64,000 nucleotides of DNA. Source: Glandiceps talaboti. Its lineage: Eukaryota > Hemichordata > Enteropneusta > Spengelidae. Positions 1-64,000 of the stretch are shown here, one piece after another. The stretch's first letter is position 1. Every line of letters begins with the position of its first letter. The stretch lies in the NCBI RefSeq assembly GCF_964340395.1, contig NC_135562.1:12021543-12085542 (forward strand), read 5' to 3'. A program made the translations under genes and the position numbers. The notes under the pieces are model-generated. The model saw only the letters and a list, made by a program, of their open reading frames with translations, was not told the origin of the DNA and made no database searches.

Positions 1-799
1 CCTTGTTCAATACAGATGGGATTATACTTGTTATTGCTTTTACAGCTAAAACGGTGTTGGCTTCTTGATGTTTCACTCATCCAACATGACATTTAATACA
101 CACCCCAGATAACCTCTAAATGCAAAATAAACTATAGGTGTCGTGCACAGTGTAGTCCAGTCAGTCTAGCGGAAATTTAGGCCGAACCAGGACATAATAG
201 CAACAGAATTAATTTTTAGCGTATCTTGCTCTAAGAGATACTGAAAACAGCCAGTTTATTCGTTACTGGTTAGTTTGCCTCCACGGTTTCCCTACTTCTG
301 TTATTCTTTCCCATTCCATGTAGTTAAACATCTTTGCTTATCCCGCCACTTTCTTGAATCCCCGTTTTGACCCCACTGGAAACAAGTCTTTGACTTTGTG
401 GGTTATCCAAGTAATTCAACAATTTGTACTAGTTTTTATTTTTATATCTGTTCTGTCGATATTGTTGTTTTACTGAAATAAACTAAACTAATAAATTGCA
501 AGTTATATTTCGCAGTGTTGGAATTAGCAGATTCGGTCATAGACCTGCAGGTGTGACCTATTTTCAAGTAGTATGTATGTGAGCTGTACAATTATAAAGT
601 TAACTTGCCGTAGTTGAGCCCGATAACGATGAGTTCAGGAAGCTTACCAATCACGGGTTAAACTTTTAAGATGTCCATGAAAGAGTTGTAAAAATCAAGA
701 CTAATGATTGTTGGCATTTGTGAACATGAAAGGACCTACAGGCTACACCTAAAGTGTACCGTATTACAGTAGCTTACGCAAGGTCACCGGTAACGCCTA
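1..799. other. Non-coding flank, nothing recognised
   Basis: No coding exon, tRNA or structured repeat could be supported here. The remaining exons of the minus-strand GST gene should lie in this direction, but no exon with the expected FGQ-P-LEVDG signature was found, so they are probably beyond the left edge. Confidence 0.5.
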
Positions 800-1174
800 A
801 AACTTACAAAGTTGAACTAGTACCTGAGCTACAGTGAACGTTTGACATGCTTAGATATTCCCAGTATGTCGTACAGAAGGATGCGGGGCGATATGATAGA
901 AGTATGGAAGTATCTTCATGGTAAATACTCTGCGAACCAGCATTTTCCAATGCGAAACACATAGTGCCACGAGAGGCCACCCACTGAAACTTCGGAAGTC
1001 TTTGTGTCAGAAGTCAACTCGCGCCAACTTTTTTCCAAACCGGATCATCAATGCATGGAATAAACTGCCAACAAAAATTGTTACAGCGAATACTATCAAC
1101 TCTTTCAAAAACACTCTAGACAGTCACTGGGCTGAATACAAATACATCATTAACATAAACTTGGATAGTGTTTG
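800..1174 (+). pseudogene. Non-LTR retrotransposon reverse transcriptase tail, decayed
   Basis: Two plus-strand frames together match the C-terminal end of jockey/CR1-like non-LTR reverse transcriptases. The first (about 800-930) reads SYSERL, LDIPSM, YRRMRGDMIEVWKYLHG. The second (about 960-1170) reads TRGHPLKLRKS, then NFFPNRIINAWNKLP, then TINSFKNTLDSHW. These are the usual RRxRGDMIEV, TRGH and NDWNSLP/FK..LD.HW landmarks. A stop codon at 818-820 and a frame change between about 930 and 960 show that the copy is dead. The catalytic part of the enzyme is missing, as expected of a fragment. Confidence 0.8.
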
Positions 1175-1318
1175 ATTTATATACATGTTACTATTCGTGG
1201 AACTTTGGACTATGGACTGTTGAACATTTGATTTTTTTTACCTTTGATCGGCTCATAGGCTTTTAGCCTTCAAAGCTGTACATAATATGAATGAATATGA
1301 ATAGTACGCGTATACTAC

Positions 1319-1469
1319 CTTTATGTTCCCGATCAGCTTCTTTAAGACTTGGCCAATCATCAAATTTCACTCGTACATCTTCGTAATCAACTCCGGCTGC
1401 CGCAAATGTTAGTCGGCAAAGCTCAGCACGGCCACGAAATTCAAAATAAACGAGTGCGTATTTAGGCAT
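1319..1469 (-). CDS. Sigma-class glutathione S-transferase, first coding exon (partial gene)
   Basis: The exon encodes about 50 residues of the N-terminal thioredoxin-like domain of a sigma-class GST (the haematopoietic prostaglandin D synthase family). The start at 1469 gives MPKYALVYF, with Tyr8 in the catalytic position. GRAEL follows with Arg14, then YEDVRV and a Trp at position 39 in DDWPSLK, all matching the family numbering. The exon ends in AAAG before GTAGTA at 1318-1317. The reading frame is open upstream to 1688, but the Met at 1469 fits the family start. Cytosolic GSTs conjugate glutathione to electrophiles; some sigma members isomerise prostaglandin H2. The following exons are not visible, so this is a partial gene running off the left edge, or possibly an isolated exon. 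Confidence 0.78.
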
Positions 1470-1778
1470 GATATGTTTCCTGTTAACTTGTAAGCACAGA
1501 TCTGAACACCGTTGTGAAGTGCCCCTCAATAAGGTCAGCGTGACGTGTCCAATACAGTGGTCAGGGACAATAGACTCTATCAAATGGAGCGGCCCCTTTC
1601 GAATGTAAATATATGACGATATAATATAACCCTCTTCCCGTTTCCCGTTCGGAATTAAATAATTGCAAACACGGACTGCATAATCCAATGTGGTTTCACA
1701 TTATCTTTTAAAGGGCAAAACGTCGTAACGTTGTAGCCAGATCAAAGATTTTTTGTAGACTTTGGGGTGTAGAGAGCC

Positions 1779-2079
1779 TAGACTCTCTCACAGTCCTCGG
1801 AGCTTCGCATAAATTGCTAAAACTTGGGTTATTTTGCATATGTACTGATATCTACTGCATAATTATACTCGAATATCCCTGTACTGTGCGCCCTCATCGA
1901 TCACATACAGTGGCTAACCATTCGTTGACATGTTAGTGCGATGCTCCGTGTTTAGCCCTCGGGCTTAGCCATATTCCGCGAATACAATCATGCAGTGCAG
2001 TACATATTGGTACATACAAATTAAAACAACCCAAGCTTTAGCTATTTATGTTAAGCCCCACGGACTATGAGAGAGTCTA
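1779..2079. mobile_element. MITE, family with TAGACTCTCTC ends, copy 1
   Basis: The ends are inverted: TAGACTCTCTCACAGTCC on the left and the complement of TAGACTCTCTCATAGTCC on the right. The pairing continues inward through CATAAAT.GCTAAA.CTTGGGTT for roughly 60 bp or more. TA at both outer edges suggests a TA target duplication. No coding capacity. A second copy lies at 31781-32123. Confidence 0.75.
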
Positions 2080-2880
2080 TAGCGAGCCGTTTTACATCAC
2101 TTACATTACGCGCGATTGTCGAGAAATACGAAGTGAAATTTTATATACAACTTGCATAATCAAATAAATTGATATCTAGGTCCGCACCCAAAAATCAGCT
2201 TCATCAATGGTTATCACGATTTCAACCCGTTTTTGTACTGCTTATGATGATATCCACAACTTATTAACATGTACAATGTCTAATTATTGGTATTTTAAAA
2301 ATTTTCGGTGAATATATTGTAGTTGTCTGATCAAAAAATGATACTCTACTTACAACGAGTACAGTTTTAACATGATGACAGATTCAAAATCAAGCTTTCG
2401 TTCAAGATTAAAACTTGTCACTACACTATCTACACATAATATTGTCCACTTGTTAACAAATAAAATGTTGTTGTTTTTTAATTAAGTAATTGAGCCATTT
2501 TAGTGAATATAACTTTGGTTTTTTGATCAAAAAAGTGCAAGTTGCAGCTCGTGTAGGTTTAAAGGAAGTCGTTTTCTAACACTGGTTAATAGTATACATG
2601 GTACATCTGATAGCACAGTAGAGATTTTCTCGACATTTGATACGTGACCGCGGCATGTACTATTAGAAAGTGCGCCCTCACATTTCGATGTGCACACCGT
2701 TGAACAAAACACACAGCTAAAGGGGTTATAACTTATATTAGATGTAGGCTTGCGTTTACGAATTAGAAATATTCATAAATATCTTTTTATAATACCTCTT
2801 TATCTCTAGTTATCCTCACCGGAGACAGCCAGTCTCATCTGAAGTATGCACTAGATATAGTTTGAGTACACAGAGTAGTA
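2080..2880. other. Intergenic, nothing supported
   Basis: No gene seen. A short motif at about 2666-2697 (GCGCCCTCACATTTCGATGTG) resembles the dispersed repeat found near 8216, 10623 and 18722. Confidence 0.4.
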
Positions 2881-3135
<255 letters not shown>

Positions 3136-3765
3136 AGAGAAGCGGATTTCCATATAACAAACTAATAACAAACTAATGTAGTTTAAGTACTTTCAAAACC
3201 AATATAAGAAACCAGCACCCCACAATGTCCATCTAAACGCCAAGTACCACTTACGTCAGAACATTCCAGTTATTATCCCTGGTGGAAGTCAAGACTACAA
3301 GGTACAAGGTAGTGTGTGCCCAGGTTTTTTGGTTTGTAATTTCAACTTGAATTCGTCGTGTCATCAAAATTGAATCGTTTATGTACCCATACACAAACAG
3401 AGTTCTGCCAATTCAAAGAACCCAACTGGTATATACATACGTTTTGATGTACAGCCAAAATTAGCCCTACTTAATATACAATCTATCTTCATGACCCTTC
3501 ATAATCTAAAGTCGTACCGATGAACGCATTTGCTCAGACCTCCAGAGATTTCACTAAATTAAATCTTACCACGCATGCGCCCATCATTCCATTTAAGTCA
3601 TATCTCATCCGTCATATCACCTATCAGTCTGAGAGCTTATTAACACACCGTGACATCAATCGATAACCATGGAGGTATAAGGGCAGATAACTAAACCCAA
3701 TTCATGCTATTAAAAAATTCCTTCACTTAACCTTTACCCGGCCTCTCATCTGATTCCTCAAGCCT

Positions 3766-4012
3766 ACATAGGCCACAGGGGCGTGTAATATTTCATAGAT
3801 TGTTGTTTTCCAGGTCTACAGACTAAATATAACAACCTTTTGATTAATATATATTCCTACATGTAAAGGGAAGAGACTAATATTTCTTAGTAGTATAGAG
3901 ATTGATACATTTGTAGCAGCAAGATTCGTACGATATTTTCCTAAGAAATCGACATTCTAAGCAATAAGAAAACAACAATCTATGAAATATTACACGCCCC
4001 TGTGACATAGGC
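3766..4012. mobile_element. hAT-like non-autonomous element with 8-bp target duplication
   Basis: An 8-bp direct repeat ACATAGGC (3766-3773 and 4005-4012) flanks a 231-bp element whose ends are perfect inverted repeats of about 38 bp. The terminal sequence begins CACAGGGGCGTG. An 8-bp target duplication and a CAGGGG-type terminus are hallmarks of the hAT superfamily. The interior of about 155 bp is non-coding, so the element needs a transposase from elsewhere. Confidence 0.85.
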
Positions 4013-4712
4013 ATGGTACAGTCACGGTACAAAGTATAAAGTTCGTGAAGTTGTTGTGTTGACGGATGGTCACTCACTGGGAAAACCCATTATTTTGGTG
4101 TGGGTGTCTTGACCAAATGTACATTGCTGACACATATAACTTATCTTTGTTTATGTCAAGGAATTATGCACATATGCTTGCTTGTGGGTGATATTATAAA
4201 AGTCATACAATTTCTTGTACCTTTAATGACCTCTTTCAGAAAATATATTTGACAGAATAATTTGGCTGAGAGTTTTCAGGAGTACCATGCTGGAAACAGC
4301 ATTCCGTTACCCCCGCTCACGAATGGTGCAGTCTACGAAAAGGTAAACCTAAACGTGCATTCATATTTGTTGACGTATAGCTAGTCAAAGGGGACGGTAC
4401 ATACGTGATTATTTATTTTCAGGAAACACATATCGTTGGAGGAACTATAAAATGGTTGGTGTAATCATTACATGCTATCGGATATAATGAGATTTCTGGA
4501 AAGGTGACGTGAACTATTTAAGTTTATCATCTGGGACACCACTACATTGACCGTCAACAGTACTAGTGAGTCCAGAAAAGCTAACATTTAAGACTTTTTA
4601 TGTTGATCTTGTAATCTCAGCAAACCCTTTCCACGTCGCTGTTCCCACGATACGGACGCTTCGTATTCCTTGACGATTTCTATACAAAACCCTGTGATCA
4701 CAATCCCAAACT
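4013..4712 (+). other. Upstream region of the FAM167-family gene
   Basis: About 700 bp before the first coding exon. It presumably holds the promoter and 5' UTR, but no clear TATA box or CpG-rich core could be picked out by eye. Confidence 0.4.
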
Positions 4713-7681
<2,969 letters not shown>

Positions 7682-8434
7682 AGACATTGTTTGGAATTTC
7701 ATAACGGTACCAATGCCTTTCGTGCTAGGAAACAGAAACTTGTGAAAAAAACGAAAGATTTTATCAGTACTAACACTAGAGGGTAGGCAACGGATCCTAT
7801 GCAACGTCGCGGCGTGGAAGACAAATCATTAACGGTGATGCTACGTTTTATTTCTGCAGGATAGGGCATGAAACCGTAACTTTTACATAATAAGCGATAC
7901 ATTTACATATTACAAATAGTATGTGTTTTATTTTGTGATGTCAAAATGCAGATTCTAGACAATTTTTTCATCAAATATCAGTAGCAGATAAAACAAAGCA
8001 CAACATACAGTACACGGATTTCATTTTTGTCAGGAAACTTAGATTTCGTTTTTTAACAATTTGCTTTGATTCTTCCGTCTCCATTTTTTATCAGTTTATT
8101 TATCCTAAATACATATAACAGTTGGTAAAAGGAGAGTCAGAAAATAGCTAGCTTACAGCTAGTCATCTCATCTGGACTGTCATCTAGACTGTAACGTCCT
8201 GACGTTCCGTCCTCACCGGCCGGCCGATGTGTGAGGGCGCCCCATCACGGCGTACCTCAGAGACTAACAATTTTACAACGCTGTACATAAACGCTCAAAT
8301 TCAAATCATAATAATATTGTCTACATATACTGTCATATACAATGTGTGTGTTTTCACTAGTAAGGCTTCCCTCGCATATATATATACAGGAATATTAAGA
8401 TTTACTGTCGAGTTAATCATCCTAGAGAAACCAA
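7682..8434. other. Downstream flank of the FAM167 gene with a dispersed repeat
   Basis: The 3' UTR of the FAM167 gene should begin here; no canonical AATAAA was found close to the stop codon. At 8216-8262, GGCCGATGTGTGAGGGCGCC followed by CCATCA begins a dispersed repeat also seen at 18722-18770 and, inverted, near 10620-10645. The part from 8281 to 8367 matches 6893-6972. Confidence 0.5.
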
Positions 8435-8678
8435 TAGGGAACTTGCAATCCAGAGCATGGTCAGACGCAAAGGACTATGGGATTATCTGTGGTTATCGTA
8501 ATACCTAATCTGGAGCTACCGATAAAATAAACCTCCCACAGTGGTCAGGGTGATTATGAATTGATTATTTATGGTTAAAAACAAAGTAACATTATTGTTT
8601 ACAATACTATTTGAGTAGGATTTATTATCACATTTCCCATGATGCAACATTCAACATGGCAGGTTTGCAAGTTCCCTA
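8435..8678. mobile_element. MITE, family with GGGAACTTGCAA ends, copy 1
   Basis: Inverted ends TAGGGAACTTGCAA and TTGCAAGTTCCCTA enclose about 240 bp that includes ACTATGGGATTATCTGTGG and TCCCATGATGCAACATTCAA. A TA at both edges suggests a TA target duplication, as in Tc1/mariner-derived MITEs. Two further copies lie at 13418-13665 and 33161-33408, so the boundaries are well supported. Confidence 0.88.
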
Positions 8679-8788
8679 TTGCAAAGTCATGCTTTATTCT
8701 ATTTGTTTGATATTCCATTGTTTCAATTCATTCTCAATCCATCAATTTACTTGCCAGTCACCTAGTGTATTAACTAGTGACTACTAGT

Positions 8789-9136
8789 ATATGGATGAAG
8801 ATTTGGTATTTATTTTGGATTTTTTAATGTATAAAACAATTTTATCTTGGCTTTCTACTTGAAAAATCAATGTGAAACAACACATACCAAGTCCTTGTTT
8901 TGTAACTCAATACATAGCAAAGACTGTAAAATGTGTGTTATTGTACATACACTTTTTTTTTTTTACACATTTTTTTTTTTTTTTTATAGCTTTTTGCAAT
9001 GTAATGACTAACAAACACAGTCTTGGCATATGTTGTTTCACATTGATTTTTCAAGTAGGAAGCCATGATAAAACTGTTTTATAAAATCAAAAATCAAAAA
9101 AAAAAAAAAAAAAAAATCCCAAATCCTCATCCATAT
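8789..9136. mobile_element. Fold-back (long inverted repeat) element 1
   Basis: The left arm (about 8789-8895) starts ATATGGATGAAGATTTGG and ends near CAACACATACCAAG. It is the inverse of about 9025-9136, which ends CAAATCCTCATCCATAT. Arms of about 105 bp surround a T-rich centre. The right arm holds a long A tract at about 9097-9118. No coding capacity. It abuts a second fold-back at 9144. Confidence 0.8.
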
Positions 9137-9143
9137 GGCCACT

Positions 9144-9403
9144 GTAAGTAGACCAATCTGCTTAAAATCCGATGTAGATGTCGGCTAATCATTCATTGCT
9201 ATTTTACTAGTACCTTCATTATTTTGCCTGAATTGACCTTTGTGGTACATGTTTACATTTTTATCCTGATCGCAGAGGAAGCGATCAGGGTAAAAAATGT
9301 AAACATGTACTACGAAGGTCAATTCAGGCAAACTAACGAAGGTAAAATAGCAATGAACGATTAGCCAACATCTACCTCGGATTTTAATCAGATTGTAAGT
9401 AGA
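9144..9403. mobile_element. Fold-back element 2 with 9-bp target duplication
   Basis: Near-perfect inverted arms of about 115 bp (CAATCTG, TTAAAATCCG, TGTAGATGT, GGCTAATC ... CCTGATCGC) meet at a tiny loop near 9272-9281. GTAAGTAGA occurs at both edges (9144-9152 and 9395-9403), a candidate 9-bp target duplication. A 9-bp duplication would suit a Mutator-like or related transposase; that assignment is inference. Confidence 0.8.
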
Positions 9404-9854
9404 TATGCATTGACTCAAAATGAAATTTGACATTTTCAGTGGATAGAGTTGATGAATCTGACACACAACATACTTTGTACAAAACCACATCACGTACAAT
9501 TTATTGAAAGAGACATTATGCCATTAAATATTTAGTAATAAATAATTCATTTATGTATCGGAGTGCTTGACTGAGGTAGGTTGTCATTCTGTCCTTCTCA
9601 TTAGAAGCTGCACTAGTTGCAACTGGAAGGTTTTTTTTTAAAACTGTTTCGTTAGATACAATGAATAAATTATAATATCATACACCCTGTACAGTATTGA
9701 GTGACCTGTGGGTAAAACATATTTATGTAGTAGTAAACATAGTACTGTATGAAGGTACTGTATGGTCGGCAAAAATCAGCATCCCAGTGAATCACTGTTT
9801 CCACTCATTATTATACTATTTATAGATAAGGTAGACCTCTAATGGACATGTACA

Positions 9855-9855
9855 A

Positions 9856-9894
<39 letters not shown>

Positions 9895-10146
9895 CTACTG
9901 TGTGTACTAGTGTGTGTACTAGTATGTGTGTGTACTAGTGTGTGTGTATACTAGTGGGTACTAATGTGTGTGTATACAAGTGTGTGTACTAATGTGTGTG
10001 TACTAGTGTGTGTACTAGTATGTGTGTGCACTAGTGTGTGTACTAGTATGTGTGTGTGTGTACTAGTGTGTGTACTAGTATGTGTGTGCGTACTAGTGTG
10101 TGTACTAGTATGTGTACTAATGTGTGTACTAGTGTGTGTGTGTGTG

Positions 10147-10209
<63 letters not shown>

Positions 10210-10215
10210 GTATGT
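9855..10215. repeat. (TG)n array punctuated by ACTAG
   Basis: A TG tract at about 9857-9890, then units of the form TGTGTGTACTAG to about 10150, then pure TG to about 10215. All open frames here are repeat translations. Confidence 0.95.
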
Positions 10216-11292
10216 GTGTGGGTTTCTACTAATGTATTTTAACAATTTTCAATGAATAGATTGTGATTGTTAGATCAAAAAAATAGTGCCCCAGCTCCAG
10301 TTACCAAAATTTTCATTAACAATTCAAGTTTTATAGTCTAGAAGGAGTGGATAGGAGTCTTAGAGGATTGATAAATTCAACAAAGTTTAAAAATGGTAGA
10401 GAAAATATAAATAACAAAATATACAAAAAAAATATGATAATGTTGTATAAGTTAGTACAAATTGTACATACAGTACAAGTATTGTCAGGGAAACGTTTTG
10501 AGTCAGGTCATTTCAAACTTTTCACAACAAACAGCTGCTGAAGATTACAAAAAAAAACCCAACCTTTAACATTTCTAAATGAAAAAATCTGAAATAAGTA
10601 CAGAGTGTAGTATATATATGACAGGGCGCCCTCACACATCGAGTCAACATCCCCCCGGCTCCAGAGCAACACAGTGTATCTTACAATCTTAAATCTAGAC
10701 TTGTATACATGCATAGCTCTAACTTGGTATGAAAATCTTCCTCTCACATGGTGCAAGAAAACAATCCATATTTGATCTTTAGAGTTGTAATTTAATTATG
10801 ATAATCTCACCACACAAACATAAGACAGCCATAGTTTAATGGTGCGCTGTTACACTTCAGAAGTATTCACCTAGTTACACTTGTTATATCCAGGAAATAT
10901 GAAGTTCTCTTTTCAACACTATGGTTCTGCTAATATTTTCTTGAAGTGCCATGGTTATAATATACACTGATAATGTCCTGAACACCATTGTTTGCACAGT
11001 ACTGTTGTCCTGGAAACACCATGGCTGCACTAACGTTGTCCTGGAAACATCATGGTTACCCTACTGTTGTCTTGGAAACACAATGGTTACACTGATGTTG
11101 TTCTTGAAATACCATGGTTACTCTACTCTTGTCTTTGAAACACCATGGTTACCATGGACTCATGGCAGTACCTTGGTTACACTGATATCCTTGAAACACA
11201 GTAGTTACAATATTGTTGTCCTGGAAACACCATAGCAACACTGATTTTTGTCTTGGCAACACCATGGTTACATTACTGTTGTTCTGGAAACA
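10216..11292. repeat. Minisatellite of CTGGAAACACCATGGTTAC units downstream of SLC35B3
   Basis: From about 10915 to 11290 a unit of about 30-35 bp recurs roughly ten times with much divergence. Its core is TTGTCCTGGAAACACCATGG followed by TTACACT. It lies just beyond the SLC35B3 stop codon and may be transcribed in its 3' UTR. From 10216 to 10914 no gene was seen. Confidence 0.75.
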
Positions 11293-12216
11293 CTATACTG
11301 ATATCGTCTGAGAGACATGCTTCTGACTTCTGACCTGAATTTTGATGATACCCTTTCTAACACACTCGGCTATCAGGCTATCGAAGTATATTTTATTTTT
11401 ACTGTATACATTTAGCATAATGCCCAGCACTATGATCAGACCAGACCACACATAACTGTTGAAAGAAAACAATATATAACAATTAGAATATAATATAATA
11501 CAATTTGAAATAAAGAACACCTAACATAGCAATCATGGGTTAAGTAATGAAAATTTCTACTCACAGAGTCAAAAAATTTTCGTGGAAGCAAATTATAAAT
11601 TTTCGCTGATGTCTCGTCAGCATCATTAAGGGGCTATTGTCAAGTGTCTTAGAAGAAATTGAAATCCTGAGTTGTCAAGACAACAAACAATAGAGTAGGC
11701 AAGTAAATGGATAATATACTCACTTTATTGTAAACGGCTTGGTGAAGAACATGAACGATAGCACCATGGTAACAGCTTTGCGACAAGTGGTAACTAGGCA
11801 ACAAAAAACAACAAATGTATATATTGTAATGTTTATGATCAGTCCTCAAATAATTTTATTTTGACTAAACTTTTTTTTGTTTTTAGAGGTTCTAAAATCT
11901 TGGTCACATGGGAAGAGAGAGAAATACGAGATAGGCTCATGAAAAGTTACCATATTTATACAATCAGGCAAGTTTGATGCAATGTATTTGTGTGAGCACA
12001 TTCAAAGGTCAGCCATATTGGAAGATAACCTTGATGTGTGCACTCATGAAAATTCCCCCTTGCACATTTGAACTGTCTGTGTACATTAACTCTAGTGGAT
12101 TGTGGGTATATGTAGTAGTGATGATTTGTGAAAAGGTAATGATACAAAGCCCACCATCTTGCAACTCTGTAGTTCTTTACTTTTGTTGATCAGAGGTACA
12201 CCCACACCCACACCCA

Positions 12217-12270
<54 letters not shown>

Positions 12271-12402
12271 GGCCTCAGTACCATTTTCAGGATCGAGAGT
12301 TGGACACAAATTGTTGTATAGTACTGGGGACCAACACACACACACACACACACACACACATGCATGTACGCACATACACACACACACACACTCATGCATG
12401 TA

Positions 12403-12491
<89 letters not shown>

Positions 12492-15400
12492 CGAGTAAAT
12501 GCAAATGTGTTCAAGTGATGCATACCATAAGCTGATCACAAACTAACTTTTTACAATTTTTTAAACTGTTATCTCGCCTTGCTTGGAATATGGTAAACCA
12601 AGCAAGCTACATATACTTAGAGCCATGCTACATGTCAGTACCTACTTGTTTGTACATCAAATCTTAGCTAAATCCTTACCTGTGACAGCTACAAGAGCAC
12701 CAAAACTTTTCACAAGTGCCAAGACAAATGAAATCCCAAGGTATCCAGTCACAGAAAATATAAAGGCATAGCCATATGTTTGTCTTGGTTGCTATGGGGA
12801 TGACATAAAAGAGATAGTTTTAGTTATTATATATATTGAGCAGCCCTTCACAATGATCTCTTGCTAACGTATAGTCAAATGGATAAATTCTATCAAAAAT
12901 TTATCTGAATCTACTGCTGAGGAAGGGATGAAAGAATGTAAATGACAAGAAGATTTCAACATGTAGATAGTAATGCTCCAATAGAATAAACTACTGCTGT
13001 TGGTGTTAGAGGCTTGGCAAAGCAAGACTGGTGGAATTTGTTTTACTGATTTGATTTGATTTTGATTTATTTTGTTTAATTTAATTTAATTTAATATAAT
13101 TTTTAATTTAATTTTTATTTTAATTTATTTTATCTATTTTATCTTATTTTATTTTATTTCATTTTATCTTATTTATTAATTAATGTACTTATGTTTTAAG
13201 AATGATTACAGCACAAGATTTTTTTTTATATATCTTACCTTCGCAAAAAATGTGTATGCATCTATAAGACCGCCATGTACAATTAAACCACACAAAATGT
13301 ATATAAATCCAATGGCATAGGAATAGAACACCTGAAAACAAATAACAACTCTTGTTTAAAAACAAACATTGGTTTCACACACCACCAAAATAGATAAATT
13401 ATCATATGAAGAAAAAATAGGGAACTTGCAATCAAGACTGAGCATGCTCAGATACAACGGACTATGGGATTATCTGTGGTTATCGTAATACCTAATCTGG
13501 AGCTACCGATGAAATACACCTCCCACAATGGTCAGGGTGATTATGAATTGATTATTTATGGTTAAAAACAAAGTAACATTATTGTTTACAATACTATTTG
13601 AGTAGTATTTATTATCACATTTCCCATGATGCAACATTCAACATGGCGGGTTTGCACATTCCCTATTAGAGTATTTTTATCTGAGATTATGCCTATAATT
13701 CAAGAAGGATATCAAGATACATCTGTTCACTTGAGCTTTCTCTAACTTTTTACTTTGATCTACTATTGTTCCTGTTCAGTGCCATAGAACATTACGTCAT
13801 ATTGGATTTTGGTGCTATACAAATTCCTCTGATTGATTGATTAGTTATAATATCAAAGAAAAACCATTATATATTGATATATTAACTGATCCCTTTCCTT
13901 CAGTCATCACCAGTACTATCATACATGTTTTAGTAGATGTTGGGATGGAGAGGTAGACATACAGGCAAGAAGAATTAGATAGACTGACAGACAGACATCT
14001 ACACAGAAAGCCAAACTGTCAGACACACATGTAACCAAGCCATTCAACAGGATAGCTAAAAATATTTTTTTTTTGTTGAGGGCAGTAAGTAAGTAAAATA
14101 CACAGAGGTTCCCATGTCATGATTTTACCTGCGTTCCCAAACAAAATTACTATAGACTTTATGAGGAAATGCTGTACCCCCGGCGTTCTCCCTTTCTGTG
14201 ACTGTGATTCCCCAACTTAGCAAAAACACTGTGAATAGTATAACAGACTTATAGACAGACCGATTGATGGACAAAGACTGACAAACAGACAGTCAGCCAT
14301 CCAGCAAGCATTAATTGTTGTATATTCATACTTATTTATAGTAAAAAGGAGTAAAAATACTTACAACTTCTGTGTTTGTTGCATGATAGTGTTTCATCGT
14401 CTTCTCTTGTACATTTCCAATAACAGCATCAGCACAGAGTGCCATTAAAATTAATATCACACCTGAAATACATCGTAACATAAAGAAATATCAAATATCA
14501 ATTTTTTGCTTATCATATTTAAGGTGGCCATATGTATAGATGAGGATTTGGTGTTTACTGCATTTTCATTAGCTACATTTGTGAAAGTACAGGTGCAGAG
14601 AACACTGCAAGCACTCAAGCAAATTCCCTTGCACTCGCACGTCATGGGGTTCTGTCAAATCATTCATTTGTGTGGTTCATTCCTTCCGCAGAAATAAGGA
14701 ATAATTTCAAAGTAAAATATTTTCCTGTAAATGATTCTCATTGTAGTTCCAATTCTGTAATATTACTACGATGCTCATTTCACTTGTGTAAATATCATAC
14801 AAACAAACAAACACAAAAGAGTATGGATGTAAACTTTATTAACAATACTGTCTGTTTGCTCTAGCTAAGACAACATTGATTTGAAAGAGACAGATGTCGC
14901 TGTGTGTAAGTATTGATACAGCTAATACAGTATATGTTATGTACATAACAGTATTCTGGCAAACACTCTTTGTGTCAGCTCTCAAAGTATTGATATTAGA
15001 GGAATTATTTTACCTGTTTGATCAAATTTTGGCGAGACTTCTACATCAGCTAGAGTAAATAGTATTAGTCCTACACTCATACACATAACAGCTGTTACAT
15101 CTATAACACTGTAACGTTTCCCTGTGAATAAAATATAAACAACATATACTGCAGCTGGTCAAAGATCACAATATGAATATTATAAAACATACAGGCATAA
15201 AAGAAAAAAATATTTTACTAGCAATATAACAATAGCAGAATATAACAGAAATAACTCAAAATATTTTGCCATACAAATTAAGTGTTTAACTGCAGCACCA
15301 GAAAGTAAAACTGACGGAAAAATTAGCATATATAGTAGTAACCATGGAAAGAATGAAGCTATGTTTATAGGTGTTACTGGCAGTCATCTGTGTGTGGGCT

Positions 15401-18400
15401 TCCTGACTGTTTTCAAAGGCCTAATATGCGTATAGGGCAATATCCATGTAGCATGAAAGTCTCATTGGGGATTTGCTTTGACTATAGAAAGAATATGTGT
15501 GTGAGATTGTGATGTATTAAAGTACTTATTGCCTTGCCTTATTTGGGCACTAGTGGACGTTAAAGTACTTATTGCCTTACCTTATTTGGGCACTAGTGGA
15601 CATAAAGGACTTATTGCCTTGCCTTATTTGGGCACTAGTGGACATAAAGTGCTTATTGCCTTGCCTTATTTGGGCACTAGTGGACATTAAAGTACTTACT
15701 GCCTTGCCTTATTTGGGCACTAGTGGACATAAAGGACTTATTATCTTACCTTATTTGGGCACTAGTGGAACATTAAAGTACTTATTATCTTACCTTATTT
15801 GGGCACTAGTGGACATAAAGGACTTATTGCCTTGCCTTATTTGGGCACTAGTGGACATAAAGTGCTTATTGCCTTGCCTTATTTGGGCACTAGTGGACAT
15901 TAAAGTACTTACTGCCTTGCCTTATTTGGGCACTAGTGGACATTAAAGTACTTATTGCCTTGCCTTATTTGGGCACTAGTGGACATCATATTAGTGGATT
16001 GATTTCCATCACATTTATACTTTACCTTGTATAAGGACACCGCCAATCATTACTGGTATAAGTTTACAACATTTAAAGACAACCTGAGTTGGGTAATTAA
16101 GATAGCCAACTGACGTGTTGGATAATCCCATCGTAGCTACCGTCAGAAAAGCAAGGAATACATAAGTCTTCAAAGGTATTCTGAAAAAAACCACATAATG
16201 CTGAATAAGTAACCACAAAGGCTCGGTACCTGCAATAGCTTTTTACCTCATGCTAGAGGGTCAAAATAGAACAAGAAGGTCGACTTATTTTCACAAACGC
16301 CTATAGTAATATCAGATTTGATAATATAACTCTATAATGTGTGCTGTTTAATTATACTTAGTACTTAGTGAAATCACTCTAAAACTATGACAACCATGAG
16401 TACATGGACAACTAAACAATTTAATTGGTGGTTTACCCTACTTGACCTGAACAGTGATGATGACCTGGACAAGTGGCCTTTGAACAGGTCACATGACCTT
16501 TATATGTACTGATTACAATACAAGTACTGTACAGTAGGCGTGATGTCATTGTGGGATTGTTAACCAATCTAAAGCCTTTACTGTGATATCACAACTGATT
16601 GGCGAAATAATAACAATCTTTATTTATACTGGATAGTTCTTTAAGTATAGATAATTATAAACATTTGTCTCCCAAACAGTCCAGTGAGGGTCATCCCTCG
16701 TGGGCTCAGTAATGCAGGTGGAAACCAGAGTAACCGGGGAAAAATCTGCGTTGTACAGTAGAGTCAAACTAACAGACACTCTTCGTACTTACAGCGTGGT
16801 AAATTTTACTCAAACATTGAATAGGTTTGAACCCTGACTTCAGTGGTAACAGGCTAGGCAAGTGGTTTAACCACTCGGCCACCTACAACTATAGAAATGA
16901 TTTCAGAATATAAATCCGATCACAAAATAAAAGAAAACCAGTTGTGATCACAAACCTGCCTTAACAGATACAATGTCTTTTTTTTTTTTTTTTTAAAAGG
17001 TGGCAAATTGTTGAAACCATTCAAATCAAAATCTGGTGTACTGCTGGGTATTAAAACTAATTGTTTGATTTGATCTTGTTGTCTCTGTGTTTCTTTCAAT
17101 TGTCGTCCTCTGTGTTACAGGTTTGCATATGTAGAGCCGTAAATGAAAACATAAACACTTCTAATACAAGAGATGATCTTACAAAAGTAAAAGTAATTAG
17201 ACTGAACTAAACAAACGAAACAGCTATTAATGTTTAGGCCTAATAAAAAAAATTGTGTGGTTCCGATTACGCTCAATTTTAGAATAGGTGGGGTAGGTAG
17301 ATTTTTTATTTTATTATATATTTGTTTTCATGTGTGCATGTCTAGTTCATGTTTTCCATTGTTTTTCATATGGTCTCTATGTTGTTTATTTCTTCCTATC
17401 AGATGTACAGCCATTACAGATTGGAAGAACAGTTTTATATTGTCTTTTAGGTCGATGTCAGTTTCTGCATCCACTGTTTGTCGTGAGACTTCACAATTTT
17501 TGCGATTTTATTATTTTTTCTCTCGAGTGCATAAAAAAAAGTTTAGGGTCGGCAGTGAAAAACTAGGTGGGGTCGGGTAACCGGAACCAAACAATTATTT
17601 TTGAGGCCTTATACTGTGATTGTATCTCCAATAAATAGAGAATAGCTTAGAAAGTAAACTGGTGATAAGTTGTTTTTTACTTACTTGCGTTGTTTTTCAG
17701 CATGTGTTTGTATTTCTAACATACCAAATAGAGAATAGAAAGCAAACTGCACAAGAGTCAGATACCATCCATATGGTTTCATTCCCTCTAACTTGAATAT
17801 CAACTCCTAATTTTGATGAAACGAGAAACATTGACTTAGTCATTTTTTTTTTCTGAGGAGAAAATTTAGTATCAATGTCATTTAAGTGTATATGTACTGA
17901 TTGTATAAAATTCATTGTACTATGCACAAGCCATTGAGTTGAACAAAAAAATATGGAATATATACCCTGCTCATTCTACATCATGACAACGCACGTCTAT
18001 GTCACGACATTTACACCATATCAACTTAAATATTTACAAAAAATACTGTTAAAAATGTATGGATGTCACCACAATCAACATTGTTGATATTGTATTGCTG
18101 TATGCAAACTAAAGCAAACATGGCTGCTAGCACAAGTTTCAATACCACCACTGAAAGTTTTTTTATTTTTTTAATTTTTTTTTTAACTTGAGATAAAAGA
18201 GCACTGATTATATTGCAGTGTGAGAGACATTAACATAAAGTGTACAGTTAACACTTTCGTCGCCTTTGTCCAGTCTTAAAAGCACCTTTCAGTGTGAACC
18301 ATTCCGGAAGTTTATTTCAAGAATTATATGTTCAAACATGATCCTGTTTTTTTTTAATTACTCAGCTGAGTTGTAAGTGATCAAACCACTTGATTAGCCA

Positions 18401-20103
18401 ACCAGGCTTTCTTGTTTAGTCTGTCTGGCAGACTATTGTTCACATTTACATTGTGTATACAAAATTTAAAAAAATAAAATGCATTTGTTCAAAAAGACAA
18501 TACAGGAGTTATGCCCTGTTTTTCTATGACAACTTAAAACATGTCTGTCACTTATTCTATGGTGCTTGACATACCATCTGATCAATAATTATATTCCAAA
18601 TTTTTTACCCATGCTGATATAATTACACTTTTTTCTTCAATATTTTTCTTTGAGCAGCTGCACAATATTCTGAACTGTAAGATACGCGCGCTGTGTTCCC
18701 CTCATTGGCCTACTTTTTGAAAGAGGTTGGCCGATGTGTGAGGGCGCCCCATCATGGTGTACTTACAGACTGTGACTTAAAGGGCTTTATCAATACTCAT
18801 CTTTGACTCGTGATGACAAGACCCCCTATGTCACTTATATTTTCCATGGCAGAATGAATGAAGAAAATGTTGGTGAATATATCTATTAACATGACATTCT
18901 GAAATCAAAACTGTTTTAAACAAATTGTATTACAAATATAATGTAGTCTGAAAGGCTGAGTCCTTGGTCTGTTTATCTAACTCACTGGTTAGTGCAGTAT
19001 GTAAGTGGAAGTAATGCCTGGATCTTTCAAACTAATTATAATACTATATATGCAATTAAAAATCTCGCTACCTTTTGAAACATTAAAAGAATGTAGTGGC
19101 ATGCACTGACAGGTTTTAATACTAATAGATTTCATTTTAATATCTAAAGCCGGATGAATCTGTTAACATTGTAATTTTTAAATTTCTATCATTGGATTAA
19201 AGTGACATGGTCTGTCACTCCTGAGTGGTTTTCATTATTTTTGTTTTGAAATAAAACCTTACTTATATTTTACCATTCACTATCACTTGTCTTAAAACCA
19301 GCAGCCACTAGTAAAATCCATATTGCTGCGATACAATTACTGTAGTTTAGAATACAAGAATAAAATGTCATTTTATTCATACATGTACAATATGAGAATA
19401 GTCATATAGCAGTTAGTTCTGCTAGTGGCTGCTGTGACACTGACAGTGTGAAATATAAGTAACCTTTTTTTCTCTCATGGTAGGAATGATAACACTAATG
19501 CAAGACCATGGGTTGAAGCATGGACCTTAATTAAAGGGTGGTATTTTTTGTTGAAAATTAAAAAAAAATAAAAACAATTACATTTTCGCTTTGATTACAT
19601 GTACTTTCCAAAATCATGAAACCTGAAAAACATATTTCCATCTCAAATAGATGTAAATTACATAATAGATCAATTTAAAAAAAAATAGGGCTGGGGTTAC
19701 AATTATGGGGAAAGGGTAGGAATATCAAATGTGTGTGATATATTTGTGTTTATGAAAAAAATTGTTGTGAAAATGACCATTCTATATAAAAAAGGGAGAG
19801 ATATATTACCTGCATATATCCATATATGATATAGAAAAAGAAAACTCCGACCACGCAGAAGAGAAAACGTAACATTCTTGGCCAGTGGTGAAGTTGCACA
19901 CCGAGCACTGTTATTTCAAGTTCTTTTTGTTTCTGCATTCCCTGTTCTCTCTGGATACGGACAATGTGATGTCTCAAAGCGATGTTTGTGTCATGTGTTT
20001 TGTCTGGAGGTGGTTGGTCTTGCTTGTCCTCTCCGACATATTGAAGTCTGTCGTTTGTTTCGTTGCTGGCTAAAGGATTCTGCGCTGGCCGGTTCTGGTA
20101 CAT
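11293..20103 (-). CDS. SLC35B3: SLC35B3, adenosine 3'-phospho-5'-phosphosulfate (PAPS) transporter 2
   Basis: This multi-pass Golgi carrier imports the sulfate donor PAPS for sulfation of glycans and proteins. Nine coding exons on the minus strand, all phase-consistent: 19810-20103, 17685-17806, 16026-16180, 15014-15121, 14365-14462, 13239-13331, 12680-12791, 11724-11793, 11293-11455. They sum to 1215 nt, or 404 aa (human 401). Landmarks in order: [17 protein letters not shown] (first membrane segment), [140 protein letters not shown]. The start at 20103 was chosen as the first Met in frame; the first 70 or so residues are polar and poorly conserved, as in orthologues. THOC1 is transcribed divergently 552 bp away. 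Confidence 0.96.
12198..12490. repeat. (CA)n microsatellites in SLC35B3 intron 7
   Basis: CA tracts at about 12198-12267, 12332-12360 and 12407-12490, separated by short unique or degenerate sequence. Confidence 0.95.
13418..13665. mobile_element. MITE, GGGAACTTGCAA family, copy 2
   Basis: In SLC35B3 intron 5. The same ends and interior as at 8435-8678, with the extra segment AGACTGAGCATGCTCAGAT near the left end that copy 3 also has. The right end has one change (TTTGCACATTCCCTA). Confidence 0.88.
15516..15986. repeat. 43-bp minisatellite with higher-order structure, SLC35B3 intron 3
   Basis: Eleven copies of a unit containing CCTTATTTGGGCACTAGTGG. Units differ in the linker (ATAAAGGACTT, ATAAAGTGCTT, ATTAAAGTACTT). 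The series GGACTT-GTGCTT-GTACTTACT occurs twice, about 210 bp apart, so a five-unit block was duplicated. The apparent 124-aa open frame here is an artefact of the 43-bp period. Confidence 0.93.
16680..16889 (-). mobile_element. tRNA-derived SINE
   Basis: On the minus strand, from about 16889, GTGGCCGAGTGGTTAAACCA carries an A box (TGGCCGAGTGG). About 50 bp on comes AGGGTTCAAACCT, a B box one base from consensus. The head resembles a Leu or Ser tRNA with its long variable arm. A non-tRNA body follows through CCCCGGTTACTCTGGTTTCC to about 16680. It lies in SLC35B3 intron 2 in the sense orientation. The 3' limit is uncertain and no clear target duplication was found. It is not a functional tRNA gene because the acceptor stem does not pair. 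Confidence 0.65.
18722..18770. repeat. Dispersed GC-rich repeat (GGCCGATGTGTGAGGGCGCC)
   Basis: In SLC35B3 intron 1. It is nearly identical to 8216-8262, and an inverted partial match lies at about 10620-10645. It may be the end of a MITE whose other end was not located. Confidence 0.55.
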
Positions 20104-20655
20104 GGTGGAGTACAATTTTTTCGTTCACGTTTTCGGGACTTGGTGGTATGGCGAGAAATGTCGGTCGAGTATCCAAATATATTACTCGAAAATACCGAGC
20201 ACTGAATTTCTTATAGGAATGTGATATAAATAATTGTACTTTACTGACATAAACGTCGAAGCACGGTGTTTACTGATTTGTAAAACTTGAAATTCATTTT
20301 TTAACTTCAAAAGTTCAAGGCGACGTTCACGTACGTACCGATGCCACGCATACGTACTCAGTGTCACTTTCACCTTCCCACTTCCGTACTCTATCAAGAA
20401 TCATGCGTGCATCGCGTAGGTCCACACAGAGGAGTACAACATTGGCGTGTGTTGAGAATCATAAACCACACGATCGACAGTCGTATTAATTAAAAATACG
20501 GCTCAACATATGGTAGTGAACAATACTTCGCTGGTTTCACCGGCCGGTGAGCTGTGTTTATCATTTGCTAATGTGAGGAGTTGTTATTTCGTCAGAAAAA
20601 AAGAGCCCGTTATTTGTGATGTCATCATATTTTGTGTTGTTGTCGCATATTCAAA
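20104..20655. promoter_or_regulatory. Shared promoter region between SLC35B3 and THOC1
   Basis: 552 bp separate the start codons of two divergent housekeeping genes. No TATA box is evident for either. A palindromic CRE/ATF-like site TGATGTCATCA lies at 20617-20627, about 30 bp before the THOC1 start codon. CG dinucleotides are denser here than in the surrounding DNA. Bidirectional activity is inferred from the arrangement. Confidence 0.6.
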
Positions 20656-23040
20656 ATGGCTGCGTCCATGTTTGATTTCGATTTAGCAAGACAAAGGTTT
20701 TCGGTGAGTAAATCTTGCTTTATTAAGAGTACACGAGAATACATCGGTGACGAAATGAAATATGGTAGCACAGTCCATAAGGGTACACACTATTTAGCCA
20801 TTTTCGTCCCTCTAAACGTCGATAACGCTCTTTCAAATAATAACACACATGTGCAGATGCAGCTGCAGTAGTCCTGCTTGATTGCGATTCACTTCGTCCC
20901 ATTTTCAACTCGTCCCATTTCAACTCGCCCCAATTTCAACTCGCCCCATTTTCAACTCGCCCCATTTTTAACTCGTCCCATTTTCAACTCGCCCCAACAA
21001 CACTAGGAAACGTTTATAAATCTAAACGATACATGGACTCGAAGTACGGAGACCGAAACATTTACATGATTTTACCTACGTAGGCAGTCGAAGCGTAGCA
21101 AATGTAACATTTCGTAGCAGAAAGTGGTGTGGGTTTTGGCTAAGTGTTTGGTAGATCTAGAACTTATACTAGCACAACAACTTTAAATTTCCTCAGTCAT
21201 GGAATATCACTGTTCACATTAGGACTTAATGTTTACAACCCAAATAAGAAATAATAATGATAATAACCAGGGAGAATATTAGTGACTGACACGCTTACGA
21301 CTTCCGCGCGTACGGGTTTTGGAGACGTGTCTCCTCTCCCTAGTTAACGCAACTAAGTACTGTAGTATGTGTTTACAGCGCAAGTGGTAGGTACTTCATT
21401 AGTGGAATACGAGATACCACAGACCCTCCAAACTGAGTACTACTAGCTTCGATTTCATATATGCACAGGTAAATTATATTGCAAGAGTTGGGGCGAGTTG
21501 AAAATGGGGCGAGTTGAAATTGGGGCGAGTTGAAAATTGGACGAGTTGAGTGGGACGAGTTGAAATGGGACGAGTTGAAATTGGGACGAGTTGATCCGTC
21601 ACCGTCCTGCTTGCATACGGAGGAATTCGGGACTCGATTCTGACAATTGTCCCTCCCCCTCAAGTCAGTAATACAGACGCGTGCACCGTCATGTAAGCAG
21701 GACTACAGCTGCAGCTACTCCGTCGATGCACACTGTGGTTGATGCTAGTATTTGTCATGCTAGTCCCGTTTGCAGACGGAATCTTGATTCGATTTTGCCA
21801 ATGTCCATCTCCTTCTTCCCTCTGGTGAAGAGAATGGACTGTCCGACTGTATCAGGATAACGTCACAACTTATACCATGACTGCAAGCAGGACTATGCAT
21901 ACAGTTTGTGACTACGACTGTACTAATATAGTACTAGCAATGTGAGTCAGTATCAGTCAGCGCGGCGCGCCCACGATCTGATTTTACCTGTCAGTCTCAC
22001 AAGGTCTGTTGGACAGCGAAGCAATATCACAGATATGCTATACAAACACGAATTTTGAAACCAAGTCTCTGACAAAAGGGAACACGAGAGCGTGTTCTTT
22101 ATGAACTCCAGACTTAATGCAAAGTTTGAAACCGATGTACCGATATACATGATGTACATTAGTCCTGCTTGCATACGGAGTAAGTCGTCCCTTCCTTGAG
22201 GGTCATGTCAGTAATCTAGACCCGTGCACCGTCTGCAAGCAGGAATAACATTACATGTACTAGTAGTAGTATAAAGTGTTGTTTATAAGAATAGGGAAAT
22301 GATAGTTGAACTTGTTTATGTCTGTAGGTTATTGATATTTTTGTATCAGTAACATACCAACATAAACTCCAGGGTCTCTTGCAGACTACTAGGCTCAGTA
22401 GACTGATAGTCATAGTCTGCAAGAGACCATGAAGGTAGCTCTGGAAATATGCAGTCCAAGGACTCTGAATTGACACGTCTTAATTCATCTTTCCTCTTTT
22501 GCAGCATTCTGTTAAAGAATCATTGCTGTCTAATGCATTTGATGGTATAGAGGCAAGTTTTCAGGATACAGCCGGCAGGTACATGTAAATAAATCTTGTG
22601 TATTTGTAGTTTTATATTTACATTTCTATTGTACTATGCACAACATGCGTCTGAGTCACAAACAATCCATGTCTACATCATCCATGATTGGTTCTGTTGA
22701 CCGTGTTGTGTTTGAGTCAAAACATTCAAAATTGCCATTTATTTCCCCCGATTTTTCTTTGATATTATTGGAACTGATATAATTCTGTTATTCTCCAATA
22801 TTTTTCTTCATGCCACCAGATATATATTTCTAAATTGATTTTAGTATACACTTTGTAAATCATGATTTCAGTTTTTAATATTTCCAGTTATTTACCTGTA
22901 ATAACCTGTCTTTCATTAGTGTAGTGAATCACAGCTACTTAGTACATGAAGTGAACCTAATTAGTCAAATAATGAATGTATTTTGTCAATAGATTTGGAT
23001 GTATTAATTAATCAAGCAAACAAAATCCTTTGTTATTTAC

Positions 23041-23138
<98 letters not shown>

Positions 23139-26100
23139 ACATGGAAGGATCTTGTGCTTTTCACAATTAACAAAATACACAATTTGTTACTGATACGTGT
23201 ACCATCTCCATTCCATATGAGTGTTAAGTGGAGACTAATATGATAACACTAACAAAGTTGTTTAGGAATGTGGAAATGAAAATGTATTTCTTCAAAAAAT
23301 ATGAAAGGACAGATAAATTTTATTCAATTCCAAATACTGTATGTAACTTACTTGATTTTTTTTACTTGTAGCGAGGGTGAAAAGAAGAGTACCTTTGATC
23401 AATCATTCCGAGATGTTGTCAGAGATCTTGTTGTAAGTACGATATTCTGATAATGTTACCGTAATTGGTAATGTCATTTTTGAATTCAGTTCGTTTAATA
23501 CTCAAATGTAGTGAAATTTAAACTTACTAACGAATACAAAAATACTGAAATAACTTGTGTAGAGTTCCACAGTTGAAGAAAGTAAACATTTTGAAATTGA
23601 ATTTCAATGGCCAACTTGCAACCCTGAGTATACTTTGAATCACTCAAGTCATGTAAAGAAGCTCTTCTGTGCTTGACATGTATTCATTTCTCAGTCACTT
23701 TCGGGCTTTCTAGCAAAGGTTTACGGGATAACCTCTGCTGATGACATCACATGTTTCTTTGTCCTGATAAACGTGTTTCACATGACAAAGAAATAGAATG
23801 TATGTGGTGATGTCACCTAAATCAATCTGTGTTTTCATTTTTCAACAGTTACAAGAGCAAGGTTCAGATGCATACATTGCTGTTGTTGAACTTGCCATAG
23901 AGGGCGCCAAACAAGGCATCTGCACAGCCTCCACGCCATTTGTACTTCTGACTGATATCTCTGAGGTTGTCACTTTAGATGTCTGTGAACATATATTTAG
24001 TTTTGTGGAAAGCAAGGTTTCTACATGGTTACTGGTGAGTTCAAATTCTATATAAAAAAAAAGTTTCAGTCTCACGTTTTGTTTTTGTACTAAACTAAAT
24101 CATGACATAAAATTGTGTTACATTCTGACATTTTTCAACCAACTTTGTTTAAAATGTTCCCCCTAGATTGTCCAAAGAAATAGTCCACCATTGTAAACTT
24201 TTCACATTTTATTTGTTGGTATATAGATCATGGTTGGGGGTGGGGTGGGGGGGGGGGGGGGTGTGGCTGAATATTGAACAGAATACTTTTCAAAAAACAA
24301 AGCTTGTAAAAACAAAAGCATTTGCCTTTTGCATTTAAGAGGGCACTGTTTCTTAATACCCCATTTGTGGAAAGTGAGGAATTTTCTCAAATTGAGGGAT
24401 GACTGTCAAAGGATTTTAATTGCATAAGTAAAGAATCATTACTGGGACAAGCCATTAGCCAAGCAAGTGGACTTGTTATCAAAGAGTACCAATATTTACA
24501 CATGTGATGATGGGCTCTTACATAACACAAGTAAACAGCTGTAAAACATTTTATTACCCACCGGCACTACTTTTGGCATTTCAGTCAATTGAGGCAAACC
24601 TTATCTCCGTCTTATATCAGTTGTTATCAATTTATTAGGCTATTATAAGTAACGCTACAAACAGCTTTAGAGATGCAAACAACTTTTATGACACCCGTTT
24701 TCGCCAGGCAAGCCCGCGGGTTTGTTGCACTTGGACCGCTAATGGTTTGTGACTGTCATGGAAGGCAGCAGCATCTGCTCTGTATCAAATATATCTCAAA
24801 TCAAAAACTTGATGTGTTTGTTGTCTTTATTTTTTCATTACAGCCAGCCTTTTATAATGCAGGGAAGAATTATTTACTTCGGATGTGTAATGGTTAGTAT
24901 GTTATGATATTGTAACATTCGTGACATTTCACTTGGATGGTTTGGTCAATATAATGCAAACAGAAATAGTCAACAGTTTGAAACGTAGTCAGCTGTGTCA
25001 GCCTGTGATAAAAATGAAAAATGCGAAATTTTGAGGTGATGGATTTTGGGGTAGCATTAGGACCAAATATTAACTGTTATAAATGTAGCATGTACAGGTT
25101 GGTGCCTAGTCATTTTCACAGTTTGCCATCGTATTGAATAAACTTGGATAACATTGATATTCCTGGTGACAAAGAGATACATTTTTATCCATTTCGCTTC
25201 ACTATCATACATGTACTTCCTTATGCCACTAGGTGGCGCTATTCATTGTGAAAGGTCTTAATATCATTTGGTGTATTCAGCATAAAGACCGTTCGTGATC
25301 ATTTGGATGGACTGTCCACAGCACTGGCTCTGACACCGCACTAGCTCTGGTCCACCTACTATGAGAGTTAGAATAATTAAAGATCAGTGCCATGGACAAT
25401 ACTAGCTAAAAGGTCACAAACAGTTTTTTATCCTGAAGTCAGATATCTGTCGTATTGTCCTCACTACAAAGTAACACTAGGTGGCGCTATTCATACAAAA
25501 TAGTCTTTCAACCTGAATCTTATTGCTGTTTCTCATAATGTTCTCTAGATCTACTTCGTAGATTATCACAACCTCAGAGAACCGTCTTTTGTGGACGCAT
25601 ACAGCTTTTCCTGGCCAGGCTGTTTCCACTCAACGAGAAATCTGGTGTGAACTTAATGAGCCAGTTTAACTTGGAAAATGTTACAGTGTACAACATGAAA
25701 GATGTTGAGGGTTCACTAAAGGTAAGAAAAGAAGTTATACATTGATTCATAAAGTCAGTATTTTAACTCAATCTGATTAAAATCTGATGCGGTGAAAACA
25801 GTTAGAGGGCTTTATTTACCTTTACATTTGTATTTCCATCGCTTTGTGTCTTGTCTTTGTTTTTAGCAGACCCAAAAATCAATTTGATTGGTTATATTGC
25901 ACCACACACTGTATACACATGTACCCACAAGTGATTCAATATTATTCAGGGTGTATGATATTATGAGTAAGTCATCCAACTAAACAGCTTTTTCAAAAAC
26001 CAAAACATTCTAATTGCAGCTAGTGCAGTTTTAATATATACGTAAAGACCCTCGATAAATCACAATAGATCACACAACTGAGTGTGTACATACATACATA

Positions 26101-29100
26101 CATACATACATACATACATACATACATACATACATACATACATACACACACATACACACAGAGTATATTTTAGATAAACTTAGGATTATGATTATACATT
26201 TTTGAAGTTATGATTTTTTTTGTCATTTGTACAGCATGAAGATAAAGAAGAGAGTGGCGAGTTTGAAGAAGGAGAGATGGGTGATTCTATGAGTGGAACA
26301 CCTATAGATTACAACTTGTACAGAAAGTTTTGGTCTCTTCAAGAATACTTTAGGTATCCAGTACAGTGTTATAGTAAAGAACCCTGGAAACTTTTCCACA
26401 AGGTTGGTAGATTTAGTTGTAAAAATAAAAATAGTGTTCATGTTTATAGAACACATTCCCTCATAGTGTTTAAATCAAAGTGCTTTAAAAATCGTTACCC
26501 CAGCATGGACCTATAGTCTAGCATACTTGAAAAGTTATGAAAGGTCTCTGTAACGAAGGCAATCTTGTGCCCAAACAGAGGTTCTTGTCTCTGTAATGAA
26601 GCATTCTTGTGCCTGAACAGAGGTTTTGGTATTCCATGGTTTTGTCAGTATTTCCAAGTGCTGTCCGAAATCTTGTGGCAAGCGTGACGGACCTATAGTG
26701 GCACAACATGCCTTTATATTTCCCTTAACTCCCAAGGAGTTTACATTCCATTGCAGCCTCTGTAAACACACATAGGATTAAAACAGTCACTTTGCAATTC
26801 CTGTTGTACTAGGTCCCAATGATACAGCTAGGTTGATTTGGTACAACAGTCGTGGTTCTAATCTTACCCAACTAGACAAATTTAGTCATTCAGAAACAAG
26901 TAACAGTGATTTCAAGGCTCAAACCCAGCAACTTGTATATTCCAAGCTGTCTACTCAAACAATTTGACCATCATGACCCTTGACCCCCATGACACTTGAC
27001 CCCGATGGATTTTGTACAATGCTTGTACCCACAATTTGTGTTACAGACTGTAGTGTGTGGTCACACTGATGTTGCTTTGTGTTGTGTTGTGTGATGTAGT
27101 GTGATGCAGTGTGATGCTGTGTGATGTAGTGTGATGCAGTGCAATGTGTGATGTAGTGTGATGTAGTGTGTAGTGTGATGTAGTGTCATGCAGTGTCATG
27201 TAGTGCAATGTCGTGTGATGCAGTGTGATGTACTGTGATGCAGTGCGATGTCATGTGATGTAGTGGAAACAATGTGACCTGATGTGGTATGATATAACAT
27301 CTTTATTTTACAGAATGCTGATGAAGTATTAAGTGCCTTTAGTAGTTTGAAGTTAGATGATGTGAGTGCCAGTAAGAAGAAACTAGAACAGATCAAACAA
27401 GGTGGACATACTTACTTTGCTAAGTACCTAACAAGTGAAAAGGTAAGAAACTAGAACAGATCAAACAAGGTGGACATACGTATTTAGCTAAGTACCTAAC
27501 AAGTGAAAAGGTAAGAACACGCCATTTAGTACCATTCACTTTTAAGTCTTTATGTCAGTGAAACTGAAACTGTTAATATATAGTTTGAAACTTTTTGTAA
27601 TCAAAATGAAACCGAAACAGAAGGGGGGGGGGGGGGGGGGGGGTACTTGATTTGAATGATATTTATTACTTGGCTGGAGAATGGACAAATGTACTATTGG
27701 GTACAATAATTACAAAAACTAGGTTCCAAAGCTCTACATATCAATGCTTCAAAGTGATGAATTTGACCTCAAGGTCATGGTAAGTGTAGCTCACCACCAC
27801 CAATGTTGAAAGCAAAATCTGTGAATCACCTAAAGTGGGTGTGGGTTTCAATATCACAGTACATATATATACCAACCCTTACTAGGAGACTACCCTCCCC
27901 TCATTTTAATATAGATGATACACCCTGTAGGTGTCACTTGGCCTCTTCCTGAAAAGATGGTATGGCCTGCCATTACCAGACATCAGTCAAATGTAAGGGT
28001 TATTTAGCACTTAGTCAGACACATAAAATATTCAAAACTATTTCAGATAACCTGTAATAGATATCCTAAAGTGAGACAGAATTATGAATTTATTGTCTGT
28101 GTTCATGAAGATGTCAAAACATCTTGATTCTCCTAGAGGTGGGAGTCAGGAGGCCAGCTTTCATGCTGAGTGTGTAAATAAAAATACTTTGCTCAGCTTG
28201 GTATACAATAACAACTTTTACTACCTGCACTTATTTATGAGGAAAGTCTGCTGTGATGGGCTGAAAAGTAGAATTACAGTTTTTAAATTCAAAATGGAAG
28301 CAAGACCTTGTTGTTTTATCATTTCAAAGTTATAGACTTTTCTCTTCAAGTTCTTCCCACTCCCATCCCCCGCCCCCGCCCCCACCCCCATCCCCACATG
28401 TAGTATACAGTCTGTGTAGTTGGACTGATCTCTCTTACATTTCTGGTTATATAAACATACTGTATCTTTACTCTCTCTGTACAGCTGTTTGATCTACAAC
28501 TAAGTGACAGTAATTTCAGAAGATATGTCCTTCTTCAGTTTCTTATTTTGTTCCAGTACCTCAATGCCACAGTCAAGTTTAAATCGTAAGTTATGAATGT
28601 TACTTACTTACATAGTATCTCAATGCCACAGTCAAGTTTAAATCGTAAGTTATGAATGTTACTTACTTACATAGTACCTCAATGCCACAGTCAAGTTTAA
28701 ATCGTAAGTTATTAATGTTACTTACTTACATAGTATCTCAATGCCACAGTCAAGTTTAAATCGTAAGTTTTGAAATTCACTTTGATGAAACTATATCGTC
28801 TGCCTTTGCCAAGAAACTTCAACCAAATCTTTTCAGTCACCTGTGACCAGTTTGTCATGAATACATTTATAGTTGTCAAACTTAAATGTTTCCTGCAGTT
28901 CTCAATGACATACTACAATTTATGCTAGCTCTTCTAAAGTTACACAGTCAGTAACTAGAACCTTTGTTCAACCTTAGTATGCAGAATATACTAACAATAG
29001 TAGCATATTGCATTCATTTTAGGGTGATATACAGAACACAGATTATTACAGTGTATTTTCCTACTGTCGTTCTGAGTATGACTATGATGACTATATTTAT

Positions 29101-29288
29101 GGAGAGTTGTGACAATGATTTCATTGCTGTTTTATCACAGGGTATTTTGGTTTTTACCTTTCAAAAATATTACATTCTTAGACTTGTAGATGTTGTCAGA
29201 ATATCTTTCCTGAAACAAAATACCAAATTACACATATGTAGACTGACACACAGACATACAGACAGATCAACTGACAGACAGACAGACA

Positions 29289-29346
<58 letters not shown>

Positions 29347-32300
29347 GTACCTATATTATAGTTCCACAAAAATACAACTACATTACAATATTCCTGTGTT
29401 AGAATTACCTCAGAAACCCCCTGATAATGAACACCCTATATTCACAGTGTCGATCAAGTCCTGACTGATGAACAAGCTTTATGGATAAAAGACACAAGTG
29501 ATAAAGTATACAGTCTGATGAAGGAAACACCACCACATGGAAAAGAATTTGCTAAACACATTGAGGTAAGAAATAACCACATGGAGAAGAATTTGTCAAA
29601 CATACCGAAACTGGGAACACTGTCGTAAGGGGACTGGTCTGGTTAATGATATGCTGTGAAACATTTATTGGCAATGACCAGAGGTGAACAAATCATTTTG
29701 TGAACTGGTGGTCCCCGGACCAGTGTCTTAAAAAATCCAGTGGTCCTGCTGAAGGTCCCACTAATGTGAAACATTACATCTTGCCTATGAATCTGTATAT
29801 TCAGATGACTTTTTAACATAGTTATTAACAGTAAGGTACTGATCCAACGGACCAGACAAGGTAAAATTTGTGTGGTCCACCCAAAAAAATTGCTAGTCTC
29901 GGACCCAGGACCAGTGGATTCGTTCACCCATGAATGACATATGTTGAACTGTGTACATTTGTGTGATTCTCAATGAAATCTGTACATTATGAAATGAAGG
30001 AATGCTTTCCCATCAATATTCCAGTGCATGTATCATTGTATTTGTACTTTTTATCATATTCTGGTCTATTATCAGAAGATTACAATGTTATAGTTTAAGC
30101 CAACCAGAGTTCAGTTACATGCAGATGTGTACTGCTAGGTGCACACATTGCACTCTTTGCAATTTTAAGCATGGCTTAATGTCAGTGGCTGAATACTAAG
30201 ATCAATTATCTGCCACACACAAGATTATTTTCCTGGGGTTTTCATGGCAATAAGTTTGATTGCTGCAAAATGGAATGGCGCCATCTCTGTCAAGTAGTGA
30301 ACAGAAATATACTATGTTTGCAAGTCTTAAGATTGATTGCTTTGGGAGACTACTCTAAAGACCGACTAATATTACAGAATTATTAAAATACCAGATTTAT
30401 TTTTTCATCGATGTAGCATATACTTAGCAGAGAAGAGAATTGGAATTCATGGAAAAATAATGGTTGTCAAGAATTTATAAGAGAAAGGTAAGGAGTTTTT
30501 CATCTAATCTGTTCATACATCTCCCCTCCACTGTCTATGGTTCATATTCTTGAGGTCGCTACTGTTCTGGAGGGAGCCCTCTATCTGTGTCTTTTTTACT
30601 TGAGGGTAACCCTGTATTTCAAGGTGCATTTTGGGAAGGGGTAGAGTTGGATTGACAGTACTTTCATTACAAAAGTTTATCAAAAGGTATGTATACGTAT
30701 TTGAGTATAGCGAAAGTTAGTCAGAACTTTTGAAAACCCTTTGAGTTGTGTTTTGCTGAAACTATCCAATTCTCATTTGACCATAGACACTTCGACTGAA
30801 TTCCTTTTAACTAATTAATTGTAATATGTATACTTGGTTCATGATTTAAATCACCTGATAATTTGTAATGTGTGTACTTCCAGGCAACCAGATACAAAAG
30901 GTACATTGGACAGAAAGCCAAGGTGAGAGAGTATGATGTAACTGTCTGTCTATGTCTCTGTCTATGTCTGTGTCTGTGTGCATGTCTGTCTGTCTGTCTG
31001 CCTGTCTGTCTCTGTTTGTCTGTGTCTGTCTGTCTGTCTGTCTGTCTCTGTCTGTGGCTGTGTCTGTGTCTGTCTGTCTGTCTGTGTTTGTCTGTGTCTG
31101 TGTATATGTCTGTCTGTCTGTCTGTCTGTCTGTGTGTGTCTATGCCTGTGTCTGTGCATGTGCATACATATGCATGCATGTGTTTGTGTGTGTGTGAGAG
31201 GGAGAGGGGATATATGTGAATGCTAGTATATATTTGTGTGTACATAGTTTTCATCAACCATAGACCCAGGAAACATAGTATTGGTGAAGAAATCAGCTGA
31301 TCCAAATGAAATCAATTTGATACAGTACAATTTTTTTTCTTCCATAGACCCAGAAAACGTAGCATTGGTGAAGAAATGAAGTCAGCTGGACCAAATAAAA
31401 AGATTGATCTAGGATGTCCAGAATTGACAGTATTGTGGAACATTAATCCAGATAACTTTGGGTCCTGCAAGGATGAAAGACGGTATGCAAATCTAACATT
31501 CTACAAACTTTCCTTTCATGTTAAAAATTAAACCAAAAGTTCATCACTGACAATAGTTCAGTGTCCATCTATGACTGTGTTCACCAGTCTTGTACTTCAA
31601 GGGTGAAAAACCACAGAAATGTTTCTGTATTTTTTATGAGGAGATTGCTTTCATACACTAGTACATTGTATATATCTTACATGCATATATTAAGTCACCA
31701 GCAAGGAGAGACCAGAGAGAGCGGCTCTAAAGGTTCAGTTTGTCTGTCCATGTTTCTGTCTGTTCATTCTGATTCAGCATTAGAGTCTCTCACAGCCTTG
31801 GGAGCATCACTAACAGAAAGTAGCTGTTTTGTATGTACCAATTATATCTACCGTATACCTGTACACTATCTAATATATCCTTGTACTGTGCACCCTCATC
31901 AACTACATAGAACTAATCACATGTTGTTACGACATTCCAAAGCCTCGCAATAACACGGCAAGTCGTGGTAACATGTGTGTCTCAATGTATGGGTAATCCT
32001 ATGTAGTCAATGAGGGCACACAGTACAAGGATATTAGATTAAGTGCAAGTATGCGGTAGATATTGATTCATACAAAACAACCGTTTTCTACTAGGGATGC
32101 TCCCAAGGCTACGAGAGAGTCTAGTTCAGGTTCGTAGAAAATTTCAAAGAATGTGTAAATATGTGTAACCAACAGTTATCTCGTGGAAATAATCAAATTC
32201 TGTGAATATATGAGTCCCGTGTAAATATTTTCAACTCTTTTATGATTAAAAAGCTTTCATAGCCTTTGCACCAAGAGAGTCCACATTTGGATCATTAATT

Positions 32301-35282
32301 ATTCTGTATGTTGTCATTGACAGATTGAAAGGTTTTTTCATTGTGGGCTCTCTCTTCATGAATATTTTGTGTACCCCTTCCCCCTTACCCCCAAAACAAT
32401 TAATATTCCAATCTAGGCATGAGATATGACATATGTAACTCTTGTAGTACAAATCTTCCTAACCAAGACATTATTTTGTTGTCGTTATTTACAGACAGTT
32501 TATACCCACCATGGAAGACTTCTTTGAAGAATCCATAGATCAAGCTGACCCAGAAGCCATGGTTGAAGATGAATACAAGTGAGAAAAAAGTTTTTGTCGT
32601 CCTTAATTTGAGAGGAAAAAAATGATTGAAATAACCAGATATGATACAGCATTTATTATTTTGTAGATTTCTGACTGTGTTTTAGTGATTGCTTGTTACA
32701 TATGTATAATCTAAATGTATTGAATGAACAGTACTGGTGGTATGACGTTTGTTTTGTGTTTTCATTGACATGGGTATCTGGCTGAATTTTTCCAGATTAA
32801 ACTGGTTTAAACCAGTTCTGACTGGATTGATCTAGATCAATACAGTTGAGATGTCAGATATACTGATCAAGTTGAATAGTTTTAGCAGAGAAATTCAATG
32901 ATATGACTTTAAAGGGGCACAAGCTGAGTTTATAAATTTTTACTCAAGTGAAAATACTTTAATAGAACCTTGAGTAAACTATTCTAGTAAAATATTAATG
33001 TCAATTGCATGCCTACTTTTTACAATACAGTTTGTCTTCTGGCATTATTAGAACTGTTGAGTCCATAGTAGGGAGTTCCTGTATATTTTTCATACGTACG
33101 ATAAATTATGTCATTGGATCATTTATGTTATATCCTACTACCAGGTTTAAGTTCAGTCAATAGGGAACTTGCAATCCAGACTGAGCATGCTCAGATGCAA
33201 AGGACTATGGGATTATCTGTAGTTATCGTAATACCTAATCTGGAGCTACCGATAAAAAAACCTCCCACAATAGTCAGGGTAAACTATGAATTGACCATTC
33301 TCAGTTGCAAACAATGTAACAGTAATGTTTACAATACTAATTTATTAGTATTTATTATCACATTTCCCATGATGCAACATTCAACATGGTGGGTTTGCAA
33401 GTTCCCTAAGTGGTGGCTAAGTACACAACAGTCAGTAGAATAGTGTGAGTACCTTTAATATGCAGAAAAAATTACATCTCAAAAACATATAAGCTATGCT
33501 TGTGCCCCTTTAAAATATGGACTACAATTGAATTACCCAGTTTGAACTGTCGTACTGACCAGGCGTCTAAAACATGTGTCTCCAGTACAGTAACTGTTCG
33601 TTAGGAAATGGTAGACTCAACTAGACTGGTTTTTTCCATTTTTTTTCCCATTTTTTTTGTTTCAGATTAGTCAATAACAGTAACTATGCATGGAGGGCTT
33701 TACGTCTGATGGCCAGGAAGAGTCCCCATTTCTTTCAACCAAGTAACCAGCCGTGTAAAAGTATTCCAGTGTATCTTGAGAACATGATAACAAAGCTAGC
33801 CAAGGAAATGCCTGTAAGTAGTAGAGCTGTGTGAACATGTGATACCACCAAACCAGAAAGACTTTCAGGTTTCAATTTGGCGGCACGATGTTTTTCACGT
33901 CTCACAGAATTTTGTTGTTACAAATTACACAAATAAAACACAAGCACTTAGTATGCACACACTTGAAATGTTACATTTGATCTCACTGTGAACACAAATA
34001 AACTGTTCTGTGTTTGAGTCTTCCTTGTGTCATTCGACAGTGAAGTTGGTTGTGTTCAGTGACAGTGAGATATGCCGATTTTGTGAGTTTCTGAACTGTT
34101 GGGTTTCCATGATTGAGAAAAGTTGTAAACTCCTACGATAATGTTCTCACTTTTCTCTTTGAATTGTTATAACCACAGCAAGCACCAGCTGAGGAAATTA
34201 AAACACAAGATGAGAATGCAGAGAATGATGAACTTTTGAAAAACACAGACAGTCAAAGTAAGTGACCTTTGACCTCATTATTGTCACCTTTGACCTCATG
34301 TAGTGTCCATTACAAATATTTCTCGGTTAAAACTCAACTTGGAATAATTTCACATATAAGACCAACAAACTGTGAATTCAACCATAATTGACAATGATGC
34401 AATCTTGTCAATTGTCTTATCACTAAGTCATCAAGGTCATCTCCATGGTGACAAGTGACCCTTACTGATGTACTCATGTTTTATTCTTCCAAATTCCTGT
34501 TCAGTGATGTTGCTGTTTACAATGTGTACATTAACTATTGACTCCAAACCATATCAACAGTACATGGTATCCGTATGACATTTCTTTTAGGGGCAAGATC
34601 AGTAGCTCAGTGTAGGGAAAAAAAACAATTCTTTTATGGGTGGGTGGGGGGGGGGGGAGGGGGAGCCATTAACAATTTCATTTTTAAAGGATTCTATTTT
34701 CTACCCCTAAATACAAATATTTCTTTTAAAGATGTCATTAAATTGAGAAATGGAAGAATTTTCACCATAGTATAAAATGCATGCCACTCTTACAATGTCA
34801 ATAAAAGAGCTATTTTTCCTCAATTATGTAATGTTAATTTATATAGACAACTGTTAGATAGTTGTAAAAATAAAATAAAATGTAACAATGCTAGTAATAA
34901 TTTTGTCCATCCAGAGAGTTTGGTTATATTCATTCCATTGTATTCTGTCATTATTGAATAATGTAAGTAAACCCCACTCTATGTTTCAGGCCCTGATGAG
35001 TCCACTGTAGTTACTATTGACCAATTAGACGCTGTGGCTAACAAACTTGGAGATAACTGGAAAACTTTAGCCACGGAACTAAACCTATCAAATGAGGAAA
35101 TAACTTCTATACAGACAGAAAACCCAGAGGTCAAAGTTCAAGCCAAAGAGGCCCTACTCAAATGGCAGATTAAGGAAGGCAATGGTGCTGTCAAAAATGT
35201 ATTAGTGAATGCACTGCAGGAAAGTGGACTGACTGATATTGTAGAGTCTGTGTTTAACGAGTCTGAATCTGGAGAAACATAG
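20656..35282 (+). CDS. THOC1: THOC1 (HPR1), THO complex subunit 1
   Basis: THO/TREX couples transcription to mRNA export in the nucleus. Seventeen phase-consistent coding exons: 20656-20703, 22505-22578, 23372-23432, 23849-24034, 24844-24892, 25549-25721, 26235-26402, 27314-27442, 28485-28585, 29448-29565, 30417-30487, 30884-30922, 31348-31482, 32495-32578, 33666-33813, 34179-34257, 34990-35282. They total 1956 nt, or 651 aa (human 657). Landmarks: [141 protein letters not shown]. The last exon encodes a C-terminal death domain ([19 protein letters not shown]), as in vertebrate THOC1. Edge duplications at exons 8, 9, 10 and 13 are listed separately. Confidence 0.97.
20869..21705. mobile_element. 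MITE with GTCCTGCTTG ends, interrupted by a fold-back element
   Basis: In THOC1 intron 1. The left end TAGTCCTGCTTG and the right end AAGCAGGACTA belong to the same family as intact copies at 21761-21895 and 22160-22247. The body is split by the fold-back at 20881-21603. TA at both edges suggests a TA target duplication. The flanks (GCAGCTGCAG / CAGCTGCAGC) are themselves roughly palindromic. Confidence 0.75.
20881..21603. mobile_element. Fold-back element whose arms are tandem repeats (CAACTCGYCCCATTT)
   Basis: Each arm is an array of a 15-18 bp unit: about six copies at 20893-20998, and about six or seven in inverse orientation at 21487-21595. The 10-bp sequence GTCCTGCTTG sits immediately before (20871-20880) and after (21604-21613) the element. 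Because it belongs to the host MITE end, it is a convincing target duplication. The roughly 490-bp centre has no open frame of note. The design recalls Drosophila FB and sea urchin TU elements, whose arms are also built of short tandem repeats; relationship is inference. Confidence 0.8.
21761..21895. mobile_element. MITE, GTCCTGCTTG family, copy 2
   Basis: Left end TAGTCCCGTTTGCAGACGGA, right end CTGCAAGCAGGACTA. 135 bp including TA edges. In THOC1 intron 1. Confidence 0.75.
22160..22247. mobile_element. MITE, GTCCTGCTTG family, copy 3
   Basis: Left end TAGTCCTGCTTGCATACGGA, right end CTGCAAGCAGGAATA. Only 88 bp long. It shows the uninterrupted left-end sequence that the fold-back split in copy 1. 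Confidence 0.75.
22373..22428. repeat. 16-bp perfect inverted repeat with short loop
   Basis: GGTCTCTTGCAGACTA (22373-22388) and its complement at 22413-22428 with a 24-nt spacer. It lies about 75 bp before the exon 2 acceptor of THOC1 and would form a stable hairpin in the pre-mRNA. A tiny MITE is the alternative. Confidence 0.7.
23043..23136. repeat. (GA)n microsatellite, THOC1 intron 2
   Basis: About 47 uninterrupted GA units. The polypurine tract could adopt triplex structure. Confidence 0.97.
24224..24262 (+). repeat. G-rich tract, G-quadruplex candidate
   Basis: In THOC1 intron 4 on the sense strand: TTGGGGGTGGGGTGG followed by a long G run. Four or more G runs of at least three occur within 30 nt. 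A similar pure G run lies at about 27625-27641 in intron 8. Confidence 0.7.
25226..25240 (+). promoter_or_regulatory. CTCF-like motif
   Basis: CCACTAGGTGGCGCT matches the bilaterian CTCF core CCASYAGRKGGCRSY at every position. It is in THOC1 intron 5. A close second copy, ACACTAGGTGGCGCT, lies at 25473-25487 in the same intron. The flanking bases ATTCAT are also shared, so the pair could instead be remnants of one repeat family. Confidence 0.45.
26089..26160. repeat. (CATA)n microsatellite, THOC1 intron 6
   Basis: About 15 CATA units ending in CACACACATACACACA. Confidence 0.95.
27056..27290. repeat. Degenerate GTGTGATGTA minisatellite, THOC1 intron 7
   Basis: Units of 10 bp (GTGATGTAGT, GTGATGCAGT and variants) repeat about 20 times and stop about 25 bp before the exon 8 acceptor. 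That leaves little room for a normal polypyrimidine tract. Confidence 0.85.
27443..27516 (+). repeat. Tandem duplication of the THOC1 exon 8 end with its 5' splice site
   Basis: The last 68 bp of the exon 8 region recur directly after it with a few substitutions (for example TACTTACTTTGC becomes TACGTATTTAGC). The copy ends in the same AAAAG|GTAAGA donor at 27511. Splicing from the second donor would read GTA AGA AAC TAG after exon 8, an immediate stop. Confidence 0.92.
28557..28775 (+). repeat. Fourfold 59-bp tandem repeat of the THOC1 exon 9 end and donor
   Basis: Four units of 59 bp each contain CTCAATGCCACAGTCAAG, then TTTAAATC|GTAAGTT. The first donor (28586) is the functional one by phase. 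Identical donors follow at 28645, 28704 and 28763. Read-through past the first donor gives AAA TCG TAA, a stop codon. Confidence 0.93.
29281..29344. repeat. (CA)n microsatellite, THOC1 intron 9
   Basis: About 27 CA units after a short CAGA run, about 100 bp before the exon 10 acceptor. A long open frame over this stretch is not in the THOC1 frame. Confidence 0.95.
29577..29612 (+). repeat. Diverged copy of the THOC1 exon 10 end
   Basis: CCACATGGAGAAGAATTTG, then TCAAACATACCGA, repeats the exon 10 end (CCACATGGAAAAGAATTTG, GCTAAACACATTGA) 44 bp downstream. The GAGGTAAG donor of the original has become GAAACTGG, so this copy has no splice site. Confidence 0.8.
30941..31196. repeat. TCTG/TGTCTG-rich simple repeat, THOC1 intron 12
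   Basis: Irregular TCTG and TGTG units for about 250 bp. Open frames on both strands are repeat translations. Confidence 0.93.
31250..31330 (+). repeat. Upstream copy of the THOC1 exon 13 acceptor and exon start
   Basis: CATAG|ACCCAGGAAACATAG, then TATTGGTGAAGAAATCAGC, repeats the true exon 13 start (31348, CATAG|ACCCAGAAAACGTAG) 84 bp upstream. Its acceptor AG is at 31262-31263. If used in frame it would encode [11 protein letters not shown] and then stop at TGA. Confidence 0.9.
31781..32123. mobile_element. MITE, TAGACTCTCTC family, copy 2
   Basis: In THOC1 intron 13. Ends TAGAGTCTCTCACAGCCTTG and the complement of TAGACTCTCTCGTAGCCTTG. Inverted pairing also covers TCCTTGTACTGTGCACCCTCA against TGAGGGCACACAGTACAAGG. 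TA edges. Sequence elements are shared with 1779-2079. Confidence 0.85.
33161..33408. mobile_element. MITE, GGGAACTTGCAA family, copy 3
   Basis: In THOC1 intron 14. Ends TAGGGAACTTGCAATCCAGA and TTTGCAAGTTCCCTA. The interior is collinear with the other two copies but has more substitutions in its second half. Confidence 0.88.
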
Positions 35283-35481
35283 AACCATACTCCAATCAGT
35301 GATAGAGAGACTGATAGAACAGACCTGTCTGATGTCTCTATGTTGTAGAACAGACCTGTCTGATGTATCTACATAAAGAATACCCCTGTGTGAGAAATCA
35401 CACTTTCAGGAGAGTTGAACATACCAACCATGTAAACAGCGCCCTCTAGAGACAATATGCCATTCAATACTCAACACTTTC
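35283..35481 (+). other. THOC1 3' UTR, start
   Basis: The sequence after the stop repeats AGAACAGACCTGTCTGATGT twice (about 35317 and 35347). GAACAGCGCCCTCTAtaga-like sites at 35435-35452 and 35731-35750 resemble the complement of the CTCF variant TAGAGGGCGCT. A polyadenylation signal AATAAA lies at 35872-35877, beyond the start of the duplicated block. Confidence 0.5.
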
Positions 35482-36002
35482 AGGACTGGTGGCACTATCC
35501 TAGTATCAAACACATCAAAGACAATATAGTATTCCTTAATACAATCCTGTGTCTCTTTGAAAACACCACTATACACCGGTACTTGCCATTAAGGACGTAA
35601 ATGCGAAAAGCAAGAAATATTGAAAACTTGTATAAAACTGTGGTGATGGAACGTATATTACATTGGCTTTTTTTTTTTTTTTTTTACAGTAGTTGACTTT
35701 TGAGAACAAAATTTGTGTAGAGCTTACCTTGAACAGCGCCCTCTATAGATAACACTAACATCATAAGATCACTCATGAACAAAATATTTTGCCATTTTAC
35801 AACAAACACTGCTGTATCCTTTGTTTTACAATGTACTTCTTCAGTCATCATGTTTTCATCGTTATTAGTAAAATAAAGCATGGTACAGCTGTACATTAAT
35901 CATAGCAAGATTGTCTTGTGTTCTAATACAAACAAATACACCTGTATTTCAATTGACTATATCATAACCACAACTAACACTCAAATGATTGTACCTGGTT
36001 CT

Positions 36003-36386
36003 GACTAGTCTAGAAACTAGCCGTTGGGTTTGAATCTGAAGATCTCTCTCACCCCGTCTAGGTCAATGAGAAATCATAAACCAAAATTTGATGATGTATT
36101 CAAATGAGTAACCCCCCCCACCCCTCCAACTGTTAGAATGAGGTAAACACTGTATAATAAATAGTCCTGATATGCAAATATATCATATGTTACGTAACTG
36201 TCCCCGATAAATACTGACTTATCATTGGTCAGAATTCTGTGATTGGTTAACAAAGACATTATGTTAATGACTATGGATGGCTTTGTTTGAATTTAAAATT
36301 TCATATCAGGACCTCATTGAGCTGGATGTTGGGGTAAAGAGATCTTCAGATTCACACTCCATGACTAATCTTGAGACTAGGTTCTG
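36003..36386. mobile_element. Inverted-repeat element in the THOC1-NLR interval
   Basis: GACTAGTCTAG and TTTGAATCTGAAGATCTCTC at 36003-36050 face the complement at 36330-36380 (AGAGATCTTCAGATTC, CTTGAGACTAG). In copy 2 the right arm survives near 57655-57710 but the left arm is missing. Confidence 0.6.
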
Positions 36387-36410
36387 GTGTTAAACACTGA
36401 GACACACACA

Positions 36411-36420
36411 CACACACAGA

Positions 36421-36497
<77 letters not shown>

Positions 36498-36508
36498 GCG
36501 CGCGCGCA
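36411..36508. repeat. (CA)n followed by (CG)n
   Basis: About 30 CA units run into about 12 CG units at 36483-36507. Alternating purine-pyrimidine of this length and GC content favours Z-DNA. Copy 2 has only a short CA tract at the matching place (about 57757-57772). Confidence 0.95.
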
Positions 36509-36930
36509 CTTGAGAACTGGACTACCTTTAGTACCCTTATCTAATATTTGGATCCATTCTCAACATCATTAACACCCCAACACACACACACACAGTCACT
36601 CATCACCAACACCACTTTCATTCAGTTCCAAATTTACATACACAATACAATTCTCACCAAAAGATTTTAGCACACCATTCCTTTTAAAAATCAGTAGTTG
36701 ACATAGCAAAGATTATATATATATATTCACCTTGTCACTGGCAAGAAATTCAAACCACAACGAAATATTTCAACATATCCATCAAATCTTTATTTTCAAT
36801 TGATGTAAGTTAATCCAAAATTCTTTCAATTGCAAAATATAGCATTTTACATGTATATAAATGTTCAGTTGATAAAGTTGGTCAATTTCATCAAAATCAT
36901 GAATGAAAACTTCCTTTATTAAAAACAGTT

Positions 36931-37983
36931 ACAGTTGACAATTTGTATATAAGCTTCAAGTGAACAAAACTCTTCACAATGTTTCAAATTTAAACGTGAA
37001 TGGGCTCAAGTAAAAGAAACTCTACAACAAATACACACATACTACACTAAAATCTATTATACAGTAAAACTGTATCAGTTCTAAGGTCTAAATATTATGT
37101 ATGTACCAGAGATTACTTGCACTGGTACATGCACATACTAGTGGTATTTTCACTGCAGTGCAATACTGAAAACATTATTGCATACATGCATGCAAATGAT
37201 ATGCAAATGAGTACACAACATGACTTAATACGTTTCACTTGAAAAAATGACAAATGTCATATCAAAAGTAAAGTATGAATAAAAAACTTCCATCATTGTT
37301 GAAAATGTTTCTAGTTTACAATATATATATAATATTCAGAACATTTTCAGTGAATGAAATAACTAAATATACTTCAATATATGAGATGAATGGGCTCAGG
37401 TAAACAAAGTTACAAAAACTCTTTGTATACAAGAATATAGACTTTCAAAAATATATTACAGTTACAGTTGACAACTTGTATATAAGCTTCAAGTGAACAA
37501 AACTCTTCACAATGTTTCAAATTTAAATGTGAATGGGCTCAAGTAAAAGAAACTCTACAACAAATACACACATACTACACTAAAATCTATTATACAGTAA
37601 AACTATATCATATCTAAGGTCTAAGTATTATATATATGTACCAGAGATTACTTGCACTGGTACATGCACATACTAGTGGTATTTTCACTGCAGTGCAATA
37701 CTGAAAACATTATGCATACCTGTATGCAAATGAGGGTACAGCATGACTTGAATACATGTTTCCCTTGAAAAAATGACAAATGTCATATCAAAAGTAAAGT
37801 ATGAATAAAAAACTTCCATCATTGTTGAAAATGTTTCTAGTTTACAATATATATATAATATTCAGAACATTTTCAGTGAATGAAATAACTAAATATACTT
37901 CAATATATGACACGAATGGGCTCAGGTAAACAAAGTTACAAAAAATCTTTGTATACACGAATATAGACTTTCAAAAATATATT
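36931..37983. repeat. 533-bp tandem duplication (copy 1 block)
   Basis: Unit 1 starts ACAGTTGACAATTTGTATAT at 36931; unit 2 starts ACAGTTGACAACTTGTATAT at 37464. The two are collinear to CTTTCAAAAATATATT. The same pair is present in the second block (58512-59560, offset 532), so it predates the large duplication. Confidence 0.92.
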
Positions 37984-38197
37984 GGTCTGTGTAATATTTA
38001 CATAACAAATACTTCTCTGAGTATTTACAATACAGCAGAGTTCAGTACAACATGGTATAGTACAAAATATCAAATAGAGTACAATACATTGGCAGTGATG
38101 GAGTGACATCTGATAATGTCAGTATTCTCAGCACGCTAGAAAATACATTGTGTGTAGGTTTAGTACAGTACAGTAAAGTGCAATGTGTTGTATTCAT

Positions 38198-39530
38198 GTA
38201 TCTCAAATTCAGAAATGACAGTCCATGCTGAGATCTATCTTAACCTAAGTTGTAACAGTTCAGTGAGAAGGGTTGTATCTCAGATTCAGAAATGACAGTC
38301 CATGCTGAGATCTATCTTAACCTAAGTTGTAACAGTTCAGTGAGAAGGGTTGTATCTCAGATTCAGAAATGACAGTCCATGCTGAGATCTATCTTAACCT
38401 AAGTTGTAACAGTTCAGTGAGAAGGGTTGTATCTCAGATTCATAAATGACAGTCCATGCTGAGATCTATCTTAACCTAAGTTGTAACAGTTCAGTGAGAA
38501 GGGTTGTATCTCAGATTCAGAAATGACAGTCCATGCTGAGATCTATCTTAACCTAAGTTGTAACAGTTCAGTGAGAAGGGTTGTATCTCAGATTCAGAAA
38601 TGACAGTCCATGCTGAGATCTATCTTAATCTAAGTTGTAACAGTTCAGTGAGATGGGTTGTATCCCAGATTCATAAATGACAGTCCATGCTGAGATCTAT
38701 CTTAACCTAAGTTGTAACAGTTCAGTGAGAAGGGTTGTATCTCAGATTCATAAATGACAGTCCATGCTGAGATCTATCTTAACCTAAGTTGTAACAGTTC
38801 AGTGAGAAGGGTTTATCTCAGATTTAGAAATGACAGTCCATGCTGAGATCTATCTTAACCTAAGTTGTAACAGTTCAGTGAGAAGGGTTGTATCTCAGAT
38901 TCATAAATGATAGTCCATGCTGAGATCTATCTTAACCTAAGTTGTAACAGTTCAGTGAGAAGGGTAGTATCTCAGATTCAGAAATGACAGTCCATGCTGA
39001 GATCTATCTTAACCTAAGTTGTAACAGTTCAGTGAGAAGGGTGGTATCTCAGATAGATTTATAAATGACAGTCCATGCTGAGATCTATCTTAACCTAAGT
39101 TGTAACAGTTCAGTGAGAAGGGTTCTATCTCAGATTCATAAATGACAGTCCATGCTGAGGTCTATCTTGATCTAAGTTGTAACAGTTCAGTGAGAAGGGT
39201 GGTATCTCAGATAGATTTATAAATGACAGTCCATGCTGAGATCTATCTTAATCTAAGTTGTAACAGTTCAGTGAGAAAGGTTGTATCTCAGATTCAGAAA
39301 TGACAGTCCATGCTGAGATCTATCTTAATCTAAGTTGTAACAGTTCAGTGAGAAAGGTTGTATCTCAGATTCAGAAATGACAGTCCATGCTGAGATCTAT
39401 CTTAATCTAAGTTGTAACAGTTCAGTGAGAAAGGTTGTATCTCAGATTCAGAAATGACAGTCCATGCTGAGATATATCTTGATATCTTAACCTAAGTTGT
39501 AACAGTTCAGTGACATGGGTTGTATTACAA
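38198..39530. repeat. 77-bp minisatellite, about 17 units (copy 1 block)
   Basis: Unit core GACAGTCCATGCTGAGATCT, then TAACCTAAGTTGTAACAGTT, then CAGTGAGAAGGGTTGTATCT. Most units are 77 bp; a few are longer (insert AGATAGATTT). The corresponding array in the second block has about 14 units. Confidence 0.95.
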
Positions 39531-39640
39531 TCCCCATCATCACTGATATCATTCTGATGTCCAGCCTAAAATGTAACAGTTCAATGAGAAAGTTAAATTC
39601 ACAGTCTACAGATATTAAACCTATACATGTAACTTACATG

Positions 39641-40780
39641 TAAGTTGTAACAGTTCTATGATAGTGGTTGTATCACACTGGTTAACAGTTCTGTGACAGT
39701 GGTTGTATCACACTGGTTAACAGTTCTGTGACAGTGGTTGTATCACACTGGTTAACAGTTCTGTGATAGTGATTGTATTACACTGGTTAACAGTTCTGTG
39801 ACAGTGGTTGTATTAACACTGGTTAACAGTTCTGTGACAGTGGTTGTATCACATTGGTTAACAGTTCTGTGACAGTGGTTGTATTAACACTGGTTAACAG
39901 TTCTGTGACAGTGATTGTATTACACTGGTTAACAGTTCTGTGACAGTGGTTGTATTAACACTGGTTAACAGTTCTGTGACAGTGGTTGTATCACATTGGT
40001 TAACAGTTCTGTGACAGTGGTTGTATTAACACTGGTTAACAGTTCTGTGACAGTGGTTGTATCACACTGGTTAACAGTTCTGTGACAGTGGTTGTATTAA
40101 CACTGGTTAACAGTTCTGTGACAATGGTTGTATCACACTGGTTAACAGTTCAGTGACAGTGGTTGTATCACATTGGTTAACAGTTCTGTGATAGTGATTG
40201 TATTACACTGGTTAACAGTTCTATGATAGTGGTTGTATTACACTAGTTAACAGTTCTATGACAGTGGTTGTATTACACTGGTTAACAGTTCTGTGATAGT
40301 GGTTGTATCACACTGATTAACAGTTCTATGATAGTGGTTGTATCAACACTGGTTAACAGTTCAGTGACAGTGGTTGTATCAACACTGGTTAACAGTTCTG
40401 TGACAGTGGTTATATCACACTGGTTAACAGTTCTGTGACAGTGGTTGTATCACATTGGTTAACAGTTTTATGACAGTGGTTGTATTACACTGGTTAACAG
40501 TTCTGTGACAGTGGTTGTATCACACTGGTTAACAGTTTTATGATAGTGGTTGTATCACACTGGTTAACAGTTCTGTGACAGTGGTTGTATTAACACTGGT
40601 TAACAGTTCAGTGACAGTGGTTGTATCACATTGGTTAACAGTTCTGTGACAGTTTTTGTATCACACTGGTTAACAGTTTTATGATAGTGGTTGTATTACA
40701 CTTGTTTAACAGTTCTGTGACAGTGGTTGTATTATACTGGTTAACAGTTCTATGACTGTGGTTGTATCAACACTGGTTAT
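39641..40780. repeat. 35/36-bp minisatellite, about 32 units (copy 1 block)
   Basis: Unit GGTTAACAGTTCTGTGACAG, then TGGTTGTATCACACT, with an alternative TTAACACT ending. It matches the second half of the 77-bp unit next door (GTAACAGTTCAGTGAGAAGG, then GTTGTATCTCA), so the two arrays share an origin. It lies downstream of the NLR stop codon. Confidence 0.95.
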
Positions 40781-41772
40781 CATTACATACATAAATAGTG
40801 ACCTTTGACCTGACATAATTAAAGTTGAATGCCAATTTATGGAAACTCATTTCATGGTTTCACATCGCATAATTTTCACTCTATTGCCAAGAAACGTGAA
40901 ATAGCATTTTTTCATCTTCAGTGGAACACCACTGGTCTTAGCAGACATGAATATTAATTACACACACACTGAATATTCATGACTATTTATGTGAAGTAAA
41001 TAAACCCTCAAGAGTCAATGAATATTCAGTGTACATCTAATAAATATCCATCTTTTACAAAAAAAACCATGATGCAATGGTGTCCCACTGAAAGAACATT
41101 AGAGGCAAAAAATTTGGTGTTTCTTAGCACCAAGTGAAATTATTTTGTGATGTAAAATCATGAAATGACTCTCCAGAACCCAAAGTTTATAAAAATACCT
41201 TCATCTCCTAGATTGGTGATTTCCCCTTTAATGAAAGGATATTTTACATAATGACGTTCAAAGCATGAAATAAACCTATTAAGTTGACATCATAACAAAT
41301 TGACATGTATACTAAATACAGACTTTATCTTATACTTTTACTTATTACATGTAAACTGTGTAAAGAACAATTAAAATTATTAATATCATGTACAACAACA
41401 AGCTAATCAACAATGTTTGAAAAATTAATATTCATTTATGCTAATTACATCAAAATGTACTAGACTGGTATTCATTTTTAACTCTGGCCAAACATATTAT
41501 ACTATAAACTGATAAAATTATTGTTAAGGTCAAAGGTCAACTATTAGAATGTAATGTGTCAGGTTTAACATTCACTGTGTTTGGTACTGATGTCCTCTAC
41601 ACTGAATATTGAGTACCTGTTCAGTTCAGTTTAAGGACATAACTACCAATATTGTTTTAACTATGTCAATATTAGGTGATACATCTTACACTATAAACTA
41701 ATAACATTAATTAAAGGTCAACTATTAGAATGTAATGTATCAGGTTTAATATTTGCTGTGTTTGGCATTGTT
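40781..41772. other. 3' flank of the NLR gene
   Basis: Unique, A+T-rich sequence between the minisatellites and the NLR stop codon. A short direct repeat, GGTCAACTATTAGAATGTAATG, occurs at about 41536 and 41714. The same layout occurs in the second block. Confidence 0.5.
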
Positions 41773-44700
41773 CTATACACTGAACTGAACTTTATGTTTG
41801 TATCTAATCTTGTCATCATACAAATCAAGGTATGGAGTCACATTGTATTCATAAGACCAATCTGTTGGTTTCTGTTGACTAGCAATGATATCCTGAATCT
41901 TAGTAACTTTCTCATCAATGATATCATCACTCTTAGTATAGAATGTGATTGACTTCAGTGTACACTGATTTGTCTCTATTGATCTGATTACAGATGGAAA
42001 TAAACATTGGACTGCACCTAGTATGTAAGGATGTACAGATGAATGGAACGAGTACTTGTACTTAGAATTCCTACTACACAGTGTTAAATACTGAATAATC
42101 TTATTCTGTTGCAATGCTTCTTTGATAGGATCCCACATCTCACTATTATACTTATAGAAATCAACACTGAGAGACTTCACACATCTGTTATGTTTTATAA
42201 ATTTACATACACTATGAACTGCTGTACTTGGCAATCTTCCAATCCCTATCTCAGTCAATGTAGTGTTGGTAGATAACACATCCAATATGTCATTGTCAGT
42301 GTCAAATACACTATTACTGGTCAGTGTAAAGGATTTCAAACTATCACTTGGACACTTTAAAGATTCAGTAAGTCTTGGTATTAAACTCTTGATTAGACTT
42401 TCAGTCAAATCATATAGATATAATTCAAATGTTTCAGTAGTTTGACATTTCTGTATAAATTCACACAACATTTCTACATTATTTCCAGATAGTGTACAGT
42501 CTCTAAATTGTAGGTTCACTTTGTTAGGACCACTCTGTATTAAACTATCAGAAACAATTTCAGACATTTGACATGTATGATGTGAATATTGCGTTACATT
42601 AAATGTGAAACTTTGTATTGACTTGTTCTTACAAAGAGTGTTCTCTAGGTCCTGTATTTTATTCCTTAATGCTTCATGATCATCATCATGGCCCCTTCTA
42701 CAGTCTATATAGAATGAAAAACTACAAAGAGTAGGGCATTCTACCAACATTATGATCTTATCAAATACATTTACTATGGTTTTCTGTAAGTAAATTAAAC
42801 TTAACATTACTGATGAGAGTGTGATATTGCCTTGCTTTAATTCATCTGATAACATTGTAAGGCGAGGTAGAGTGGTATCATACAAAACTAATGTATCTAT
42901 AACTCTAGTGGTTCTATGTTTATTCTGAAGTTTCAAGAAATGTAAAATACAATCAAAACTACAGTCTTTTGAAGTTATTCTGATCAATGGGTAATTAACT
43001 TTTTGTAGAATTCTATTGTCTGAATTATGTTTAACATATACCAACATTTTTGATATTGATTGAACGTCAATAGATGACAAACAATCTTCTCCCCATTGAC
43101 ATTCATACAAACAAAGTAAACATATACCCCAAATAGATGATGATGCATCTTTCGCTCTCCTAAAGATAGATTTGAAGTTACTTATCTTTTTAATGTTATT
43201 GCTAAATGCCTGAAAGAGATAACAAGCTCCTTTTTTCCCTACAAGCCCAGCAAGAAATTGTAGTACGGTCAAGTTCTTCTTTTTGCTTCTTAGGAGTTTC
43301 TCAAGATATTTGACATCACCATCTTCTAATACATAAGCAAGATGCATAGCTGAGAAAAATTCAAGCCATGTCTTGTGATAGAAGAAGTAGAGTTTTTCTG
43401 TCTTTGTTCTTGATGGTCCATCATCTCTTACTAGCAAACCTAACTCTAATGAAATATCTGATGAAATATCTGCCTTGGTGAACATAGATTCACCTTTCAT
43501 GTACAGATTCCATGCATCGGCAGCTAGCTTATCTCTTGCATTAATGACATCCTGTGGTAATTTACCATCTTGTAATGCTATATTATTCTTAACACAGTAT
43601 CTTTTAAGAATACAATCTAGTATCTCAGAGTAAAGGCCTGTTAATTTTGTGGGAAATGTGAATGCATTTTTATCCTGATTATCTTCCCACAGAATACACA
43701 GGAATGATACATGCAATGGGTTGACCAAGAGATCCTTTGTAAAAACCTCTTTGTTAACTTTCTTTTGTCTCTTTATTTCCTTAATGAGCCTTTCACTAAT
43801 ACTCTTGTCTTCAAATGTTTGAAAGTATTTATTCACATAGTCTGTCATTCGCTTATCTGTGAATCCCTCAACAGTGAAATGTAAATCACAGTTACCTAGA
43901 TACCTGTCACATTTGTGTGGTCTAGTAGTAACAATAGTTGTACACCAAAAGAATCTTTTACCAAAAATGAGGGCTGGGATGTCAGTTTGTTGTAATCTGG
44001 TTTCATCAATTTCGTCAAGACCATCAAGCAGGAACAAGACTGATTTCTCATTTCTTAAAATGAATGTTTCAAGAGAATCTTTTGAAAGATGTCGATCTGT
44101 AGGTACTAGCTGATTAAATACTTCATCTATAATGTTATCTTTTGTGACATGTCTCATTTCTAGATAGAAAACTAGTTTATATTTGTCAAGTCTACCTTGA
44201 GCCCAATCATATGCTAGTTTTCCACATAAAGTTGATTTACCTATAGCTGGTGCACCTTCTATAGTGATACGATTTGTACTATTTGGTCCTTCAGTAACAT
44301 TTTCAAAGATTTTGTGGATATCTTCAAATGCTTGTCCAACTTGCAACTTGCCTCTTTTAGCATGCTTTACTTTTAGCTGTGTGTAAACTTTTTCCAGGTT
44401 CAGGTTACACCTTTCATTCCATGGAATTGGTTTGTGGTTCCTGAAGTGTTTTATGTATGTTTTCTGCAGCAATGGAATTAACACCGTCTCAACCGCCGAC
44501 AACTTGTCTGAAAAAATAAAGTATGAAAAATTCCCTATTACTTTTTTTTGTTTCATCAGTGATTCACAATACTAGACAAGTGATTGATAAATCAAATTTG
44601 ATAAAAGTAGCCTGGGATGTATATTGTAATTAAAGTTTTAGAAAAACATAGGCAATTGCTTGAAAATTATGATTCAGCAATTCAAGGTGAAACATGGTGA

Positions 44701-45700
44701 TCTAATCTAGTGTACTCATTAAAATAGACAAGTAATTATATAATGGGCATTCATTTGATTTCATTCATTCAATAAAACAATGTTACAGGGCTTTTTTACT
44801 TGAGTATATTATGAAACAATATTGACAAAGACCTTGTTAACTGTGTAAACTGTGAAAACAAACTTCCTAAAGAATGGGTAAAGGTTTGTTGTTGTATGCA
44901 AGGAAGTGATTTGTAAACAAATTAGGTAAATACAAGTAATCACTTTGTCATATCATGTCTGTACTTGCAATCTGTAGCATCCCTGTATATTGACACATCA
45001 CCATGCATAAATAGTTTGATGAGTTTACTTTTGATTACAAGTGATTATTTGTGTTTATAACTGAACAAAGCTTTTACAATTTTTTTTTCATTTAATGAAT
45101 TACAAAAAAGAACTTGGACTATGTTGTTTCACACTCTTATTCAAGTTGAGAAACACAGTAAAGTCGTCGTTTTATCAATTGAAAATATCCATTTCTGATC
45201 CAATTGGGCACTTAAAGATAATACATTATGTCCTTATCTGTACCTGTATCTGTATCTGTATCTGTATCTGTATCTGTATCTGTATCTGTACCTGTATCTG
45301 TATTGTAGATGTACAAGCACTAATACTGGTTGTCACATACATATTTTGTACAAAGACCAATATTCTCATTATAACTATTCACTTAGTAAATTTACTTTAA
45401 GTCTTGTTAAGAAGTTACAAGCTGTCTTACCTTCACTTTGGTGGCTTGGACTGGATGGTATTTGTCCAGTGATACCCGATATATGTTGAGGTCCAGTTGG
45501 CTGGAAATTATTCTGTGTTGAACACTCAGAAACTTGTGGTCTGTCAGCTGTGTTAATTGGTATCTCTCCTACATGAACATAGATAACATAGAAATGTAAT
45601 TTTGAAAACATGGAAATTATATATTATTTTATCTGTTGTTTTCTTTGTGTTTGTATGTTTTTTATATTTAATGGGACATCTTGGTGGCCTGAATTAAAGA

Positions 45701-45754
<54 letters not shown>

Positions 45755-45932
45755 TAAAGTAATGAATCAAACAGCATCGGTACACCAAAATAGCTTAAGT
45801 TTAATTATTTTTGTAATACATACCTCTCACGAGACAATCCTGTACCATTGATTGCTGTGGAATGGGTGAACGTCCTTGCAATACATTAGGTTGATCCCCA
45901 GTAGTTGATGGACGATGCGAATAGCTCTGTTT

Positions 45933-45970
<38 letters not shown>

Positions 45971-48472
45971 GACGTACTAAGAAGTGTGGGGTAATCGCTT
46001 GTGATGTACTATGTCCATGTGAACCACTTGAAAAATGACCTGCATCTTGACCTTGGTGAGAACCATGACTCTCAATGTGTGGTATCTGACCAACTGAACT
46101 GTGTACTGTATCACATGGTTGGCGTATGACTGTTTTTTGTGGTGTGTGATGGGATGATGTGTGAACTGCACTGTTGGATGGACTGCTAAAAGGTGGCACC
46201 TGGTACAACTGATTCCCAGATTGCTTTGGATTACCTGAAGATGGCACTTTGTAGGAATGACTGTACTGTGGTGGTAGTTGGTGCTGGGGGACTGATGTAT
46301 GGTGGTGGTGAGCTGCTGGTTGATGTACCTGTACATGAGGAAGAAACCCTGAAAATAATGTTTGGTTATCATGAACCAATGGTATTTGATGTGAGATAAT
46401 TGATGTAGTTTGGCAAACTGCAGGTCGATGTCCTTGTACATCTTGAAGTGAATGTGCTGAAGGGGATGATTGGTAAGAATACCCTATACTTTGTGATAGT
46501 TCTTGGTTTGATGGCACAGTGACTGTATCATGCCAAATATTAGGCCCATAGCTTCTAGATGGCACTGGGTAAGACTGGTTCCCATGTAGAGATGTGTGAC
46601 TGCCTGATGTTGGCACTGTATGAAAATCAGTATGAGATGGGTGACTTGAAACTGGCACCCAATAGGAGTGATTCTCAGATTGTGTTTGCTGTGATTGCAA
46701 TTGATGCCTGAACATTGATGTCTGTTGGCAAGCTGCTGGTCTTTGTAAATGTTGGCCATGGGATGGATGATGTGTATATGATAATTGGCAAGTAGGACTA
46801 TTGGTTGGTATGGGGTATTGGATGACTGATGTAGTTTGACAAACTGCTGGTCTTAGTGGACTTTGAAATGAATGCCCTGAAGGTGGTGCTTCGTAAGAAT
46901 AATCCTGACTTCGCTGTATTGGTAATTCCTGGTTTGATGGTATTGTATTGTATGCAATATTAGATGAAGGGCCTATAACTGAAGTTTGGTAAGAATGACT
47001 TTCCTGTAGAGGTGTGTGTCTAAATGATGTTGGAACTGTATGATGGACATCATGGTCTATAGGTGGCCCAGTTTGTGGTGTTTGACTAACTGAAGTCTGT
47101 ACTGTATGTCCATGTTCAGTATTATATGGATACACTGTAGATGGCTCTTGGTGAAAATGAATATGTTGTGTTGGCATTGGTTGTTTATCCTGACTCATTG
47201 ATGTATGGTCAGTAGTCACAGGAACTTGCAGAGTCTGAAGTGAATATTTCTGTGATGGCACTGGATGAACTTGATTCTGAGGTGTTTGTATTTGATGAAC
47301 TGAAGTCTGTATAGTATTATCTCCATGTACACCATGATATGGATGGACTGAAGTTGAGGGTGTTTGAATGTAGTTTACTTGTCTATAAGTGTCAATAGAT
47401 TGGTCATGTGGAGTTCCTGGTTCTTGAAATTGACCTAATAAAATAGGACACAAAGACTTATGGTAAATGATACAACTTTTATTTGGATAGTTGATTCATT
47501 GGTGTATACCTTTATAATAGTATTGAAATTGGTGATGATCTCACATGTCCGATATTTTACATATCATACATGTCATCAAACTATGACTGCATATGCTCTC
47601 ACTATATTAATATATCATGTGGTAGGATCACATCACATCACATCACATCACATGTTCTATACTATGATTCTCTTCTGTAACTGTGATCATATCATCACTT
47701 TGGAAATGTTGAATATTCGAGTACAATCAGGCATGTCGTCATATATAAATGCAATGCTGGTTTGTAAGAACTGGAGCTGTCAGAGTACATGACGGGGAAA
47801 TGTTCATAAAATTACCTTGATTAGATCTTGTCTCTTTCTGTAAATATTTCTGTACAAGATGCTGTCGTCCAACTTTACACAACAGTGTCTCTAACAGCGT
47901 TGTATTGGATTCACTAATAAGCGCCATATTATACAGCTTTGTGAATAAATTACCAGGAATTTTCATCCTGTCTAAAGCACCCCATGGCACTTTTTCATCA
48001 CAGAGGATTTTCATTTCTTCAAATTCAGCTATAAGATAACAATTGAGAGGGTTGTGATTCTTCAGATACTTGTGAATCAGTCAGTGTCTGTTAACAATAC
48101 ATAAGTCCCTAAGCAGCGATGATTTATCTTATATACTTAAATCTTCTTTGACTGCCGTTTATAAACAGAATTCAAAGAATTCAATGTGGTACTGATTGGT
48201 CATGTGATGTTACTCTTCTGTGATTGATCATAAGTTATTGTACAATTTACATCCATACAGTGATTCAATCATCAAGACCCTAAAGACACTGTCTGATATA
48301 TTAACAACACCCATAATCATATGCTCGTTTCTTCACCTTTATTGATATACTCACCATCTGTGATTTCTTGTGACAGCACTACAAGAAGTTCCGGGAATGA
48401 ATCAAACTTCAGTCGTTTATGTTCAGGTTCCCTTTCATTGTCAGCATCACCACTTACTCCTTGGCCTGCCAT
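41773..48472 (-). CDS. NLR-type innate immune receptor: DED, Q/H-rich linker, NACHT, LRR-like
   Basis: Five phase-1 coding exons on the minus strand: 48355-48472, 47816-48028, 45824-47434, 45431-45568, 41773-44507. They total 4815 nt, or 1604 aa. Residues 25-106 form a death-effector-like fold (FPELLVVLSQEI, EFEEMKILCDEKVPWGALDR, LFTKLYNMALIS, LLETLLCKVGRQHLVQKYL). Residues 111-694 are a His/Gln/Ser/Thr/Pro-rich linker with poly-Q. The NACHT module has Walker A GAPAIGKST at about 778, Walker B LFLLDGLDEID at about 851 and TTRPHKC at about 887, then a helical region. About 1340-1560 form LRR-like repeats. NLRs sense microbial or danger signals and oligomerise through NACHT; a DED would recruit caspase-8-like partners (inference). 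A 5' UTR junction is possible at 48507. A second paralogue begins at the right edge. Confidence 0.9.
45239..45305. repeat. (TATCTG)n hexanucleotide repeat in the last NLR intron
   Basis: About ten TATCTG units with CCTGTA variants at both ends. Confidence 0.9.
45705..45752. repeat. (TAA)n microsatellite in NLR intron 3
   Basis: About 15 AAT/TAA units between the linker exon and the short exon at 45431-45568. Confidence 0.95.
46203..47042 (-). repeat. 140-residue (420-bp) duplication inside the NLR linker exon
   Basis: Two consecutive 420-bp units (47042-46623 and 46622-46203) encode collinear blocks. Both begin HTVPTS, then carry GPxxN/PN, VPSNQEL or IPSNQEL, YSYxxxPSxHS, RPAVCQTTSVI or RPAVCQTTSII, then QxPAA plus TS. 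Each unit also contains a shorter internal echo (RPAACQQTSMFRHQ; QPAAHHHHTSVPQHQ). The units are strongly diverged, so the duplication is old. Confidence 0.8.
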
Positions 48473-50660
48473 CTTGGACATCAAAATCTACTACTGAAGT
48501 CAAGGTTCTGTGAACATAGATAGAGAAGGAAAACACATTGAAAAATGTATAAATGAATACTCAAAGCTACTTTCAAAACTATTAACATCGTACTAACTAA
48601 CAATCTGCCACCTGTAAATTGGTTGATTGATGGTAGTTAATTTGATGGTCCAAAGAATTTTGTCTCATTTGTAAATTAAAGTTTGCTACAAAGCACAAAA
48701 TAATTTCAGTGTTTTCGATTTTGTTAAAACTACTAGATTTGAACAAGAAGGCCTATTTTACAAAGTCAGAATGATGTAGAAAGAAGGGTGTCATTATCGG
48801 AACAACAAAAATCAAAAAACAAACGACACTGAATGAATGAATGAATGAATGAATGAATGAATGAATGAATGAATGAATGAAATGGAGGTAAATAAAGAAA
48901 TACAGCTGCATTCATTACATCAGATTATAATCAGATTGAAAGAGATGCTACGACTCAAAACATCACTCATAATGATTTGAAGTTACATGTATGTTAAAAT
49001 ATATACATATAAACGTTTTGTTAAATACTAAAATCTGCTATATTGATGACAGGTCAATTTCTCTATAGTTAGTGTAACCCTCTTTGCCCGCTCAAATGGT
49101 ACATGCGAGAAAACATTCTCTCGGGGATGTCCGAATAAACCGACCAATTTTATCAGTTATAGATGGTCAAACATGGCGACTGGAGCGATAAACATAATCT
49201 GAAAGTTTATATTTCTGTGATGTGTACTTAAATTAGCAAAATAACGTCCTTGCATATGAAGCTTAGAGTTGAAATATAATTTCAGAGTAGTTGTGCAAGT
49301 TTTATGGCATCTATCGGGAGATGTCATATTTGAATAGGTTTACACTGTCAGCCAGCACTTCATTGGATTCGTCAGGCAAACTATCCCGACCTTGTGTCTG
49401 CGTAAGCCGGTAGTGACCCCGGTGGAATTGACCGGGTCGCTCAATCAAGTTCACCCAGTGTCCAAACAAAAGTATGTACTAAATTCCAACACTGGTGGCG
49501 CTCTTCTAGTGTGGTTACACTGTCGTTCAACTTGGCATTCTGCTCTGTCGCTCCTCGTCCCGACAGCTTAGTTGGGACGCGTTCCAACTGTTATACTATA
49601 TGTACAGTTCTCAGGAACTCATGATCAATGCAAGTAGTTCACTTAAACTCTCCACAAACAGTCAATACTGGATTGTACTGGGTAACATAGAATCTAAACA
49701 CAATGTTTGTTATGATATCTTCACCAGGCTTGCAAATGCAATCACATTCACAGAGCTTGGACTTCAGATGAATACACGGTAACAAACATACCAGGATCAC
49801 GTCAATGTAAATCAAATATGAGATTCCATATATTATGGTCCACGACGATTTATCATAGTAAGATCGACGTACTAAATGAACTTAGTCTGTACGCTTATAA
49901 ATGGTTCATGTTGATGTGTGATCTGCCGGTGACTAAAAACACAATGTTCACACAATCAGAAACAGATCGTAGCTGCGTTCGTTCGTCTTCCAGTTAAACA
50001 TCGGACGACAAAAAACACAAAAACAGCAGAAAAAACCCTCAAAATCACAGCAAACGCTACATTGCAACTAAAACAGATCGATGCTTCGGCTGGTCTTGAC
50101 TCTCAAATCAAGTTCAAACTTACTCTGGAAAGTAGGCCATCCTTCCAAGTCGCTTTGAATGTCAGGGTTCTGGTGACATCAAAGTCGTGCTATGCCGTAA
50201 TTATTTCAAATTACTGCAGCATGCAGCTTCCGTTCAGGAATCTCTCTCCCTAATTTATATTATAGCTCGCGTGTTTCTATCAGATTACACCGGAAGTAAT
50301 AGTGGATCAATACACCTAACTGAAAGTTTCCAATAGGAACCCGGAAACTGTTGTCACAATAAATTATCAACTAAATTCTCTGTCAAATCACTGCACAGAT
50401 AGTAACATATCAATACCTAAGAATATTGAGGCTTTCAGAACAGTATAAATCCATATACCTGTAGGAACTACATTAAACAGCAGCAAGTAAGTAGAAGTCC
50501 TGCAAGCCTGGCCCATGGACAGCGCCCTCTATGACAGAAATAAAACACAATGACAATAGAAGCTTGGCTTGACAAACCATAGACCCTCCACCAACACAAG
50601 TGGAGGGTCTATGGACAAATTTACTGTCAAGTGTCTGCTATGATCATGATAAACAGTATT
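48473..50660. other. Upstream region of the NLR gene
   Basis: No coding exon was supported. A 5' UTR splice acceptor for the NLR gene may end at 48508 (minus strand, TATGTTCACAG). A (TGAA)n microsatellite lies at 48832-48880. At 49488-49503 ACACTGGTGGCGCT is one base short of the CTCF-like motif in THOC1. A perfect 15-bp hairpin CCATAGACCCTCCAC with an 8-nt loop lies at 50577-50614. The short reading frames here do not resemble genes. Confidence 0.5.
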
Positions 50661-51249
<589 letters not shown>

Positions 51250-52065
51250 ACTACATTATATAGAAAACAAAACTATGACCAGTGTTTTTGGGCACATTAG
51301 CATAACATTTGATTATATTATAAGGTATTGTACTTACACATTGGAAGAGGTTACTGGATTCGATTCACTGCCCTCCAAAATATTTTTATATCACCTAGAC
51401 AAAAAGATAAGACAAAAATCATAGAAAATATTGTTATACGATCTTCCGGTAAAATTGCAGGAATTGGTTTACTCAAAATGATGTATTAGGAGTACATGGT
51501 CAGTAGGCTTTTAAAAATATGACCGACATACTTTGGTTGACAAATAGATATGTTGGTAGTATAAATAACTACTCGGCTGTTTGTTTTTAGCTGGTAGGGT
51601 TCACAAAGTCATTCTCGTTAGTGTATGATACTATTTGCACAGGTGTCATATCTGCTACTAAATATTTCATGTCTGAAGAATGCTTAGGAGAACATAACAA
51701 ATCATATCACGTGACATGTAATGGTATTGCATCAAAATATCACCAATATGGCGTGGAGACTTCCCAATGAAGTTGATACTGACGACTTCATTTCCAAACC
51801 CTGGAGAGTATAGGCTTGATGCCGATTGGCAAAATCTCTTGACAGCATTTCATTTGTTAATATATGAAATTGTATACCAGATGTTTATAGTTATGGACAA
51901 TTTATAACTTTGAGTGGACCGTTGCCATCATACATCTTATAACACCGTATTTGTTATAATAATTGATTCCCTGAGAGGCTAGGGATCTCGAAATGTACCC
52001 AATCAGTACTTAATACCCCTTTCCATCGTATACCTTGCAATAACAGTGGAGGTCGCGGAATGGGA
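51250..52065. other. Intergenic, nothing supported
   Basis: A+T-rich unique sequence. A good donor-like AATGT|GTAAGTAC occurs on the minus strand near 51343 and could end a distant 5' UTR exon of the NLR gene, but there is nothing to confirm it. Confidence 0.35.
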
Positions 52066-54179
<2,114 letters not shown>

Positions 54180-55244
54180 AATTTTGAAAATGATAGAAAT
54201 ATTCTGAGCTATTATTACATTGCAGCAAAATGTGCCGCACGACGGCATTAATTTCGAGCCCTGTCCCTCATGAAACCTCAACGACTTCAGCCATGAAATT
54301 TAAGACACATGCTGCTCCGACGTAACAAAGGGGGTGGGGGTGGGGGTAGACGGCATTGTTCTGCCAAAGTTTCCAACAAGTGGGGACAAAGGCCCCTTGG
54401 TTGCATAAAGTGGGGTCATTTGACAGGGAGTGGGGTCAATTATTATTGAAATATTCATATATATTACCCCAGACCACTATAGAGAAACTGTGGTCTTAGG
54501 TATTCCATTACGTATAGACAATTACCTAACAACATAAAAAAATTCCATTCACAATAACAGTTCCCAGTAAGCTGTTTTTTTGAAAATTGTGTACTACACA
54601 TTACACCTTAGAAAAAGAAGGCAATTAAGATTATGTCATTTTAAGTCATTTCTACTGAATATATTATATATTGTTTAGAAAGATTGGACAGCCAGGTAGT
54701 CACAATCTTTAATCTGAATATCAATGAATAGCATGCAGTGCTTAAATTTATAATTCCCTTTTTTCAGACAAGGACAAAGAACAATTTCAAAATAAGTCAC
54801 AGGAACATATGATTGAATAAAAACTTTGAGAAATCCTAATCTTGTAACCACTTGTTTCATTTGTAGAACTGTTAGTACACTGCTGTGTTTTAATATCATT
54901 TCCTCTTCAAATTCATGACGAAGTTAAGAAAAACCAACATTTTGAAGAAAAAAATCCCTGACTTTAAAAAGTACCAAATGTGAACGAAAAACTTACAAAT
55001 AGTACAGTCAAACAAACTTTGAAATAATTTATTTTTTATTAATTACGTTACTATTTGTGTATCATGATTTGGTCCTGTTATATCAAATGACAGCATTAGT
55101 TACATACTGTAAACTTGACACTAGAAGCCGACATTATAAGGTGTCCTTGAAACTCAGAAATCGTGAACTAAAACTATCCACAACGTCAAAGTTAGGATGC
55201 TTTGTAAATACCACTGTAATTATTTTCTGATTTGCACAACAAGT

Positions 55245-55535
55245 TCATTCTTCATGTCTGACCGGGCGCACATGCATCGACCGTCTGCCATGCCAGTGAT
55301 GCAACAAATGAAAATCACAACCTGTCCCATAAATTTGGTTTACTAAAGCTTCTGAGCTGTGGCAGATAGATGTTCCGATTTCCGGTAGCAAGTTCAGTGT
55401 TTCGCACATGTCAGTGAGTAGGTCAGAGGTCGCGACAGTGACGGTAGACAAAACATGTGACGAGAGAGACGTCAATTTCGACGTCCCATCTACTCCCTCT
55501 AATGTTTCAATTTGTACATTAAGTGTATCAAAGTT
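55245..55535 (-). CDS. Uncharacterised possible exon
   Basis: A minus-strand frame stays open for about 97 codons with balanced codon use and no low-complexity sequence. It reads INFDTLNVQIETLEGVDGTS, then LSSHVLSTVTVATSDLLTDM, CETLNLLPEIGTS and a stop at 55245. The helix-like heptad spacing recalls small coiled-coil adaptor subunits, but no family was recognised. A weak acceptor AAAAAG precedes ATC AAC. It could be the last exon of a gene starting at 56463, or chance. Confidence 0.25.
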   Translation of the reverse strand, partial: NFDTLNVQIETLEGVDGTSKLTSLSSHVLSTVTVATSDLLTDMCETLNLLPEIGTSICHSSEALVNQIYGTGCDFHLLHHWHGRRSMHVRPVRHEE

Positions 55536-56435
55536 GATCTTTTTGTGGCATGTTTTATGTTAACATTAGAACTGTGCGTTGTCACTGTATCTTATATTAG
55601 TGTCAAAAAAACTTTCCCTTATGGAGTCAGTATACTTCTTGTGGGATTGACGTCAGGGCCTGGCCCTGGACTTAGATCATTTTGGTGTCTGCCGTAAAAT
55701 TAATGTATGTAATGTTCGTTCGAACCTTACAGTCTTGCTGTGTTGAACTCGGGGGTCGATTCAGTCGGAAATAAAAAAAGTTTTTTTTTCTGATGTCGGA
55801 GCTGCAAATTAGGGTCGGTCGGGAGATGAGAAACAGAAAAATAAAAAAGGCCGCCCTAATTCCTTTGCAAAAACAATCAACTTTAGTGTAACGAGTCGAG
55901 ACAGGTGACAAAATGGCTGACATTGTTTCGTTTGGCCAGGAGAAGGTGCTAGGTGTTGTTGTCAATTGTACATTGTAAGCGTCATTAAACGTATGAGCAC
56001 CTCTCTAATTGTACATGCCTTAAAACACTCACCGCAGGTAACTTCTGTAGCTTGTCCTTTGTAGATCTTTGTGGCGTCAGTGTGTCATGTACTCATATTT
56101 CCCACACGTTTTCACATCAAAACTAAAAGTAACGTTACTTCTTCAACAAAAGACAACTCGACCTTACATGACCTTTGTCTCACGTGAATGTCCAAACTGG
56201 GCGGGGTCATAGATCCATACATGTGAAACTACCCAACAGTGTCAAACCCAGTTGTAAACGGCAGTGGTAAACACAAAAGAATTGAACAACATAGAAAACC
56301 CAAAATAACGTCGAAAATTCTTTTCGATTAAACAAACCGTCAAATATCCTAACATAGAAGCAAAATAATTAAGTCATCGGAACATTATTCCTTTCCAACC
56401 TAGTGTGACGTACGTCATCTAGTAGTCTAACTTAC

Positions 56436-56463
56436 AATACAAAGTCAGTGACCTGGACGCCAT
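56436..56463 (-). CDS. Candidate first coding exon, uncharacterised
   Basis: The minus strand has CAAGATGGCGTCCAGG, a strong Kozak context, followed after 28 coding bases (MASRSLTLY) by a consensus donor GTAAGTTAG. The downstream exon was not established; the frame at 55245-55535 is one possibility. Confidence 0.25.
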
Positions 56464-57976
56464 CTTGAATTGGTAGAATCTGGTTCTCCACACATCACTA
56501 ATTACAATACTATTGACATTCACGTTGATGAAATGCAAAGTACATACCCAACAAAAACGTGTGTTCTAGAAGACTTGTTTATTCCATTGTATTTATTGGT
56601 AACTCAATCGTGTCTTGTTGTTGGAAATATTATGCTATTAAAAGTTGGTCCAGTGACTGTAAAGTTATTGGTAGAAGTCGACATAGCCGTTTGCTGAGGA
56701 ATAATATTCAGGGTCTGAAATTCTCGAGAGGGTGTATGTGTGTGTGTGGGGGGGGGGAGGGGCAGCACCCCCTCCCATACCCTCAAACTCCCTGTGATGA
56801 CAAGACAGTTATATTAACGACAGGGGTTAATGCAGTATTTGTTACTACTCTCATTTCATGAGGATCATTATAGAAGGAGAAACGGTTTTCAGAATGGATG
56901 GGGCTGGCTGGGGAAGGTTTAAATAACAAATTATCAAAATCTGTAGTTCTGAGATTTTCTTTCTTGCGATCTACAAATTATGTTAATTTCCCTTCATGAG
57001 TGATAAGGAACCCCATCTCATATAAGATTCATACAAATAGTTGCATTTAGAATACAATCTTTAATAAATTTCATCCTTGAAAGACAAAGTTTTAAAATTA
57101 AAAAGATCCAGAACAAATGTAAACATGGAAGACATTAAAGAAACCCAAAATTATGGAATATTTAGAAGTGATAGTTGACTGGTGGCGCTATTCTAGTATC
57201 AAACACATCAAAGACAATACAGTGTTCCTTAATACAATCCTGTGTCTCTTCAAAGTCAAATAAATCCTTCAGAAACCTCACTGTACACCAGTACTTGCCG
57301 TTAAAGACATGTGAAAAGCAAGAAATATTGAAAACTTGTATAAAACTGTGGCGACGGAACATATATTGCATTGATTTTTTTTTTATAGTAGTTGACTTTT
57401 GAAAACAAAACCAAAATTTGATGATGTATTCAAATGAGTAACACCCCCCCCCCCCCTCAAATGGTTAGAATGAGGTAAACACTGTATAAGTATTGTTCTG
57501 ATAGTATACGCAAACGTTCCATATTTGGACATCATGTAATAAACTTTTACTTCAGAATTCTGTGATTGATTAACAACAAAGGTATGATGTTAATGACTAT
57601 GGATGGCTTTGTTTGAATTTAAAATTTCGTCTCAGGATCTCATTGAGCTGGTTGTTGGGGTAAAGAGAGATCTTCAGATTCACACTCAATGGCTAATCTT
57701 TAGACTAGGTTCTGATGTTTAAACACAGAAACATACACAGACTCTTCCTCCCCCACCACACACACACACACGCTTGAGAACTGGGCTACCATTGGTACAC
57801 ACTTGTCTAATATTTGGATCCTTTCCCAACACAATCATCATTAACACCCCCCCCCCCCCTTACACACACACACGATCATCACCAACACCACTTTCATTCA
57901 GTTCCAAATTTACTCATACAATGAAATTTAGCACACCATTCCTTTTAAAAATCAGTAGTTGACACAGCAAAGATTA

Positions 57977-58312
<336 letters not shown>

Positions 58313-58511
58313 CCTTGGCATTGGCAAGAAATTCAAACCACACAAATGTTTCAACATAACCATCAAATCTTTATTTTCAATTAATGTAAGTTAATCCAAA
58401 GTTCTTTCAATTGAAAAATAAAGCATTTTACATGTGTATATATGTTCAGTTGATAAAGTTGGTAAATTTCATTAAAATCATGTATGAAAAGTTCCTTTAT
58501 TAAAAACAGTT

Positions 58512-59560
58512 ACAGATGACAAGTTGTATATAAGCTTCAAGTGAACAAAACTCTCCACAATATTTCAAATTTAAACGTGAATGGGCTCAAGTAAAAGAAA
58601 CTCTACAACAAATACACACATACTACACTAAAATCTAATATACAGTAAAACTGTATCAGTTCTAAGGTCTAAATATTATGTATGTACCAGAGATTACTTG
58701 CACTGGTACATGCACATACTAGTGGTATTTTCACTGCAGTGCAATACTGAAAACATTATTGCATACATGCATGCAAATGATATGCAAATGAGTACACAAC
58801 ATGACTTAATACGTTTCACTTGAAAAAATGACAAATGTCATATCAAAAGTAAAGTATGAATAAAAAACTTCCATCATTGTTGAAAATGTTTCTAGTTTAC
58901 AATATATATATAATATTCAGAACATTTTCAGTGAATGAAATAACTAAATATACTTCAATATATGAGATGAATGGGCTCAGGTAAACAAAGTTACAAAAAC
59001 TCTTTGTATACAAGAATATAGACTTTCAAAAATATATTACAGTTACAGTTGACAACTTGTATATAAGCTTCAAGTGAACAAAACTCTTCACAATGTTTCA
59101 AATTTAAATGTGAATGGGCTCAAGTAAAAGAAACTCTACAACAAATACACACATACTACACTAAAATCTATTATACAGTAAAACTATATCATATCTAAGG
59201 TCTAAGTATTATATATATGTACCAGAGATTACTTGCACTGGTACATGCACATACTAGTGGTATTTTCACTGCAGTGCAATACTGAAAACATTATGCATAC
59301 CTGTATGCAAATGAGGGTACAGCATGACTTGAATACATGTTTCCCTTGAAAAAATGACAAATGTCATATCAAAAGTAAAGTATGAATAAAAAACTTCCAT
59401 CATTGTTGAAAATGTTTCTAGTTTACAATATATATATAATATTCAGAACATTTTCAGTGAATGAAATAACTAAATATACTTCAATATATGACACGAATGG
59501 GCTCAGGTAAACAAAGTTACAAAAAATCTTTGTATACACGAATATAGACTTTCAAAAATA
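58512..59560. repeat. 532-bp tandem duplication (copy 2 block)
   Basis: Units start at 58512 and 59044. Counterpart of 36931-37983. Unit 2 of this block is nearly identical to unit 2 of the first block, not to its own neighbour, so there was no recent homogenisation within a block. Confidence 0.9.
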
Positions 59561-59776
59561 TATTGGTCTGTGTAATATTTACATAACAAATACTTCTCTG
59601 AGTATTTACAATACAGCAGAGTTCAGTACAACATGGTATAGTACAAAATATCAAATAGAGTACAATACATTGGCAGTGATGGAGTGACATCTGATAATGT
59701 CAGTATTCTCAGCACGCTAGAAAATACATTGTGTGTAGGTTTAGTACAGTACAGTAAAGTGCAATGTGTTGTATTC

Positions 59777-60873
59777 ATGTATCTCAAATTCAGAAATGAC
59801 AGTCCATGCTGAGATCTATCTTAACCTAAGTTGTAACAGTTCAGTGAGAAGGGTTGTATCTCAGATTCAGAAATGACAGTCCATGCTGAGATCTATCTTA
59901 ACCTAAGTTGTAACAGTTCAGTGAGAAGGGTTGTATCTCAGATTCAGAAATGACAGTCCATGCTGAGATCTATCTTAACCTAAGTTGTAACAGTTCAGTG
60001 AGAAGGGTTGTATCTCAGATTCAGAAATGACAGTCCATGCTGAGATCTATCTTAACCTAAGTTGTAACAGTTCAGTGAGAAGGGTTGTATCTCAGATTCA
60101 GAAATGACAGTCCATGCTGAGATCTATCTTAACCTAAGTTGTAACAGTTCAGTGAGAAGGGTTGTATCTCAGATTCAGAAATGACAGTCCATGCTGAGAT
60201 CTATCTTAATCTAAGTTGTAACAGTTCAGTGAGATGGGTTGTATCCCAGATTCATAAATGACAGTCCATGCTGAGATCTATCTTAACCTAAGTTGTAACA
60301 GTTCAGTGAGAAGGGTTGTATCTCAGATTCATAAATGACAGTCCATGCTGAGATCTATCTTAACCTAAGTTGTAACAGTTCAGTGAGAAGGGTTTATCTC
60401 AGATTTAGAAATGACAGTCCATGCTGAGATCTATCTTAACCTAAGTTGTAACAGTTCAGTGAGAAGGGTTGTATCTCAGATTCATAAATGATAGTCCATG
60501 CTGAGATCTATCTTAATCTAAGTTGTAACAGTTCAGTGAGAAGGGTGGTATCTCAGATAGATTTATAAATGACAGTCCATGCTGAGATCTATCTTAATCT
60601 AAGTTGTAACAGTTCAGTGAGAAAGGTTGTATCTCAGATTCAGAAATGACAGTCCATGCTGAGATCTATCTTAATCTAAGTTGTAACAGTTCAGTGAGAA
60701 AGGTTGTATCTCAGATTCAGAAATGACAGTCCATGCTGAGATCTATCTTAATCTAAGTTGTAACAGTTCAGTGAGAAAGGTTGTATCTCAGATTCAGAAA
60801 TGACAGTCCATGCTGAGATATATCTTGATATCTTAACCTAAGTTGTAACAGTTCAGTGACATGGGTTGTATTA
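59777..60873. repeat. 77-bp minisatellite, about 14 units (copy 2 block)
   Basis: Same unit as 38198-39530. The first nine or ten units align with those of copy 1. A block of about three units in the middle, including those starting GGTAGTATCTC and GGTTCTATCTC, is missing. Confidence 0.95.
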
Positions 60874-60987
60874 CAATCCCCATCATCACTGATATCATTC
60901 TGATGTCCAGCCTAAAATGTAACAGTTCAATGAGAAAGTTAAATTCACAGTCTACAGATATTAAACCTATACATGTAACTTACATGT

Positions 60988-62125
60988 AAGTTGTAACAGT
61001 TCTATGATAGTGGTTGTATCACACTGGTTAACAGTTCTGTGACAGTGGTTGTATCACACTGGTTAACAGTTCTGTGACAGTGGTTGTATCACACTGGTTA
61101 ACAGTTCTGTGATAGTGATTGTATTACACTGGTTAACAGTTCTGTGACAGTGGTTGTATTAACACTGGTTAACAGTTCTGTGACAGTGGTTGTATCACAT
61201 TGGTTAACAGTTCTGTGACAGTGGTTGTATTAACACTGGTTAACAGTTCTGTGACAGTGATTGTATTACACTGGTTAACAGTTCTGTGACAGTGGTTGTA
61301 TTAACACTGGTTAACAGTTCTGTGACAGTGGTTGTATCACATTGGTTAACAGTTCTGTGACAGTGGTTGTATTAACACTGGTTAACAGTTCTGTGACAGT
61401 GGTTGTATCACACTGGTTAACAGTTCTGTGACAGTGGTTGTATTAACACTGGTTAACAGTTCTGTGACAATGGTTGTATCACACAGGTTAACAGTTCAGT
61501 GACAGTGGTTGTATCACATTGGTTAACAGTTCTGTGATAGTGATTGTATTACACTGGTTAACAGTTCTATGATAGTGGTTGTATTACACTAGTTAACAGT
61601 TCTATGACAGTGGTTGTATTACACTGGTTAACAGTTCTGTGATAGTGGTTGTATCACACTGATTAACAGTTCTATGATAGTGGTTGTATCAACACTGGTT
61701 AACAGTTCAGTGACAGTGGTTGTATCAACACTGGTTAACAGTTCTGTGACAGTGGTTGTATCACACTGGTTAACAGTTCTGTGACAGTGGTTGTATCACA
61801 TTGGTTAACAGTTTTATGACAGTGGTTGTATTACACTGGTTAACAGTTCTGTGACAGTGGTTGTATCACACTGGTTAACAGTTTTATGATAGTGGTTGTA
61901 TCACACTGGTTAACAGTTCTGTGACAGTGGTTGTATTAACACTGGTTAACAGTTCAGTGACAGTGGTTGTATCACATTGGTTAACAGTTCTGTGACAGTT
62001 TTTGTATCACACTGGTTAACAGTTTTATGATAGTGGTTGTATTACACTTGTTTAACAGTTCTGTGACAGTGGTTGTATTATACTGGTTAACAGTTCTATG
62101 ACTGTGGTTGTATCAACACTGGTTA
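60988..62125. repeat. 35/36-bp minisatellite (copy 2 block)
   Basis: Unit-by-unit match to 39641-40780 with only scattered single-base changes, for example CACTGG to CACAGG near 61485. Unlike the 77-bp array, no unit was gained or lost. Confidence 0.95.
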
Positions 62126-63131
62126 TCATTACATACATAAATAGTGACCTTTGACCTGACATAATTAAAGTTGAATGCCAATTTATGGAAACTCATTTCA
62201 TGGTTTCACATCGCATAATTTTCACTCTATTGCCAAGAAACGTGAAATAGCATTTTTTCATCTTCAGTGGAACACCACTGGTCTTAGCAGACATGAATAT
62301 TAATTACACACACACTGAATATTCATGACTATTTATGTGAAGTAAATAAACCCTCAAGAGTCAATGAATATTCAGTGTACATCTAATAAATATCCATCTT
62401 TTACAAAAAAAAACATGATGCAATGGTGTCCCACTGAAAGAACATTAGAGGCAAAAAATTTGGTGTTTTTTAGCACCAAGTGAAATTATTTTGTGATGTA
62501 AAATCATGAAATGACTCTCCAGAACCCAAAGTTTATAAAAATACCTTCATCTCCTAGATTGGTGATTTCCCCTTTAATGAAAGGATATTTTACATAATGA
62601 CGTTCAAAGCATGAAATAAACCTATTAAGTTGACATCATAACAAATTGACATGTATACTAAATACAGACTTTATCTTATACTTTTACTTATTACATGTAA
62701 ACTGTGTAAAGAACAATTAAAATTATTAATATCATGTACAACAACAAGCTAATCAACAATGTTTGAAAAATTAATATTCATTTATGCTAATTACATCAAA
62801 ATGTACTAGACTGGTATTCATTTTTAACTCTGGCCATTTATTATTTTTATAGTATTATACTATAAACTGATAAAATTATTGTTAAGGTCAAAGGTCAACT
62901 ATTAGAATGTAATGTGTCAGGTTTAACATTCACTGTGTTTGGTAGTGATGTCCTTTACACTGAATGTTGAGTACCTGTTCAGTTCAGTGTAAAGGACATG
63001 ACTACCAATATTGTTTTAACTATGTCAATATTAGGTGATACATCTTACACTATAAACTAATAACATTAATTAAAGGTCAACTATTAGAATGTAATGTATC
63101 AGGTTTAATATTTGCTGTGTTTGGCATTGTT

Positions 63132-64000
63132 CTATACACTGAACTGAACTTTATGTTTGTATCTAATCTTGTCATCATACAAATCAAGGTATGGAGTCAC
63201 ATTGTATTCATAAGACCAATCTGTTGGTTTCTGTTGACTAGCAATGATATCCTGAATCTTAGTAACTTTCTCATCAATGATATCATCACTCTTAGTATAG
63301 AATGTGATTGACTTCAGTGTACACTGATTTGTCTCTACTGATCTGATAACAGATGGAAATAAACATTGGACTGCACCTAGTATCCAAGGATGTACAGATG
63401 AATGGTACAAGTACTTGTACTTCCTACTAGACAGTGTGAAATACTGAATAATCTTATTCTGTTCCAATGCTTCTTTGATAGGATCCCACATCTCACTATT
63501 ATACTCAATGAATTCAACACTGAGAGACTTCACACATCTGTTATGTTTTATAAATTTACATACACTATGAACTGCTGTACTTGGCAATCTTCCAATCCCT
63601 ATCTCAGTCAATGTAGTGTTGGTAGATAACACATCCAATATGTCATTGTCAGTGTCAAATACACTATTACTGGTCAGTGTAAAGGATTTCAAACTATCAC
63701 TTGGACACTTTAAAGATTCAGTAAGTTTTGGTATTAAACTCTTGATTAGACTTTCAGAGAAACCATCTACATATAATTCAAATGTTTCAGTAGTTTGACA
63801 TTTCTCAATAAATTCACACAACATTTCTACATTATTTCCAGATAGTGTACAGTCTCTAAATTGTAGCTTCACTTTGTTAGGACCACTCTGTATTAAACTA
63901 TCAGAAACAATTTCAGACATTTGACATGTATGATGTGAATATTGCGTTACATTAAATGTGAAACTTTGTATTGACTTGTTCTTACAAAGAGTGTTCTCTA
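63132..64000 (-). CDS. Second NLR paralogue, C-terminal part, cut by the window edge
   Basis: The reading frame is open from the right edge (first full codon at 63998) to a TAG at 63134-63132, about 289 codons. It matches the last 290 residues of the 41773-48472 NLR (LRR-like region and tail). Differences cluster: FELYLYDLTES versus FELYVDGFSES, SVDFYKYNSE versus SVEFIEYNSE, YLTLCSRNSKYKYSFH versus YFTLSSRKYKYLYH (two codons lost), and PYILG versus PWILG. There is no stop or frameshift, so the paralogue looks functional as far as it is visible. DED, linker and NACHT exons would lie to the right. Confidence 0.92.
   Translation of the reverse strand, partial: ENTLCKNKSIQSFTFNVTQYSHHTCQMSEIVSDSLIQSGPNKVKLQFRDCTLSGNNVEMLCEFIEKCQTTETFELYVDGFSESLIKSLIPKLTESLKCPSDSLKSFTLTSNSVFDTDNDILDVLSTNTTLTEIGIGRLPSTAVHSVCKFIKHNRCVKSLSVEFIEYNSEMWDPIKEALEQNKIIQYFTLSSRKYKYLYHSSVHPWILGAVQCLFPSVIRSVETNQCTLKSITFYTKSDDIIDEKVTKIQDIIASQQKPTDWSYEYNVTPYLDLYDDKIRYKHKVQFSV

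Follow-up and report, generated by a model that had tools for sequence, protein, structure and literature searches.

In two tandem NLR genes of the acorn worm Glandiceps talaboti, here called A and B, the coding DNA of the last leucine-rich repeats (LRRs) is a mosaic. Long stretches without any difference are interrupted by short patches of amino acid replacements, and most of the replaced residues lie on the strands and following loops of the predicted LRR model. The explanation that we consider best, and hold with moderate confidence, is that ectopic gene conversion homogenises the C-terminal LRR cassette, and that selection probably keeps the predicted recognition rim diverse. The two copies lie 21.3-21.6 kb apart as a tandem duplication, in a stretch of 64,000 nucleotides of contig NC_135562.1, which was analysed as a whole and is called the window below.

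Copy A and, as far as it is visible, copy B are members of a DED-NACHT-LRR receptor family (Table 1). Copy B is cut at the end of the window, so that just its last 288 codons can be seen. The open reading frame of copy A contains the NACHT NTPase domain of an NLR (PF05729, E 2.8e-23, 83 bits at a cut-off of 26.7). In tblastn comparisons, its homology to other proteins begins at 44508, after an acceptor-like TTTTTTCAG, and the true start of the exon is probably near this position. The protein search gave 24 matches; acorn-worm proteins occupy the first 11 places, with ten from Ptychodera and a single one from Glandiceps. The Glandiceps protein, P0001 (LOC144445252), carries a DED and a NACHT domain, in a layout like that of the copy A locus. 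A DED is also detected at 47754-48029 on the minus strand, which is the strand of A (PF01335, E 1e-11), and its exon was located by tblastn with P0001, P0002, P0005, P0008 and P0009 as queries. Splicing of this exon to the NACHT exon is predicted from the DED-NACHT layout of P0001. The His/Gln-rich open reading frame between the two exons had no Pfam match at E values up to 1; comparison with the repetitive linker of P0001 suggests that it is probably a linker exon. In P0001, the region from DED to NACHT contains a long HQPLPVSTGS-type repeat, and the window has a different His/Gln-rich frame in this place. This linker may be subject to fast evolution.

Table 1. Position of the receptor gene copies, their variable patches and the duplicated flanking DNA in the window.
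Feature	Position	Strand	Basis or remark
Copy A ORF, NACHT and LRR exon	41773..44571	-	932 codons, from one stop to the next
C-terminal LRR segment of A, residues 724-932	41776..42402	-	79-89% identity to P0001
Variable patch 1 in A, residues 706-733	42373..42456	-	A/B alignment
Variable patch 2 in A, residues 804-865	41977..42162	-	A/B alignment; contains two-codon indel
His/Gln-rich ORF between DED and NACHT exons	45801..47495	-	ORF
DED exon, 5' of copy A, approximate limits	47814..48029	-	PF01335 and tblastn
Copy B, last 288 codons and stop	63132..64000	-	alignment, ORF
Variable patch 1 in B	63726..63809	-	A/B alignment
Variable patch 2 in B	63336..63515	-	A/B alignment; two codons shorter
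Homogenised non-coding tract 3' of A	37000..41399	.	versus about 58581-62745
Diverged outer duplication flank, A side	35484..36726	.	three pieces, 81-82% identity to 57177-57987 pieces, collinear
Diverged flank counterpart, copy B	57177..57987	.	collinear with A-side pieces
77-bp minisatellite, A side	38197..39525	.	17.1 copies
35-bp minisatellite, A side	39648..40779	.	32.1 copies
77-bp minisatellite adjoining copy B	59778..60871	.	14.1 copies
35-bp minisatellite adjoining copy B	60994..62125	.	32.1 copies

The assignment of LRRs to copy A is structural only. LRR families are absent from the Pfam matches of the 932-residue frame at E values up to 1, and neither B30.2 nor WD40 repeats are among its six Pfam matches. 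The AlphaFold2 model (12 sequences, mean pLDDT 76.9, residues 835-846 below 50) has regular strand-loop-helix units, eight of them between residues 654 and 899. By fold, the top PDB matches of the model are NLRC4, NOD2 and NLRP3, all with low TM scores; the best Foldseek match, NLRC4 (4kxf), has an E value of 1.2e-24 and a TM score of only 0.38.

Elsewhere in the window, a GST N-terminal domain matches exactly at the cut-off (1263-1700, minus strand, PF02798, E 0.00046), and a weak FAM167 match lies below its own cut-off (7301-7681, plus strand, PF11652, E 0.0023). A tandem array at 15516-15986, with a period near 43 bp, maintains an open frame of 130 codons. An inverted repeat of about 400 bp (52098-52501 and 53774-54180, 97.5% identity) has tetranucleotide arrays at its arms and may be what is left of a mobile element. 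A search of Rfam gave zero matches at gathering scores.

Codon alignment of 41773-42647 in A with 63132-64000 in B, over 288 comparable codons, bears out the substitutions counted in the preliminary description: there are 22, of which 20 are non-synonymous and 2 synonymous, together with an in-frame two-codon indel (the six bases 42062-42067 of A are missing from B). The short clusters and the runs of identity of up to about 200 bp that it described are also found. Twelve of the 21 spacings between neighbouring substitutions are 12 bp or less, where 5.6 are expected (p 0.0006), and the widest spacing is 214 bp. All substitutions fall within 89 of the 288 codons, in patches whose limits were drawn after inspection, and the remaining 199 codons have none.

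The ratio of 20:2 had been set against a neutral expectation of about 3:1. Depending on the transition bias, 18-27% of random changes that create no stop would be synonymous in this sequence, and the probability of at most 2 synonymous changes among 22 is 0.22, 0.13, 0.07 and 0.04 at kappa values of 0.5, 1, 2 and 3. The count stands, but the excess is borderline. For this one pair, dN/dS is 2.5 by the Nei-Gojobori method, and with P between 0.04 and 0.22 according to the mutation model, the ratio is not decisive by itself. We have therefore rejected the single-pair dN/dS, which is not significant, as a proof of selection. The clustering of the changes, and their contrast to the surrounding DNA, are stronger evidence.

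The surrounding DNA is itself a patchwork. Downstream of A, the 4.2-kb tract at 37000-41399 has 6 mismatches to the copy B side in 4165 aligned bases (0.14%, or 99.86% identity). Between this tract and the gene, positions 41400-41650 form a non-coding patch with 8 mismatches in 251 bases (3.2%), and 41651-41772 has none in 122. Left of the 4.2-kb tract, identity is 93% (17 mismatches in 238 bases) and then 81-82% in pieces that could be repeat copies. Because the left flank is 7% to 19% diverged beside a tract diverged by 0.14%, the duplicated stretch is, judging from its sequence, not of a single age. Either an old duplication has had its 3' end and downstream DNA recently homogenised, or pieces of different age have been assembled, and either would mean exchange between copies. 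Both minisatellites are located within the most homogenised tract, and they are a possible hotspot of recombination by conversion. The 77- and 35-bp arrays (38197-40779, 59778-62125) have the motif TAACAGTTCWGTGA in common, as seen by eye in their consensus units. The 64-kb window holds no donor of the patches: among private 13-mers, 0 of 185 for A and 2 of 179 for B (overlapping each other) occur elsewhere.

The mixed ages bear on the first option of the preliminary description, a recent duplication followed by rapid diversification through point mutation, under strong positive selection and without conversion. In its favour, as in that of the explanation preferred here, differences affect 20 of 693 non-synonymous sites and 16 of 4709 pooled synonymous and non-coding sites, which amounts to about nine times the odds (p about 1e-9, in a test that assumes independent sites, an assumption that a mosaic violates); for synonymous sites taken by themselves (2 of 171), there is no difference from non-coding sites (p 0.11). 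However, a divergence of 0.14% predicts about 1 replacement rather than 20, so that an extreme rate would be required, the left flank speaks against a single age, and the pattern of P0001 described below suggests exchange. We regard a history without conversion as highly improbable. It is also conceivable that an assembly error has set the two haplotypes of one gene side by side as A and B, as the minisatellites are near-identical. This is judged very unlikely, because the three collinear flank pieces, at 81-82% identity, are far apart for alleles, unless they are repeat copies.

In comparison with P0001, copy A has an unlike middle and a like end. Identity is 0.62 in the NACHT domain, 0.24 in residues 561-660, and then 0.89 (724-820), 0.79 (821-904) and 0.89 (905-932). 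Seven of the 11 acorn-worm proteins were compared with A in this way, six of them from Ptychodera, of which P0003 and P0009 do not cover the end completely. The Ptychodera proteins are 0.50-0.56 identical to A in the NACHT domain and 0.14-0.28 in residues 561-660, and the four that reach the C-terminal end have values of 0.30-0.34 (724-820) and 0.16-0.31 (821-904). In view of this drop from NACHT to residues 724-904, the C-terminus is not strongly conserved in itself. Intrinsic conservation is therefore insufficient as the sole cause of its 79-89% identity between A and P0001, when the Ptychodera proteins have 0.16-0.34 there and 0.50-0.56 in the NACHT domain. Part of the high identity in 724-932 may nevertheless be constraint, because in Ptychodera, too, residues 724-820 are better kept than 561-660. 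Exchange is thus the best explanation of the near-identical end of A, B and P0001, with a possible contribution from constraint.

At the 20 positions that distinguish A from B, P0001 has the residue of B in 8 cases, that of A in 3, and neither in 9. A change in one lineage would account for most of these 11 shared states, so that they are no proof of shuffling by themselves. A protein search with residues 1240-1545 of P0001 retrieved P0001 itself as the sole match among 1278 candidates, and a search with copy B gave zero matches among 416. The conversion suggested in the preliminary description is well supported by the mosaic divergence of A and B, together with this homologue of unlike middle and near-identical end. 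Its picture of a young array finds no support in a left flank that is only 81-82% identical in three pieces. Homogenised tracts amid otherwise diverged copies, as in a concertedly evolving family, are present in the A/B DNA and in the P0001 protein; the evidence for concerted evolution comprises this one DNA pair and this one protein.

The changes had been said to sit directly after LRR strands. On the model of A, many of the A/B clusters indeed lie at or directly after predicted strands. The zone made up of a strand and the following beta-alpha loop holds 15 of the 20 A/B sites and 108 of the 262 residues in 643-904 (Fisher 0.0016, circular shift 0.027), which would place the variable residues mostly on the predicted LRR surface. 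By class, the enrichment holds for the beta-alpha loops (9 of 20, p 0.008), but not for strands alone (6, p 0.22); 5 sites are on helices, and none is in an alpha-beta loop. On the strands, L719V and L829F appear to match the buried leucine pattern. Four of the helix changes are mild (Q707E, R733K, Q821E, I865V), and the fifth, Y849W, is not.

The same zone is enriched in other comparisons. Where P0001 differs from a residue that A and B share, 31 of 53 sites in 643-904 are in strand plus loop (Fisher 0.0036, shift 0.034), as are 13 of 15 in 729-904 (Fisher 5e-5, shift 0.04), an interval whose start was chosen post hoc: a start at 724 brings in four P0001 differences (725-728) at the start of a helix, outside the zone. 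The zone tests exclude 905-932, with three P0001 differences (914, 921, 927). In the Ptychodera pair P0002/P0004, variation affects 34 of 73 columns in the zone and 34 of 134 outside it (p 0.0017); when counting starts at residue 709, the numbers are 27 of 60 versus 29 of 121 (p 0.0037). For the trio that includes P0007, they are 46 of 73 versus 56 of 134 (p 0.003; from 709, p 0.07), but the trio is not among our main evidence, as columns missing from the incomplete P0007 sequence were scored as variable. In 643-932, 9 of the 20 A/B differences fall on a residue at which P0001 differs as well (p 0.017). In the shared block, 724-932, there is no such excess (3 of 13, p 0.19), and a residue-by-residue coincidence of the two kinds of variation is unsupported there. 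A nearness test of A/B against P0001 differences gave 0.66 (643-932) and 0.47 (724-932).

The location at the rim does not decide between selection and a passive origin of the patches, because loops tolerate change, too. The patches may have been left unreached by incomplete homogenisation, and would then preserve older, near-neutral divergence at tolerant loops under relaxed constraint, with no positive selection. Several numbers agree with such leftovers: dN in the patches is 9.3%, near the flank divergence of 7-12%, and the 2 changes at 52 synonymous patch sites fit a neutral divergence of 7% (P 0.28). Moreover, the non-coding patch with 3.2% divergence indicates that patches arise without protein selection. 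However, 2 synonymous changes hardly fit a neutral divergence of 12% (P 0.04), and are too few for one of 18.5% (P 0.002). Altogether, we consider passive leftovers somewhat unlikely, though with an appreciable chance of being right. Relaxed leftovers do fit a neutral divergence of 7%, and positive selection is likely, but unproven. The diversifying selection claimed in the preliminary description is plausible for the patches from this one DNA pair, even if their dN/dS does not reach significance.

The spectrum of the A/B substitutions is odd. C-G swaps make up 7 of the 22, whereas the old flank has 4 among 94 (p 0.0007), an excess that was noticed post hoc among six classes. A-T and C-G swaps together account for 14 of 22 between 41979-42514 in A and 63338-63867 in B, and for 23 of 94 in the old non-coding flank (p 0.0008). 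The C-G excess could point to a targeted mutator that hypermutates the LRR rim, but selection on amino acids can also skew a spectrum, and a deaminase-type WRC/GYW context is not enriched at the variable C/G sites (5 of 9 in A, p 0.10; 4 of 13 in B, p 0.58). A mutator is in our view extremely unlikely.

In the mechanism that we prefer, ectopic gene conversion or unequal crossing-over between copies would recently have homogenised the 3' end of the gene, with the last LRRs, and the same homogenisation would have taken in about 4-5 kb of downstream DNA. The residues at strand exits and in strand-helix loops, which form the rim most plausibly in contact with a ligand or partner, differ between copies. 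These differences could persist because new variants are favoured, because conversion events that erase the rim are selected against, or both. The mosaic, the unlike middle and like end of the homologue, and the location of the differences on the predicted model are observations; that conversion is at work, that selection maintains the differences and that the rim serves recognition is what we infer from them. More broadly, and only tentatively, acorn worms may possess an LRR-based, plant-like hypervariable NLR system, in which a C-terminal LRR cassette is converted across paralogues whose neighbouring LRRs are about a quarter identical, strand-exit loops are kept or made diverse, and minisatellites are possible hotspots. 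If true, this would be an independent animal counterpart of the highly variable NLRs of plants, in an invertebrate deuterostome. It would also single out specific residues for tests of ligand or partner binding.

Within the searched collection, literature on Glandiceps, hemichordate or acorn-worm NLRs did not include this family by title or abstract. NOD-like receptors are mentioned once in the available part of a paper on acorn-worm immunity (PMC10210618). According to the available part of a report on two coral genomes, tandem duplicates there rarely undergo gene conversion (PMC10236652). The Glandiceps protein P0001, like the copy A locus, has DED and NACHT domains and the same C-terminal LRR framework, but it is only 24% identical to A in residues 561-660 and has its own residues at many rim positions.

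Among known systems, the NLR-B30.2 family of zebrafish is similarly an animal NLR family shaped by gene conversion. In the sections of the 2016 zebrafish study considered here, conversion acts differently by domain, positive selection is found in the presumed recognition module, and B30.2 rather than the LRRs, which are not particularly variable, is the module proposed to recognise pathogens (PMC4852459). In the Glandiceps genes, by contrast, the LRR is the variable part, and copy A lacks a B30.2 match in its frame. The highly variable NLRs of plants carry their variation on the LRR surface, as stated in the part of a 2021 study that was available (PMC8226289). Their variability extends across alleles of many ecotypes, whereas here it concerns copies within one assembly, and the gene is an animal NACHT gene with a DED exon. 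The NWD family of Podospora, with het-d and het-e, combines concerted evolution with positively selected surface positions, as described in the available portion of a 2007 report (PMC1805685). Like the acorn-worm genes, it encodes NACHT proteins in which a repeat domain evolves in concert, and in Podospora a few surface positions of this domain are under diversifying selection. Podospora exchanges WD40 repeats as units; the repeats of the acorn-worm genes are LRRs.
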